The notes under the pieces are model-generated. The model was not told the DNA's origin. It made no database searches and saw only the letters and a list, made by a program, of their open reading frames with translations. The position numbers and the translations under genes were made by a program. This document shows, one piece after another, positions 1 through 64,000 of a stretch of DNA of 64,000 bases. The stretch covers positions 62,001 to 126,000 of the forward strand of contig CACIKF010000003.1 in NCBI GenBank assembly GCA_902587165.1, read 5' to 3'. The stretch is from Puniceicoccaceae bacterium (GTDB lineage: Bacteria; Verrucomicrobiota; Verrucomicrobiia; Opitutales; Coraliomargaritaceae). Every line of letters begins with the position of its first letter. The first letter of the stretch is position 1.

Positions 1-2
1 CA

Positions 3-734
3 TCAGACACGCCGACTCTGGCTCTAAGCGCATTCAATGAATCCCTCTTGATAGACTCCGAGCAAGCCGAAGTACTAGCACTGCGAGGAGCACTCCTAAG
101 AAAAATAGGCGACCTAGAAGGCGCCCTTACAGACTACAAAAAAGCTCATCAACTCACCCCCCAAAGTTCGGTCTTGAGCTACGAAAAAGGACTCGTGCTC
201 CTACAGTTAGGCCGCTTACCCGAGGCTGAAGGCGTGCTTCAGATCGCAGCGCGCCAACTAAGCGCTTACTCTACTTTAGATCTCATCCACGCTAACTGTG
301 CCTACGCAATCGGGAATATCGATGGCGCAACAGAATCACTCAGCGAATACCTTGCCGAAAACCCAAAAATCCTCGAACCAAATGCAATTTACTTAGCCCA
401 ACTATTGCAGGCCGATTTTAATAAAAACATTTCTAGAGTGGAACGGACACCCGATTCAGCTAAGAATTTAAAAGTAACGACCTTAAACGATCCCGTGATT
501 CAATATTTCAATGGTGCGGCAAATCGCAAAGCAGTCCTGGATTGGGCAGGCATCGCCAAATCACCTGAAGAAGCACGGCGACAAATTTGCGCCGCTGCGT
601 TTTGGATGGCACAATGGGAAAAAGTGAATGGAGATGTCACAAAGGCCAAAGAACTTTTAAAAATCGCAGTCGATATAGGCAGCCCTGATCTAACGGAATG
701 GCAACTTGCTAATTGGCAATGGAACAAAAAGTAA
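3..734 (+). CDS. TPR-repeat protein, C-terminal part (5' end outside window)
   Basis: The reading frame is already open at the left edge, with no stop from base 3 onward, so this is the 3' part of a longer gene; an internal TTG at 48 is unlikely to be the true start. The first ~110 residues show the spacing of tetratricopeptide repeats (LRGALLRKIGDLEGALTDY; then YEKGLVLLQLGRLPEAEGVL; then ANCAYAIGNIDGATESL). The last part is an alpha-helical segment rich in Ala, Trp and Lys that could form one more degenerate repeat. TPR arrays usually scaffold protein-protein contacts. Nothing visible shows a catalytic domain, and any signal peptide lies outside the window. The function is unknown. It ends about 260 bases before rpsO and is probably a separate transcription unit. 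Confidence 0.75.
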   Translation, partial: SDTPTLALSAFNESLLIDSEQAEVLALRGALLRKIGDLEGALTDYKKAHQLTPQSSVLSYEKGLVLLQLGRLPEAEGVLQIAARQLSAYSTLDLIHANCAYAIGNIDGATESLSEYLAENPKILEPNAIYLAQLLQADFNKNISRVERTPDSAKNLKVTTLNDPVIQYFNGAANRKAVLDWAGIAKSPEEARRQICAAAFWMAQWEKVNGDVTKAKELLKIAVDIGSPDLTEWQLANWQWNKK

Positions 735-912
735 TCAATAAACTGAATACACCTATGATCAAAAAATGCGTTATGAACCAATATTTCAGTGTTTTTGGAT
801 AGTCACATTTGTGCTTGCACCGCAGTCGTAAAACGACATCTTCCTGCCCTTCAGCGTTAGAGCGCGCTCTGAGAAGAGCCCGTTCCTCGACATCTCTTCA
901 CCCGGAGAGTTC

Positions 913-948
913 AACGGTTCAGACGGCTCAGTGGCGGTCTAAACGGTT
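913..948 (+). promoter_or_regulatory. Imperfect stem-loop in the rpsO leader
   Basis: An imperfect hairpin lies about 50 bases before the rpsO start. Arms at 913-925 and 936-948 pair at 10 of 13 positions, and two or three further pairs form inside, closing a CAGT loop. Ribosomal protein S15 is known in several bacteria to bind structured elements in its own mRNA leader, and these structures differ between phyla. The position fits such a role, but the match is by location only. The rest of 735-996 shows nothing else I can name. Confidence 0.25.
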
Positions 949-996
949 TCGACAACTCGAAGCCCAAAAGTCGTGATTCACACAATCAGAAACAAA

Positions 997-1284
997 ATGG
1001 CAAAATCAGCACCCGCAGGGGACACAACAATCGATAAGGAAGCGATCATCAAAGAATTTGGTCTTAAAGACGGAGACACAGGTTCGTCTGAGGTGCAAAT
1101 CGCACTTCTCACGGCCCGCGTCAAACACCTCACCGAACACTTGCGAGTCAACCGTAAGGATTTTCACTCACGCCGTGGACTTATCGCAATGACAGCACGT
1201 CGTCGTAAGCTCCTTGACTACCTCAAGCGTACAGAGTTCAACCGCTACACTGCGATCCTCGAAAAACTTGGGCTCCGCAAATAA
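997..1284 (+). CDS. rpsO: 30S ribosomal protein S15
   Basis: Small-subunit ribosomal protein that binds 16S rRNA in the central domain and nucleates platform assembly. The 95-residue product carries the family core: the IIKEFG helix, then [32 protein letters not shown] and [10 protein letters not shown] near the C-terminus. A GTG eight codons upstream (973) would extend it, but the ATG at 997 gives a normal-length protein, with a slightly longer N-terminus ([16 protein letters not shown]) than the E. coli protein. No strong Shine-Dalgarno is visible. It is followed by its own terminator and then by pnp, the widely conserved rpsO-pnp order, although here the two are 358 bases apart. Confidence 0.97.
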
Positions 1285-1300
1285 CGGATTACTTTTTTAC

Positions 1301-1336
1301 AATGCCGGACTTCACAGGTGGGAGTCCGGCATTTTC
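1301..1336 (+). terminator. Rho-independent terminator after rpsO
   Basis: Perfect 11-bp stem AATGCCGGACT (1301-1311) / AGTCCGGCATT (1323-1333) with an 11-base loop, followed by a short T-rich run (TTTCTT). It begins 16 bases after the rpsO stop codon and should separate most rpsO transcription from pnp. Confidence 0.8.
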
Positions 1337-1362
1337 TTAACACAAATCCCCCCTTTTTTCTT

Positions 1363-1430
1363 TCTTAATCATAATCTTAATCGTAATCCTCCCTGCCATC
1401 CGAGGATTACGATTAGGAGTAAGATTAAGA
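1363..1430. repeat. Long imperfect inverted repeat built on TAATC units
   Basis: Two 29-base arms (1363-1391 and 1402-1430) are complementary at 26 of 29 positions around a 10-base loop. Each arm is internally repetitive, made of TTAATC/GTAATC-like units. There is no T-run after it, and a normal terminator lies just upstream, so it is probably not the main terminator. It may be a dispersed intergenic repeat (REP-like) or an mRNA-stabilising hairpin. In the rest of the gene-free stretch 1285-1642, apart from the rpsO terminator, I see only an AT-rich leader before pnp with no clear promoter or Shine-Dalgarno. Confidence 0.6.
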
Positions 1431-1642
1431 GCTGAAGAAAATGAACTTCACTTTAATCTAAATGACACCGGCGTAGATAAGGCTTGATGCCATTACTCAT
1501 CTACAAGCACTGATCGAAGCAAAACCTTCTTCCCTAAACTTTCATCCGAGCGTCCCGACCGATTCGAGCCGCAAGCTTCCAAGTAAGGTCCGATCCCCGA
1601 ACAGTCGTTTTGAATGCATAAAGCAAAACCAAGAAAAAGATA

Positions 1643-3787
<2,145 letters not shown>

Positions 3788-3814
3788 TCGGACGCTAGAA
3801 AACGCTTATTACAT

Positions 3815-3845
3815 AGCGGTCGCCGAAAGGCGGCCGCTTTTTTTT
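3815..3845 (+). terminator. Rho-independent terminator after pnp
   Basis: Ten-base-pair GC-rich stem AGCGGTCGCC (3815-3824) / GGCGGCCGCT (3829-3838), with one T-G wobble, closed by a stable GAAA tetraloop and followed by eight T residues. It lies 27 bases after the pnp stop codon and is a textbook intrinsic terminator. Confidence 0.93.
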
Positions 3846-3958
3846 GTAAACGCCTCTACTCCGTATATGCTCTGCCGAATATCTATGGGTTGAGAATTTA
3901 CAGCAGACACATGAAACCTCCACAAGCTGTAGTTTTAAGCGATTTAAGAGGATTGAAG

Positions 3959-3991
3959 TATCAACCAAATCGTATAGTTTTTGGTTTGATA
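3959..3991. promoter_or_regulatory. Inverted repeat upstream of the secreted protein gene at 4047
   Basis: TATCAACCAAA (3959-3969) faces TTTGGTTTGATA (3980-3991), complementary except for one bulged base, with a 10-base spacer. It lies 55 bases before the GTG start at 4047. It could be an operator or a leader hairpin. No T-run follows. Confidence 0.25.
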
Positions 3992-4046
3992 AATCTGCGG
4001 GTCTGTCAGTCTTAGATCTTAATCTTACTTTTATAAAAATCAGACA

Positions 4047-4868
4047 GTGAAAGTATTTTCCTCAAAAGAGCATCTTTTTCTCTTCTATTTGATACTACTT
4101 TTTACGAATTTTCAGTTATCAGCGGTCGAGATACTCGTCAAAGCCACCGCTCGCGATAATTACTTTCGACCTATCAAATCAGATGGAGAGTATGTAGAGG
4201 AAAGTTATACCTTCTGCAAAGGAAAATACTACCCCTACGAATACGAGAAACCTGAAGATGCTATCCGATTCGAAGAAGTAGCCTTCGCACTCAAAGAAGA
4301 ACTGACCAAGAAAAACTACGTCAATGCAGATGATCCCATGGAGGCAGACTGTATTTTCGTGGTTCATTGGGGACAAACTAATTCCAGAGCTGAGGATGAC
4401 TCTTACACAGAGTTTTCTGATGATTCTGACGATTCCTTTGATCTACTCTCAGTCTTGGATGAATACGAAGCGGAAAGTAAATCGAAGGAGAACGCCAAGA
4501 TTATCGGAGCCGCTGGACTCTACGAAATGCACGTTTATTCACTCAAACGACAGCAACTGGAGGAAGCGAGCCGCCATGATCGCTATTTTGTAAATGTAGT
4601 GGCTCTTTCAATTGATGAAATTCGCAAACGCCCAGAAGGGGCAAAAATGCCAATTCCACTGTGGACACTACAACTCAGCCTCCCAGCAGGTCGTGCTGAG
4701 CCTGAAGAAGCCTTCGGCACCTTAGCTAAAACCGCAGGCCTTTACTCTGGTGAAAATCTGGTTAATGCGGACTTCATTCGGGAAAAGGAAAAACGAGGCA
4801 TTGTTCGCATCGGCAAACTTGAATTCATCGAGACTATCGAGGATAGCAATATCGAGTCTAAAGAATAA
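4047..4868 (+). CDS. Secreted protein of unknown function
   Basis: A 273-residue protein I do not recognise. The only reasonable start is the GTG at 4047. Residues ~8-27 form a hydrophobic signal segment (LFLFYLILLFTNFQLSA) with likely cleavage after SA, so the mature protein should be exported. The mature part starts with a possible strand EILVKATARDNYFRP. It contains a motif-like stretch ADCIFVVHWG (~residues 99-108), then a very acidic Asp/Ser/Glu-rich linker (~113-150), and ends in a helical Glu/Lys-rich tail. There are few cysteines and no lipobox. Base composition looks more AT-rich than pnp. It directly precedes the GH1 relic and may mark the edge of the accessory glycan region, but nothing links it functionally to that region. 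Confidence 0.7.
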   Translation: MKVFSSKEHLFLFYLILLFTNFQLSAVEILVKATARDNYFRPIKSDGEYVEESYTFCKGKYYPYEYEKPEDAIRFEEVAFALKEELTKKNYVNADDPMEADCIFVVHWGQTNSRAEDDSYTEFSDDSDDSFDLLSVLDEYEAESKSKENAKIIGAAGLYEMHVYSLKRQQLEEASRHDRYFVNVVALSIDEIRKRPEGAKMPIPLWTLQLSLPAGRAEPEEAFGTLAKTAGLYSGENLVNADFIREKEKRGIVRIGKLEFIETIEDSNIESKE

Positions 4869-5136
4869 AGTAGGTCTACGTATGAATCACCGGACGCCAT
4901 ACCCGCGGATCGATTTCTACACTGCCTACCTGAAGCAACTTAAACGTACGATGGATGAAGGCGTAGACGCGGTCGGTTACTAGGCCTTGTCGCTCATGAA
5001 CAAATTACGATGTGCGCAAGGCTTCCGCGTAGGTTTCGGCCTCATTCATGTTGATATGGAGACGGATAAGCACACTTTAAAAGACTCCGCCAAATAGTAT
5101 TGTAATCTCATCGCAACCAACGGCTCAGAACTCTAA
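4869..5136 (+). pseudogene. GH1 beta-glucosidase, C-terminal relic
   Basis: In one frame (phase of the ATG at 4882) the translation follows the last ~85 residues of glycoside hydrolase family 1. It reads RIDFYTAYLKQLKRTMDEG, then VDAVGY, a TAG stop at 4981-4983, then ALSLMNKL, AQGFRVGFGLIHVD, ETDKHTLKDSAK, a second TAG at 5095-5097, then YCNLIATNGSEL and a TAA at 5134. The family pattern is RIDYLxxHL...GYFxWSLLDNFEWxxGYxxRFGLVYVDYxTQxRxxKDSxxWY. The second TAG sits where Trp is expected, and the aglycone-side motif WSLLDNFEW has decayed to LSLMNKLRC. No frameshift is needed. The N-terminal ~350 residues, including both catalytic Glu residues, are gone. It lies 9 bases before the sugar transporter, so an intact glucosidase probably once headed that operon. 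Confidence 0.85.
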
Positions 5137-5145
5137 AAATTTTCC

Positions 5146-6978
5146 ATGTCCTACGCCCCACACACCGTCGCTCCACAGGATCGCATTTCCTGGCCACGCC
5201 TGCTGGCCTACGGCAGTGGCGGTATCATCCCAATTGCGTTGTTTAACATTGCAGGGCAGCTGATGGGCTTAATTGGTAATATCGGCTTAGGGCTGAGCGC
5301 GTTCTGGCTCGGTGTGATACTGATTTTCCCACGGCTTTGGGATGCAGTATCTGACCCCATAATTGGACATCTCTCGGACAACACCCGCACGCGCTGGGGA
5401 CGGCGACGTCCATATATATTTGCCGGTGGTCTTTTAGTTCTAATCAGCTTCGCTGGTATGTGGTGGGTACCTGAAGGCATTGGTGAGTGGGGACAACTCG
5501 CGTTCATTTTTACTGCATTATTAATTTTCTTCACAGCGTGCACGATGTTTGAGATCCCACACGGGGCACTCGGCATGGAGATGTCAAAAGATCCACACGA
5601 GCGCACCCGCTTATTTAGTTCTAAGAGCTTCTTTGGGAACCTTTTTGCAATGGGTACTCCATGGCTACTATATTTAGCAGGAATGGAAGTGGTTCGAGGC
5701 ACCGGAGGCACCTTAGTCGACGGCATGCGCTACCTTTCTCTGATTATTTCGATCATAATGCTCCCTATCATATTTTGGTGGTTTTTTGCAGTACGCGAAC
5801 CTTGCTACACTTTTACCCAAAATCAGCAACAAACACAGTTCTGGAGCAATATGAAGTTAGCACTTCGCAACAAGACTTTCCTCTGTCTTGTGCTCGTAAT
5901 ATTTACATTAGCAATAGGCTTCAACTTCGTTTCCATTTTCAACTATTACATATCAATTTACTACCTTTATGGTGGTGACCAATATGCAGCTGGCGCACTT
6001 CTTGGCATCAATGGCACCGTATGGGCAGTTACTGGATTAATCGCAGTCTTTCCACTTAATTGGATCAGTCCTCGAATCGGCAAGCGCAGGACTATGCTAT
6101 TATCTATCGGGCTTATGTGCCTAGCACAGCTATCTAAAGTCGTCTGTTATAATCCAGATTACCCCTACCTAATCATCATTCCTACCATTCTGTTGTCTGC
6201 GGGTATGCTAATGTTTTTTACACTCGGAGCCTCGATGCTAGGAGACATTTGCGACGAAGATGAGCTAAAAACTGGCACACGCTCTGAGGGAAGTTATTAT
6301 TCTGTCTACTGGTGGTTTATTAAGATGGGTACTGCATTCGCTAGCTTTGTCACAGGAGCACTGCTGATGGCAACTCAGTTCAACGAGACTCAAAGCCAGC
6401 AAGCTGCTAAATTATACGCTTGCTACGAAGTAGCACTGAAAGACTCCAGAACTTGGGCTTATGAAGGGGAGCCTGAAGACGCTAAAAATAAGAAAGAGCG
6501 ACTCGAGCTTTGGATCAATCAACTCCTAGGAAAAACGAAGGATCTCTCCATAAAAACGACTACGCAGGAGCGCTTGTTTAGATTCAAAGCACAGATGAAT
6601 GAGTCTCTTAAGCAGGCAAAAAAATTCGAAGATACTGTACTCATTTCTAGCGATAAAGGTATGGAAGATACTACTCATAGTAAGCAGCTAAGAAGCACAC
6701 TCCTTAAGGTCATTGAAGAGACCGAATCACTTCAAAAAAGGGCTACAGAAGTAGTAAATAAGCCGAATGTTCTTTATAGCAGCATTGAAAATCTCCTGCA
6801 TAGATCCACTGCGCTCTCGGCACAAAAACCGCGCACATTATTCCTATTACGTATTATCGAGATTGGACTCCCCTTGTTCCTTAGCCTAGTCTCAATTGTA
6901 TTCACACTACTTTACCCACTCAGCGACAAGCGATGCTATGAAATCAAGGAAAAGCTCGATACACTTAAACAAATATAA
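5146..6978 (+). CDS. Sugar:cation symporter, GPH/MelB type (MFS), with a large insertion
   Basis: Inner-membrane transporter expected to import a glycoside with Na+ or H+. The first ~410 residues carry the glycoside-pentoside-hexuronide pattern: about 11 hydrophobic segments, the loop 2-3 motif DAVSDPIIGHLSD followed by NTRTRWGRRRPYIF, and a later GDICDEDELKTGTRSEG between helices 10 and 11. The total of 610 residues is well above the usual 430-500. The excess is a hydrophilic, helical, Lys/Glu-rich stretch (~411-560) placed between predicted helices 11 and 12, before a final membrane segment (LPLFLSLVSIVFTLLYPL). The esterase gene follows after 11 bases, so they are probably co-transcribed. 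In context it should take up the oligosaccharides released by the GH144 enzyme; that substrate is inferred. Confidence 0.88.
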   Translation: MSYAPHTVAPQDRISWPRLLAYGSGGIIPIALFNIAGQLMGLIGNIGLGLSAFWLGVILIFPRLWDAVSDPIIGHLSDNTRTRWGRRRPYIFAGGLLVLISFAGMWWVPEGIGEWGQLAFIFTALLIFFTACTMFEIPHGALGMEMSKDPHERTRLFSSKSFFGNLFAMGTPWLLYLAGMEVVRGTGGTLVDGMRYLSLIISIIMLPIIFWWFFAVREPCYTFTQNQQQTQFWSNMKLALRNKTFLCLVLVIFTLAIGFNFVSIFNYYISIYYLYGGDQYAAGALLGINGTVWAVTGLIAVFPLNWISPRIGKRRTMLLSIGLMCLAQLSKVVCYNPDYPYLIIIPTILLSAGMLMFFTLGASMLGDICDEDELKTGTRSEGSYYSVYWWFIKMGTAFASFVTGALLMATQFNETQSQQAAKLYACYEVALKDSRTWAYEGEPEDAKNKKERLELWINQLLGKTKDLSIKTTTQERLFRFKAQMNESLKQAKKFEDTVLISSDKGMEDTTHSKQLRSTLLKVIEETESLQKRATEVVNKPNVLYSSIENLLHRSTALSAQKPRTLFLLRIIEIGLPLFLSLVSIVFTLLYPLSDKRCYEIKEKLDTLKQI

Positions 6979-6989
6979 ACTAACTCTTT

Positions 6990-9185
6990 ATGAAAAATGT
7001 TAGGCATCATATTTTTATTCGCTTACTAGGAATACTGATCAGCACCTTAGTATTCATAAATCTAGAGCTATCAGCCCAATCTAGTGAGAGGCTAATTAAC
7101 GGCGATTTTGAGATTGGTATTCCGACCATAGATAAATCTCCTTCTTTTAACTGCAAAGGATGGCGCCGGCAAATATGGAGGGAAGGTAATTTCAACTCAT
7201 GGCTAACTGATGCTAAGTTAGATCCCAGAATAGGCAGAGATAACCAAGCCCTACAATTTCGTTGGGGAGCTACGACTATTCATCAATTCTTTAGCGCGCG
7301 CGCCCGTAGCAACTATAAGTTCGGTGTGGATACCTTAAATACTGGTGACATAAAAAGTGCTTGGAACCCACGTATTAGTGTTCAATGGTTCAACTCAGAC
7401 TACCAAGCCATCGGTAATCCAGTCGTGATCGATGAGGCCGATGTAACAAAGTCACCAATAAAAACATGGCATCGCCTAGAAGGTTTTGCAGACGCGCCAG
7501 ATAACACCGCTTATGGACAATTTATCATTGAAATAAATAAGCGTAAAGAAGGTGCTTATTTTCAAGCAACATTCTTTGATAACGCATCTGTGATCGGGCA
7601 GGATGGAAGTGCAAACCGACCACCCTCCTTTATTAGTAGCCCTTACTCACTACAATTAGACAGTATCCCCGAGTCTACAATCCATGAAGACAGCTTACTT
7701 AAATATGCTGACGATCTTGATCAAGACCCACTCAAATTTACATTAATAAAAGGTCCTAAATGGTTACAAATCGACCCATCTGGTGCGATGCGAGCGCACC
7801 CCGGAATCGCCGATGTAGGAAATCATCTAATAACTGTAAAAGTCGACGACCAGCGTGGCGGCACCGATACTCAGTCGCTGCTAATCGAAGTCATCGGTCA
7901 CCTACGCCTAGCTAATCTCTTCGACGATGAAATGGTGCTACAGCGTGACGAACTCATACCAGTATGGGGGCAAGCTTTGCCCAACATGGAAGTGACAGTT
8001 TTCATTGGCAGTGGGTTTCAAGCACAGACTAAATCTGATGCCGCAGGGAATTGGAAAGTGCAAATGCCGGCTATGCCAGCGACTCGACAGGGTGCCACAA
8101 CACTCACAGTCACAAGCGGCCCTAGAAGATTGCACTTTTCTAACATTCTTATTGGCGATGTTTGGATGTGTTCAGGACAATCAAATATGGCATGGGCACT
8201 TAAAAACACCGATAATTTGGTTGCCGCGACTGCTGCGGCCAAACACCCGAACCTGCGCATTGTGAAAACGCCCGATACCGCTAGTAACACAAGGTGGAGT
8301 GAGCTTAACGAGCGAGCTAATTGGCAAGTCGCAGGACCAGATAGTATCAAAGACTTCTCTGCAGTCGCCTACTACTTTGGTAAAGGGCTACTTAGCGAAG
8401 GCATTCCCATAGGCTTGATCAATTCTAGCCAGGGTGGCTCTCGTATTGAATCTTGGACTGCATCACTGCCGAGCTCTAAAAAGAAAACCTTCTTCAATTC
8501 GCGTATTATGCCCTATACATATATGCCAATTACTGGCGCAATTTGGTATCAAGGTGAGTCCAATATTAAGGATGGCGCAGCCTATACAGATAAAATGCTC
8601 AAACTTGTTAATAGTTGGCGAGATGCGTGGAACCGAAATTCAGAGCAACTTCCTTTTTATTTTGTTCAGCTAGCTCCATTTAAATACAAGCACGGTAATG
8701 ACGAATTACTCCCAGAGTTTTGGATCGCACAAGCTGCCGCAGAGGAGCTAATCCCTAACACCGCTATGGCTGTCATTAACGATATCGGAAACCTGGGTGA
8801 TATCCACCCACGCAACAAAGCGCCTGTTGGGAAACGCCTCGGACTACTTGCCAAACACAACACTTACGGCCATCAGGATTCAATCGCTCATAGCCCCAAG
8901 CCTGAATCTGTCGAAACAAGTGGAAAGTATCTGCGCGTTAGCTTTTCCCACACTGGCACAGGCCTTTCTACCCGCGACGGCACAGTTCCAAAAGGGTTCG
9001 AACTCGCAGGGATAGATGGGAAGTTTGCCAAGGCATTCGCTGAAATTAAGGACCATACCGTCGTCTTAAACGCACCGTTAATTCAAAATCCGGCACATGT
9101 CCGTTTTGCATGGAATGCGGCAACCCAAGCGAACCTTGTAAATAGTGCAGGACTACCAATTAGCGCATTCAAATTATCAAAATAA
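6990..9185 (+). CDS. Secreted sialate O-acetylesterase-like esterase with N-terminal accessory domains
   Basis: A 731-residue exported hydrolase expected to remove acetyl groups from glycans. A signal segment (IRLLGILISTLVFINLELSA) is followed by a beta-rich module beginning RLINGDFEIG and running to ~residue 210, resembling the jelly-roll carbohydrate-binding type. Then comes a cadherin/Ig-like module (DDLDQDPLKFTLIKGPKWL ... VDDQRGGTDTQSLLIEV, ~225-305). The SASA/GDSL-like catalytic domain follows with its diagnostic blocks: CSGQSNMAW (nucleophile Ser near 397), SSQGGSRIESW, WYQGESN, and a C-terminal DIGNLGDIHPRNK that supplies the Asp/His pair. Despite the family name, the substrate need not be sialic acid; Verrucomicrobiota and Bacteroidota use this fold on many acetylated polysaccharides. 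It sits between the transporter (11-base gap) and the GH144 enzyme. Confidence 0.88.
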   Translation: MKNVRHHIFIRLLGILISTLVFINLELSAQSSERLINGDFEIGIPTIDKSPSFNCKGWRRQIWREGNFNSWLTDAKLDPRIGRDNQALQFRWGATTIHQFFSARARSNYKFGVDTLNTGDIKSAWNPRISVQWFNSDYQAIGNPVVIDEADVTKSPIKTWHRLEGFADAPDNTAYGQFIIEINKRKEGAYFQATFFDNASVIGQDGSANRPPSFISSPYSLQLDSIPESTIHEDSLLKYADDLDQDPLKFTLIKGPKWLQIDPSGAMRAHPGIADVGNHLITVKVDDQRGGTDTQSLLIEVIGHLRLANLFDDEMVLQRDELIPVWGQALPNMEVTVFIGSGFQAQTKSDAAGNWKVQMPAMPATRQGATTLTVTSGPRRLHFSNILIGDVWMCSGQSNMAWALKNTDNLVAATAAAKHPNLRIVKTPDTASNTRWSELNERANWQVAGPDSIKDFSAVAYYFGKGLLSEGIPIGLINSSQGGSRIESWTASLPSSKKKTFFNSRIMPYTYMPITGAIWYQGESNIKDGAAYTDKMLKLVNSWRDAWNRNSEQLPFYFVQLAPFKYKHGNDELLPEFWIAQAAAEELIPNTAMAVINDIGNLGDIHPRNKAPVGKRLGLLAKHNTYGHQDSIAHSPKPESVETSGKYLRVSFSHTGTGLSTRDGTVPKGFELAGIDGKFAKAFAEIKDHTVVLNAPLIQNPAHVRFAWNAATQANLVNSAGLPISAFKLSK

Positions 9186-9247
9186 CATAGCATTTAAATT
9201 CCTACCTGGCTCTCTATCTCTACTAACACTCTGCCAAACTTATCCTA

Positions 9248-10864
9248 ATGCCTGTTGTGCGTAAACTTTCGTTCTTATTACTAGCTTTTCTGCTACTACC
9301 CCCGTGTATCAACAGTAGCTATGCTAAGCCATCGGTTAAAAAAACTATAGAACTTGAAGCCTTACCGCGCATGTTGCGTGTGGACTTAATATGGCCTAAT
9401 ATGGGCGAAGGATTGCACTACGATGTAGAGCGCGCACAAAAAAAGAACGGTCCCTTTTCGCGACTGGAGCACATCACACCGACAGTGCACCTATTCTCGG
9501 ACTATATTGGGGAGGCAGGCATCACTTATCACTACCGTGTGCGATGTTTTAATCCGACAAACGGACTGACTAGCGCATGGTCTACCACCGCAAGTGCAAC
9601 AAGCTCAGAATTTGAGTGTAAGGGCTTCTTGACCGAAGTTCAAGAGGCAGGCTTTCGTTACTTTTACAATTATGCTTATCCAGGCAGCCATCTACCTCGC
9701 GAGGGTATAAAGGCAAAAAATTCCTGGCATCCAAAACTCATGTCAGTGGTATCCACAGGGATGTATTTCTTCAATATTGCAGTCGGAATTGAACGTGGCT
9801 TCATCTCTCGAGCAGAAGGTTCGGCTCACGTCGAAATATTACTTAATTTCTTACATGAGCGAGTTGAACGTTTTTATGGAGCATACCCACATTGGATTGA
9901 TGGCGCCAGTGGAAAGGTGCGTCCCTTCTCAAACACCGATAATGGTGCGGACTTGGTCGAGAGCGGCATCGTTGCAGAGGGACTGATCTTCGCGCGTGAA
10001 TATTTTAGCCAAGACACTACCACTGAATCCAATATAAGGAAAGTTTCAGATAAACTTTGGAAAGAAATACAGTGGGATAAATTTATACAAAACCCGCAAA
10101 CTCCAGACCAAGTCTTAATTTGGCATTGGTCGCCTGACCACGGCTTCAGTGATTTACCTATCGTTGGATTTAATGAAGCAGAGATCTGCTACATTCTTGG
10201 CGCCGGCTCCCCCACCTTTGCCATTGATCCAGAAATTTATTGGGACGGCTGGGTCGCTAAGAATACTGATTACTACAACTCTCGAACAGTAGAAGGTGTA
10301 AATGGTCCAATCGATCTACTGCTAAACCACGAGTACGGGATTCCTATGTTCGTTATGCATTACTCCTATCTAGGCTTAGACCCACATAAAATCCCACTAA
10401 AAGATGGTAATCTCTTTGACGAGTTCACGAAGCTCACTCTAGCAAATCACGACTACGCTCAGCTGAATCCGAATGGTTTCGAAGGCTACGGAAAATATTG
10501 GGGACTTACCGCCAGCCTCGGTCCAGACGGATATAGCGCACACGAGCCAGTGCACAATGATAACGGTACAATCGCACCGACAGGTGCAATTTCGTCGATC
10601 GCCTATTTACCAGAGCCAGTAATTGATATGATGTCTGAGCTCTACCTTAATAAAGGCGATGAGTTGTGGGGACCTTTTGGATTCTATGACTCATTTAATG
10701 TTAGCCGTAATTGGAACGCACAAGGTTACATCGGCATTGATGTTGGTCCTATCGCACCGATGATTGAGAATTATCGCACCGGTAAACTATGGGATACGTT
10801 TATGAAAGCACCAGAAGTGATCAGTGCTATACAGAAAATTTGGAGTCATCCAAAAGCTCACTAA
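9248..10864 (+). CDS. GH144-type glucanase (probable endo-beta-1,2-glucanase)
   Basis: A 538-residue secreted enzyme. A signal peptide (LSFLLLAFLLLPPCINSSYA) is followed by a fibronectin III-like domain (~40-118, ending YHYRVRCFNPTNGLTSAW). The (alpha/alpha)6 domain of the Pfam Glycoamylase family carries its landmarks: GFLTEVQEAGFRYFYNYA, VSTGMYFFNIAVGIERGFISR, ESGIVAEGLIFAREYF, IWHWSPDHGFSDLPIVGFNEAE, LGAGSPTFAI, YWGLTASLGPDGYSAH and NDNGTIAPTGAISSI. GH144 founding members hydrolyse linear beta-1,2-glucan to sophoro-oligosaccharides. I rest the specificity on family resemblance plus the presence of a long GH94 phosphorylase nearby, not on identified catalytic residues. It is the last gene of the rightward cluster and converges on the sulfatase gene. 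Confidence 0.8.
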   Translation: MPVVRKLSFLLLAFLLLPPCINSSYAKPSVKKTIELEALPRMLRVDLIWPNMGEGLHYDVERAQKKNGPFSRLEHITPTVHLFSDYIGEAGITYHYRVRCFNPTNGLTSAWSTTASATSSEFECKGFLTEVQEAGFRYFYNYAYPGSHLPREGIKAKNSWHPKLMSVVSTGMYFFNIAVGIERGFISRAEGSAHVEILLNFLHERVERFYGAYPHWIDGASGKVRPFSNTDNGADLVESGIVAEGLIFAREYFSQDTTTESNIRKVSDKLWKEIQWDKFIQNPQTPDQVLIWHWSPDHGFSDLPIVGFNEAEICYILGAGSPTFAIDPEIYWDGWVAKNTDYYNSRTVEGVNGPIDLLLNHEYGIPMFVMHYSYLGLDPHKIPLKDGNLFDEFTKLTLANHDYAQLNPNGFEGYGKYWGLTASLGPDGYSAHEPVHNDNGTIAPTGAISSIAYLPEPVIDMMSELYLNKGDELWGPFGFYDSFNVSRNWNAQGYIGIDVGPIAPMIENYRTGKLWDTFMKAPEVISAIQKIWSHPKAH

Positions 10865-10890
10865 TTTCAGCTACTAAATAATAAAATACT

Positions 10891-12492
10891 CTAATCTACG
10901 ACCTCGTATTGATCTCGTAGCTTACTGAGTTCGTGCTGCATTTCCTCTAATACCGATGCGTATTCTGGATTTGCATACACAGATTGCTGCTCCGTGGGAT
11001 CTTTTTGTAGATCGAACAACTCCCATTGTTCACCAAAATCAAATTTCTTATGATCGTAGTATCGTACTAACTTATATCGATCACTGCGAGTAGCTTCGAT
11101 CTTAGGTAAATTATAGGCTCCATTATGATAGTAGTGATAATAGATCGAGTCACGCCATTCATCCAGCTTGTGCCCTTTTAAAATTGGAAGCAAAGATTTA
11201 CCATCCATATCCGCAGGCACCTCAATACCCGCCACATCAAGTAAAGTAGGCGCATAATCAATATTTTGAACCATCGCATCGATTCGCTGACCTGATGCTA
11301 CTACTCCTGGCCAACGGATTAAAAACGGCATCGACATCGTCACATCATCAGCGAGGCGCTTGTCCGTAAAACCGTTCTCACCAAGAAAGAACCCTTGATC
11401 AGAACTATAAATTACAATAGTATTATCATCGAGACCATTCTTTTCCAAATATTCAAGTAAGCGTCCAACGTTTTGGTCAATCGCAGCTACGCAGCGCAGA
11501 TAGTCTTTCATATAACGCTGATACGGGAACTCATCCTGCTCTTTCTGGGAAATCTCTCCCTCTGCTAAGCGACGCGCATACTCTTCATTAATGGGGTCAT
11601 AGTGCGCATGCCACTGCGCCAACTCTTCTTCAGTCATGTAGGCATAAAACCCAGGCAGCCCTATCCTCTGAGCACGCTCTTTCTGCATCTCCCCAGCTGG
11701 CAAATCATAGGTTCCTGCTTCTGGGCCTGTTTTAATAACATCTTCAGACTTCATACCACTCATTTGCATCCAAGTTTTGCTCAGATATCTACTGCGTCCA
11801 CTATGGTCACTATGGTAACTATCAGGTACTGGAATGTCGGCATCCTTAAACAAATTCAGATTACGAAGCGGCGGCATCACATTGGTATGGGGCGACTTAA
11901 ACTGGCACATCATTAAAAATGGCTTCGATGCATCACGCCCCTGCATCCATTCGATCGACTCTGTAGTAATGATATCAGTCGAGTAGCCTCGCTCCATAAC
12001 CGTATCACCTTCGTAGGTAACAAAATGTGGATTGTAGTAACGGCCCTGACCACCATGACCGGTTAGTGTCTTGTGGTAATCGAATTCATCGGAAGGATAA
12101 GGATGCATATGCCATTTTCCTATCATCGCAGTCTGGTAACCAGCCTCGCTGAGCATACGTGTAAATATAGGCTGCTCGGGATCCCAATTCGAGCCATTGG
12201 TCATCACACCATGTTTGTGAGAATGCTTACCAGTTAAGATAGACGCACGGCTAGGCTGGCAAATTGAATTCCCACAAAAGCTACGCGTGAAAATCGCTCC
12301 CTCATTAGCCAAGCGATCGATATTTGGCGTCTGATTTACATCACTTCCTTTTGCATATGCACTAATAGTACGTAGTGCATGATCATCGCTAAATATAATC
12401 AAAATGTTTGGTTCATCAAACTTTGCTAAAAGCCCAAGTGGTAGGGCACTGGTTACTAGCAGAGCACGGAATATGGTATTGAATGTTAGCAT
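10891..12492 (-). CDS. Secreted sulfatase (formylglycine type)
   Basis: A 533-residue member of the alkaline phosphatase-like sulfatase superfamily. An N-terminal signal segment (IFRALLVTSALPLGLLA) precedes NILIIFSDDHA with the metal-binding Asp pair. The maturation motif Cys78-Gln-Pro-Ser-Arg82, followed by ASILTGKHSHKHGV, is the CxPSR type converted to formylglycine. Later blocks fit metal and substrate binding: IGKWHMH, FKSPHTN and IVIYSSDQGFFLGENG. It needs a formylglycine-generating enzyme or anSME, neither of which is in the window. The start lies 26 bases after the end of the GH94 gene on the same strand, so the two are probably co-transcribed. The substrate is unknown; context suggests a sulfated glycan. 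Some superfamily members act on phosphate esters instead. Confidence 0.88.
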   Translation of the reverse strand: MLTFNTIFRALLVTSALPLGLLAKFDEPNILIIFSDDHALRTISAYAKGSDVNQTPNIDRLANEGAIFTRSFCGNSICQPSRASILTGKHSHKHGVMTNGSNWDPEQPIFTRMLSEAGYQTAMIGKWHMHPYPSDEFDYHKTLTGHGGQGRYYNPHFVTYEGDTVMERGYSTDIITTESIEWMQGRDASKPFLMMCQFKSPHTNVMPPLRNLNLFKDADIPVPDSYHSDHSGRSRYLSKTWMQMSGMKSEDVIKTGPEAGTYDLPAGEMQKERAQRIGLPGFYAYMTEEELAQWHAHYDPINEEYARRLAEGEISQKEQDEFPYQRYMKDYLRCVAAIDQNVGRLLEYLEKNGLDDNTIVIYSSDQGFFLGENGFTDKRLADDVTMSMPFLIRWPGVVASGQRIDAMVQNIDYAPTLLDVAGIEVPADMDGKSLLPILKGHKLDEWRDSIYYHYYHNGAYNLPKIEATRSDRYKLVRYYDHKKFDFGEQWELFDLQKDPTEQQSVYANPEYASVLEEMQHELSKLRDQYEVVD

Positions 12493-12518
12493 ATGGAAGA
12501 AAGCTTACATAATTAAAA

Positions 12519-15500
12519 TCACAAGTAAACGATCAGATACGGATCACTTGCTAAAGCTGCCACCAAGTCTACCTTCTTTACAATAAGACCTCCAGTGCGA
12601 TATGGATTCGCTTCACGCCCAGCTAGTAAACTCTGCCCAGCGCATTCAACTAACTCAGGCCCAGAGCTATTCTTTGAGAGCTGATATTTTATCTCGACGG
12701 GCTTCCCGCACAACTCCCAATTAAGAACAATCCCATTTAGTTCTAAAGCTAAAACCGGATCAAAAATCCATGAATCCCTATTTTCACGTAAGCCAAAAAA
12801 ATGACGGATCACCAGGCCGAAATACAAGCCCGGACCACTTGAATATAACCGCCAACCTCCCTTAACATTGATAGATCCATCTTTGAGCTTATCAAAATTC
12901 TCCGCGGCATCAGCACGGTCGAGGAAGGCCGCATCAGAGCTACTAAAATACATGTTGCTTTGGCGCATCTCTGCATTTGGAACTGTCTTTTCGAGGCCGA
13001 TCGGGCAAATCGTCATAAGCGCCTTTAAAAAGCCATCACCCTCACCCATCTTTGCTAGTGCCTCTGCATATCGGATGTGCGCGTGCACATACTGAAGGCC
13101 GATTTCACGGCCAAAATTAGCTGCGGATTCTGCGCGTTTAAAGAATGTTTCTATACCCCCGCAATACGCTGCTGGCTTATCCATTAAACGTACACCGTCA
13201 GGGTATTTCAGATTACTTGCGATGCGCTCCATCTGATCATCTGCCTCCTCGCGAGTTAGCAGTCCAGCAATGACCGAGCGTGTCATTGGTATCAAACGAT
13301 TCTTTATACCAGTGCGAGTATCATTGGAGTGCAGCAGCGGTTCGACGATTTCTAGTGCCTCATCATAAAGTAAAAATCCAGCTACTTGCCCATCGATCAA
13401 AACATGACGGCGAAAGTCAATCCGCACACGCTCTGAGAGCGTAACAATCCGCCTCTTCAAATCCGAATTGGTCAGCAATGAACCTAGTTCTTCCAGCGAT
13501 TGCGCCAGTAGTGCGACCGTCCAACCACTGACCATACGATTAGCTAGCCCAGAATTCACTGGTTGCAAGGAATCATTCCAATCGCCCCCACCATACCGGA
13601 TAAGTGCCGTCCCCGCAATAAACTCATGTTCGATACGGTCGAGCGCCTTCAAAATGTGATCCGAAACTGTTCCCTGCTCTGCAGCAGGCTTATTTTTAGC
13701 CGTTAAATAAGGTAGCTTCTCGGTGAGTATTGCGAGATCTCCGGTTGTTTGTAAATAAAGCGCAAGAGCCTTTAATGGCCACACCACGATGTCACCATGG
13801 GAATGATTTTGCGCGATATCAGAATATTCGTCATGCATGAACCACTGTGGCCAGTCACCAGTCTCCACATATTGACTACCGAATGTCTTCAGCAAAATGC
13901 TACGCGCCAGACTGTGATGTTGTTGCGCGATAAAATATTCAAACGGCCCCTGGCAAGCATCACGCGTGCCCCATGCGGCCCCAGAATGCTGCTCCAATCC
14001 ATGTGGCGAGGCATAATGAATCAACGCATTGTGCGAATACCAACGCAGCGCATCACTCAAGCGCGACACAGACTCCACATCACTCGAGCAATCAAAGCGA
14101 CGATTAAAATCAGTCCAGTAATCCGAATCTACAGCAGTCCTCTGAGCCTTCAACTTGTCCACCACACTGGCCCTACCTAGCAACGAAGCAAGAATCGTCA
14201 ATTCTATCGATTGCGTCGCCGCCGTCTGCAAAACCAGCATCCCATCGCCCCCTGCTGCGCCGAGCAGTTCAGAACCGCCCACCTTCGCGACATGCGTGTT
14301 CTCAGTCCAACTCACCCCAAAGGCAAGATCCAAACTACGTTCTTTCGGCAAAACGTTCGAACAATCCGCAATCGTTAGCAAGCAGTCCGATTCATGAATC
14401 TCCAATGCCGCATTTGAATCCGTTTCCGTAGCCCCCATCACGAGCTCATTACTCACGAGGAAACAGCGTTTTGCTCCTGTGGTGCTAGCACTGATCGTAA
14501 AAGCGTCACGCCCACTATCAAGCGCTACACGCACAGTGATCGTCTCCTGATCCAATACGTAGACCCAACGACACGCATCGCGTGTCATCTCGAAAACCGA
14601 GGGTGTGCCGAGGACTTGCCAGCCATCCTCCGTTTCAAAGTAGATGCGCACTCCAGATACTCGTGACAAACCCAGAGGCTCACGTGGCAATGAGTTCATC
14701 TTATGAAAGGAGGTATTCCCATAGACCGTTTGCGCAGAGAACACGCCACACATATGCACCGTAGTCGCCAACACCTCACGTATCGAATCGGTGCCCGCAT
14801 CGCCAACAATAATAGTACCGTGTGGGCGCTCAATAATCGCCTCCTTAGCACGGGTCACTACGTGTTTGTCGGTATCGCAAAAGAAACTCATCACAATACC
14901 CTGACGGTTCTCAACGTGACGCCATTTCGATGGAAACAAAGCTTGCAGCTCCGGCTGACTCAAGTCGCGACCGTGCACAGGCTCGGACTGAGCAATTTGA
15001 TTTAAAGCAGGTAAAGACTGAACCTCTAGCGAGTCACAAATAGACTGCCCTGAAAGCGCATGCATGCCCTTCAGCAAACTCAGATCTGCGGCCGAAGATG
15101 CCTCTGGATGATCCGCCACATATGCCGCAGCAAAACTGAATTGTGCAGATTGCTTCGCAACCAATTCAACTGGCTTCGCCTGCAAGGCCGCACAACTAAA
15201 CTCGTATTGATAACAACAATTCGCGAGACTCTCTTGCTCTAATCCAGAAGCGCCCTCCCCGCAACGGTAACCGTTGCCATACACATCAAATGCATCGGTC
15301 GCATAACTTGCGGCACCTGTTAGACAAACAGCCATCATCCATGGATTCTTACCTGCTTGCTGTAAATTCTGACGAAAGCTCAAGACTGGTCCATAGGTAG
15401 CATCCTGAATGACTGACTCATCCAAATAATGCGCCGTGTAAGCCTCATTACTCAACAATGCCCCACGAGACGCCAGCCCGACATCTTGAACCCAGACCGT

Positions 15501-15896
15501 ATCGATACGAACAGGCTCAGCTGACTGATTGACCGCCGAAACATCCCACAATAAAGTCGCGGCCTCGACATCGACCCGCAGCGATAAAGTAATCGCACAA
15601 CCAGCCACATCACCCACCCACTGAGCGAGATTCTCTTTACACGCAAAACCCGATAGGCTCGTAAACGTCCCCAAGAGCGGGTGCAGCTTGATTGCATCAC
15701 CAATATGCACGCGAAAAAACATGCGCCCTAGGCCCCCTTCAAGTGGGTTGCCTAAAGTTCGGCTGAGTAGAATATCACCCGCCGAAGCAGATGAGACCTG
15801 ACCGTTGCGATTGAGTTGTACACAAAATCGATCTACATCTCCTAGAGTATACTCATATCCTGCATGAGTTGAAAGTAGAAGTTTTTGAATTAACAT
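12519..15896 (-). CDS. GH94 phosphorylase, probable 1,2-beta-oligoglucan phosphorylase
   Basis: Large GH94-type protein with no signal peptide, so cytoplasmic. It has an N-terminal beta-sandwich region (HAGYEYTLGDVDRFCVQLN; GNPLEGGLGRMFFRVH) and a C-terminal (alpha/alpha)6 domain. The general-acid block is GGGDWNDSLQPVN, with its first Asp at ~772 counted from the chosen start. WGTRDACQGPFEYF marks the entry of the catalytic domain. The length of ~1,125 residues matches 1,2-beta-oligoglucan phosphorylases rather than the ~800-residue cellobiose or cellodextrin enzymes. The reaction would release glucose 1-phosphate from sophoro-oligosaccharides. I chose ATG 15896 (MLIQKLLLSTHAG); an in-frame ATG 17 codons upstream (15947) is possible. 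The gene is followed after 26 bases by a sulfatase. Specificity is inferred from size, motifs and the GH144 neighbour. Confidence 0.78.
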   Translation of the reverse strand: MLIQKLLLSTHAGYEYTLGDVDRFCVQLNRNGQVSSASAGDILLSRTLGNPLEGGLGRMFFRVHIGDAIKLHPLLGTFTSLSGFACKENLAQWVGDVAGCAITLSLRVDVEAATLLWDVSAVNQSAEPVRIDTVWVQDVGLASRGALLSNEAYTAHYLDESVIQDATYGPVLSFRQNLQQAGKNPWMMAVCLTGAASYATDAFDVYGNGYRCGEGASGLEQESLANCCYQYEFSCAALQAKPVELVAKQSAQFSFAAAYVADHPEASSAADLSLLKGMHALSGQSICDSLEVQSLPALNQIAQSEPVHGRDLSQPELQALFPSKWRHVENRQGIVMSFFCDTDKHVVTRAKEAIIERPHGTIIVGDAGTDSIREVLATTVHMCGVFSAQTVYGNTSFHKMNSLPREPLGLSRVSGVRIYFETEDGWQVLGTPSVFEMTRDACRWVYVLDQETITVRVALDSGRDAFTISASTTGAKRCFLVSNELVMGATETDSNAALEIHESDCLLTIADCSNVLPKERSLDLAFGVSWTENTHVAKVGGSELLGAAGGDGMLVLQTAATQSIELTILASLLGRASVVDKLKAQRTAVDSDYWTDFNRRFDCSSDVESVSRLSDALRWYSHNALIHYASPHGLEQHSGAAWGTRDACQGPFEYFIAQQHHSLARSILLKTFGSQYVETGDWPQWFMHDEYSDIAQNHSHGDIVVWPLKALALYLQTTGDLAILTEKLPYLTAKNKPAAEQGTVSDHILKALDRIEHEFIAGTALIRYGGGDWNDSLQPVNSGLANRMVSGWTVALLAQSLEELGSLLTNSDLKRRIVTLSERVRIDFRRHVLIDGQVAGFLLYDEALEIVEPLLHSNDTRTGIKNRLIPMTRSVIAGLLTREEADDQMERIASNLKYPDGVRLMDKPAAYCGGIETFFKRAESAANFGREIGLQYVHAHIRYAEALAKMGEGDGFLKALMTICPIGLEKTVPNAEMRQSNMYFSSSDAAFLDRADAAENFDKLKDGSINVKGGWRLYSSGPGLYFGLVIRHFFGLRENRDSWIFDPVLALELNGIVLNWELCGKPVEIKYQLSKNSSGPELVECAGQSLLAGREANPYRTGGLIVKKVDLVAALASDPYLIVYL

Positions 15897-16079
15897 GGCT
15901 CTAAAATGTAATATTTGAATTGCGAGTAAAGTTCTTGTCTTAAACATTCTGAATTACACTTATCAACTCACCCTAGAACGAGCGCATGCCGTTGATCCCA
16001 CAGATTAAAAACCGCAGGCAAATCAACGCGCTGCCGATAATCAGGAGAAGAATATTTCACCGACTGAACCAGAAAAGCA

Positions 16080-17273
16080 ATGAATACTCCCAAATTACTA
16101 AAAACACTCCTAGCACTCATACTGCTCAGTCAAGTAATTACGAAGTCCTTAACAGCAGATAGTAATGACTTAGCCCCCGTAGTAACAGACCTGAACTCAG
16201 CCAATGTTTCCTACAGTCTAGAAGCCAAGCTGCCAGACCTTGCAGAGGCCTATATCAGCAGCTCACCGACCGACATGCAGGACGGCATCCCAGTCGGAAC
16301 TCTCGCCGATGGCAACGTCGACCAAGACCGCATCCTGCAATACGCCAACGCAATCGCCGCAGGCAAGTTCGACGTCACCGACAGCCTGTTGATCATGCAC
16401 AAAGATAAGCTCATATTTGAGTCCTACTACAGACGAGGACGCGAAAATTACCCACACTACCAGATGTCGATCACTAAGTCCTACACGGCCTTAGCCATCG
16501 GACGTGCCATTCAGCTCGGCTATTTAAGCATGGCTGATTTAGACAAACCAGTCGTCAGCTTTCTCAAAGACATTAATCAAAGTAAACTCGTTGCTGGTGC
16601 CGACCAAATCACTCTCGCACAAGCGATGAACATGAAGTCTGGCATTCGCATTGATAAAGCGAAAGCACGTGAGCTTATGAAGCAACCTGCGCAACTCAAA
16701 GGACAAGGCCAGATCGAAGCCTACATGACACACAGTTTACCCATCCCTACAGCTCCTCGAGAATTCAAATACCAAGGCTCTGATCCTTCGATGACAATGC
16801 AAGTGCTCGAAGCCGTCGTGCCTGGTTCAGCAAAAGACTTTATCTGCGATCAGTTACTCAAGCCCATGGGTATCACCAACTATGCATGGAGGGCAGACAT
16901 CAGCGGACTGCCAAAATCTGGAGCAGGCAGTAGTTTCCGCTCACGTGACATGTTAAAATTCGGTATGCTCGTCTCGGATAATGGCCAATGGCACGGACAA
17001 CAACTCATTCCATCAGATTACATTCAACAAGCAACCAGTCGTATTAATACGAACAAACAGGGCACCAATTCCTACGGCTACTTCTGGTGGCGCGCAGGCA
17101 TGCAAGTCGATGGAAAGAGCTACGATTGTAAATCAGGTCGCGGTGCGGGCGGACAATTCATCCTCATACTACCCGAGCTAGATCTAATCATCGTCACGAC
17201 TGCTCACAATAAAGGCATGGGCAAGACCCTAGCCAATACGTCGATACACTTACTGCCCGCATTCGTTCAGTAG
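16080..17273 (+). CDS. Secreted serine hydrolase, beta-lactamase/transpeptidase fold
   Basis: A 397-residue protein of the class C beta-lactamase/DD-peptidase-like family (Pfam Beta-lactamase), probably periplasmic. It has a signal peptide (LLKTLLALILLSQVITKSLTA). The active-site SxxK is Ser130-Ile-Thr-Lys133 in QMSITKSYTALAIGRAIQLG, and a YQGSDPS segment stands where the Tyr motif falls. A C-terminal GRGAGGQFILILPELDLIIVTTAH region matches the last strand of the 6-aminohexanoate-oligomer hydrolase subgroup. These proteins are often esterases or amidases rather than true beta-lactamases. It is divergent from GH94 across 183 bases and ~100 bases before the second sulfatase. In this setting a deacylation role on a glycan is plausible but unproven. 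Confidence 0.85.
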   Translation: MNTPKLLKTLLALILLSQVITKSLTADSNDLAPVVTDLNSANVSYSLEAKLPDLAEAYISSSPTDMQDGIPVGTLADGNVDQDRILQYANAIAAGKFDVTDSLLIMHKDKLIFESYYRRGRENYPHYQMSITKSYTALAIGRAIQLGYLSMADLDKPVVSFLKDINQSKLVAGADQITLAQAMNMKSGIRIDKAKARELMKQPAQLKGQGQIEAYMTHSLPIPTAPREFKYQGSDPSMTMQVLEAVVPGSAKDFICDQLLKPMGITNYAWRADISGLPKSGAGSSFRSRDMLKFGMLVSDNGQWHGQQLIPSDYIQQATSRINTNKQGTNSYGYFWWRAGMQVDGKSYDCKSGRGAGGQFILILPELDLIIVTTAHNKGMGKTLANTSIHLLPAFVQ

Positions 17274-17372
17274 CAGAAACAGGCAGAAATATCATCACAC
17301 GCAGCAACGAACACGTATTAACGACGCCCCCATCAGCACAGGCATATTAATCACTGTAAATATTCTAGCATC

Positions 17373-18824
17373 ATGAAAACGAAACATGCCTCCAAATTAC
17401 ATTTAGCCCAATGGCTACTTATTAGCCTACTTCTATGCATGAGCACATATGCTGCCCGTCAACCGAACTTCGTGCTCATCATGGCTGACGACCTAGGTTA
17501 CAGTGATGTCGGCTACCAAGGCAGTGATGTGCCCACTCCCAACATCGATTCGATCGCCGCAGGCGGTGTGCGTATCACAGATGGCTATGTTACCTGCCCC
17601 GTCTGCGCCCCTTCTCGCGCTGGCATGCTCACTGGGCGTTACCAACAAAGCTTTGGGTTCTGGGATAACACAGGCCCATACCGACTCAACAAAGACGTTG
17701 AGCCAGGCGTCCCCACCGACCTGGCGATCATCTCCGAACGCCTCAAAGAACTTGGTTACACCACAGGTCTATTCGGCAAGACACACGATGGAACCGCAGA
17801 AGCAATGATGCCATTCAATCGCTGGGATGATTACTACGGCTTCAACAACGGTGCATCCAATTTCCTCGGCGACATGAACCGCAAGCACAACCCAATCTTT
17901 CGTAACAAGACAATCGACAGTAATTTCTACGAAGACCGCGGCATTAACAAAAACACGGTGATCAAAAAGGGCGTCATTCAGCGTGATAGTGAGAACTATC
18001 TAACCGACCAACTCGGCGACCATGCTGCACGCTTCATTAGTGAAAACAAAGACCGCCCCTTCCTCTGCTACGTGCCATTCAATGCGATCCATGGCCCCTT
18101 TCAAGCGACCAAAGAAACATTCGCCAAATACGCCGATCAGCCCGACCACAAACGCGCACTCGTCATGGCCATGCTTGACTCCATGGACGCCAACATTGGT
18201 AAAGTCTTGAAAGCACTCAAAGACAATCAACTGATGCATGATACTATCATCATCTTCCTTAGCGACAACGGCGGTCACGAAGCCTCACCCAACGACCCCC
18301 TACGCGGCAAGAAAGGCACCTTTTGGGAAGGCGGCCTTCGCGTACCGTTCTGCATACAGTGGGAGGGAAAATTAGCTCCAGGCAGCATCTACACAAAACC
18401 CATTATTTCGTTAGATATTATGCCAACAATGATTGAAGCAGCAGGCGGTACGGTCAAGGCAGACTGGAAACTCGACGGCGTGAACATCCTGCCCTATATC
18501 AGCGGTCGCAACCTAGAGGCACCACACGAAGTACTCTATTGGGTTTGGGGCCCGCGCAAAGCGATACGTATGGGCGACTATAAAGCCGTCAGTATGAACA
18601 ACGGGAAAAACTTCGAACTCTACAACTTGGCCCAAGATATCAGCGAATCAACCGACTTATCACGGCAGCACCCTGAGAAACTAGAAAACATGACTCAGCA
18701 ACATGCTAAGTGGGAATCCACACTCATGCCACAGCAATGGGGCTGGAATAGCAAACTCGGCACCAAAGACCCAAATTTCGGCAAACCAGAGCCCTACCAC
18801 GATCCAAAATATCGGATCAAATAA
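17373..18824 (+). CDS. Secreted sulfatase (formylglycine type), second copy
   Basis: A 483-residue arylsulfatase-like enzyme. A signal peptide (LLISLLLCMSTYAA) runs into PNFVLIMADDLGYSDVGYQG, the classic N-terminal metal site. The maturation motif is Cys78-Ala-Pro-Ser-Arg82, followed by AGMLTGRYQQSFGF. Further blocks are TTGLFGKTHDG, VPFNAIHGPFQ and IIIFLSDNGGHEASPNDPLRGKKGTFWEGGLRVPF; the last is typical of exo-acting S1 sulfatases. It differs clearly from the other sulfatase in this region, so the two are not recent duplicates. It follows the serine hydrolase gene on the same strand and needs an unlinked maturase. The substrate is unknown. Confidence 0.9.
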   Translation: MKTKHASKLHLAQWLLISLLLCMSTYAARQPNFVLIMADDLGYSDVGYQGSDVPTPNIDSIAAGGVRITDGYVTCPVCAPSRAGMLTGRYQQSFGFWDNTGPYRLNKDVEPGVPTDLAIISERLKELGYTTGLFGKTHDGTAEAMMPFNRWDDYYGFNNGASNFLGDMNRKHNPIFRNKTIDSNFYEDRGINKNTVIKKGVIQRDSENYLTDQLGDHAARFISENKDRPFLCYVPFNAIHGPFQATKETFAKYADQPDHKRALVMAMLDSMDANIGKVLKALKDNQLMHDTIIIFLSDNGGHEASPNDPLRGKKGTFWEGGLRVPFCIQWEGKLAPGSIYTKPIISLDIMPTMIEAAGGTVKADWKLDGVNILPYISGRNLEAPHEVLYWVWGPRKAIRMGDYKAVSMNNGKNFELYNLAQDISESTDLSRQHPEKLENMTQQHAKWESTLMPQQWGWNSKLGTKDPNFGKPEPYHDPKYRIK

Positions 18825-18893
18825 CAGTATTTAATTTGGGGTTCAAAGAGATCTTCTGCTGTTTCGTTAACAGCCCCGCGGCTGGGCATAGAA

Positions 18894-18971
18894 TGGGGTG
18901 GCTAACGGGATTCGAACCCGCGACCCTCGGCATCACAAGCCGATGCTCTAACCAACTGAGCTATAGCCACC
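18894..18971 (-). tRNA. tRNA-His (anticodon GTG)
   Basis: Reading the minus strand from 18971 gives GGTGGCTATAGCTCAGTTGG, an anticodon stem-loop TCGGC-TTGTGAT-GCCGA with anticodon GTG, a T arm with GGTTCGAATCC, and an acceptor strand TAGCCAC. The extra 5' G(-1) faces C73, the identity mark of histidine tRNA, and CCA is encoded in the DNA (18894-18896). The gene stands alone between the second sulfatase and the SDR gene. No convincing terminator is visible after it. Confidence 0.97.
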
Positions 18972-19069
18972 ATAAAGAGAACGTGTCTCCACACCCTTCT
19001 ACGAAAGAACGGACATGCTCGTTCTCGCGGGGGACTTGTCAATAGTCTGTACGGATTTTTTGTATCGAC

Positions 19070-20983
<1,914 letters not shown>

Positions 20984-20993
20984 TTTTTTTGTA

Positions 20994-22025
20994 ATGACTC
21001 CTCGCCAACGTTTCCTCGCTGCAGCCCACCAACAAGCTGTCGACCGTCCGCCAATTTGGCTAATGCGTCAGGCTGGACGCTACTTGCCTGAGTATCGCGA
21101 ACTGAAGAAGCAGTATGACTTTGTCACCATGGTCCGTACACCTGAGTTGGCTGCCGAAGTCACATTGCAACCCATGCGTCGCTTCCCACTCGATGCAGCG
21201 ATTATCTTTTCAGATATCCTAGTCATTCCCGAAGCCCTCGGACAAGGCTACCATTTCCGCGATCAGGGTGGCATCGGGATGGACTACCTACTCGACACGA
21301 AGACCAAGATAGAAGCCCTAGATAATACCAAGATTGCAGAAAATCTTAAATATGTAGCCGACGCTCTGACCCTAAGCCGAAGTAAACTAGGCGAAGACAC
21401 TGCATTGCTAGGCTTCTGCGGCTCTCCATGGACGCTGGCATGCTATATGGTCGAGGGTGGCTCCGCTAAAGACTTCGTTAAAATTAAGCAACTCGCTTGG
21501 GATCAGCCCGAGCTTTTTGAAATGCTCATGCAAAAGTTAACCGATGGCATCGTTGAGTATCTCCACATGCAAATCGACGCCGGCGCGGACGCCCTGCAAA
21601 TCTTTGACTCATGGGGCTCGATTTGCCCCGCCACGCACTATGAGGCTTGGTCGCTACGCTGGATCCATCATATCATTAAGGAAATCAAAGAGCGCGTGCC
21701 CGTGATCCTATACGCTAAAGGTATGGGACAAAAAGTGCCCGAACTCATGCAAACGGGCGCGAAGATCCTTAGCCTTGATTGGACAATGAATCTTCGTAGT
21801 ATGCGCCAAAGCATCGGTCACGGGGCAGCAGTACAAGGTAACCTCGATCCTGTTGTCCTAACGATGACTCCCGATATCACCCGCCGCGAAGCCCTGCGTG
21901 TGCTAGATGAGGCTGGCTATCAGCCCGGCTTCATTTTCAACCTGGGGCACGGCATGATCCCCAGCGCCAAGATCGAATGCGTTGAGGCGCTGATGGAGGT
22001 CGTCACTGGCCAGAAGAACGCGTAG
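20994..22025 (+). CDS. hemE: Uroporphyrinogen decarboxylase
   Basis: Decarboxylates the four acetate side chains of uroporphyrinogen III to give coproporphyrinogen III, the substrate of the product of the preceding gene. The 343-residue sequence has the N-terminal signature RPPIWLMRQAGRYLPEYR and FSDILVIPEALG, which contains the conserved Asp. It continues with GFCGSPWTLACYMVEGG, DALQIFDSWG, VPVILYAKGMG, SLDWTMN and VQGNLDPVVL, and the C-terminal GFIFNLGHGM. The ATG at 20994 gives a protein of normal length; the frame stays open further upstream inside hemF, but that part has no family similarity. It is probably translated with hemF from one mRNA. Confidence 0.97.
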   Translation: MTPRQRFLAAAHQQAVDRPPIWLMRQAGRYLPEYRELKKQYDFVTMVRTPELAAEVTLQPMRRFPLDAAIIFSDILVIPEALGQGYHFRDQGGIGMDYLLDTKTKIEALDNTKIAENLKYVADALTLSRSKLGEDTALLGFCGSPWTLACYMVEGGSAKDFVKIKQLAWDQPELFEMLMQKLTDGIVEYLHMQIDAGADALQIFDSWGSICPATHYEAWSLRWIHHIIKEIKERVPVILYAKGMGQKVPELMQTGAKILSLDWTMNLRSMRQSIGHGAAVQGNLDPVVLTMTPDITRREALRVLDEAGYQPGFIFNLGHGMIPSAKIECVEALMEVVTGQKNA

Positions 22026-22112
22026 TTGCATATTAGGCCCGCAGTCAGGGTCAGCCCCCGCCACCGCATTAGAGCGCTCACATGAGGGCAGGTTCAAGAT
22101 CAAAAAAGCGAA

Positions 22113-22922
22113 CTACGTTTTAGCAAGCGAGTTCCCCTCAAGCAGCATCGCAATCTTTACGCGAAGCGATTGCACCATAGCTTCTTTGTTAGTCGGATTT
22201 TCGGCAATACAGTTAACAATGGCACTGCCGACGACGACCCCATCGGCCGCTTGGGAGACAGTGCGAACGTGGTCAGCCTTGGAGATGCCAAAGCCAACCA
22301 CAACTGGCATCTCAGTGTGTTGTTTGATTTGAGAAACGTTGCTTGCAATGCTGTCTGACATAGAAGTTTGTTCTCCAGTCACTCCCTCGCGGGAGACGTA
22401 GTAGACGAAGCCAGTCGTTGCTTTGCAGATAATTTCTAACCGGCTTTCCGGTGTGGTAGGTGCTACAATGAAGACGGTCTTGAGGTCATACTTCGCGCAG
22501 GCTTCAAGGTGCTCGTACGCTTCTTCCGGTGGTAAATCGAGCGTGAGAATACCGTCGAGACCAGCGGATTTAGCTTCAGCTACGTAAGTATCACTACCCT
22601 TTGAAAAAACTAGGTTATAATAGGTGTAGAAAACTAGAGGCACTTCGCTGAAATCACGAATAGCGCGAACGAGTTTAAGTAGGCTCTTGCTGGTGCTGCC
22701 GCTTTCTAGTGCGCGTTGGGCTGCGAGCTGATTGGTCAGACCATCAGCCAGGGGATCAGAAAACGGCACCCCGATCTCTAGCACGTCAACACCTGATTCA
22801 ATTACAGCACGACAAGCTTCAACCGAGCTATCAAAGTCAGGGTCACCTGCGCAGAGGTAGCCGACAAAGACGGCACGCTTTTCGTCGCGAGCTTTTGTAA
22901 AGGCCTTTTCGATTCGATTCAT
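22113..22922 (-). CDS. trpA: Tryptophan synthase alpha subunit
   Basis: Cleaves indole-3-glycerol phosphate to indole and glyceraldehyde 3-phosphate; indole is normally channelled to the beta subunit. The 269-residue product shows the alpha-subunit blocks: VGYLCAGDPDFDSS, VLEIGVPFSDPLADG (catalytic Glu and Asp), VPLVFYTYYNLVFSKG, ILTLDLPPEEAYE, FIVAPTTPESR, GFVYYVSREGVTGEQ and VGFGISKADHV. No trpB or other trp gene lies next to it, so it is split from the rest of the pathway. It lies 97 bases downstream of the diadenylate cyclase gene on the same strand, so partial co-transcription is possible. Confidence 0.95.
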   Translation of the reverse strand: MNRIEKAFTKARDEKRAVFVGYLCAGDPDFDSSVEACRAVIESGVDVLEIGVPFSDPLADGLTNQLAAQRALESGSTSKSLLKLVRAIRDFSEVPLVFYTYYNLVFSKGSDTYVAEAKSAGLDGILTLDLPPEEAYEHLEACAKYDLKTVFIVAPTTPESRLEIICKATTGFVYYVSREGVTGEQTSMSDSIASNVSQIKQHTEMPVVVGFGISKADHVRTVSQAADGVVVGSAIVNCIAENPTNKEAMVQSLRVKIAMLLEGNSLAKT

Positions 22923-23019
22923 GTGAGAATTTTTAGATGGAAAATAAGAAGGTAAATATTCAAAAACACAAAGACAAGCTTCACACTTTAATGCCTAAAT
23001 TTTAACAGATCGAAGCGCC

Positions 23020-24378
23020 CTAACTATTGCGAATGAGCGCTTTTTCGATTAGAGGCAGCATTTTTCCGCGACGGAAGAGCGTTACTTGACCAGTGCTACC
23101 GGAAACGACGATGCAAAGACAATCGACTGCTTGCGTGATGGACGCAGCAGCAGCGTGGCGGCTACCGTAACCGCTGGGCAAATCGTGCGTATAATCGGGA
23201 GCATGAATGAGTGAGCCTGCGGAAACGAGTACACCATCCCCTCGGATAATGAACGCGCCATCGATCGAAGAGAGTTCCTTAACCGTCTCATCCATGAAGG
23301 GATTGAGGATATTACGGTCCTCATCTTTATATCCATAAAATGGATTCAAAATGAGTGGCTTCGTAAATTCCGAAATGAGCTCAGAATTACCGAGTGTAAA
23401 AAGGCAGCCAACAGGGTAACCTTCGCGACCTTCGACAGCTAGTTCGGTGGCGATAGCGAGCACACGCTCGATCACTTCGGGTTTCACGCTAACAGGCAGC
23501 ATGTCGGACTTACTAGCAAGCGTAGTATCGAACTCGCGCTCAACGTCGACCACAGTAATACTATCGAACTGGTTGCTCTGTGGGAGACCCCCAATGCAAC
23601 ACAAGCGATCTGTACTGGAAAAAATTCCCCGAGTGAGGCCTATCAATACAGCACTGCGCAACTGCGAGAATCGATGGTTGCTATACGCCCGAATCGGGAT
23701 AACGGCATCAATTTCTTCACGCTCAGCCACAGCATCCGAAGTGCCGTGAGCGATGAGTACCGTCTTGAACGCGTTAAAGGTTTTGCCTACTTCGACTCCC
23801 CCTCCGAAGGTATCAGCAAAAACAAGCACCGAGGTACACTGAGCCCCTTTGGCAATCTTAGCGGCTTCGCGCAAGATCAGATTATTAAAACGGTTGTGAC
23901 GACGGCGCGGCTTATTCTCTTCGCCCGCGAAGACTTGCTTCAGTTCTTTGCGGAAGTCTGTAATCTTAGTGGCGGCACGGAGCCGATCCATATGACCATT
24001 GTCTTGGAAAACTCGCGCAAGAGAAGCGAGACTGAAGAGGTAGTTACGCGCATTCTTTGACGCGAGAAGCAGAAAAATGAAGCGTATATCTTCGTACTCA
24101 GGCTGGCCATCGTAAACAAGACCCTTAGGGCAGCGCCCAACAGCGACCATGTATGGACGCTTCATCTTGATACGGGCATGAGGTAAGCAAACACCATTAC
24201 CTAGGTAGGTCGTCATTTGCTTCTCACGATCTAGCAGATCCGCTAGTAAACCCTTTTTAGTGATGCCGCGCTCTTTGGTGACGTCGCAGACAGATAACAA
24301 TTCCGATACCGCACTCTCAAAATCCGTGCTTTCTATGTCAATAACGCGGGATTTGGCGATGTATCGATCTATGCGCAT
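23020..24378 (-). CDS. Three-domain EIIA-like / PK-C-like / diadenylate cyclase protein
   Basis: A 452-residue protein without signal or membrane segments. Residues ~1-150 resemble the PTS EIIA domain of the fructose/nitrogen type, with a possible phospho-acceptor His67 in VCLPHARIK and a TKITDFRKEL end. Residues ~165-285 look like the pyruvate kinase C-terminal-like alpha/beta domain (EAAKIAKGAQCTSVLVFADT; KTVLIAHG). Residues ~295-450 are a DisA_N-type diadenylate cyclase domain: EGREGYPVGCLFTLGN, the DGA motif at 373-375 and GSRHAAAASIT at 406-416, where the usual RHR reads Arg407-His-Ala409. Its expected product is c-di-AMP. PK-C plus cyclase is the DacZ/CdaZ layout known from archaea; the extra EIIA-like domain could tie synthesis to PTS phosphorylation. 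It starts 10 bases after nuoA. Confidence 0.82.
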   Translation of the reverse strand: MRIDRYIAKSRVIDIESTDFESAVSELLSVCDVTKERGITKKGLLADLLDREKQMTTYLGNGVCLPHARIKMKRPYMVAVGRCPKGLVYDGQPEYEDIRFIFLLLASKNARNYLFSLASLARVFQDNGHMDRLRAATKITDFRKELKQVFAGEENKPRRRHNRFNNLILREAAKIAKGAQCTSVLVFADTFGGGVEVGKTFNAFKTVLIAHGTSDAVAEREEIDAVIPIRAYSNHRFSQLRSAVLIGLTRGIFSSTDRLCCIGGLPQSNQFDSITVVDVEREFDTTLASKSDMLPVSVKPEVIERVLAIATELAVEGREGYPVGCLFTLGNSELISEFTKPLILNPFYGYKDEDRNILNPFMDETVKELSSIDGAFIIRGDGVLVSAGSLIHAPDYTHDLPSGYGSRHAAAASITQAVDCLCIVVSGSTGQVTLFRRGKMLPLIEKALIRNS

Positions 24379-24388
24379 TTTTTAAAGA

Positions 24389-24763
24389 TCACTGATCCCA
24401 TTCGATTGCGCCCTTTTTTAACTCATAGAAGAGACCGAGTATGAGGACGAAGAGGAAGAAGAATACCGGCATGATAATGGGTAGATTTGCCGCCAGAAAT
24501 TCACGAAAAACCATGACCCAAGGTATCAAAAAGACGACCTCGATATCAAAAAGGATAAACAGCATCGCGGTGACGTAAAATTTAACCGCGAAGCGGGCGT
24601 GCCCCGAACCCTCAGCCAGCATCCCGCATTCGTAAGGTGTATTCTTAATCTCAGTATCCTGACCACGTTGTCCGAAAATATGCGACGCAACAAGAACAAC
24701 GACACCAACACTGGCTGCGATTAAGATTTGAACAAGAATCGGATAGTAGTCCGCGATTTGCAT
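24389..24763 (-). CDS. nuoA: NADH-quinone oxidoreductase subunit A
   Basis: Small membrane subunit of respiratory complex I. The 124-residue product has three hydrophobic segments (ILIAASVGVVVLVASHIFG; VTAMLFILFDIEVVFLIPWVMVF; LPIIMPVFFFLFVLILGLFYE) and the diagnostic loop YECGMLAEGSGHARFAVKFY followed by FDIEVVFL, matching the NuoA/ND3 family. Length is normal. No other nuo genes lie within the window, so it is detached from the usual nuoA-N operon. Instead it is followed after 10 bases by the diadenylate cyclase gene and preceded, 83 bases upstream, by the DUF362-like gene. Confidence 0.94.
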   Translation of the reverse strand: MQIADYYPILVQILIAASVGVVVLVASHIFGQRGQDTEIKNTPYECGMLAEGSGHARFAVKFYVTAMLFILFDIEVVFLIPWVMVFREFLAANLPIIMPVFFFLFVLILGLFYELKKGAIEWDQ

Positions 24764-24846
24764 AGCCTCTGAAGGAAGTCTGCTTTGGCGGGGACTTCAA
24801 GGCGTTTCTACGAAGAATCGAAGAAAGTCACTTCGTTCGCCCCATA

Positions 24847-25992
24847 CTACCATGACCTCATCCGACGGAGCCATGACTCTCCCTCAGGCTGCTCGACTAA
24901 AGGAGCGCCATTTACAGGCTTCGAACGCACGCGCACTCCGCTGTCAGGTAGCGCGACTACTTGCACTTGGATGCGGTCACGATCAAACTCTCCTAGTTGG
25001 AGACTGGCCGCGAAGGGCAACTGCCGAGGGATCGGTTCAATTTCGGGAAAGCCTTCGAGCAGACGCATCGCATTAATCCGGTCGTAAAGCAGCCGATCCA
25101 GTGCAACGGGGTCGCTGCTCATCCAGAGCAGTGGTTCGGCGCGAGTATAGATCGAATTAAAGAAAGGACCAGCGATAAACTGGTAACGCTCTAGCGAGAC
25201 GAAATTGAGTACAAGGCGCTCTTGCAGTTCGGGAATCGCAGCGATTTCGGCAACAGCGGCCGAGGCAGTTGCTTGATTTACGAGGAAGCGCCGACTGTTA
25301 CTTACGTTCCACAGGGTCGCATTAGCCAGAGCCCCATCGATACCAAGCGCGGGATCGTCGACACCGACGGGGAGGTTGATCCAGAAATCAACCTCAAAGA
25401 TTAACGGCTTTGGAAGGAAACTCTTTCGCCCGAGCGCGCCTTCGGCAAGCTGCGTAGCTCGTCGCGTCTCCAAGAAAAGTTGTGGTTCTTGCAGCATGGC
25501 TGGCGGTAGCGGGCTATCGTAAAACCAATCGGCGTCGTAATATTGCTCCGTATCTAAGGCCAAGACGGGGCAACCTTCAAAGCCAACCGTGGATTCGCTA
25601 AGCGGGGGCATCACTCCCGCTTCTCGTAGATTGTGCGCGGAGTCATCGATAATTAAGATCGAGCGGCGATCATAACCTCGTGCTTCCAGCATTTCGACAA
25701 CCGCACGGATGAGTTGCAAAGGTGTGCTCAATCCCGTTCGACCGCGCGTATTAATTTTAAGAGCCACTTTTGCCCGCTTACTTGGCATGATTACCTGTCC
25801 GACCTCGCGCTCATAAGCAGTCACCAGTCGTTCCACCTCTGTATAATAAAGGCTATCCTCTGCGACCGGTGACTCCCAGACCAAACCAAGTGGTGCCCGC
25901 GGAACTAAAGAAGCGCTTACAATAGTGCTGAAGCTAAGTAAAATAAGAGCAGCAAGAGAAACACGTATGTAGCCGACTATTCGCCTATCCAC
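24847..25992 (-). CDS. Secreted DUF362-like protein
   Basis: I place the start at GTG 25992, which begins with DRRIVGYIRVSLAALILLSF and then STIVSA, a good export signal; the frame is open further upstream, but that part overlaps the divergent TPR gene. The 381-residue product contains AKVALKINTRGRTGLSTPLQ and LIRAVVEMLEARGYDRRSIL followed by IIDDSAHNLREAG. This resembles the N-terminal part of DUF362 proteins (a Lys-Asn substrate-binding strand, then a helix and a DD/DS turn). A later WMSSDPVALDRLLYDRIN block fits the DUF362 'DPVAxD' element. No ferredoxin-type cysteine cluster is seen. The function is unknown. Confidence 0.65.
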   Translation of the reverse strand: MDRRIVGYIRVSLAALILLSFSTIVSASLVPRAPLGLVWESPVAEDSLYYTEVERLVTAYEREVGQVIMPSKRAKVALKINTRGRTGLSTPLQLIRAVVEMLEARGYDRRSILIIDDSAHNLREAGVMPPLSESTVGFEGCPVLALDTEQYYDADWFYDSPLPPAMLQEPQLFLETRRATQLAEGALGRKSFLPKPLIFEVDFWINLPVGVDDPALGIDGALANATLWNVSNSRRFLVNQATASAAVAEIAAIPELQERLVLNFVSLERYQFIAGPFFNSIYTRAEPLLWMSSDPVALDRLLYDRINAMRLLEGFPEIEPIPRQLPFAASLQLGEFDRDRIQVQVVALPDSGVRVRSKPVNGAPLVEQPEGESWLRRMRSW

Positions 25993-26077
25993 TTGACAGC
26001 TATAAAGTGGAAACGAGAGTAGACCCGTTGTCGATTTGTTGCTATCTGCAATCACAGACCAAACACAATTCCCGCCC

Positions 26078-27751
26078 ATGTTAAATGCAAACTTCAAAAG
26101 CGTATTCTTGATCACGCTCATCACGATCTCTGTTTGGCTCGCAGGTTGCAAAAGTCCTGAAGAAAAAAAAGCTGCGCTAATCAAAGATGCCCTCAGCCTC
26201 TCGGAAAAAGGCTCCAACGCCGAAGCCCTAAAGATGCTTGAAGAACTCGCCACTCAGTATCCGGACGACATAGTAATTCTCAAATCAATAGGGCTAATCT
26301 ATAAAGCCGATGGTGATGAAGGCATGGCCTCCCTTTTTCTTGAACAAGCTTACCTCCAATCCCCTGACGACAACGAGCTACTTTTTCAGACTTACCAAAG
26401 CCTAGATGCCGCGAAGCAACCCGCTAACCACCTTCTCGAAAAGCTCGCCGAGCGAGCACCTGAGGCCATGACCCCCGAACTCTGGACACGACTCGGTCAG
26501 GCTAGACAAGCGGCCAACCAAGTGCAGCCCGCTTTAGACGCGTTCTTAAAAGGAGTCGAACCCGACAAAGCCAAGCCCGCTCCCGAAAGCGCTGCAGCCA
26601 TTGGTCAACTTTTCGTCAAAGTTGGCAATCTACCCCAAGCTGAGTCCTGGTTAAAAATGGCCGCTGACAGCGACGACCCAAATGCACTGACAGCACTCTT
26701 TAACCTACTCGAAATTAATCTTCGCCAGAATAATTGGGCAGACGCCGAAGCTACAATCGCGCAACTCGACACACAATTCCCAGGAGCCGTCGAAGCGAGC
26801 CAGTGGCAACAAGCCCGCCAAGAACTTGTTCGCTGGCGAGAGTCACAGGAAGAAATGAAGGCCACGCTTGCCAAAGCCCAAGCCAATAAAAAAGCCATTG
26901 AGACTGAAGCCAGAGCAGCTACTGTAGAGATAGAGACTAGCCAAGTCGTCAAATCCGACGAAGATTCTGGTGGAAGTGAAACTGTCATAACCGAAGATAA
27001 AGCCCAGATCATCGCTGATATGGAAGCCGCCGAAGCCATGGCTGACGCCCCAGCAATAGAAATCGCTGAAGAGGCAGACGACCTCATTGAAGACAACAAA
27101 TCCATCGCATCCGATCCTAGCATCACACTAGATACTACCGACCCTAAGACCACTGCCGAAGTCGATTACAGCCAAGTAGCCACAGTAGAAGTAACTGCCG
27201 TCGAGCAAGCACCTACTCCAATTGTGGAGGCCTTCCCTACCTCGGAGGCTGAGCCTACAACCGTAACCCCTCCTCCAAGTAGTCCACCACAGACGGTCGA
27301 AGAGCTGATGGCAGACGCTGAGACCGCGACGCTTGACCGCGATTTTAAATCCGCCATCCGTAAATATTGGACAGCAATTAGTATTGCCAACAACCGCGCC
27401 GAAGTCTGGAACCTTCTCTCGCGTGCCTACCTCGTCGACGGTCAGCTTAACAATGCAGAGACGACCGCCCTTGAAGCCGTCCGCCTAGAACCGCGGCGAG
27501 TCGCCTACACGCTCGACTACCTACGCGTCGCACAACGTTCGCTGGCGCCTGAAGACTTCCTCGCCGAGCTAGAGACCGCTTACGCCCGCTTCCCAGTCAG
27601 CCCAGAGATTACCCTCTCAATCGCCAGAGGCCACGAGCTTATCTCTCAAGACCGCTCCGCCGCGCGCAACCTTTATCTCCGCTTCATCGACATCGCGCCC
27701 AATCATCCCCTCATCCCTCAAGCACAAAACGCAGTTGCCCGACTTCGCTAA
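26078..27751 (+). CDS. TPR-repeat lipoprotein
   Basis: A 557-residue envelope protein. Starting at ATG 26078 gives a signal peptide with a lipobox (SVFLITLITISVWLAGC), so it should be lipid-anchored; the in-frame TTG at 26036 adds nothing useful. Residues ~35-250 are TPR-like helices (LSEKGSNAEALKMLEELATQYPDD; IGLIYKADGDEGMASLFLEQAY). The middle, ~255-420, is an Ala/Glu/Thr-rich low-complexity stretch likely to be coiled coil or disordered. Residues ~425-557 hold more TPRs (ATLDRDFKSAIRKYWTAISI; AYLVDGQLNNAETTALEAVRL). Such proteins scaffold envelope complexes. It is divergent from the DUF362-like gene across 85 bases, and dnaG follows 62 bases later. Confidence 0.82.
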   Translation: MLNANFKSVFLITLITISVWLAGCKSPEEKKAALIKDALSLSEKGSNAEALKMLEELATQYPDDIVILKSIGLIYKADGDEGMASLFLEQAYLQSPDDNELLFQTYQSLDAAKQPANHLLEKLAERAPEAMTPELWTRLGQARQAANQVQPALDAFLKGVEPDKAKPAPESAAAIGQLFVKVGNLPQAESWLKMAADSDDPNALTALFNLLEINLRQNNWADAEATIAQLDTQFPGAVEASQWQQARQELVRWRESQEEMKATLAKAQANKKAIETEARAATVEIETSQVVKSDEDSGGSETVITEDKAQIIADMEAAEAMADAPAIEIAEEADDLIEDNKSIASDPSITLDTTDPKTTAEVDYSQVATVEVTAVEQAPTPIVEAFPTSEAEPTTVTPPPSSPPQTVEELMADAETATLDRDFKSAIRKYWTAISIANNRAEVWNLLSRAYLVDGQLNNAETTALEAVRLEPRRVAYTLDYLRVAQRSLAPEDFLAELETAYARFPVSPEITLSIARGHELISQDRSAARNLYLRFIDIAPNHPLIPQAQNAVARLR

Positions 27752-27813
27752 CTGGCTTAAGGCCTGAGCAAATTTAGACCTTACCTTTACACCTTCACAC
27801 TTTCCAGCCGCTC

Positions 27814-29646
27814 TTGCCTCGCGTTAAACAAAGCTCCATCGAGACCCTCAAGCACCAAGTTAACTTGGTCGACGTCGTTTCGCCCTATGCCCAGCTCAAG
27901 CGTGCAGGTCGATCATGGAAGGGTCTTAGCCCGTTTACTCAGGAAAAGACGCCATCCTTCTACGTCCATCCTGATCGCGGCTTTTATAAATGCTTCAGTA
28001 CGGGCGAAGGCGGCGACTGCTTCACCTTTATCATGAAGCAGGAAAACCTAGAGTTCATTGAAGCGGTCGAGTTCCTTGCCAAGAAATTCAACATCACTCT
28101 AGAATATGAAGCAGGTGGCCCCTCCCACGAAGAAGTCTCCCTGCGTAAACAAATCTTCGAGTTGCACGAAATCGCTACCACCTGGTTCCATCAGCGGTTC
28201 CTTGAATCTAAAGAGGCCGCTCCCGTGCGCGACTATTGGAAAAATCAACGAGGCTTTACTCCAGAGACCGCTAAAGAGGTCAAAATTGGCTACGCTCCCG
28301 CCGCCCGCGATGCTTTTGCACTGTATTGTAAAAAACGCAACTTATCCACTGCCGCAATGCACCAGTCCGGCCTATTTTTCGCCCGAGATGGCGAACGAAA
28401 TCACGAATATTTTAAGTCCCGCTTTCGTGGTCGACTCATGATCCCCATCCGCGACGTGCAAGGCCGCGTTGTCGCCTTTACTGCTCGCCAGCTACCACAG
28501 ACCCCAGAAGACGATCCCGCTCGCGAAGCTAAATACGTTAACTCGCCAGAGACCCCCATCTTTCACAAAGGTCGCATTCTCTTTGGTATGGATCACGCTC
28601 GTACTCACCTAAAAGATGGCAGTAGCTTCCTCCTAGTCGAAGGTCAACTCGACGCCATCCGCTGCTGGTCCGTCGGCTTACACACCGCCGTCGCGCCGCA
28701 AGGTACAGCCATCACCGACGACCAGATGCACCTACTGCGCCGCTATGAACCAAACAGTATCGAATGCCTACTAGACGGCGACTCCGCCGGTCGCAAGGCT
28801 GCTCTCCGAGCCCTGCCCCTCGCCTTTAAGGCTGGTCTCGAATTTCGTTTCCTCCTACTACCCGAAAAGACCGACCCAGACGACCTCCTCCGCGAACAAG
28901 GTTCCAACGCATTAGAGGGGCTTCGTAAAACGGCCAAAAGTGGCATCGAGCTGCTCATCGCTGACAACCTTCCCGAAGACCGCGCCCCCACTACTCATGA
29001 AAAGACCACTGCTCTGCGCGCTGTATTTGAGCTGCTCCATCACGTGCCCTCCGAAGTCGCCCGCGAGGACTATATTCAGATCGCAGCGCGTCTTGTTAGT
29101 GTTGATCCGCAAGCGGCACTACGCGACTTTCAAAAAGTCCCTGCACCTCGCGCTAATTTCAAAGGCGAACAAGCGCCCAAACCCAGTCCAAAACCCGCGC
29201 AAGACCCGCTATTGACACAGGCCACTTGGGAACTACTTTGGCTCATTCTACATCATCCAGAATACGGCGATCAGCTTTCAGAAATTATTGATTACGAATG
29301 GATTAATATAAACTCGACAACAGGTAAGTTGCTCTCCCGTCTTTTAGCCGAGTTGAGCGAGGGCATGATCGATTCAGTCGAACAAATAGAAAACATCATC
29401 GACAGCGTTGAAGAAAGACAACTCCTTGCCGACATCCACTCACGAGAACTCAGCGTGGAGGAACCTACCAAACAAATTGTATTTTGCCTAGAGCGCCTTA
29501 GGCGAAAATTTGTTGAAGCTCAGATTAAAAATTTGGAACAAAAGATCATCAATTCAGACCCTGATACACAGATACGCCTCATGCGAGAGCGCAAAGAAAT
29601 CCTTAGCAAAGTTTCGCACCCTCTCGAGCTCGAACTTCAAAGATAG
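27814..29646 (+). CDS. dnaG: DNA primase with an altered zinc-binding motif
   Basis: Makes RNA primers for DNA replication together with the replicative helicase. The 610-residue protein has an N-terminal CHC2-type domain (GLSPFTQEKTPSFYVHP; FYKCFSTGEGGD), the catalytic core (GFTPETAKEVKIGYAP; FKSRFRGRLMIPIRD; GRVVAFTARQLP) and a Toprim segment (FLLVEGQLDAIRCW; ECLLDGDSAGRKAA; DPDDLLREQG). A C-terminal helicase-binding-like helical region closes it. The usual zinc ligands C-P-F-H and C-F-G-C read Ser39-Pro-Phe-Thr42 and Cys60-Phe-Ser-Thr63, so three of four are missing. No ATG is available near the N-terminus; TTG at 27814 is the natural start. It precedes rpoD by 22 bases, the conserved dnaG-rpoD arrangement of the macromolecular synthesis operon. 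Confidence 0.93.
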   Translation: MPRVKQSSIETLKHQVNLVDVVSPYAQLKRAGRSWKGLSPFTQEKTPSFYVHPDRGFYKCFSTGEGGDCFTFIMKQENLEFIEAVEFLAKKFNITLEYEAGGPSHEEVSLRKQIFELHEIATTWFHQRFLESKEAAPVRDYWKNQRGFTPETAKEVKIGYAPAARDAFALYCKKRNLSTAAMHQSGLFFARDGERNHEYFKSRFRGRLMIPIRDVQGRVVAFTARQLPQTPEDDPAREAKYVNSPETPIFHKGRILFGMDHARTHLKDGSSFLLVEGQLDAIRCWSVGLHTAVAPQGTAITDDQMHLLRRYEPNSIECLLDGDSAGRKAALRALPLAFKAGLEFRFLLLPEKTDPDDLLREQGSNALEGLRKTAKSGIELLIADNLPEDRAPTTHEKTTALRAVFELLHHVPSEVAREDYIQIAARLVSVDPQAALRDFQKVPAPRANFKGEQAPKPSPKPAQDPLLTQATWELLWLILHHPEYGDQLSEIIDYEWININSTTGKLLSRLLAELSEGMIDSVEQIENIIDSVEERQLLADIHSRELSVEEPTKQIVFCLERLRRKFVEAQIKNLEQKIINSDPDTQIRLMRERKEILSKVSHPLELELQR

Positions 29647-29668
29647 CACCACTTTATTTTAATAGATT

Positions 29669-31807
29669 ATGTCAGCAGCGAAAAAGAAAACCGTCAAAAA
29701 ACCAGCTAAGAAAACCGCCGCAAAAAAAGCACCGGTGAAAAAGAAAGTAGCCAAGAAAGCGCCTGCCAAAAAAACTGCAGCTCCAAAGAAAAAAGCCGCT
29801 CCTGCTAAAAAGAAGTTAGCCGCAAAAAAAGCACCTACCAAAAAGGTCGCCACTAAGAAAAAAAATGTGCCCGCCAAAAAGAACTTAGCCGCCAAGAAAG
29901 CACCTGCTAAAAAGAAAGCACCTGCCAAAAAGAAAGCGCCTGCCAAAAAGAAAGCACCTGCCAAAAAAGTCGCTATTAAGAAGAAAACTGCATTACCGAA
30001 AAAGGAAGCTATCAAGACTCCGATTAACACAACTCGCGCCAAGACCATCGACACCAGCGATGACACAAGTGACGCCAAGCTCGCAGCGGCTACCAAGAAA
30101 GCGATTAAGAAGCGAAAGCTTTCGCCAAAAGCGCAGGAAAAGCTTAACGAGCGCATTCGAAATCTGATACGCCTTTCTAAAGAACAAAGCTTCCTCACCT
30201 ACAAGGACATCAACCAAGCCCTGCCCGATTCCGTCAACAACCCTGATGAAATCGAAAACGTTATTTCAATACTGCAAAACCTCGAAGTTGACATTCTCGA
30301 CGACAACGAAGTTGAAGCCTTCAAGGCGCGCCAAGAAGAGACTGAAGAGAAGGAAGTCCGCACCTCGCAAAACGATATTTTGGACGATCCAGTCCGGATG
30401 TATCTCAAACAAATGGGGCAAGTTCCTCTCCTGACTCGTGAGGAAGAGGTCGCGATCTCAAAGCGTATCGAGAAGGCTGAGCTTAAAGCGCAAGATGCCC
30501 TCTTTTCCACTGCCCTCACACTCGAATTCCAAAACAGCGTCGTCACAAAACTCCTCAACCGCGAAGAACGCTTCGACCGCGTAGTGTTAGATAAGAAAAT
30601 CGAAAGCCGAGAAGCTTATTTTAATAGTCTACCAAAACTCCTCGAAGAAGCGCACCGAATCGGCGAGCGCATCTACGCCGCGTGGGATAGCCATATTAAC
30701 GCCAGTAACGAGTCGAACGCGAAACGTGCCCGAACGCGAATGGTCAAATATGAGGAAGAGCTTCGTAAGGTGCTACGTAAGTATTGCCTTAAATTGAAAT
30801 GCTTCGAAGAATTCCTTAAGGATCTCACCCCCATTTACCGCGAAGTCTCTAGCCTCCATGGCGACATCGAGGCCGCTGAAATGGTCTCGACACGCAGCAA
30901 GAAAAAGTTCGACGCCAAAGGCACCAACAAGCGGCTCGAAGAAGTTAAGGATGAATTCAAAATGAACTCGCGCGAGTTCGTAGAAATTATTCGTCTCGTA
31001 CGCCTTGGCATGCGTGAGGCGCACAAAGCCAAGACCGAAATGGTCGAAGCCAATCTGCGTCTCGTTATTTCGATCGCTAAAAAATACACCAATCGTGGCC
31101 TCTCCTTCCTAGATCTGATTCAAGAAGGTAACATGGGCTTAATGAAAGCAGTTGAGAAATTTGAATACCGCCGTGGCTATAAGTTCTCTACATATGCTAC
31201 CTGGTGGATTCGCCAAGCGATCACCCGATCCATCGCCGACCAAGCGCGCACGATTCGTATCCCCGTGCATATGATCGAGACCTTAAACAAGGTCATGCAG
31301 ATACAGAAGCAACTCCTACAGGAGCTCGGTCATGAACCCACTGCCGAGGAAGTCGCCGACGAGATGAATCTCCCCATCGAGCGTGTTCAGTCCATCATGA
31401 AGATGGCTCAGCAACCGATCTCCTTACAAAGCCCAGTCGGCGATTCAGACGACACCAACTTCGGTGACTTCATCGAAGACAAAGGCGCCGAAAATCCCTA
31501 TGACATGACGGCTTACAGCCTACTTCGCGAAAAGATAACTGACGTGCTCGACTCGCTGACCGAGCGTGAACGCCGCGTTCTCTCGCTTCGCTTTGGCCTT
31601 GCCGACGGCTATTCACGCACGCTTGAAGAAGTGGGACGCCAGTTTAAGGTCACCCGCGAGCGTATACGACAAATCGAAGCCAAAGCACTCCGTAAAATGC
31701 GCCACCCTACCCGCATCCGTCAGCTCCACGGCTTCTTTGAAGGCGACATCAATCTCGAAAAACCCGGCATGGACAGCATAAAACGCGAGAATGCTAAGCA
31801 TCAATAA
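29669..31807 (+). CDS. rpoD: Primary sigma factor (sigma-70) with a Lys/Ala/Pro-rich N-terminal tail
   Basis: Housekeeping sigma factor that recruits RNA polymerase to promoters. Residues ~1-115 are almost only Lys, Ala, Pro, Val and Thr, with tandem APAKKK units like the tail of histone H1. From ~140 the normal RpoD order starts: region 1.1 ([19 protein letters not shown]), region 1.2 ([21 protein letters not shown]), a non-conserved insert, and region 2 ([40 protein letters not shown]). Region 3 ([12 protein letters not shown]) follows, then region 4 ([39 protein letters not shown]). The 712-residue length reflects the tail. It lies 22 bases after dnaG and ~40 bases before a small lipoprotein gene. 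The tail should bind nucleic acid non-specifically; its effect on promoter use is unknown. Confidence 0.96.
29900..29971 (+). repeat. 18-bp tandem repeat inside rpoD (APAKKK units)
   Basis: Four consecutive copies of GCACCTGCCAAAAAGAAA with one or two changes each (29900-29917, 29918-29935, 29936-29953, and a final diverged copy 29954-29971). They encode Ala-Pro-Ala-Lys-Lys-Lys. Being in phase with codons, copy-number change would alter the sigma factor tail length without a frameshift. Confidence 0.85.
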
Positions 31808-31850
31808 AGTTGCACAGGTAAACTGCCTACCTGAGTCAAAATAAAACAAT

Positions 31851-32264
31851 ATGCCCCACAAAAACCTATTTTCCTTTGTACTCGCTGCAGTATTACTCTC
31901 CATGTTAGGCGGTTGCGGGGGCTCTCGTAGCGTGCGCGTAATCGAAGGTAATGAACAGATCCGATCTGCTCTTACTGGTAGCGTCTATGCCAGCGACCAG
32001 TCGATCATTGTTCACGTCAATGAGTTCGATCGACTAGCTACCCTGCGTAATGCTCGCAGTTTTCCCAAATCTACTTTCCTTGAAACCTGCGATAGCGAGG
32101 GAAACAAATCTGCTATCCTCAAGACCCGAGGAAACCGCCCCACTGGGCTAGGCACCGCCGATATCGTTGAAGGTTTACCCAAAATCAACGATCGCGCCAC
32201 TCCCGTCAATGCTGCTGAAAATATCCGCCTAGGAAAAATATATCGTGACCTCGACGCAGAATAA
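31851..32264 (+). CDS. Small lipoprotein of unknown function
   Basis: A 137-residue protein with a clear lipoprotein signal (LFSFVLAAVLLSMLGGCGGS, lipobox LGGC, lipidated Cys near residue 22). The mature part is ~115 residues, of mixed strand and helix propensity (VRVIEGNEQIRSALTGSVYA; SIIVHVNEFDRLATLRN), and I recognise no domain. It follows rpoD by 43 bases on the same strand and could share its transcript, but nothing links the two functionally. Expected location is the outer or inner membrane, facing the periplasm. Confidence 0.72.
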   Translation: MPHKNLFSFVLAAVLLSMLGGCGGSRSVRVIEGNEQIRSALTGSVYASDQSIIVHVNEFDRLATLRNARSFPKSTFLETCDSEGNKSAILKTRGNRPTGLGTADIVEGLPKINDRATPVNAAENIRLGKIYRDLDAE

Positions 32265-32429
32265 ATTCTGGTTAAAGTACAAATTTAATCATCGAGTTAT
32301 GCCAGCTTTTTGCTAAATATTATAATTTATCCTTTTAGTTTCTTGGGGAACAGCCATTATAGAAATCACACGGAACAAACCTTCCCTATCTACCAACTCT
32401 GCGCTACTCGCGCTAAAAAACTTTCCATC

Positions 32430-32744
32430 ATGAATACAGTCGCTTTCGTATCAATACCTAATGGACCAGAGATGCTTCTGATCTTCCTTATTGTCTTACT
32501 ACTTTTCGGTGCTAAGCGCCTGCCAGAGCTATTCAAGTCCCTTGGCAAATCAATCCGTGAGTTTAAGAAAGCTACCACAGAAATTGAAGAAGACATCCGC
32601 ACCGCTATGGACGAAAAGCCTGAAAAGCCATCTGCTGATGCAACAGACTCAGAACAACCGTTCATGCAAGTTGAAGCAGAGGGCGAAGTTGAAGCAGAAA
32701 GTGTAGATGCACCCTCTGAAGAGGAAAATACGGACAAAGCCTAA
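32430..32744 (+). CDS. tatA: Sec-independent translocase subunit TatA
   Basis: Pore-forming subunit of the twin-arginine translocase, which exports folded proteins across the inner membrane. The 104-residue product has a short N-terminus, one transmembrane helix (PEMLLIFLIVLLLFGAKRLP) with the conserved FGAKRLPEL hinge, an amphipathic helix (FKSLGKSIREFKKATTEI) and a Glu/Asp-rich C-terminal tail. The frame is open upstream to 32310, but ATG 32430 gives the family-typical N-terminus (MNTVAFVSIPNGPEM). No tatB or tatC lies next to it. TatA and TatE cannot be told apart from sequence alone. Confidence 0.92.
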   Translation: MNTVAFVSIPNGPEMLLIFLIVLLLFGAKRLPELFKSLGKSIREFKKATTEIEEDIRTAMDEKPEKPSADATDSEQPFMQVEAEGEVEAESVDAPSEEENTDKA

Positions 32745-32792
32745 TAAAGTTAGCTGCTCCGTTTGTCTGTCGCCACAGCGCAATACTTTCTC

Positions 32793-34718
32793 CTAATCCT
32801 CATCGCGTAAACCAGACATCAGCGCTGAAGTCTCACGCTGTATGCCTTGGCGGCAGAGGCGGCTGACAGGGTAGATATCTTGAGCGGCTAGATAGGCTGC
32901 GAGCGAACCAGCGTGATGACCGTCTTCAGCTTGACGCTCAGCACGGTCAATTTGGAGCACGAAATCCGCTACGCGGGAAGCTAACTCAGCGCGAGCTTGA
33001 TTCATTGGGCCATCACTCGGGTCGATTTTAGCGGCCTCAACTAATAGCTCCCATGCGGCATAAGATTCGCCCTGTTTGACGAGTTCCTTGCTTTGGTTCA
33101 CCAAAAGATCAATCCGTGCGACTTGCTCGACCACCTCCATCAGAAGTGGACGCCGCTGTGGATCATCCGCCAGCGCAAATCCTAAATCCATACGGCGTTC
33201 GTAAATACCACGACGATCCATGCGCTTGTAGAGGTCATCGAAAATCTGCAGGCCTTGCGAACCAGCGGTGGCAAGCTTAGTCGTCTCTTGCTGAAAATCA
33301 CGGATCGCGGGGTTGGACGGCCAAATTTCAATCGCTGTCTGCAGCTCAGAGCGAGACTTATCGATATCACCAAGATTCCGATACTGGGAAGCAGCAAATA
33401 CAGCCATATCACTCATACTTTTAGCAGTTTCGACGGCGGAGAGCACTCGATTTTTAGGGAAATCTTCTGCTAGTTTGTAAATTTCATTGGCGAGTTCAGA
33501 AACGCCTATGTAGTCTTTAGATTCGGCGAGTTCGCCTGCTTCAATCAAGCTGCGATAGAGGTCAAGCAAGTGGCGGCGTTGATCGACTGGGGTCTTGTTC
33601 AGTTCAGTCAGATATTCACCAAGGAAAAAGACTTCCTGCAAACGCTCCAACGCAATGAGGCTACGTTTCTCCTCATAAGCGGTGTTGACCGCATCAACAC
33701 CCTTATTGACATCATTGATCGCTTCGCGGGCGATGAAGGTCATACTATCGACGGTGAAGGCGAGATCGCTGCCCGGCAGGAATTCTTGAAGTTGATCTTT
33801 GCCCACTTCAAGTGACTGGTGAGAGCCCTTAAAAATCGATTGGTAGAAGCCTGCAAGGACCAGCGCGTGCTCAAAGCGACGTTGGAGCATGAAGCTGACG
33901 ATCTGGCTTTGGAACTGAAGCTTCGCTTGCAGGCCAGTCATGGCGGATTGGGTTTCTAGGGCGATAATGCGCGCTTCGGTCTCGGCTAAGTCGAGCATGC
34001 GAAAGGCGGCTTCAGAAGTGATAGAATCGGTACCATCGGAAACAACTTCCTCCCCTTCACCCTGAGGATTGCTACTTTCACCAAGACGTTTCTCACGGAT
34101 ATTTTTCAGCGCCAGCGCACGATTGGCGACAACTTCCTGTTGAAATTGACGCACTTGGGAGAGCTCACGCTGTGTCATGGTGACGCCACGACTCTCTTTG
34201 CGAATACGCCAGGCATTGAATACTTGGTTGGCTACAATGGTGCTGTTGCCGCCATCAAGGTCGAAACGGGAAGCGCGGAAAAGGAGTTCCCAAGTATCAA
34301 GAATTGCATCGTCGCTTTTATTGTTAGAGACGGAAAGCCGATCAATAATATCGGCCATCAACTGCGCATATTGCGTCTCTTCTTCAGTCGGTGAGGCGAG
34401 CAGGAAGCGCTCGAAACGAGAGCGGAAAGCGCGTTGTTCTGAGAGGTTGAAGTTCTTTCCCTTCCAATCGAAGCTACCGTTCTCAAAGTCCAGTGAGTCG
34501 CTGCTTGGGTCGAAGACGCGGTTGGCCATTTCGAGAAAGGTGTTACTTTCGAACATGCCGCCAGCGGGGGCAGACGCGCTGGCCTGCGCTGCCTGTGGCA
34601 TGGGAGTTACACCGCTTGTCGGAAAGCCACTAGTAGGTACGCCTTGCGCCGAAGTAAAAGAAGTGAAAGAAGCGAAGGCCACAATGCCTAGACTAATACT
34701 TTTGTAGTGCTTCCACAT
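32793..34718 (-). CDS. Secreted helical/TPR-like protein of unknown function
   Basis: A 641-residue protein starting at ATG 34718, which has one of the few strong Shine-Dalgarno sequences in the window. A signal peptide ([18 protein letters not shown]) is followed by a Pro/Gly/Ala-rich linker, then long alpha-helical stretches. Later parts look like degenerate TPRs: [65 protein letters not shown]. The middle (~150-400) is helical and rich in Gln, Glu and Arg. It overlaps the end of the preceding lipoprotein gene by 26 bases, so translation is probably coupled. With the ABC transporter upstream the three genes look like one envelope-related operon. I do not recognise the family. Confidence 0.72.
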
Positions 34719-35139
34719 AAATGAGCCCTCCTTGTTCAATGATGGCCTGCAACTCATAGCGCTGACCTACGTGTAAATTATCACCAGCAGACTCCGACAC
34801 GAAAACTGGCAAGCGGGCCTCACTACCCTCAGCATGCACTGCAAGGACCCGACCGAAACCTTTTTCCCATTTAAGCTGCTCGTCAATCTGCACACGAAGC
34901 ATGTAGCGGTTCCCAAGGAAGTCGCCTGGCTTTTGCAGATAAGTATCGATCGGCAACAGCTCAAGGTCTGAGCTTTTTCCGTCGCCACAAGAACTGAATA
35001 AAAGCATCCCTGCGAGTAAGCTCAACGCGAAGGCGTAGCGAGCGAGTTTGCCTCGTGCCCCACATTCCCCTTGGTCTCGACTGGCCTGAGTAATCTCAGG
35101 CACTTCGCGTGATGTAATGAGAGGCATAAAGGATGACAT
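34693..35139 (-). CDS. Lipoprotein of unknown function
   Basis: A 148-residue product. After an unusually long ~32-residue N-terminal stretch comes a hydrophobic segment with a lipobox ([17 protein letters not shown]), giving a lipid-anchored protein with a ~95-residue mature domain. The long leader leaves the start uncertain; no closer ATG precedes the signal. The mature part ([60 protein letters not shown]) is beta-rich and looks like a small OB-like barrel, a guess from the strand pattern only. It starts 30 bases after the ABC transporter gene and overlaps the next gene by 26 bases. Confidence 0.72.
34726..34733 (-). promoter_or_regulatory. Strong Shine-Dalgarno (AAGGAGGG) for the gene starting at 34718
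   Basis: Minus-strand AAGGAGGG lies 7 bases before the ATG at 34718, inside the 3' end of the upstream lipoprotein gene. It decides the start in favour of 34718 over the in-frame upstream ATG at 34757. Most other genes here lack so clear a site. Confidence 0.8.
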
Positions 35140-35169
35140 CGCAGTGTAATGATAAAAGTTACTCTAGAG

Positions 35170-36825
35170 TTAATCCCAGCGTTTTTGCTGGCAACCCCAA
35201 AAGACCATGGCTGCGCCGACGAGAAAATGAAGCAGAAGCACGATTGCGGCCAATTCAGTCGTAGGAATCCACTCATTAGAATCGACCCGATAGGCATCGT
35301 AGAGGCGCGTATCACGCATTGATCCGAAATACCCGCCCCAGCCCCAGTAGGCGTTGATAAAGGGGCGGCAGATCCAGACCAAGACTTCAGGCAGCGCTAA
35401 CACGATTCCTGAGAGCGGCAACTGAAAGCCAACTAAATAGACCGAAAGAAGCGAAGCTTTGTCGGCCGAGTTAAAGATAGCCGAGAAGCCAAGACAAATT
35501 GCAGTCATTGAGACACAGCTCAAAACTAGGACGACGGCCTGAGGCAAGGATGCTCCGGGAAACTCACAGATGTATTTTACAAAGCCCATCATCCAAATGC
35601 CTTGAATCACCGCAATGAGTGAGGCGAAGATAAGCTTACTCGAGGCATAGGATACCGCGCTGAGGCCTGCGAAGCGCTCTTTTTCAAAGATTTGACGCTC
35701 GGCAGCGATCTCGCGTGCGCCGTTGTTACTTCCCATGAGGGTAAGCAAAATCACCTGAAAGAGAATCAAGCCCGTGACTAAGGAAGCCATTTCCAAAGCA
35801 TCAACCCGGTAACGTATGCCCGCTTCAATCTGCTCGACGGCCCCGTTCCCCGAGTCCATAGCCAGTCCGCGTAGCTGGGGGATGCCATCCCAAGCAAAGA
35901 TCGTGACCAGTAAAGGAAAGCCGATGGTGATACCCAGCGTCAGTAGCCAATAGCCGGGGTCGCGTTTGAAAAGAAGTGTACGCCGTTTTAAGAGCGTCCA
36001 AGTCTGCGCCAGCGGACCAGGCGAGGGCGGCGAAACCACTGCGGCAAGCGCGTCGTCTGGCGCGTAATCCGACGATTCTGCTATCCAGCATTCGCGCCAA
36101 TACTCGACCGGGTGCTTGTTAAGTTGCTCATACAAGTGCAGCGCATCGGGGATGCCGAAGTAAGCATTCATCGTATCGAGTCTCCCCTGAAAGACGACCA
36201 CGCCTTGATAGACAACTGTGATCCAGTCGAACTCATCCAGCTTCGCTAAATTATGGATGATGCAAATGAAAGCTTTCTCCCGCTCATCGCGTAAGCGCTG
36301 GAGAACCGCAATAATCTGATCCTCCGAACGTGGATCGAGTCCGCTCGTCACTTCATCGCAGACCAAAGTCTGAGGGTCGCCGACCAGCTCGAGGCCAAGG
36401 CCGAGACGGCGCAGTTGTCCGCCGCTGAGATCGGAGACACGTTTATCTCGGTGCTCAGCCAGACCGATACGTTGCAGAATTTCGTCTAATCGCTCTTCTT
36501 TGACCCTGCGCTCACGAACGCAGAGATCGAGCGCATAAGAGAGCGCTTCCTCGACTGAGAGCCGCTCATGCGCGATACTGAACTGGGGCGCGAAAGAGAG
36601 TTTTCCTTGCAGATCAATGCTCTGGGTCACGGCTTCACCCGCGTAGCTGACTTCCCCGTCGCTTGGTAAAATACCCAGCATCGCTTTAACCAAAGTCGTC
36701 TTGCCACAGCCCGATGGCCCAATCACAGCATTGAGCCCTTTCGGTATGAATCGTGCCGTCGCCCGATCGAGGATACGCGTGCCCGAAGGTTGAATGACGA
36801 CAGAAAGGTCCTTACATGCTAGCAT
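35170..36825 (-). CDS. ABC half-transporter, ATPase fused to ABC-2 permease (ABCG-like)
   Basis: A 551-residue inner-membrane protein with the ATPase domain first. Walker A is GPSGCGKTT (~37-45), the signature is [15 protein letters not shown], and Walker B with D-loop is [17 protein letters not shown]. The C-terminal ~290 residues hold about six membrane segments ([114 protein letters not shown]). This ATPase-permease order matches the ABCG/White type, in which two halves form one exporter; the substrate is unknown. It is followed on the same strand by a lipoprotein and a helical secreted protein, suggesting an export-linked envelope operon. Confidence 0.88.
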
Positions 36826-36878
36826 TATTGAGACAAATTAACTTTGCTCACGACAGAAAAGCCAGCATTTTGATCATC

Positions 36879-37520
36879 ATGTTGTCTTTACGAAAAATCC
36901 TTACCGCCCTCCTACTCATAGCATTCAGCTGCCAAATCTCCGCTGTCACCGTGACAACACGCGGTGTGCGGAACCAAGCAATCTACTCGATCGAATTTCC
37001 CGAAGAGACCCGCACCTATTCCGGCAGCGAGGCTGGCGTCCAATCTATCTCGATACAAGATTACATCACAAGCAACTTCCGAGTGATCGAGCTCAATATC
37101 GTCACCCAAGGTAGCGCGCTCTTACGTATTTATTATAGCCGCCCGCTCCGTCCAGGTGAACTACAGCAAGCCATGAGCGACGGTCTCGGCGCAGCGGGCA
37201 TTCCCGGTGGCAGTTCCATCATCCAACGTCCACTCCCCCCTCAAGTGCAAGCCATAGCCGACCGCGCTGCCGGCGTGAGTGAAGCAGTCACAGGCACTGA
37301 AGTCATGAAAGAATACCCCATCGCCACCCACGCGCATACCATAGAGTTCCGCATTGGCAGCCGCGACGAGCTTCTCGATCTTCATCAAGAACTTAAAAAG
37401 CACTGGCTGAAAGAACCCGCTTTTTTTGAAGGCGGCCAAATCGTCAGCGAAGACGAATCTAGCGACAAAGAGATGAAGCCACGTAGCCTCGGCGGCACAC
37501 TATTTAAAGTGGAGGAATAA
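36879..37520 (+). CDS. Secreted protein of unknown function
   Basis: A 213-residue product; ATG 36879 gives a compact signal peptide (LSLRKILTALLLIAFSCQIS followed by AVTV). The mature domain is mixed alpha/beta (FRVIELNIVTQGSALLRIYY; HTIEFRIGSRDELLDLHQEL) and ends in an acidic, then basic tail. It contains a Gly/Pro-rich linker (GAAGIPGGSSIIQRPLPPQ). I recognise no family. It is divergent from the ABC half-transporter, with only ~53 bases between the starts, so the two probably share a regulatory region. Confidence 0.7.
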   Translation: MLSLRKILTALLLIAFSCQISAVTVTTRGVRNQAIYSIEFPEETRTYSGSEAGVQSISIQDYITSNFRVIELNIVTQGSALLRIYYSRPLRPGELQQAMSDGLGAAGIPGGSSIIQRPLPPQVQAIADRAAGVSEAVTGTEVMKEYPIATHAHTIEFRIGSRDELLDLHQELKKHWLKEPAFFEGGQIVSEDESSDKEMKPRSLGGTLFKVEE

Positions 37521-37540
37521 TACTGAAAATCCTAGTGATC

Positions 37541-38212
37541 TTACTTATCCGCCACGTAAATCACGTAGGCGGCACGCTTTGAACCCGCGTGGACTTTAGC
37601 CCGAATGTGCCCCACTCGGAATCCAACTGTTTCCATACGCGCCTTAAAGTTGGGATCTTCGCCCGCCGACCAGAAGCCCGCACGACCGCCAGGCTTGAGT
37701 AACTTACGCACCGTGCGCAGGCCCTTGTGTGAATACAGTGAGGTATTTGTGGCCTTGACCATACCCGTTGGCCCGTTGTCCACATCAAGGATCACAGCAT
37801 CATAGCTCTGTGCATCGCCTTGCTTAATTCTTTCGACAGCATCAGCTTCAATCACCATGACCCGTGGGTCATCAAGCAAAGCACCATTTAAATCCTTCAA
37901 AAACTCACGATTCCATTCCACCACCTTCGGCACCAACTCGACCACATCAACCTGCGCATCCGCACTCAATCCCTCCAAGACCGTTCGCAAAGTAAAGCCT
38001 AGCCCAAGTCCACCGATCATGACGCGTGGCTTGGGCTCCTTTCTGACGAGTTCAATCCCTAACTTACCTAATAAAAGCTCCGAAGCCGACGCCTTCGAGT
38101 GCATCAACTCTTGCCCTTGGAAGCTAATGGAATAAGCACCATCATGCTCGTATAGGTACATACGGGCTCCGTCGGGAGTCGTAGATTCAGCAAGTAGATT
38201 TCGTGGTTTCAT
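37541..38212 (-). CDS. Spermidine synthase-like methyltransferase-fold protein
   Basis: A 223-residue cytoplasmic protein with the Rossmann core of the spermine/spermidine synthase superfamily. It has VMIGGLGLGFTLRTVLEG (motif I), DVVELVPKVVEWNREFL, DPRVMVIEADAVERI, YDAVILDVDNGPTG and LLKPGGRAGFWSAGED. It lacks the N-terminal beta-hairpin tetramerisation domain expected of true aminopropyltransferases and is shorter than SpeE (~280). The reaction is therefore uncertain: it may be a methyltransferase or an aminopropyltransferase on an unknown substrate. It is convergent with the secreted protein gene ending at 37520. Confidence 0.78.
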   Translation of the reverse strand: MKPRNLLAESTTPDGARMYLYEHDGAYSISFQGQELMHSKASASELLLGKLGIELVRKEPKPRVMIGGLGLGFTLRTVLEGLSADAQVDVVELVPKVVEWNREFLKDLNGALLDDPRVMVIEADAVERIKQGDAQSYDAVILDVDNGPTGMVKATNTSLYSHKGLRTVRKLLKPGGRAGFWSAGEDPNFKARMETVGFRVGHIRAKVHAGSKRAAYVIYVADK

Positions 38213-38352
38213 GGGCAGAGAGGGTTCTGAAAATCAAAAACTGGCAACTGTAAACATGTAGGCAACAAGTCGCGCTCCTAAAAAATAAATCACAAAATAA
38301 ATGCCCCCAAGATTCGACCTCCAGCATTCCCCGATCAATATCCTACCTAAAC

Positions 38353-41300
38353 ATGCCCTCGAAAAAAGAATACATCCATCTTCGCGGCGTTCGCCAAAAT
38401 AACCTCAAAGGCTTCGACCTCAACCTGCCCATTGGCGAACTCACCGTCGTCACAGGCCTTAGTGGTGCAGGTAAATCGTCACTGGTATTCGAGACACTTC
38501 ATGCTGAAGGTCAGCGCCGCTATGTTGAAACCTTCTCGTCCTACACCCGCCAGTTCATGGATTTACTCGACCGCCCAAAAGTTGACAGCGTGGAGAACAT
38601 TCGTCCCTCCATCGCTATCCAGCAATCCAATACGGTCAAAACCTCTCGCTCCACTGTAGGCACCATCACCGAACTGGCCGATTATTTTAAGGTCTGGTTT
38701 GCTAATGCTGCAACCCTCTATGATCCAGCCTCCGGCGCAGTCATCACCGACGACAGCCCGCAATCAGCATGGAGGAAACTCACCGACAATCACAAAGGGC
38801 AACCAGCTCTCGTTACCTTTCCCATCACAAAGCCAGAAAATTTAAGCTGGGAAGAAATCCTGAAACCACTCAGTGGCCAGGGCTACACCCGCGTCTTATT
38901 ACCTAAGGATAAAGGTGGGGGTGAATACAAGATGATGCGTATTGATGAGCTGGTATCCGCTGACTCCTCGCTCCTCACAAATCACTACTCACTACTGATC
39001 GTGCAGGATCGCATCGCGAGCTTGAGCGAAAAATCTCGCTCCCGGTTCATCGAAGCTGCGCAACAAGCCTTTCATTTTGGCAAAGGTCGTATTCAGATAA
39101 TCGATACAAATATAAAGCTGGTCGCAGGCTTTACTCACGGGCTCAGCTCTCCAATCACAGGCCAAAGCTTCCGCTCTGCCGCTCCAGCGCTCTTCTCCTT
39201 TAACTCCCCCCTTGGCGCCTGTTCCGAATGTAGAGGCTTCGGGCGTGTCGTTGAGATCGACGACCGCCTGGTCATACCCGACCACAGCCTTTCGGTCGAC
39301 GAGGGCGCCATCCGCGCCTTCCAAGGCGAGGTCTACAGCGAAAGTCTTCGCGACCTCCAACGAGCCGCCAAAAAGCATAAGGTTCGCACCAACATCGCAT
39401 GGTCGAAGCTCAAGAAAAAAGAGCTTCAATTCATCATGGAGGGCGAACCGAAATATAAAGATAACTGTGGTCAATGGTATGGCGTCCGTCGCTTCTTCGA
39501 TTGGCTCAATCGCAATCTCTACAAAATGCACGTCCGCGTGTTTCTTTCGAAATTCCGCAGCTACAACCTATGCCCAGAATGCAAGGGCGCTCGTCTTAAA
39601 GCAGATTCTCTCAACTGGAAATGGCAAGGACACACGCTGCCCGAGCTTTACCAAAAAAGTGTGAGTGACTTATTAGAACTCCTGTCTACCCACTCAGCAC
39701 TCACCAGTTCTAAAAAAAGCCAGCTAGATACAGACACGGCTTTAAATGGCATTATGACCAGGTTGACATTTTTGAGAGATGTGGGCCTTGGCTACCTCAC
39801 ACTCGACCGCAGTTCTCGTAGCCTCTCTGGCGGTGAGACTATGCGGGTGAATCTCACCTCCTGCCTGGGCTCCTCACTCGTCGATACGCTCTTCGTCCTC
39901 GACGAACCATCCGTCGGTCTGCACCCGCGAGACATGGATCGCCTTATTTCCATACTACACCGACTGACGAGCCTAGGTAACACCGTTGTCGTGGTCGAAC
40001 ACGATGAAGCGATCATGCGCGAAGCCGACCATCTCATCGAGATTGGTCCCCGTCCAGGTAGAAGTGGGGGCGAGCTAAGCTTTGGCGGTACTTACAAACA
40101 TATTCTAAAATCCAATACGCACACCGGGCGCTACCTCTCCGGTCGCGAAACCATCGACGCACCCGATAGTCGCCGAGACACCATTGAAAGCCCCCAACTA
40201 TCAATCTACAATGCGAGCAAGCACAACCTCAACGAACTGACTGTTCACATCCCGCAACAATGCTTTGTCTGCCTGAGTGGGGTTTCCGGCTCTGGCAAAA
40301 GTACGCTGCTCAACAACGTAATCTACCAAAATCTACTGTCGCAAAAAGGCCTCATCGTCGAAGAGCCCGCATCAATCAAAGACATAGAGTCGACTTTGCC
40401 GCTCTCTGATGTCGTTCTGATTGACCAAACTCCCGTCAGCAAAACTCCCCGCTCTAACCCTGCGAGCTACAGCAAGGCTTGGGATGAGATTCGAAAGCTA
40501 TTCGCCAAAATTGAGAGCGCCCAATCCGCTGGCATGGGACCAGGACATTTTTCGTTTAATAGCGGTGATGGACGCTGCCCTACTTGCTCTGGCTTAGGTT
40601 TTGAACGCATCGAAATGCAGTTCGTCTCCGATCTCTTCGTCCCCTGCGAAAGCTGCGAAGGACAGCGCTTCAAAGACGAAGTCCTCCAAATTGAGTTTAA
40701 CGGCAAAAGCATCGCCGATATCCTAGAACTCGACATTGCCGAGGCAGTATTTTTTTTCGGCGATGATCCCCATTCGACAAGCTCAGCGCGTGCTAAAATT
40801 GTCCGCTGCCTCCAGCCACTAGTCGAGGTCGGCCTAGGCTACCTGAAGCTCGGTCAGCCTCTTAACACCCTCTCAGGGGGTGAATCCCAACGCCTAAAAC
40901 TTGTCCGTTATCTAGGTAAGATCAAAAACTACCCTTCTGCCAAAGAAGGGCTGACTAGCTCGCCCAGTCAGAGTGGTGACGGCTCACACGCACTCATTCT
41001 CGTCGACGAGCCCACTACCGGTCTGCATCGAGCCGATGTTAAACGACTCATAGGCGTCCTCCAAGGACTGGTTGATGCCGGCAACTCTCTCATCGTGATC
41101 GAGCACAATCTCGATATTCTTAAAGTCGCCGACTGGATCGTGGAATTAGGCCCCGAAGCTGGTTCCGCTGGCGGACAAATCATCGCCGAAGGCACTCCCG
41201 AGCAAATCATCGAAGTTGAGTGCGAAACCGCCGACTACTTGAGCGAAGCAATCAGCGAAAATTCCATGTCCACTAAACTAGCCGCCGAAGATCTTGTCGC

Positions 41301-43998
41301 CTACAATCAACAATCAAGGAACAAGGTTTTACGCATCAAGGGCGCCCGACAGCATAATCTTAAAAATATCTCCTGCGAGATCGCGCACAACAAAACCACG
41401 GTCATCACCGGCGTCTCTGGGTCAGGTAAATCCACCCTCGCTTTTGACATCGTTTTTGCCGAGGGCCAACGCCGCTTCATGGAATCAATGTCCGCCTACG
41501 CGCGTCAATTCGTCGAACAAATGTCTCGTGCTGAAGTCGACGAGGTTCACGGCATCGCCCCCACTGTCGCAATTGAACAACGTGTCACCAAAGGCACTCG
41601 CAAGTCTACTGTCGCTACCATCACTGAGGTCGCCCAATACCTACGCTTGCTCTACGCACGCATCGGCATCCAGCATTCCCCCGCAACCGGCGAGGCTGTC
41701 GTCAGCCAAAGCGAAGTAAGCCTCCAGAAACGCCTAAGAAGCTTACTCGCCGATTCTAAGTTAAAGACTCTCTACCTCTGCGCGCCACTCATTCGTGGGC
41801 GTAAAGGTCACCACGAACCAATCGCAAATTGGGCGCGGGACCATGGCTATTCTATGCTGCGCATTGACGGTCAAGTCGTCCACCTCGACGACTTTAAAAA
41901 ATTAGACCGCTACGTTGAGCACGACATCGATCTGGTCATAAGTAAACTCACTGCTCATCAACCACCAAGCACCACTTATCAAAGCCTCAATGAGGCCTTG
42001 AGATTAGGCAAAGGCAGCGCCTTCCTTATGTCGTCCAAAGGGGAAACTATTTCTCGCCTCTCGACCAAGCGCACCGACCCGACTACAGGCGAAGCTTTCC
42101 CTGAGCTAGACCCAAAGCACTTCTCGTGGAACAGTCCGCGCGGCTGGTGTACCTCATGTCGCGGCTATGGCCAACTCTTTGACTGGATGTCTGCCGAAGC
42201 TCGCGAAGAGCCTGCGACAGGGACGAAAACTTCCTTCGATCACCTCGACGACCTTGAAGACGGTGACACCTGTCCCGACTGTTGTGGCAAGCGGCTAAAT
42301 GCGCTTAGCAGTGCCGTCAAGTTACCACTCAAATCAAGAATCAAAGATTACGAATTAGGACTTGGTGAGAACGTTTCACTACCTGAACTTTTAAAACTCA
42401 CGCCCTCACAGTTGCTCTTGGTTCTCAAGAACCTTAAGACAAACAAACGCTCAAAGCCGGTCCTCGACGAACTCCTTCCCGAGATCGAAGAGCGCATGCG
42501 CTTCATGGATCGTGTCGGGCTCAACTACCTCAGCCTCGATCGTGCCACCGCTACACTTTCCGGGGGTGAAGCTCAACGCATCCGTCTAGCCGCGCAACTC
42601 GGATCAAACTTATCAGGCGTGCTCTACGTCCTCGACGAGCCGTCCATTGGTCTGCACGCACGGGACAATGCGAAGCTCCTAGAATCCCTCGATCAATTAC
42701 GTAAACGAGGTAATACCCTTGTCATCGTTGAGCACAACGAGGCCACCATGCGAAGGGCTGACCAAATTCTCGACCTAGGCCCCGCCGCCGGTGTTCATGG
42801 CGGTGAGATCGTAGCCAAAGGTAGTCTGTCAAAAATTAAGAAAAGCAAGCGTTCCCTCACTGCGCAGTATTTACGAAAGCAAATGCAGCACCCACTTCGC
42901 GGTGAGCACCGCACGCTGCCCACCAAATGGAGCCCGCGAAAAAAGAACAGTAAGGAGCAATGGATTACACTTCAAGGTGCCGCCCTACGGAATCTTAAAA
43001 GCTTCGATCTACAAATCCCAAAGCAGCGTCTCAACGTCGTCTGTGGTGTATCCGGCGCAGGAAAAAGTACTCTGATTCGCGACTTATTAAAGCCATTAGT
43101 TAATGCTGCCATCGAAACCAAATCAGCAAAACTGACTGCCCAATCAAAGCCCCTCACTGCATCGGATTGTTTCAAGTCTCTTCAAGGCGCAGACACAATT
43201 CGCAAATTGATCGAGGTCGACCAATCTCCTATTGGCAAAACCCCGCGCTCCACCCCTGCAACCTATATCGGTGCCTTCGAGATTATAAGGGACATTTTTG
43301 CCAAGCTACCCGAGGCTAACATGCGCGGCTACAAGCCTAGCACTTTCTCTTTTAATACCAAGGGCGGGCGCTGCGAAAATTGCAAAGGTGCTGGTCGCGT
43401 GAAATTAGAAATGAACTTCATGCCCGACGCCTACGTGACTTGCGAGGACTGTAACGGTAGCCGCTATGGCGCCGAACTCGACGAGCTGCGCTGGCATGGC
43501 AAGAGCATCGCCGACGTTCTACAAATGAGCTTCGAAGAGGCGGCAAAGTTCTTTAGTTTTCACACCCAACTGAGTAAACTCATGGAATTGATGGTAGAGA
43601 CAGGACTTGGCTACATCAAGCTAGGACAATACTCGCCCACCCTCTCCGGCGGTGAAGCCCAACGTCTTAAACTCGTGAGCGAGCTAGCCAAAGGTATGCC
43701 CACCTTCAAAGAACGCCAATACAACAAAGGCCAAGGCAATCTCTACATCCTCGAAGAGCCCACCATCGGCCTCCATCTAGCAGACGTCGAGCGCTTGATC
43801 GAGCTTCTCCATTGCCTTGTGGACAAGGGCCACACCGTGATTGTGATCGAGCACCACCTCGAAGTGATCAAGGATGCCGACTACCTAATCGAGATCGGCC
43901 CCAAGGGTGGTGAAGCCGGCGGTGAGCTTCTATATCAAGGCAAAGTGGGTGGACTCAAAAATGCGAAAGGCAGTGTGACGGCAGATTACATCTTCTAG
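38353..43998 (+). CDS. uvrA: Double-length UvrA: two excinuclease A units fused in one protein
   Basis: An 1,881-residue protein, about twice the ~940 residues of normal UvrA, the DNA-damage sensor of nucleotide excision repair. It holds four ABC ATPase sites. Walker A motifs lie near residues 35 (GLSGAGKSS), 643 (GVSGSGKST), 1020 (GVSGSGKST) and 1565 (GVSGAGKST). Each is paired with LSGGE and a Walker B (VLDEPSVGL, LVDEPTTGL, VLDEPSIGL, ILEEPTIGL; the last has Glu for Asp). CxxC zinc pairs of UvrA occur in both halves (CSECRGFG/CPECKGAR; CPTCSGLG/CESCEGQR; CTSCRGYG/CPDCCGKR; CENCKGAG/CEDCNGSR). The halves are diverged, so the fusion is old. UvrA normally works as a dimer, so this may be a covalent dimer. 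No separate uvrA is visible in the window. Confidence 0.92.
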   Translation: MPSKKEYIHLRGVRQNNLKGFDLNLPIGELTVVTGLSGAGKSSLVFETLHAEGQRRYVETFSSYTRQFMDLLDRPKVDSVENIRPSIAIQQSNTVKTSRSTVGTITELADYFKVWFANAATLYDPASGAVITDDSPQSAWRKLTDNHKGQPALVTFPITKPENLSWEEILKPLSGQGYTRVLLPKDKGGGEYKMMRIDELVSADSSLLTNHYSLLIVQDRIASLSEKSRSRFIEAAQQAFHFGKGRIQIIDTNIKLVAGFTHGLSSPITGQSFRSAAPALFSFNSPLGACSECRGFGRVVEIDDRLVIPDHSLSVDEGAIRAFQGEVYSESLRDLQRAAKKHKVRTNIAWSKLKKKELQFIMEGEPKYKDNCGQWYGVRRFFDWLNRNLYKMHVRVFLSKFRSYNLCPECKGARLKADSLNWKWQGHTLPELYQKSVSDLLELLSTHSALTSSKKSQLDTDTALNGIMTRLTFLRDVGLGYLTLDRSSRSLSGGETMRVNLTSCLGSSLVDTLFVLDEPSVGLHPRDMDRLISILHRLTSLGNTVVVVEHDEAIMREADHLIEIGPRPGRSGGELSFGGTYKHILKSNTHTGRYLSGRETIDAPDSRRDTIESPQLSIYNASKHNLNELTVHIPQQCFVCLSGVSGSGKSTLLNNVIYQNLLSQKGLIVEEPASIKDIESTLPLSDVVLIDQTPVSKTPRSNPASYSKAWDEIRKLFAKIESAQSAGMGPGHFSFNSGDGRCPTCSGLGFERIEMQFVSDLFVPCESCEGQRFKDEVLQIEFNGKSIADILELDIAEAVFFFGDDPHSTSSARAKIVRCLQPLVEVGLGYLKLGQPLNTLSGGESQRLKLVRYLGKIKNYPSAKEGLTSSPSQSGDGSHALILVDEPTTGLHRADVKRLIGVLQGLVDAGNSLIVIEHNLDILKVADWIVELGPEAGSAGGQIIAEGTPEQIIEVECETADYLSEAISENSMSTKLAAEDLVAYNQQSRNKVLRIKGARQHNLKNISCEIAHNKTTVITGVSGSGKSTLAFDIVFAEGQRRFMESMSAYARQFVEQMSRAEVDEVHGIAPTVAIEQRVTKGTRKSTVATITEVAQYLRLLYARIGIQHSPATGEAVVSQSEVSLQKRLRSLLADSKLKTLYLCAPLIRGRKGHHEPIANWARDHGYSMLRIDGQVVHLDDFKKLDRYVEHDIDLVISKLTAHQPPSTTYQSLNEALRLGKGSAFLMSSKGETISRLSTKRTDPTTGEAFPELDPKHFSWNSPRGWCTSCRGYGQLFDWMSAEAREEPATGTKTSFDHLDDLEDGDTCPDCCGKRLNALSSAVKLPLKSRIKDYELGLGENVSLPELLKLTPSQLLLVLKNLKTNKRSKPVLDELLPEIEERMRFMDRVGLNYLSLDRATATLSGGEAQRIRLAAQLGSNLSGVLYVLDEPSIGLHARDNAKLLESLDQLRKRGNTLVIVEHNEATMRRADQILDLGPAAGVHGGEIVAKGSLSKIKKSKRSLTAQYLRKQMQHPLRGEHRTLPTKWSPRKKNSKEQWITLQGAALRNLKSFDLQIPKQRLNVVCGVSGAGKSTLIRDLLKPLVNAAIETKSAKLTAQSKPLTASDCFKSLQGADTIRKLIEVDQSPIGKTPRSTPATYIGAFEIIRDIFAKLPEANMRGYKPSTFSFNTKGGRCENCKGAGRVKLEMNFMPDAYVTCEDCNGSRYGAELDELRWHGKSIADVLQMSFEEAAKFFSFHTQLSKLMELMVETGLGYIKLGQYSPTLSGGEAQRLKLVSELAKGMPTFKERQYNKGQGNLYILEEPTIGLHLADVERLIELLHCLVDKGHTVIVIEHHLEVIKDADYLIEIGPKGGEAGGELLYQGKVGGLKNAKGSVTADYIF

Positions 43999-44100
43999 AT
44001 CTCTATAGGACCGCCAATCAGTTCAAGCTTTGCATGCTCATTTTCAGCAATGGCCTTGGGCTACGCAAATCATAGTTTTGCCACTTCCCAAACCGATCAA

Positions 44101-44889
44101 CTACTGCTGACTCGCAACAAGTTCAGAGCGCAGGAAAACTGGCTTATCCTTGGTCGAGCTTTTGGCGTCGTAGGCATAACCTGCAGTAGAGAATTCCCTC
44201 AAATCCTCTGATTCTTTCAGTTCGTTTTTTACAATGTAATCAGCCATCATACCGCGAGCTCTCTTTGCGTAGTAGGAGATAATTTTATACTTACCCTTCT
44301 TTTCGTCTTTGAACACGGGACTGATGAGTTGGCCGTTCAGTTTTGACGGGGTAACTGAAGAAAAATATTCATCCGAGGCTAAGTTCACCACGACACTAGA
44401 ATGGGATTTTTCAAGATCCCTGTTTAGCAAGCCCGTGATGCGATCGCCCCAGAAATGATAAAGATTCTTACCACGCACGTTCGCCAGTGAGGTGCCCATT
44501 TCAAGTCGGTAGGGTTGCATCAAATCAAGCGGACGGAGCACTCCATAGAGCCCTGACAAGATACGAACATTTTCTTGAGCTGTCGCAAAGTCGTCTGCGG
44601 ACCACCCACTTAGGTTCATGCCTTGGTAGACATCACCTGTAAATGCCAAGATCGCTTGTCGGCTATTCTTTTTAGTGAAGGATGGTGCGAAGTTTTGAAA
44701 GCGCTCGTGATTGAGCAAGGCAAGCTTGTCACTGATATTCATGAGTGATCCGACCTCTTCGGAGGAAAGCGCTTTGAGCTGCTCAATGAGCGCAGCCGTG
44801 TCCGACTTTAGGCGGGGCTGAGTCGATCGCTCGGTAAGGCACGGCGATTCATAGTCAAGCGATTTGGCGGGGGAAAGAAGTGTTATCAT
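44101..44889 (-). CDS. yaaA: YaaA-family peroxide stress protein (DUF328)
   Basis: A 262-residue cytoplasmic protein. ATG 44889 gives the family N-terminus MITLLSPAKSLDYESP; an in-frame ATG 19 codons upstream adds residues without family match. Other landmarks are LMNISDKLALLNHERFQNF, ILAFTGDVYQGMNLSGWS, RILSGLYGVLRPLDLMQPYR, LEMGTSLANVRGKNLYHFWG, VVVNLASDEYFSSV and YAKRARGMMADYIVKN. E. coli YaaA is induced by peroxide, lowers free iron damage and binds DNA. It is convergent with uvrA; no regulator binding site (OxyR-type) could be identified. Confidence 0.93.
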   Translation of the reverse strand: MITLLSPAKSLDYESPCLTERSTQPRLKSDTAALIEQLKALSSEEVGSLMNISDKLALLNHERFQNFAPSFTKKNSRQAILAFTGDVYQGMNLSGWSADDFATAQENVRILSGLYGVLRPLDLMQPYRLEMGTSLANVRGKNLYHFWGDRITGLLNRDLEKSHSSVVVNLASDEYFSSVTPSKLNGQLISPVFKDEKKGKYKIISYYAKRARGMMADYIVKNELKESEDLREFSTAGYAYDAKSSTKDKPVFLRSELVASQQ

Positions 44890-44957
44890 GAGTGAAAAAT
44901 AAAGCGATGAGCTGAGCATCCACAAACTAGTCGTGCCATTATCCAAAAAACTTCATA

Positions 44958-45332
44958 CTATTCAAGCTCAGCGGGCGCTACTTCCTTCTGCTTAAACATA
45001 CCTTGCAGCTTGGCATCGGCTGCGGCTTTAAGTTCGGTAACTTCTTCGCTGGTATCTTGAATAATTTTTTCCATCTTCTCTGCGGCAGCATCCCTCACAT
45101 CCGCAACTTCTTGGGAGGCTTTGTCTACAATCTCTTGCGTCTTGGATTTGACCACTTCAGCAGTCCCGGCCACTTGGCCTTTGGCCTTATCGGCCATTTC
45201 AGATAACTGCTCTTTGGATTCGGCAGTAACGGCGTCAGCCGCTTCTTTCAACTCCTGCTTGGTTTCTTCACTACATGCGGTGAAGAGGCATACAGAGAGG
45301 ACGATAAGTGAGAGTTTTTGCAGTGATTTCAT
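44958..45332 (-). CDS. Small coiled-coil lipoprotein
   Basis: A 124-residue product with a lipoprotein signal (LSLIVLSVCLFTAC, lipidated Cys at 20) and a mature part that is one long, charged amphipathic helix in ~11-residue steps (ELKEAADAVTAESKEQLSEM; KSKTQEIVDKASQEVADVRD). The pattern resembles apolipoprotein/LEA-like or YtxH-like helical proteins. It probably lies in the envelope and may act as a spacer or stress protein; no specific function can be given. It is flanked by cysI upstream and yaaA downstream on the same strand. Confidence 0.75.
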   Translation of the reverse strand: MKSLQKLSLIVLSVCLFTACSEETKQELKEAADAVTAESKEQLSEMADKAKGQVAGTAEVVKSKTQEIVDKASQEVADVRDAAAEKMEKIIQDTSEEVTELKAAADAKLQGMFKQKEVAPAELE

Positions 45333-45386
45333 ACAGACCTATTTTGAAGGGGAAGAACGGAAAAATTCGCTTATTTTAGAGTAGAT

Positions 45387-47138
45387 CTAAGCTATGTTTG
45401 CGTGGAAATTATTACCCGCAGTGGTCGCTTTAACGTAGTCTTTGCGGATGGTAAAATCACCAAAGCGTTCGCCCTCTTCGCGCTCTTTGGCGTAGCTAAT
45501 GAGAATGGGCTTAAGCTCCTCGATAATCTGTTCGTGAGTGATGGAGGTACGGTAGAGCTTGTTCAAACGCTCGCCGTCAAAACCAGCACCTAGGTAAAGA
45601 TTATACTTCCCAGGGACTTTACCAACCAAGCCAATCTCGCCGAGGTAAGGGCGGGCACAACCGTTGGGGCAACCAGTGGAACGGATGACGATTTCGTCAT
45701 TTCGTAGACCGGCTTCTTCAAGGATGACATCGAGGTCGCTAACTAGATTGGGCAAGTAGCGTTCAGACTCGGCAAGAGCGAGGCCGCAGGTAGGCAGTGC
45801 CACGCAGGCAATCTGGCTACGGCGCATGCCAGAGGCAGTCTTGTAAGCGTCGAGACCGTATTGCTCGACCATTGAATCGATGGTAGCTTTGTCCTCAGCG
45901 GCGACGTTGCTAATAATAAGATTTTGGTTCGCACTCAGGCGAAACTCGCCCTTGTGAACTTTGGCAATTTCGAGCATGCCCGTCTTAAGCAGTTTGTCTT
46001 CTAGATCGACTACTCGACCGCCTTCAATGAATAAGCCTAGGTGCCATTTCCCATTAACGCCTTCACTCCAGCCGTAGCGGTCGCAGTTGCTCACGAATTT
46101 ATAGTCGCGGGCATCTTCGAGCTTGTGGCCAAGGCGTTTCTCTAGCTCTTCGCGGATCCAGTCCTTGCCGAGCCGCTCGACGGTGTATTTAAAACGGGCG
46201 TTGGCGCGGTCCTCACGGTTACCATGGTCGCGCTGGATGGTGACGATCTTTTCGGCCACCGCGACGGCTTGGTCGGGCGTACAGAAAGCAATCACTTCGG
46301 CGAGGCGCGGGAAAGTCTTTTCGTTGCCATGCGTCATACCCATGCCTCCACCGACGGAGACATTGAAGCCGAGCAGCTTGCCATCTTCGACAATCGCAAT
46401 GAAGCCGAGGCAATGCGCGAAGACGTCGACGTCGTTGTAGGGCGGGATGGCCATGGCGATCTTGAACTTACGCGGCAGGTAGGTTCTACCGTAAAGTGGT
46501 TCAACTTCGTCGCCCTTGCAATCGAGCGAACGCTTGGCAGCTAGTGGGACGGTTAGCTTGATCGGCTCACCGTCGAGCCACATCTCTGAAAATGCTGGCG
46601 ACTGCGGCTTAAGGTGCGCGTCGATCTGCTCGGTCACGCGTTGCACTTCAGTGTGAATTTCCGAGGCAAAAGGATTCGGGTTGCACATGACGTTGCGATT
46701 TACATCGCCACATGCGGCGAGCGTAGTCATGGCGACCTCATTACAGGAGCTGATCACCTCCTTGAGGTTTCCCTTCAAGATGCCGTGCAACTGGATGGCT
46801 TGGCGAGTAGTGATTTTCAGCGTATTGAATGCGCAGAAATTAGCGAGTTTATCCATTACCTGCCATTGCTCGGGGGTACATACGCCACCAGGCAGGCAGA
46901 TCCGAGCCAAGAAGGCGTAGGCTTTATCCAGCTTATGCTTGCGACGCTTGGCGCGCACGTCGCGATCGTCCTGCTGGTAGAGCCCGTGGAATTTAGATAG
47001 CTGCTGATCGTCGGCCGCGATGGATCCGTTCGAACTGTCGGCGATGCCTTCGAGAATTGTGCCCCGGAGATAGTTACTGCGGGTTTTAATTCCTTCGTTC
47101 TTGTGAAGTTGTGGCGCAGATTGGCTGTCAGAAATCAT
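45387..47138 (-). CDS. cysI: Sulfite reductase hemoprotein subunit
   Basis: Assimilatory sulfite reductase beta subunit, which reduces sulfite to sulfide with siroheme and a [4Fe-4S] cluster. The 583-residue product carries both ferredoxin-like repeats. The cluster/siroheme ligands appear as CVALPTC (C-x5-C) and GCPNGCARP (C-x3-C). Other conserved segments are RQAIQLHGILKGNL, CGDVNRNVMCNPNP, LPRKFKIAMAIPPYNDVDVF, VGGGMGMTHGNEKTFPRLAE and ANARFKYTVERLGKDWI. It matches the NADPH-linked type that pairs with CysJ, which is encoded divergently 195 bases away. Length is normal. The last ~12 residues (KATTAGNNFHANIA) are family-variable. Confidence 0.95.
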   Translation of the reverse strand: MISDSQSAPQLHKNEGIKTRSNYLRGTILEGIADSSNGSIAADDQQLSKFHGLYQQDDRDVRAKRRKHKLDKAYAFLARICLPGGVCTPEQWQVMDKLANFCAFNTLKITTRQAIQLHGILKGNLKEVISSCNEVAMTTLAACGDVNRNVMCNPNPFASEIHTEVQRVTEQIDAHLKPQSPAFSEMWLDGEPIKLTVPLAAKRSLDCKGDEVEPLYGRTYLPRKFKIAMAIPPYNDVDVFAHCLGFIAIVEDGKLLGFNVSVGGGMGMTHGNEKTFPRLAEVIAFCTPDQAVAVAEKIVTIQRDHGNREDRANARFKYTVERLGKDWIREELEKRLGHKLEDARDYKFVSNCDRYGWSEGVNGKWHLGLFIEGGRVVDLEDKLLKTGMLEIAKVHKGEFRLSANQNLIISNVAAEDKATIDSMVEQYGLDAYKTASGMRRSQIACVALPTCGLALAESERYLPNLVSDLDVILEEAGLRNDEIVIRSTGCPNGCARPYLGEIGLVGKVPGKYNLYLGAGFDGERLNKLYRTSITHEQIIEELKPILISYAKEREEGERFGDFTIRKDYVKATTAGNNFHANIA

Positions 47139-47218
47139 AATAAATCATCAGTTAGTCGCTTCTTTCCCCCGATGCAAACGCAGAAGCACTCTTGTTTGAA
47201 AGAAATACTAATTTATTT

Positions 47219-47263
47219 AGCCCTTTTCTTAGGTTTGTCACTCAAAAACCTAAGAAAAGAGCT
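47219..47263. promoter_or_regulatory. Long inverted repeat between cysI and cysJ
   Basis: Perfect 14-bp arms CTTTTCTTAGGTTT (47223-47236) and AAACCTAAGAAAAG (47246-47259), extended by AGC/GCT after one mismatch, around a 9-base loop. It sits inside the divergent cysI-cysJ promoter region, ~80 bases from cysI and ~70 from cysJ. Neither side has a T-run, so it is not a terminator. It could be the operator of a dimeric regulator acting on both genes or an RNA hairpin in a 5' leader. Confidence 0.5.
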
Positions 47264-47333
47264 GAAAACGTAGAAATAGGCTAGCGTTTCGGGCGATCTG
47301 TGCTTATTTAAAGACTTTTTTACGAGTAGAAAC

Positions 47334-49136
47334 ATGAGCACCACCGATCCAGTCGTCCCCCAGACAGCACCCCTTGCCCCCGAGCGAGTGGCCTCACTGA
47401 ACAGTCTTCTCAAAGGCCTCCAAGCCGATCAGTTACTCTGGGTTGAGGGCTTTATCAGTGGCCTACGCGCAACTTTTGGTGCTGCATCCCACACAACCGA
47501 CGCACCCATGGCAGTTACCGAACTGACCGTTCTTTACGGTACGGAATCGGGCAACTCCGAAAGTCTCGCCGACCTCACTGTGAAAGCTGCGCAGGGCAAG
47601 GGCTTCAAAGCAAAGGCGGTCAATATGGCCGACATAAAAGTAGCTAAGCTGAAAGACATTCAAAACCTTCTCGTAATCGTCAGCACTTGGGGCGAGGGTG
47701 ACCCACCCGAAACCGCGATCGATTTTTACGAAGCTTTCATGGGCGACCAAGCACCCAAACTGCCGAATACTCGCTTTTCTGTGCTCGGTCTCGGAGACAC
47801 CAGTTACGAGGAGTTTTGCAAAATGGGGATCGACTTCGACGCTCGCCTAGAAGGCCTCGGCGCGAAGCGCATCTACGACCGCGTGGATTGCGATGTAGAC
47901 TACGACGATGATTTTGCAAAATGGCACAAAGGCGCACTCGGCGAATTCGAAGCCGAAGTTAAACCCGCTGCATCTGTTGCAGTGGCTGCACCTGCAGCTA
48001 CTGAAGCAAGGGTCAAATACTCCCGCAAAAATCCTTATCCTTCCGAGCTAACTGAGCGCGTCATGCTCAACGGGGAAGGTTCTGCTAAGGAAACTATCCA
48101 CCTAGAATTTAGCCTCGAAGGCTCTGGTCTCGAGTACGAAACTGGCGACGCCCTCGCAGTGGTTCCACACAACGCAGAAGATGTGGTCAATGCGATCATC
48201 GAAACGACTAAGCTCGTCGCCGACGCACCCGTACGAATCAAAGAGCAGGAATACACCTTGAAAGAAGCCCTAACTAGTCAGCTCGATGTGACCGCAATTT
48301 CCTTACCTGTGCTCAAGCGCTATAACGAGATCGCCAAGGACACTAAACTTGCAGCCATGCTAGACCCTGCAAAAAAGACCGACCTGCAAGCCTACCTCCA
48401 TGGTCGCGAGATCATCGATATCTTGAACGACTTTCCAGCCAAAGAGATCACCGCCAATGCCCTTGTTGGCATCATGCGGAAATTGCCGCCGCGACTCTAC
48501 TCGATCGCGTCCAGTCCGAAGGCTCACCCGGGCGAAGTTCATCTCACCGTAGGCGTCGTCCGATACGATACGCATGGACGTCAGCGCAAAGGCGTCTGCT
48601 CTACTTATTTGTCAGACCGCATTGCCGAGGGCGACAAGGCCGACGTCTTCGTTACCGCGAACAAACACTTTAAGATCCCCGCCGACAACGATACTCCCAT
48701 GATCATGGTTGGTCCTGGCACCGGTATCGCTCCCTTCCGCGCCTTCGTGGAAGAGCGCAAAGCCGTCGGAGCGAAAGGCCAAAATTGGCTCTTCTTCGGT
48801 GACCAGCACTACCTCACAGATTTTCTCTACCAGACCGAGTGGCAGGATTACCTCGCCGACGGCGTTTTGACCAAGTTGGACGTCGCCTTCTCACGTGACC
48901 AAGAAAAAAAGGTCTACGTGCAAGATCGCATGCGCGAGAACAGCGCAGAACTCTTCGAGTGGCTGGAAAAAGGGGCGAGCTTCTACGTCTGTGGTGACGC
49001 CAGTCGCATGGCAACAGATGTCGACTTGGCACTGCACGAAATTATCGAAAAAGAGGGTGGCAAAAGTAACGAAGAAGCCGCGGCTTACGTGAAAAAGCTG
49101 AAAACTGATAAACGTTATCTGCGCGACGTTTACTAG
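47334..49136 (+). CDS. cysJ: Sulfite reductase [NADPH] flavoprotein subunit
   Basis: Passes electrons from NADPH through FAD and FMN to the CysI hemoprotein. The 600-residue protein has an N-terminal helical segment, then a flavodoxin domain (TVLYGTESGNSESLADL; VIVSTWGEGDPPETA; VLGLGDTSYEEFCKMG, ~65-205), an FAD domain (LEFSLEGSGLEYETGDALAV; PRLYSIASSPKAHPGEVHLT) and the NADPH domain (MIMVGPGTGIAPFRAF; FFGDQHYLTDFLYQTEW; SFYVCGDASRMATDV) ending in KRYLRDVY, as in other family members. Length is as usual. It is divergent from cysI, unlike the cysJI order in E. coli. Confidence 0.95.
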   Translation: MSTTDPVVPQTAPLAPERVASLNSLLKGLQADQLLWVEGFISGLRATFGAASHTTDAPMAVTELTVLYGTESGNSESLADLTVKAAQGKGFKAKAVNMADIKVAKLKDIQNLLVIVSTWGEGDPPETAIDFYEAFMGDQAPKLPNTRFSVLGLGDTSYEEFCKMGIDFDARLEGLGAKRIYDRVDCDVDYDDDFAKWHKGALGEFEAEVKPAASVAVAAPAATEARVKYSRKNPYPSELTERVMLNGEGSAKETIHLEFSLEGSGLEYETGDALAVVPHNAEDVVNAIIETTKLVADAPVRIKEQEYTLKEALTSQLDVTAISLPVLKRYNEIAKDTKLAAMLDPAKKTDLQAYLHGREIIDILNDFPAKEITANALVGIMRKLPPRLYSIASSPKAHPGEVHLTVGVVRYDTHGRQRKGVCSTYLSDRIAEGDKADVFVTANKHFKIPADNDTPMIMVGPGTGIAPFRAFVEERKAVGAKGQNWLFFGDQHYLTDFLYQTEWQDYLADGVLTKLDVAFSRDQEKKVYVQDRMRENSAELFEWLEKGASFYVCGDASRMATDVDLALHEIIEKEGGKSNEEAAAYVKKLKTDKRYLRDVY

Positions 49137-49232
49137 TGGCTTAGAGCAAGGGCCATACGCCATACCTAATGGGTGATTGCGAGCAGCTGAATAAGGTCAA
49201 ATTCTCGTGAGCACAAAAAATCTTAGGCACAC

Positions 49233-50363
49233 TCATACACGTGTCTTACGGAAACTTGATGGTGGCTCGCCAGCTACCCGCTTGAAGACCGCAGCCATTC
49301 GCTCTGCATCGTTGAAGCCACACAAATCCGAGATCACTCCGATCGGATGATTCGTCTGCGCAAGCAAATGCTTCGCACGAGCGATACGTAATCGACAAAG
49401 CATCTCCCAAGGCGAGCAACGGTAAAACTCCCTAAACTTGCGTTCTAAGCTGCGCCGGGCAATCCGTAAGTCATCACACATCTGCCCAATGTTAATAGAG
49501 TCTTGCAGGTGTTCGGATAGGTGGGACATCGCACGGCGCAACTGCGGATCATCCACTGCGAGGTGATTGGCCGAGTGCCGCATGACCACGCCGCTGGGTG
49601 CAACAAGAACCGGCTCAGGCGCAAGCTTCTTTTTGAACAACAAAGCTTGCATCGACTCCCCCACCAGAGCACCGATCGCATCCCATGGGATCGCCACGCT
49701 TGAAAGCATCGGGTGGCTTAGCCCGCAGACTAGCTCGTCATTATTCGCGCCTATGACAGCTACCTGCTCTGGCACCGCGATGCCGAGTTGCAAACAGCTG
49801 CTACAAAGAAAACGCCCCAAAGGGTCGTGCACCGCAAAAATGCCTACAGGCTTGAGAAGCGACTCCAACCAAGCGCGCAGCGAATCGCTCGGTTCGACAA
49901 AGTGTTCGCTGTAGCGCGCATCTTCGAAAGCCGTCTCTGTGTGTACTGACACAGGAGAATCTACCGCTTGCAAAAAACCGTCTATTCGTTGCCCCGAATA
50001 GGGCGAGCCATTACCCAAACAAGCAAAACTGCGAAATCCTGCTTGTAGAAAAGCCTCGGCCGCGGCTGCACCCACTGCGCGGTCGTCCACATCAATACTG
50101 ACGACGTCTGGATAGCTATAGTCCGTGTCTGCGATTACGGTGGGTAGATCGAGCTTGAGCATCGCCTCGGTCACCTCGGGTAACCATTCGGTGATTAATC
50201 CACGTGGATTCAACTCGCGCAGCAAATTCAATAACTCATTGATGGGTCGGTGGATACTTACAATTCGAAAGTCCTGCTCTCGACGCACGAAAGGCATCAA
50301 TGCAGGCGTCAGGCGGCGCAAAAAAACCTCGGACATGACTATGGCAATTTGCTGGCTCATCAA
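49233..50363 (-). CDS. xylR: XylR-type transcriptional regulator (AraC family with LacI-like sensor)
   Basis: A 376-residue regulator. The first ~260 residues resemble periplasmic sugar-binding/LacI effector domains (IAIVMSEVFLRRLTPALMPF; VSIDVDDRAVGAAAAEAFLQ; FACLGNGSPYSGQRIDGF; GIFAVHDPLGRFLCSSC; VAVIGANNDELVCGLSHP). The last ~100 residues are an AraC/XylS double HTH (INIGQMCDDLRIARRSLERK; WEMLCRLRIARAKHLLAQTN; VISDLCGFNDAERMAAVFKR). This domain pair is that of E. coli XylR, which binds D-xylose and activates xylA. Its divergent position beside xylA-xylB supports the same role. Start is 50363 or the next ATG at 50360. Confidence 0.9.
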   Translation of the reverse strand: MMSQQIAIVMSEVFLRRLTPALMPFVRREQDFRIVSIHRPINELLNLLRELNPRGLITEWLPEVTEAMLKLDLPTVIADTDYSYPDVVSIDVDDRAVGAAAAEAFLQAGFRSFACLGNGSPYSGQRIDGFLQAVDSPVSVHTETAFEDARYSEHFVEPSDSLRAWLESLLKPVGIFAVHDPLGRFLCSSCLQLGIAVPEQVAVIGANNDELVCGLSHPMLSSVAIPWDAIGALVGESMQALLFKKKLAPEPVLVAPSGVVMRHSANHLAVDDPQLRRAMSHLSEHLQDSINIGQMCDDLRIARRSLERKFREFYRCSPWEMLCRLRIARAKHLLAQTNHPIGVISDLCGFNDAERMAAVFKRVAGEPPSSFRKTRV

Positions 50364-50402
50364 ACGTCAGTTCAAAATACAATTTGGCGTAAATCAACAG
50401 AA

Positions 50403-50408
50403 TATAAT
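50403..50408 (+). promoter_or_regulatory. Candidate -10 element of the xylA promoter
   Basis: A consensus TATAAT lies in the xylR-xylA intergenic region, ~127 bases before the xylA ATG. The sequence 17-18 bases upstream (CAATTT/AATTTG) is a poor -35, as expected for a promoter that needs an activator. The same region repeats AGCGCCCAG twice, ~40 bases apart, nearer to xylA. I cannot assign regulator sites with confidence. Confidence 0.35.
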
Positions 50409-50534
50409 CGCATTTTGCGGTGTTAGTTACTCGGTCCATTTGGTAGAATGCACTAAGAAACTGGGTTGATTGAGCGCCCAGTCAAATTCTCCAAACTTAA
50501 CTCACCAAATCAGCGCCCAGCGCCTCATTACATT

Positions 50535-51839
50535 ATGCCACATTTCGACTGCGACAAAATCCAATTTGAAGGCACCAGCTCTAAGAGCTCACTTGCTTTC
50601 AAGCACTACAACCCCGACGAGGTAGTCGGTGAAAAATCAATGAAGGATCACCTTCGTTTCGCCGCGCCCTACTGGCACGTCATGCGCAACGAACTCGGTG
50701 ACCCCTTCGGTGCTGGAACTGCCGTCATGCCCTGGGATGATGGTTCAAACTCCGTCGAAAACGCCGTCACTCGCGTCGACGTATTCTTTGAATTTCTCGA
50801 GAAAATTGGTATCGACTTTTACTGCTGGCACGACCGCGACATCGCCCCCGAACTCGGCGATCTAGCCGCCTCCAACGCTGCGCTTGACGCCGTCGTCGCC
50901 AAACTCAAGGCCAAGCAAAAGGAAACCGGCGTCCAGTTGCTTTGGGGCACAGCTTGCCTCTTTTCCCATCCACGTTATTCGCAAGGAGGCGCCACGTCGC
51001 CAGATGCCAACGTATTTGCCTATGCAGCTGCGCAGGTCAAAAAAGCTCTTGAATGCACGAAAGAACTCGACGGCCTCGGCTATACATTTTGGGGCGGTCG
51101 CGAAGGCTACAGCACACTACTCAATACCAACATGAAGCGCGAGCTAGACCACCTCGCTGCCTTTCTGCACATGGCTATCGCTCATGCAGACAAAATCGGC
51201 TTCGACGGCCCCTTCTACATCGAGCCAAAGCCACGTGAGCCATCCACTCACCAGTATGACAGCGACTCCGCGGCTTGTCTAAACTTCCTCCGCGAATACG
51301 GTCTCATGGATCGCTTTAAATTGAACATCGAGACGAACCACGCCACGCTTGCTGGACACACGATGCAACACGAACTCACCGTTTGCAACAACGCCAACAT
51401 GCTCGGCAGTGTCGACGCCAACCGTGGTGACGAGCTCATCGGCTGGGACACCGATCAGTTCCCGACCGACATCTACTTGACCACACAGGTCATGCTCTGC
51501 GTGCTCGAAATGGGTGGCTTCACAACTGGCGGCCTCAACTTCGACGCTAAGCGCCGCCGTGAATCTCACGAACCGATCGACCTAATGCATGCCCACATCG
51601 GCGGCATGGATGCCTTCGCACGTGGCCTCAAAGTCGCCCACGCGATCCGTGAAGATGGCCGACTAAAAGACTTTGTCGATGCACGCTATAGCACATTCGA
51701 CAAGGATATCGGCTCCAAGGTCGAAGCCGGCGAAGTGGGTTTCGAAGAACTCGAAAAATATGCCCTCGGTAACGGCGAGCCAGTACTCGGCAGCGGACGT
51801 CAAGAAATGTTAGAAAACTTAATTAACGAGTTTCTGTAA
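50535..51839 (+). CDS. xylA: Xylose isomerase
   Basis: Interconverts D-xylose and D-xylulose (metal-dependent TIM barrel, cytoplasmic). ATG 50535 gives a 434-residue class II enzyme; an in-frame start at 50466 adds 23 residues of no family character. Landmarks: [40 protein letters not shown] (catalytic His/Asp), [30 protein letters not shown] (metal-binding region), [55 protein letters not shown] and [16 protein letters not shown]. It is divergent from the XylR-type gene and followed by xylB after 103 bases containing a hairpin. Confidence 0.97.
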
Positions 51840-51854
51840 AATCTCGCCGACTAA

Positions 51855-51896
51855 AGTGAGAAATGAAGAGTGATCAAAAACTCTCCACTTCTCGCT
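51855..51896 (+). promoter_or_regulatory. Intercistronic hairpin between xylA and xylB
   Basis: Seventeen-base arms (51855-51871 and 51880-51896) pair at 14 positions plus one wobble, with two mismatches, around an 8-base loop. It starts 16 bases after the xylA stop. No T-run follows, so read-through into xylB is expected. It may stabilise the xylA end of the mRNA or lower xylB expression. Confidence 0.5.
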
Positions 51897-51942
51897 CCTT
51901 TGCCTATCTCCCCCATCCACTTCTGACTCCAGGCTTGCAATC

Positions 51943-53496
51943 ATGCCCTACGCACTCGGCATCGACTCCTCAACTCAAAGCTGCTCCTGTATCGTGATCG
52001 ATACGGACACTCAATCCGTCGTCGCAGAAGCGGCCGTTAATTTCGGCGAATGTTTGCCGCAATACAAAGCACCCTCTGGCTTCATCCCAGGAGGCTCCGA
52101 AGGCGAAGTCCACAGCGACCCACTCATGTGGCTGGACGCGCTAGAACAGCTACTTGCAGACTTAAAAGCAAAATGCGACCTTTCTAAAGTCGTCGCCATC
52201 TCAGGAGCTGGCCAACAACACGGCTCAGTTTACCTAAATGATCGTTGGCTTAATTGTATTAATAATTTAGATACAACGGAAAGTCTCTCCACGCAGATCG
52301 CGCCCTGCCTCACACGAGCTACATCTCCCATCTGGATGGACAGTTCGACCAGCGCGGAGTGCAGCGAAATCGGCGAGGCAATCGGCGGTGACTCAATCGT
52401 TTGCAGTAAGTCTGGTTCCATCGCCATCGAGCGCTTCACAGGTCCACAAATCAGACGGTTCTACAAAACCTCACCCGTAGCCTACAGCCAAACAGCCCGT
52501 ATCCACCTAGTGAGCTCCTTCCTCTGCTCTATACTCTGTGGCGCAGATGCAGTTATCGACACTGGCGACGGCGCAGGCATGAATCTGCTCAATATCCAAG
52601 CTTGGGACTGGGATACCGACCTACTCGAAGCAACCGCTCCCGAGCTAATCAAGCGACTGCCTAAAGTCACTCAAGGTAGCACCACAGCTGGAAAAATCTC
52701 CGATTACTTTGTTCAAAAATACGGTTTTGCCTCAGACACACCAATCACCATCTTCACGGGCGACAACCCTAGCAGCCTCGTCGGCATGGGCGCTAGTAAG
52801 TCAGGTAAACTCGTCGTCTCTCTCGGCACTTCCGACACTTTCTTCGCCGCCATGCCAAGTGTCGTGGCTGATCCACAAGGTTGTGGCCACGTATTTGGAA
52901 ATCCCGCTGGAGGCTCCATGTCACTGCAATGTTTTGTCAACGGTTCCCTCGCTCGCGAAGAGGTTAAAGACAAATTTGGTTACGACTGGGGTCAATTCAC
53001 CGCAGCCTTAAGTAACACACCCGCTGGTAACGATGGCAAGATTATGGTTCCCTTCTTCCGCCCCGAAATTAGTCCGCGCGTAGATCTCAAAGCACCCATC
53101 CTCAATGGTAGTGATGCCTTCGAAAGCTGGCAAGATGCCGACGCCGCCATCCGTGCCTGCGTGGAGGGACAATTCATCAACATGAAACTGCGTACTGATT
53201 GGATGCAGTTGGAACCCGAAGTCATTTACTTAACAGGCGGCGCGTCAAAAAATGATGCCATCGCCCAAGTCGCTGCTGATGTCTTTCAAGCGAATGTCCA
53301 GCGCCTCGCTGTCAGTGGCTCGGTCGCTCTTGGTGCTTCGCTCCGAGCCGCCAGCAACAGCCTCGGTCTCCAGCTACACAATTTGGAGAGCCAGTTCTGC
53401 AAACCCGAAGCCGGCAGCACCATCGAACCTAAAGCCCCCAGCGACGCTTACAAAGATGCATCAAAGTTACTTGAAGGTTTGTTGCGAAAAAGATAG
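51943..53496 (+). CDS. xylB: Xylulokinase
   Basis: Phosphorylates D-xylulose to xylulose 5-phosphate for the pentose phosphate pathway. The 517-residue FGGY-family kinase has the N-terminal phosphate motif YALGIDSSTQSCSCIVIDTD, the sugar-site block VVAISGAGQQHGSVYL, PIWMDSSTSAECSEI, and the C-terminal ATP-binding region (FTGDNPSSLVGMGASKSGKL; VSLGTSDTFFA; VIYLTGGASKNDAIAQVAAD; VSGSVALGASLRAA). Length is in the family range. Its place after xylA and beside the XylR-type regulator settles the sugar among FGGY kinases. Confidence 0.95.
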   Translation: MPYALGIDSSTQSCSCIVIDTDTQSVVAEAAVNFGECLPQYKAPSGFIPGGSEGEVHSDPLMWLDALEQLLADLKAKCDLSKVVAISGAGQQHGSVYLNDRWLNCINNLDTTESLSTQIAPCLTRATSPIWMDSSTSAECSEIGEAIGGDSIVCSKSGSIAIERFTGPQIRRFYKTSPVAYSQTARIHLVSSFLCSILCGADAVIDTGDGAGMNLLNIQAWDWDTDLLEATAPELIKRLPKVTQGSTTAGKISDYFVQKYGFASDTPITIFTGDNPSSLVGMGASKSGKLVVSLGTSDTFFAAMPSVVADPQGCGHVFGNPAGGSMSLQCFVNGSLAREEVKDKFGYDWGQFTAALSNTPAGNDGKIMVPFFRPEISPRVDLKAPILNGSDAFESWQDADAAIRACVEGQFINMKLRTDWMQLEPEVIYLTGGASKNDAIAQVAADVFQANVQRLAVSGSVALGASLRAASNSLGLQLHNLESQFCKPEAGSTIEPKAPSDAYKDASKLLEGLLRKR

Positions 53497-53549
53497 CGCC
53501 ATTCATCCCGAGCGTCATTTGCAAATAGCTTGTCCTTGCTAGTCATTAA

Positions 53550-53963
53550 TTACTCAAACGGGTTTACTATTTCCAAGTCACCGAGCAAACCGCTTGGTTG
53601 TAAATCCTCTGAATAGAGCTGCTTCGCTCCTGAAGCAAGCGCAGCACCAACAAGCAAACTATCGTAAAAGCAATATTGCGCTTGCGACTGAATCCTCAGA
53701 GCTTGCTCATAAATGGCTGAAGTCGGCATAACCCGACAATTCGGCAATAAAACTAGATTTAGATAATCGCAGAGATCTTTGGGCTGCATAGGCTTTCTAA
53801 ATCGATGCAAAGCAAGGTTACTAAATTCCTGCACGACCTGCCAGCTGATGCACCAGTCCATCTCACGCTGGATCATCTCCTGCGCGACTAGTCTTTTTTC
53901 AGGCGCTGACCAATCAAATGCGTAAACCAACACATTGGTATCTAAAAATACCTTAGCGGGCAT
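53550..53963 (-). CDS. PIN-domain toxin (VapC-like)
   Basis: A 137-residue PIN-domain ribonuclease, probable toxin of a type II toxin-antitoxin pair. Acidic active-site residues appear in VFLDTNVLVYAFD (Asp8), ISWQVVQEFSNLAL (Glu in the second motif), CFYDSLLVGAAL (third acidic motif) and LYSEDLQ (fourth). The length fits VapC proteins. Its ATG overlaps the end of the upstream antitoxin gene by 11 bases, the usual translational coupling of these pairs. RNA targets cannot be predicted. Confidence 0.87.
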   Translation of the reverse strand: MPAKVFLDTNVLVYAFDWSAPEKRLVAQEMIQREMDWCISWQVVQEFSNLALHRFRKPMQPKDLCDYLNLVLLPNCRVMPTSAIYEQALRIQSQAQYCFYDSLLVGAALASGAKQLYSEDLQPSGLLGDLEIVNPFE

Positions 53964-54171
53964 TCATCTCCTCTCGACTAAAATTGCCACCTGTATCGAC
54001 TCCATCTAGACGATCGAGGAGCGCTCCAATTTTAGAACTGCGCTCTTTTTGCTCAGCGACCTCTGCCAGCCATTGTCTAAAGAGTTGATTTAGGGTAGTT
54101 TGACGGGCTCGAGCTTGCTCGCGAGCTCGGGCAATCAGATCCTCATCGGCACTTAAGGTAATATTCTTCAT
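53953..54171 (-). CDS. Antitoxin of a VapBC-like pair (ribbon-helix-helix type)
   Basis: A 72-residue protein directly upstream of, and overlapping, the PIN-domain gene. The N-terminus KNITLSADEDLIARARE, followed by ARQTTLNQLFRQWLAE, fits a ribbon-helix-helix DNA-binding fold (strand, helix, turn, helix). The C-terminal part (LDRLDGVDTGGNFSREEMNA) is likely the flexible toxin-binding segment. Such antitoxins repress their own operon; a palindrome lies 18 bases before the start. Confidence 0.84.
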   Translation of the reverse strand: MKNITLSADEDLIARAREQARARQTTLNQLFRQWLAEVAEQKERSSKIGALLDRLDGVDTGGNFSREEMNAR

Positions 54172-54188
54172 TTACACCATATTAGTGC

Positions 54189-54203
54189 ACACTATTATAG
54201 TGT
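54189..54203. promoter_or_regulatory. Palindromic operator overlapping the toxin-antitoxin -10 element
   Basis: Perfect palindrome ACACTAT-T-ATAGTGT, 18 bases before the antitoxin start. On the minus strand it contains TATAAT (54194-54199), a good -10. A related, degenerate copy (ACACCATATTAGTGC, 54174-54188) lies directly next to it, so two antitoxin dimers may bind side by side and block the promoter. Confidence 0.65.
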
Positions 54204-54377
54204 AAAGTAAATTTTAAGCAGATTACCCCAAGGCATCGGTCGGGCAAACAGGAGTGCGATTAAAAAAATCCGGAAACATCCTCCCTCGGCCTCAATTATT
54301 GTCTCGCAGACCCATACTTCTGATTAAAATAACAATGCGGGTTGTTTTCCGCACGCACACAGTTATATATCTATAAT

Positions 54378-54902
54378 ATGGACCATTACACATACCAAAA
54401 ACTTTTAAAAATAATTTGGGAAGGGGCGGTAGCTAAATATAAGGAGGGGTGTCGCGAAGTAGAAAGCTACTTCGACGAAGCGACCGTAACTGAGCTAGCG
54501 TCCATCGGCCTCAATGTGATGGATGTTTATGACTACGCAGAGGACTTCGTGAGCCGAGGCGAACCAGACTTTGAGACCTTTCTAATGGTTTGCGAAGCAC
54601 GCCGCGACTACTTCTTGGCCGTGCAAGATGGTAAGCCCTCGGGAAATACGCTCGATTCAAGCACACTCCCTCCGAAGACCGATGAGGCGGCAGGCATCGC
54701 TTGGCTACCGCGTATCATGCCCAAAGCAATTGCTAAGCTGCGCGGCGAGTTGCCACCCGAGACTATGTATGGCTGCGGGGGCGATCGAAACTTTTTTAAG
54801 GAAAATAATATTCACCCTGCTGAGTTCCTAAGAGCGGCATGGGCCTACGAAGATGAAACGAACAAACTCATTGATTGGGTACTGGCTCGAAAATCCTCGT
54901 AG
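54378..54902 (+). CDS. DUF5069 family protein
   Basis: A 174-residue cytoplasmic protein; ATG 54378 is preferred over an in-frame upstream start at 54342. The C-terminal half has the DUF5069 pattern: GIAWLPRIMPKAIAKLRGEL, then PPETMYGCGGDRNFFKENN and IHPAEFLRAAW. The N-terminal half (~1-85) is helical (EGAVAKYKEGCREVESYFDE; TELASIGLNVMDVYDYAEDF) and may be a separate domain. DUF5069 proteins are common in Verrucomicrobiota and have no known function. The glutaredoxin gene follows after 38 bases. Confidence 0.75.
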   Translation: MDHYTYQKLLKIIWEGAVAKYKEGCREVESYFDEATVTELASIGLNVMDVYDYAEDFVSRGEPDFETFLMVCEARRDYFLAVQDGKPSGNTLDSSTLPPKTDEAAGIAWLPRIMPKAIAKLRGELPPETMYGCGGDRNFFKENNIHPAEFLRAAWAYEDETNKLIDWVLARKSS

Positions 54903-54940
54903 TTGACAAGTTCTCAAAATCCACCACACAAAGCAGTATT

Positions 54941-55276
54941 ATGAAAATTATCGCATACTTAAAACCGACCTGCGGCTGGAGCATGGGCGTCCGCGCAATC
55001 ATGAAAAAATACGGCCTCGAATACGAAGACCGAGACATTATCAACGACTCAGCTCAATATGCGGAGATGGTCGAAAAATCTGGACAACCTCTCTCTCCCT
55101 GCGTCGAAATAAATGGCTCCATGCTCGCAGACGTGAGTGGTGAAGAAGTCGAAAACTACATGCTGAGTAACGGCTTAGTCTCTCAAAACAACGCAGAAGC
55201 GGAGGCACCCACCAACGCACCCTGCACCGATGAAGAACACGAAGCGATGCGCTCAAAAACAGTCCGTTTTTTCTAA
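54941..55276 (+). CDS. Glutaredoxin-like protein (CGWS active site)
   Basis: A 111-residue thioredoxin-fold protein. ATG 54941 gives the strand KIIAYLKPTCGWSMG, with active site Cys-Gly-Trp-Ser. The second Cys is replaced by Ser, as in monothiol glutaredoxins, which tend to act in iron-sulfur transfer or glutathione-dependent reactions. SGQPLSPCVEINGSMLADVS holds the cis-Pro and the substrate groove. A ~25-residue tail (EAPTNAPCTDEEHEAMRSKT) with one Cys extends beyond the usual end. It probably shares a transcript with the DUF5069 gene. Confidence 0.84.
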   Translation: MKIIAYLKPTCGWSMGVRAIMKKYGLEYEDRDIINDSAQYAEMVEKSGQPLSPCVEINGSMLADVSGEEVENYMLSNGLVSQNNAEAEAPTNAPCTDEEHEAMRSKTVRFF

Positions 55277-55551
55277 GTTTTTGCAATTAGTCGGGTTGGA
55301 ACCTCGTATTAGGACGATCCATCCCCAGCCTCATAAATGAAGGCGGAACTACAAGTTTTCAGTCATTTCAACATCAATTTGGTGCGAAAAATGTTCTACC
55401 CTAAACAAGATTGGGTAATTTTCCTAGACAGCCAACTCCGAGTGACTAATTAACTTAATATTTTGATCCTAGACATAGTAGCGCTCGATTTTATATGGAT
55501 CCGGTTTGCAAATGGCGACGAATTCATCACTTAATATATTTATATACAGAT

Positions 55552-60201
<4,650 letters not shown>

Positions 60202-60310
60202 TGTCCTGCAGCCAAAATTAAGTAGTCGATAGACAAGATCAGAAAATTTGATTTAGCCACCAAAATGAACTCTTTCTACTCCCAACTAACAACTTTCAAC
60301 TCTTAAAAAT

Positions 60311-61798
60311 ATGGGAAAAGCAACTGGATTTATGGAAATCGAGCGCAAGACGATTGCAAATCGTCCGCCACTCGAACGCGTCAAAGATTGGGACGAAATA
60401 CACGAACATTTTGACGAAGAAAAAGTGCAGAAGCAGGGCGCACGTTGCATGGACTGCGGCACACCTTATTGCCACACAGGAATCACCATCGCTAACATGG
60501 CCAGCGGTTGTCCGGTTAACAATCTCATACCCGAGTTCAACGATCTCGTTTACCAAGGCAAATGGCAGGGTGCTTACGAGCGCCTTATGAAGACGAATAA
60601 CTTTCCCGAGTTCACTGGTCGCGTCTGCCCTGCTCCATGCGAAGGCTCTTGTGTGCTCGGTGTGATCGAACCTCCCGTCACAATTAAAGACATCGAGTGT
60701 TCCATCATTGATAAAGCATGGAATGAAGGTTGGGTCACCCCTACCCCTCCCAAGGAACGCACGGGTAAAAAGGTCGCCATCGTCGGATCAGGACCTGCAG
60801 GTCTCGCAGCAGCCGACCAGCTAAACAAGGCCGGGCACCTCGTGACCGTTTACGAACGCGCCGATCGCCCAGGAGGACTCCTTATGTATGGTATCCCTAA
60901 CATGAAGCTAGAGAAGGACGTTGTCACTCGCCGTACTGAGTTGATGGAAGCCGAGGGTATTACCATCACTTGCGGTGTCGAAATCGGCAAAGACATTTCC
61001 TCCAAGCAACTGATGGAAGACTTTGATTCCGTCGTGCTTTGCTGCGGTGCTACCAAGCCGCGCGATCTACCAATCGAAGGCCGCGATCTGAGTAACATCC
61101 GATTCGCGATGGAATTCCTTGGACCGAATACAAAAGAGCTTTGGGACATCAAAGAAGGAAAGTCTGAACAATTCAGCGAATTGGCTAAGGGCAAGAACGT
61201 TGTCATCATTGGTGGTGGTGACACCGGCACTGACTGCGTCGGCACCTCACTACGCCACGGCTGTAAGAGCGTTACACAGCTCGAGATCATGCCGAAGCCT
61301 CCCGAGGAGCGCGCAGCGGATAACCCATGGCCTGAATGGCCCAAAACTTACAAAATGGACTACGGCCAAGAGGAGGCTGCAGAAATCCAAGGGGAAGACC
61401 CACGTCAGTATCTTGTTACTTCCAGCAAGTTCGAAGGCGACGAAGACGATAAGGTCAAAGCCGTGCATATTCATGACATCGAATGGACGAACGACAACGG
61501 ACGCTTCATTCCGAAGAAGGTCGATGGCAGTGAGCGTGTGCTCGAAGCAGAGCTTGTTCTGCTTGCCATGGGATTCTTGGGCCCCGAAGCAACCATCGCC
61601 GAAGAGTTAGGCCTCGACCTCGACGCTCGCTCTAACGTGAAGGCCGAATACGGTGAATTTGAGACTAGTGTCGAAGGTGTCTTCGCTGCGGGTGACATGC
61701 GCCGCGGCCAATCGCTCATTGTCTGGGCGATCAACGAAGGTCGTGCCGTCGCTCGCGAATGTGATAAGTTCCTGATGGGCACGACGAAGCTGCCGTAA
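60311..61798 (+). CDS. gltD: Glutamate synthase small subunit
   Basis: NADPH-dependent partner of GltB that feeds electrons to the large subunit. The 495-residue product has the N-terminal double [4Fe-4S] pattern ([13 protein letters not shown]...[10 protein letters not shown] and [15 protein letters not shown]), an FAD-binding [20 protein letters not shown] (~156-175) with [16 protein letters not shown], and an NADPH-binding [20 protein letters not shown]. The C-terminal FAD contact is [19 protein letters not shown]. Length and order match bacterial GltD. The 109-base gap after gltB contains a CT/A-rich repetitive stretch but no terminator. Confidence 0.96.
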
Positions 61799-61847
61799 AA
61801 TAATTTGGGAATTAGAAGCTAATAATTAGTTTTGTAACAGCAGACCC

Positions 61848-62237
61848 TTACTTCTCCATATCCTCCATCTCGATCTCCAAGGCTCGGCCAGACAAGTGTA
61901 TTTCCATCAGGCAATAAAGCAGGGAGGTAAGCATCAGTCCTAAGCTTAGGCCGAAGAGAATTTTACCGAGGATCAACTGTCCGAGGAAAAGTACGATGAC
62001 CGAGAGGATACAGGCGAAAAGGCTCAAGATGCCGAAGGTTTGCATCTTACGAATTAACCCAAGTCGTGCGCGCAAATTCTCGATTTGGCGGCGCACTACG
62101 ACGCTGCCTTCAGCTTTGTAACGACCATGTAGCACACGGATTATACTTGCGATGGCTAAAAAGCGGTTGGTATAGGCCAACATCAAAAGGCTCACAGCTG
62201 GAAAAAGGATAGCCGGCGTAGTTAGAGAAATTTCCAT
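61848..62237 (-). CDS. DUF2721 membrane protein
   Basis: A 129-residue inner-membrane protein. ATG 62237 gives the family-like N-terminus ISLTTPAILFPAVSLLMLAY. Three hydrophobic segments are visible, around residues 7-25, 66-85 (FGILSLFACILSVIVLFLGQ) and 92-112 (ILFGLSLGLMLTSLLYCLME), with the Arg-rich loop NRFLAIASIIRVLH between the first and second. It ends in an acidic tail (EIEMEDMEK). The pattern is that of DUF2721, a family without assigned function. It is divergent from the ABC ATPase gene across ~150 bases. Confidence 0.75.
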   Translation of the reverse strand: MEISLTTPAILFPAVSLLMLAYTNRFLAIASIIRVLHGRYKAEGSVVVRRQIENLRARLGLIRKMQTFGILSLFACILSVIVLFLGQLILGKILFGLSLGLMLTSLLYCLMEIHLSGRALEIEMEDMEK

Positions 62238-62387
62238 AATAAATAGATGCACCGCTCTTGGAATTCTCGCAAGTGTGGAGTCCATAGATTGGAACTAGTG
62301 AAAAATAGGCCTTACAGAGTCAAGTAACGGATTGCCAGCCTCTGAGTTCTTCCTTCTGATCTGAGCTATCTGAACAATCGTCCATCT

Positions 62388-63383
62388 ATGGAAAACACCC
62401 CCAGCATACGAGTCAAAGATCTAAGCCGCCAATACGGGGCCTTGACCGCTATCCACAAAGTCAACTTTACGGTCAATCCGGGTGAAGTTGTTGGATTCCT
62501 CGGTCCTAATGGCGCGGGCAAGAGTACAACTATGCGGATCCTCTCTGGTATTATGTCGGCCACCTCGGGCTCGGCTTGGGTCGGCGGCATCTGCGTAGCG
62601 CAAAACCCACACGAGGTGAAACGTAAGATTGGCTATATGCCGGAAAACAATCCTCTACCGGACGACATGAGGGTAGTCGAGTATCTACGCTTTCGTTCGA
62701 GACTCAAAGAAGTCCCAAGTCACAAGCTCCGCTCTACCGTCCAAGAGGCGATGGAAATTTGCGACCTCGCCCGCACAGCCCGCCGCAAAATCATTGGCAC
62801 ACTCTCCAAGGGTTTTCGCCAACGCGTCGGTATCGCCGATGCCCTACTTGGTGATCCCGAAGTCATTATCATGGACGAGCCGACCATCGGCCTCGATCCC
62901 CATCAAATTCAGGGCATCCGTAAACTAATCGACAATCTGCGTGGCAAGCACACCGTCATCCTGTCCAGTCACATTCTGCCCGAGATCGAGCGCTCTTGCG
63001 ACCGCGTAATTATCATTAACCGCGGTCGCATCGTCGCAGCGGGCACAAGCACGGAACTACGCGATGAGTTCCTACCGAGTAACCGCTTTAGTTTAGTTAT
63101 CGAAGGCAACGAAACCGCTGTCGCCACTTGCCTCGCCAGTCGAGGAATCGATGCGGCCATCCTCGAAAGCACCCCGATAGCCGAAAATCGAGCTGAACTA
63201 AACCTACGTGTCGAAAACGAAGGTGACCTAGGCCCAAAACTCATCCAATTTCTCAGCAATCAGCGTGAGTTCACCCTCCACAGCTTAGCTCCCCGCGAGC
63301 CCAACCTTGAAGAGATCTTCCTCGCCGCAACCAAGCGGTCTTGGGAAGAAACCATCGAAACCAAGCCCAAAATTAGCGCTTAG
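62388..63383 (+). CDS. ABC transporter ATP-binding protein (GldA-like)
   Basis: A 331-residue ATPase subunit. Walker A is GFLGPNGAGKST (~36-47), Q-loop region RKIGYMPENNPLP, signature TLSKGFRQRVGIADALLGDP, Walker B/D-loop VIIMDEPTIGLDPHQ and H-loop VILSSHILPEIE. After residue ~225 a C-terminal ~100-residue regulatory domain ends in EPNLEEIFLAATKRSWEE, typical of the exporter class that includes GldA and NosF. It is followed after 30 bases by an ABC-2 permease, so the two form an exporter. Substrate unknown; GldA relatives outside gliding bacteria are common and need not act in motility. Confidence 0.92.
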   Translation: MENTPSIRVKDLSRQYGALTAIHKVNFTVNPGEVVGFLGPNGAGKSTTMRILSGIMSATSGSAWVGGICVAQNPHEVKRKIGYMPENNPLPDDMRVVEYLRFRSRLKEVPSHKLRSTVQEAMEICDLARTARRKIIGTLSKGFRQRVGIADALLGDPEVIIMDEPTIGLDPHQIQGIRKLIDNLRGKHTVILSSHILPEIERSCDRVIIINRGRIVAAGTSTELRDEFLPSNRFSLVIEGNETAVATCLASRGIDAAILESTPIAENRAELNLRVENEGDLGPKLIQFLSNQREFTLHSLAPREPNLEEIFLAATKRSWEETIETKPKISA

Positions 63384-63413
63384 TCTCTTTTCAATCACCA
63401 CCCACCACTCAAA

Positions 63414-64000
63414 GTGCGCCACTTTTTTATACTACTTAAACACGAGCTACGCATGCTGTTTATCAGCCCGGCCACTTACATCGCCGCAGTACTCTTCCTC
63501 TGCCTGATGGGTTTTCTTTATTGGGCGATCTTACGTAGCATGGTCAATACTCCCTCGGAGACATTGCCTACCGTGCAGTTCTTTAGCGTTTTTTGGATTC
63601 CTGTTTTCTTCGTCGTACCCCTTTTGACAATGCGAAGTATCGCAGGCGAACGAAGTATCGGAACCTTAGATACACTGATGACCACGCCAACCTCGCGCGT
63701 ATCTGTAATCTTGAGTAAATTCGCAGGGGCTTATCTTTTCTATATGCTGCTATGGATATTGACAATTGGGTTTCCCTTATTCACCGGAAAACTCTATCCT
63801 AGTGCTGCTGAAAATGGCGCACTCTTGGAAATGGAACCGCTCGCAGGCAGCTTCCTCTTCCTTGCAACAAGTGGCCTACTCTTCATCTCGATTGGTATCT
63901 TTGCCAGTAGCGTTACCCGCAGCCAACTCGTTTCGGGGATGCTTACCTTCACGACTCTCTTCGTCGTCATTATCGGTGGCCAACAAATGGGTAATCTTGC
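63414..64000 (+). CDS. ABC-2 type permease, N-terminal part (runs off the window)
   Basis: Starting at GTG 63414, 30 bases after the ATPase gene, the frame is open to the right edge (~195 residues). It reads RHFFILLKHELRMLFISPAT, YIAAVLFLCLMGFLYWAIL (membrane segment 1), FFSVFWIPVFFVVPLLTMRS (2), then IAGERSIGTLDTLMTTPTSR, the conserved cytoplasmic block of the GldF/NosY family. Further membrane segments follow (AYLFYMLLWILTIGFPLF; FLATSGLLFISIGIFASSV; LTFTTLFVVIIGG). It is the membrane partner of the preceding ATPase. Confidence 0.88.
   Translation, partial: MRHFFILLKHELRMLFISPATYIAAVLFLCLMGFLYWAILRSMVNTPSETLPTVQFFSVFWIPVFFVVPLLTMRSIAGERSIGTLDTLMTTPTSRVSVILSKFAGAYLFYMLLWILTIGFPLFTGKLYPSAAENGALLEMEPLAGSFLFLATSGLLFISIGIFASSVTRSQLVSGMLTFTTLFVVIIGGQQMGNL

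Follow-up and report, generated by a model that had tools for sequence, protein, structure and literature searches.

A gene cluster in a verrucomicrobial genome very probably encodes the catabolism of beta-1,2-glucan. It spans positions 4906-18824 of the window, the 64,000-nucleotide stretch of DNA analyzed here, which is part of the 240 kb contig C3 of a 1.85 Mb, 79%-complete verrucomicrobial assembly (G000) that we surveyed one family at a time; the bacterium is probably marine. The identities of the genes, the active-site residues that they conserve, their synteny in related genomes and purifying selection carry this reading, and from these we infer the substrate, the order of the steps, their localization and the GH1 enzyme that replaces a lost local one. 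A sequence-only reading of this DNA had proposed the same pathway, and it is supported by a GH94 protein of the SOGP type, by a GH144 protein that keeps the key residues of the characterized enzyme CpSGL, and by the pairing of the two kinds of gene at 16 of 26 other loci.

The plus-strand block begins with the relic of a GH1 beta-glucosidase (4906-5133), 12 bp ahead of a GPH-family sugar:cation symporter of 610 aa (5146-6978; PF13347, E 9e-71). Next come a secreted SASA-type carbohydrate esterase of 731 aa (6990-9185; PF03629, E 1e-20), whose gene is kept between GPH and GH144 in the related genome G038, and a secreted GH144 of 538 aa, predicted to be a beta-1,2-glucanase (9248-10864; PF10091, E 8e-62). 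On the minus strand, the SOGP-type GH94 gene (12519-15896) is followed by a secreted S1 sulfatase, SULF1 (10891-12492). The gaps are short (11-62 bp inside the plus block, 26 bp from SOGP to SULF1), so the genes likely form two convergent operons. Past the GH94 gene lie a LacI-type regulator relic (16001-16090, minus strand) and, on the plus strand, a secreted serine beta-lactamase-family protein that is a possible esterase (16080-17273; PF00144, E 2e-17), with a syntenic orthologue (62%) in G036, and a second secreted S1 sulfatase, SULF2, which is S1_19/carrageenan-sulfatase-like (17373-18824). Secretion of the SASA esterase, GH144 and the sulfatases is predicted from hydrophobic N-termini, judged by eye. 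Profile matches and ORFs confirm the five elements that the sequence-only reading had named (GPH, SASA, GH144, GH94 and the GH1 relic), at the positions it gave, but it had omitted SULF1 from within its own interval; the LacI relic, the beta-lactamase-family gene and SULF2 lie just outside that interval. It was also correct that the locus has no SusC/SusD pair, as none is found among window ORFs 4047-18824. The four PF00593 receptors of G000 all lie outside the locus, and a TonB plug-domain receptor adjoins SOGP in some Opitutales but not here; that the cluster holds no outer-membrane importer counts against our main reading.

The GH94 ORF runs from 15947 to 12519, and a start at 15896 gives a protein of 1,125 aa, equal in length to its homologue in G017. 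A profile search places PF21958, PF21250, PF17167 and PF21270 over cut-off (SOGP_N, SOGP_2nd and SOGP_4th among the matches), and the protein has the SOGP architecture of Ndom1 (SOGP_N), Ndom2, an (alpha/alpha)6 barrel and a C-terminal sheet domain. LpSOGP from Lachnoclostridium phytofermentans (5h3z), which shares these four domains and 35% identity, matches at E 9e-193 over residues 59-1138, whereas other solved GH94 phosphorylases, cellobiose phosphorylases included, reach E 2e-7 or weaker. Thirteen of the 14 substrate and catalytic residues of LpSOGP that we checked, with roles taken from PMC5309861, are identical in the window protein: N138, Y141, Q621, A626, R630, D631, W758, the catalytic D760, R907, R916, E917, Y922 and H924. 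The sole exception, which we count against the main reading, is G623 at subsite +2, a Ser here; Ser or Asn is common at this position in verrucomicrobial relatives. The window gene also differs from LpSOGP in its linked GH144 and sulfatase genes. Seven GH94 paralogues of the same family are about 19% identical and mostly different at the SOGP-specific positions: Y141 is replaced by W in most, Q621 by T in six of the seven, R907 by G, R916 by G or K, and Y922 by F. In the tree a long branch, about 3 substitutions per site, sets them apart, and its point of attachment is not informative. By domains, score, tree and residues the window GH94 is of the SOGP type, and its predicted activity is EC 2.4.1.333.

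The window GH144 matches CpSGL, BDI_3064 and three 'putative glucoamylase' structures at E 1e-90 to 1e-101. CpSGL, the GH144 endo-beta-1,2-glucanase of Chitinophaga pinensis (5gzh, E 6e-91; 5gzk is presumably CpSGL as well), is 39% identical over the catalytic domain, and the window protein carries an additional N-terminal domain of about 100 residues. BDI_3064, which we take to be an exo-type, sophorose-releasing GH144, scores as well as CpSGL, and we count this too against the main reading. Exo-acting GH144 enzymes exist, according to published work. The window GH144, about 40% identical to both, lacks the loop insertion of BDI_3064, as does CpSGL, and an endo rather than exo action is the likelier, if unproven, prediction. 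All four key acidic residues of CpSGL are conserved (D135, D139, E142 and the general acid E211; roles from PMC12102758), and in the tree the window protein clusters with verrucomicrobial sequences, sister to the solved structures. Some related loci carry a second GH144 type, GH144b (L017:15137-16894, L019:11968-13647), which is about 42% identical to the window's enzyme, has Gly at the CpSGL D135 position and adjoins SULF1; G036, which has lost SOGP, still carries it.

Together, these genes suggest a pathway in which the secreted GH144 would cleave beta-1,2-glucan to sophoro-oligosaccharides, while, outside the cytoplasm, the SASA esterase, and probably SULF1 and SULF2 as well, would strip off substituents. 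The GPH symporter would carry the sophoro-oligosaccharides across the inner membrane, and cytoplasmic SOGP, an enzyme that acts on a DP of at least 3 and leaves Sop2 (sophorose) (PMC5309861), would phosphorolyse chains of at least three glucoses to glucose 1-phosphate. The local GH1 that would hydrolyse sophorose is a relic, and so this step probably passes to the intact GH1 at G000:C11:15790-17178.

Conservation of the pairing across the phylum is consistent with this scheme. PF21958 is present in 27 of 388 genomes, and within 8 kb of SOGP at the 26 other loci we find GH144-type genes 16 times, LacI 8, GPH 7, GH1 3 and a sulfatase once; these counts are lower bounds, as contig ends cut several loci, and 'GH144-type' means PF10091-like by similarity to two GH144 proteins of the present study. 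G009 has SOGP and GH144 together with an intact GH1 adjacent to a GPH gene.

Part of the window locus has decayed. The GH1 relic retains the last 76 codons with two in-frame TAG, an incomplete ORF and hence no functional copy; PF00232 matches at 4900-5124 (E 4.5e-15), and identity is 67% over 76 aa to the intact G009 GH1, which is likewise located before GPH. A random ORF is ruled out by the intact GH1-GPH order in G009, and descent from the C11 GH1 is less likely, at 46% identity versus 67%. The G009 enzyme cannot be assigned to the beta-1,2-specific SGR_2426 type, as many generic GH1 enzymes score best, and a search upstream of GPH in G038 found no GH1 relic. The intact C11 gene adjoins another GPH gene, sulfatases and a GH5; the surrounding region (L028, G000:C11:8000-25000) is a second sugar cluster, with sulfatases, a GPH symporter, the intact GH1 and a GH5 with a CBM4_9 domain. 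No GH3 was found in the G000 assembly, which may lack about a fifth of the genome. The LacI relic keeps the C-terminal 30 residues, 47% identical over 30 aa to the SOGP-adjacent LacI of G017 (E 0.002 for the whole window, 1e-5 locally), and sits where LacI is found in G017, G036 and G009. Loss of GH1 and LacI may mean that the pathway is curtailed or runs constitutively, and we count this loss against the main reading. In G036, a member of the same genus, all that is left of SOGP (L019:10010-10317, on G036:C3) is about 100 C-terminal codons, stops among them, and LacI, SULF1 and GH144b are intact around it. Relics of GH1 and LacI here, and of SOGP in G036, show that the locus is eroding. Near the partial clusters of G036 (L019:13806-14954) and G038 (L092:17229-18377) stand phage-integrase-family genes that share an N-terminus, a hint that these loci may have been rearranged by a mobile element.

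Every gene that survives has an intact ORF, and the extant genes are under purifying selection. By a Nei-Gojobori-type method, limited to pairs with measurable dS, dN/dS is 0.08-0.34 for SOGP, 0.10-0.16 for SULF1, 0.16-0.26 for GH144, 0.17 for SASA, 0.11 for GPH (versus G038) and 0.10 for SULF2, with the top values coming from nearly identical pairs with few substitutions. Against G017, dS is saturated or nearly so, and the retained adjacency of SOGP and SULF1 is therefore informative.

Two readings would set the main one aside. The GH94 could be a cellobiose, cellodextrin or other non-beta-1,2 phosphorylase with a GH144 neighbor by coincidence: SOGP and cellobiose phosphorylases both belong to GH94, and one distant plasmid-borne match is annotated 'cellobiose phosphorylase'. 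The plasmid collection yielded short, distant matches only. We consider this reading extremely improbable, as the domain architecture, scores and diagnostic residues all counter it and the pairing with a GH144-type gene recurs. The grouping with cellobiose or cellodextrin phosphorylases, which the sequence-only reading had proposed to check, was not seen, and we reject a cellobiose-type enzyme on the scores, the residues and the presence of Ndom1. The other reading is that the locus is decaying and can no longer sustain growth of the G000 organism on beta-1,2-glucan. The GH1 and LacI relics, the SOGP relic of G036 and the absence of SOGP from most genomes of the genus all fit such a course, but the six large ORFs are intact and selected, SOGP included, and an intact GH1 exists elsewhere in G000, which makes this reading quite unlikely.

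A substituted glucan would extend the main reading, not replace it. Both sulfatases have the PF00884 domain and the S1 formylglycine motif C/S-x-P-S-R, as CQPSR in SULF1 and CAPSR in SULF2. Five genomes from two genera (G000, G035, G039, G017 and G036) have SULF1 next to SOGP or its relic, and SULF2 lies within the clusters of G000, G036 and G017, its orthologues in the latter two being 69-73% identical. Among the solved structures that score best with SULF1 (E about 1e-118 to 1e-113) are the S1_11 enzymes BT1628 and BT4656, 6-O-sulfatases on GlcNAc, whose locus tags we assume for the matched PDB entries. The nearest solved relatives of SULF2 are carrageenan sulfatases, 6prm being presumably of the S1_19 subfamily. 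S1_11 enzymes are exo 6-O-sulfatases that bind D-gluco/L-galacto sugars by a His/Asp/Arg triad (PMC10154612). SULF1 retains an Asp-Lys-Arg stretch that we take to be the O4-binding Asp/Arg of S1_11, but two His around the S1_11 substrate site, the candidates for binding O3, are changed, and its genomic partner is a glucan pathway instead of mucin or heparin.

It is possible, and we put this forward tentatively, that the locus serves a sulfated, perhaps acetylated, beta-1,2-glucan, and that SULF1 and SULF2 remove sulfate from the polymer, or from oligosaccharides derived from it, and so let GH144 and SOGP act. Consistent with this, SULF1 follows SOGP closely on the same strand, the adjacency of the two recurs as described, and the sulfatases and SASA make up a fully secreted set. 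The kinship of SULF1 to GlcNAc-6-sulfatases, its retained Asp-Lys-Arg stretch and the recurrence of SULF2 point the same way. G000 carries 62 PF00884 sulfatases, mostly in dense arrays on C1, C4, C11 and C15; C3 carries just two of these, both at the locus (P ~0.003 for two random placements on C3, a post-hoc figure). On the other hand, only 1 of the 26 other verrucomicrobial loci has a sulfatase near SOGP and G009 has none, the genus is rich in sulfatases, the two His are not kept in SULF1, and G036 retains SULF1 and GH144b without SOGP. Searches of the literature found no sulfated beta-1,2-glucan, and a published study of Puniceicoccaceae sulfatases mentions neither GH144, GH94 nor beta-1,2-glucan. 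The plain alternative is lineage-specific hitch-hiking of sulfatases in a sulfatase-rich genus. The suggestion of the sequence-only reading that the substrate might be acetylated or sulfated thus gains some genomic support from the conserved sulfatases and is otherwise unproven. We regard as rather doubtful the bolder proposal that a 6-O-sulfated (possibly also acetylated) marine beta-1,2-glucan exists, and that the first system for degrading it is the one found here and in the related loci of two genera, with S1_11-like and S1_19-like sulfatases inside an SOGP/GH144 pathway.

How beta-1,2-glucan is broken down is already established for Listeria, Bacteroidota and Actinobacteria. Listeria innocua Lin1839/1840/1841 likewise has SOGP as the central cytoplasmic step and an expected beta-glucosidase partner for sophorose, but uses an ABC transporter and a GH3, whereas the window locus has GPH, a secreted GH144, an esterase, sulfatases and, as local beta-glucosidase, a GH1 relic. 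Streptomyces griseus SGR_2422-2427 (GH1, GH193, an ABC transporter and a putative acetyl-esterase) similarly links a GH1 beta-glucosidase, a beta-1,2-glucanase and an esterase; no SOGP is named there, and the window locus has SOGP, GH144 and GPH instead. The pathway is known; its novelty here lies in the verrucomicrobial set of genes, in the sulfatases conserved with it and in an erosion whose stages can be seen across sister genomes. A verrucomicrobial, probably marine locus that combines a symporter with conserved sulfatases broadens the set of organisms credited with beta-1,2-glucan use, and suggests that beta-1,2-glucans with natural substituents, perhaps sulfate, are in circulation in the sea. 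The break-up of such a pathway can be followed through the related genomes: the regulator and terminal glucosidase are lost here, the phosphorylase in another lineage.

Two further groups of proteins stand beside SOGP in other genomes. At nine loci (L076, L077, L079, L080, L083, L084, L085, L087 and L088) the neighbors are PF10091-type proteins in which Asp replaces E142 and Ser replaces D139; they reach about 1,000 aa, and one has a CBM9-like domain. Keeping only E211 and an Asp for E142, they may represent a neighboring family of the beta-1,2-glucanase clan, whose families are described in PMC12102758. Directly downstream of SOGP at three loci lie proteins of about 1,260-1,270 aa (L067:4271-8089, L068:13053-16841 and L070:3364-7158); the one of the three that was tested, from L068, has no Pfam match, and these proteins are possibly a new component of SOGP loci.

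Follow-up and report, generated by a model that had tools for sequence, protein, structure and literature searches.

A putative DacD-class diadenylate cyclase fused to an EIIA domain in Verrucomicrobiota, and a candidate route from the PTS to c-di-AMP

To our knowledge, the signals that set diadenylate cyclases are poorly known, and the locus described here raises the question of whether the PTS could provide one of them. A putative input (phosphate from the PTS), a candidate phospho-site (His67) and the output (c-di-AMP) come together on one predicted soluble chain of 452 residues, and EI and HPr are encoded in the same genome. The gene and its domains are placed as follows in the window, that is, the whole 64-kb stretch of DNA that was analysed:

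23020..24378, minus strand: EIIA-DacZ_P-DAC fusion, putative DacD-class diadenylate cyclase, 452 aa
23935..24300, minus strand: PTS_EIIA_2 domain (PF00359), residues 27-148, Pfam E 3.3e-21
23524..23895, minus strand: DacZ_P domain (PF21755), pyruvate-kinase C-domain-like, residues 162-285, Pfam E 8.3e-19
23059..23439, minus strand: DAC (PF02457), diadenylate cyclase domain, residues 314-440, Pfam E 3.1e-19

A first-pass annotation had given exactly these limits for the gene and left its strand unstated; the plus-strand frame across 23020-24378 is interrupted by stops and the open frame is the one on the minus strand. All three Pfam domains score above their gathering scores, the EIIA domain with 76.2 bits against 27, so that a significant EIIA match indeed lies within the first 150 residues, where that annotation had asked for one. 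The NCBIfam DacZ model matches residues 215-441 with an E value of 2.2e-29, but with 102.6 bits against an equivalog cut-off of 430; judged by its sequence, the fusion is a relative of DacZ and not DacZ itself. At the N-terminus the PtsN equivalog reaches 33.8 bits against a cut-off of 138.7, and further NCBIfam EIIA models match this part with scores below their cut-offs. The label that Pfam gives to DacZ_P is 'probable sensor domain'. A defence role was considered and set aside, PADLOC returning no match for the fusion protein. No c-di-AMP riboswitch was detected near the gene, the Rfam search of the 64-kb window yielding one tRNA only.

The predicted structure agrees with this division. Alignment A1 (26 rows, 50-96% identity) was the input for a full-length AlphaFold model, which was only of middling quality (pLDDT 70.7, pTM 0.50), and for this reason the packing of the domains is not readable from it. 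The modelled N-terminal part is closest in fold to EIIA-Ntr (1a6j; Z 19.1, rmsd 2.4, 145 aligned residues), with the mannitol EIIA (1a3a) scoring below it (Z 14.3). Modelled residues 286-445 superpose on the DAC structure 2fb5 (Z 15.1, rmsd 2.7, 135 aligned residues), and the modelled DAC part matches DisA (9y4s) with a Z of 14.7. The middle domain was modelled separately because the search with the full-length model barely covered it; taken alone (pLDDT 78.7), its best 50 Foldseek matches were all pyruvate kinases (top E 4.8e-6, TM 0.59 by query). The three predicted folds match those of EIIA-Ntr, the pyruvate-kinase C domain and CdaA/DisA, and the earlier reading of the protein as an EIIA, a PK-C-like domain and a DacZ-like cyclase is supported by Pfam and by these folds alike.

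The distribution of the fusion across Verrucomicrobiota, which the first-pass annotation had put forward as a check, was followed with the A1 profile in 288 genomes, 43 of them from the window's own order. The full-length fusion occurs in 41 of the 43 (the exceptions being G146 and G102), several of them single-contig, which rules out a chimeric or mis-called gene. The same three-part architecture is present in four genomes outside the order (G004, G035, G159 and G247), with the fusion domains confirmed by Pfam in G159 and G035. In trees of the EIIA part and of the DAC part the 41 order fusions form a single clade (99/99 and 100/99, respectively), to which the four outside fusions are neither joined nor clearly parted from it in either tree. 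Related proteins lacking the N-terminal part also exist: a second copy in G172, DacZ_P and DAC without EIIA by Pfam, adjoins a DUF2254 membrane protein (L120:6750-9027), a related protein of G114 shows no EIIA, and neither does one of G245, but the frame of the latter reaches the end of its contig. A single-protein scan of named genomes gave 38 Verrucomicrobiota-type loci, although L023 bears the label of a Pseudomonadales bin; a further locus, from a Spirochaetaceae genome, was matched in the EIIA part only.

The residues on which the reading of the protein turns are the following:

24178..24180, minus strand: codon of His67, candidate phospho-acceptor (LPHAR)
24040..24042, minus strand: codon of Tyr113, at the position of the second His of sugar EIIAs, placed by HMMER alignment
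23254..23262, minus strand: DGA motif, residues 373-375
23152..23166, minus strand: GSRHA motif, residues 405-409

His67 and the two cyclase motifs had been pointed out beforehand; they are present, and His67, Arg69, D373-G374-A375 and G405-S406-R407-H408-A409 are invariant in the 26 rows of A1. Among the order fusions, one per genome, D373, G374, G405, R407, H408, G317 and R318 are found in 41/41 and A375 in 36/41, and position 67 is His in 39 and Ser in two (G149 and G175). His67 is kept as well in the four fusions outside the order, whose EIIA parts are only 24-26% identical to that of the window protein, and in all 38 named loci (L001-L038), a set that overlaps the searched genomes. According to passages in PMC13104625, the second His of sugar EIIAs takes part in the transfer to EIIB and in PtsN faces away. 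This position is Tyr in 41/41 order genomes, as expected of an end acceptor, and Leu, Leu, Phe and His in the four outside fusions. The fused EIIA looks like a terminal phospho-acceptor, as far as its residues tell. A role in sugar transport was rejected, since the second His is absent and hardly any EIIB (PF02302) accompanies the fusion (see below).

The two Ser67 fusions, which belong to one genus, carry Cys in place of Arg69 and have intact DGA and GxRH motifs (L125:5997-7373 and L136), so that the EIIA can persist without its phospho-acceptor His; both genomes encode in addition a separate EIIA of 161 residues that retains its own His. Such cases would fit an EIIA that acts as a protein-binding or structural module next to a cyclase not controlled by phosphorylation. 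We consider this unlikely given that His67 is otherwise retained, even in the outside fusions despite their low EIIA identity, and that HPr accompanies the fusion in all 41 fusion genomes of the order. The branch leading to the Ser67 genus is long both in the EIIA tree (2.19) and in the DAC tree (1.07), so the trees do not clearly point to selection having relaxed on the EIIA in particular.

Could phosphate reach His67? EI is present in all 43 order genomes. HPr is encoded by 42 of them, including the 41 with the fusion; G146 is the exception. The own genome encodes one EI of 586 residues with a GGKTSH motif, which scores below both the PtsI and the PtsP equivalog cut-offs and whose EI profile match begins at residue 12, leaving it without a PtsP-type GAF domain; a loosened form of the EI phospho-site pattern was found in 11 of the 12 loci examined (not in L082). 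Its one HPr contains the motifs GIHARPA and KSIMG, and the His15 and Ser46 motifs are seen in 31/31 loci, namely this copy and the 30 best-scoring matches. EIIB (PF02302) was found in five of the 43 order genomes (G010, G039, G045, G048 and G131) and EIIA-Man in none; EIIB PF02302 is also absent from the own genome, where absences are weak because the genome is only 79% complete. EIIA_2 domains occur in 43/43. The fused EIIA is the only one in seven of the 41 fusion genomes (G000, G128, G158, G204, G210, G223 and G228), that is, the own genome at 79% completeness and six others that are 97-98% complete. The remaining 34 carry other EIIA_2 domains, which would compete for the phosphate of HPr, and this counts against control of the cyclase by the PTS. 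The two order genomes without the fusion show that EI has other uses, as G102 retains EI, HPr and a free EIIA with no DAC, and G146 retains EI with neither DAC nor HPr. Gating by the PTS, as first proposed for this protein, has good support from its context (the phospho-sites of EI and HPr, His67, the near absence of EIIB and a cyclase that is usually the only one); the nitrogen-PTS variant of the proposal is doubtful, for the nearest fold is EIIA-Ntr, yet an EI of this length, matched by the profile almost from its start, could not accommodate a PtsP-type GAF domain.

On the output side, 39/41 fusion genomes encode the DAC domain (PF02457) once; G172 and G223 have two copies, and G146 and G102 have none. 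A 7TMR-HDED (PgpH-type) protein is encoded by the own genome, as a frame of 834 residues, and by 34/41 fusion genomes; it is also present in G146, and is absent from G102 and from the other seven fusion genomes. PgpH-type 7TMR-HDED proteins are c-di-AMP phosphodiesterases. At the position of the (V/I)SEE motif described for CdaA in passages of PMC7288161, the window protein reads VSGS and its relatives mostly VSSS or VSAS. This lack of conservation, together with the low score against the DacZ equivalog, could mean that the DAC domain yields little or no c-di-AMP, or a different product, but we regard this as very improbable: the M. pneumoniae cyclase departs from the motif too (it reads SET), the seven cyclase-domain residues listed above are invariant in 41/41 fusions, and the domain is in nearly all these genomes the sole DAC, in most of them alongside the 7TMR-HDED protein.

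The fusion is flanked on its own strand by two genes:

24389..24763, minus strand: nuoA (Oxidored_q4), directly upstream, 10-base gap, same strand as the fusion
22113..22922, minus strand: trpA, directly downstream, same strand as the fusion

The position of nuoA directly upstream, on the same strand and within about 180 bases, is kept in 40/41 order genomes (not in G204), and trpA is found downstream only among near relatives. The adjacency of nuoA and the cyclase (window 23020-24763) may tie complex I to c-di-AMP. Elsewhere in the window, 38353-43998 (plus strand) is a frame of 1881 residues with repeated ABC, UvrA_inter and UvrA_DNA-bind domains that looks like a tandem UvrA, and 12519-15947 (minus strand) encodes a SOGP/GH94-type glycoside phosphorylase of 1142 residues.

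EIIA domains were also seen on other proteins. In G159, outside the order, an EIIA-tagged cluster (L115:7277-14719) comprises a Zn-ribbon protein, the cyclase and an amino-acid permease, plus an extra EI; the genes follow one another as pntA/pntB-like, Zn-ribbon with EIIA, rlmN-like, the fusion, the extra EI (oppositely oriented) and the permease with a C-terminal EIIA, the pntA/pntB-like and rlmN-like frames being identified by eye. G108, which belongs to the same genus as the window, encodes away from the fusion a Na/H exchanger of 745 residues with TrkA_N and a C-terminal EIIA (L124:5274-7511), which recalls the control of the antiporter YcgO by PtsN. Frames of about 750 residues with EIIA that resemble this exchanger occur in G001, G039, G048, G146 and G172. 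The tagging of several regulators and transporters with EIIA is thus a habit of these bacteria.

Taken together, the protein is probably a soluble and usually the sole diadenylate cyclase, in which a mainly regulatory PTS delivers its phosphate to the EIIA as end acceptor and phosphorylation of His67 tunes c-di-AMP synthesis. EI would take phosphate from PEP and hand it on to His15 of HPr, which in turn would phosphorylate His67 of the fused EIIA. This would reposition EIIA and the PK_C-like domain relative to the DAC domain or the partner subunit, and the new arrangement would turn synthesis by the DAC dimer up or down. DACs act as face-to-face dimers. The PK_C-like domain may supply the cyclase with a second, metabolite input. 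In this scenario the carbon and energy state (PEP to pyruvate, Ser46 state of HPr) would set c-di-AMP and thereby potassium and osmotic balance. We infer the phosphotransfer, the gating, its sign and the potassium output, the last of these because the literature ties PtsN and c-di-AMP each to potassium. The parts of that literature drawn on here have c-di-AMP controlling K+ in many bacteria, and passages in PMC13104625 have PtsN acting on the K+ proteins TrkA, YcgO and KdpD, in E. coli by binding; the form that binds K+ targets is unphosphorylated in E. coli and two rhizobia, and phosphorylated in P. putida.

The PtsN precedent could also be read as two outputs on one chain, with the EIIA binding other targets (much as PtsN does with TrkA, KdpD and YcgO) and an independent cyclase set by the PK_C-like domain, for whose predicted pyruvate-kinase C fold a regulatory role was suggested in a 2019 paper (passages in PMC6741144). 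We find this quite improbable, for DacZ_P-DAC proteins free of EIIA do exist (the second copy of G172, G114), yet the EIIA has been kept in 41/41 order fusions, and a merely linked pair would presumably have split more easily.

If His67 phosphorylation does tune the cyclase, this would help to explain why EI and HPr are retained in bacteria mostly without EIIB (PF02302), and it would bring together two systems that are both associated with the control of potassium. A wider proposition, to which we give slightly less than even credence, is that a PTS largely free of transport sets the entire c-di-AMP supply across the order. Its EI and HPr would persist chiefly to phosphorylate regulator-fused EIIAs, the cyclase first, a cation antiporter and an amino-acid permease being likewise tagged in some Verrucomicrobiota, and the PEP/pyruvate state would in this way be hard-wired directly to a second messenger.

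Although the first-pass annotation knew of no description of such a regulated cyclase, the protein class had been described. The legend of Figure A1 in PMC6741144 lists proteins of Lacunisphaera limnophila, Coraliomargarita, Puniceicoccaceae, Verrucomicrobia and Opitutae as class DacD, and the passages of that paper considered here credit the DAC classes to Corrigan & Gruendling 2013 and Commichau 2018 and name neither a domain nor a regulator for DacD. Compared by lineage, the fusion comes from the groups listed and is the DAC of those genomes; since the genomes of the order that carry it almost never encode another DAC, we infer that DacD must be this fusion family. The EIIA domain is presumably the defining feature of DacD, and it is reportedly noted in the 2013 review by Corrigan & Gruendling or in 'All DACs in a row' (Galperin 2023). 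Control of a diadenylate cyclase by the PTS was not found in the literature searched (titles and abstract openings, mostly without subscription papers). The class being known, it is the genome-wide wiring that looks new.

With the PK_C-type archaeal cyclases DacZ/DacY (CdaZ) the fusion shares the PK_C-like middle domain and the DAC domain, and differs from them in its additional N-terminal EIIA and in a score far below the DacZ equivalog cut-off. EIIA-Ntr (PtsN) and the nitrogen PTS are alike in fold, in the likely role of end acceptor and in the potassium theme of the literature, whereas here the EIIA is fused to a cyclase, misses the PtsN cut-off and is accompanied by an EI without a GAF domain. 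CdaA, CdaM and DisA have in common with it the DAC fold and the DGA and GxRH motifs, but the fusion shows no detectable membrane or DNA-binding part and carries VSGS in place of (V/I)SEE.
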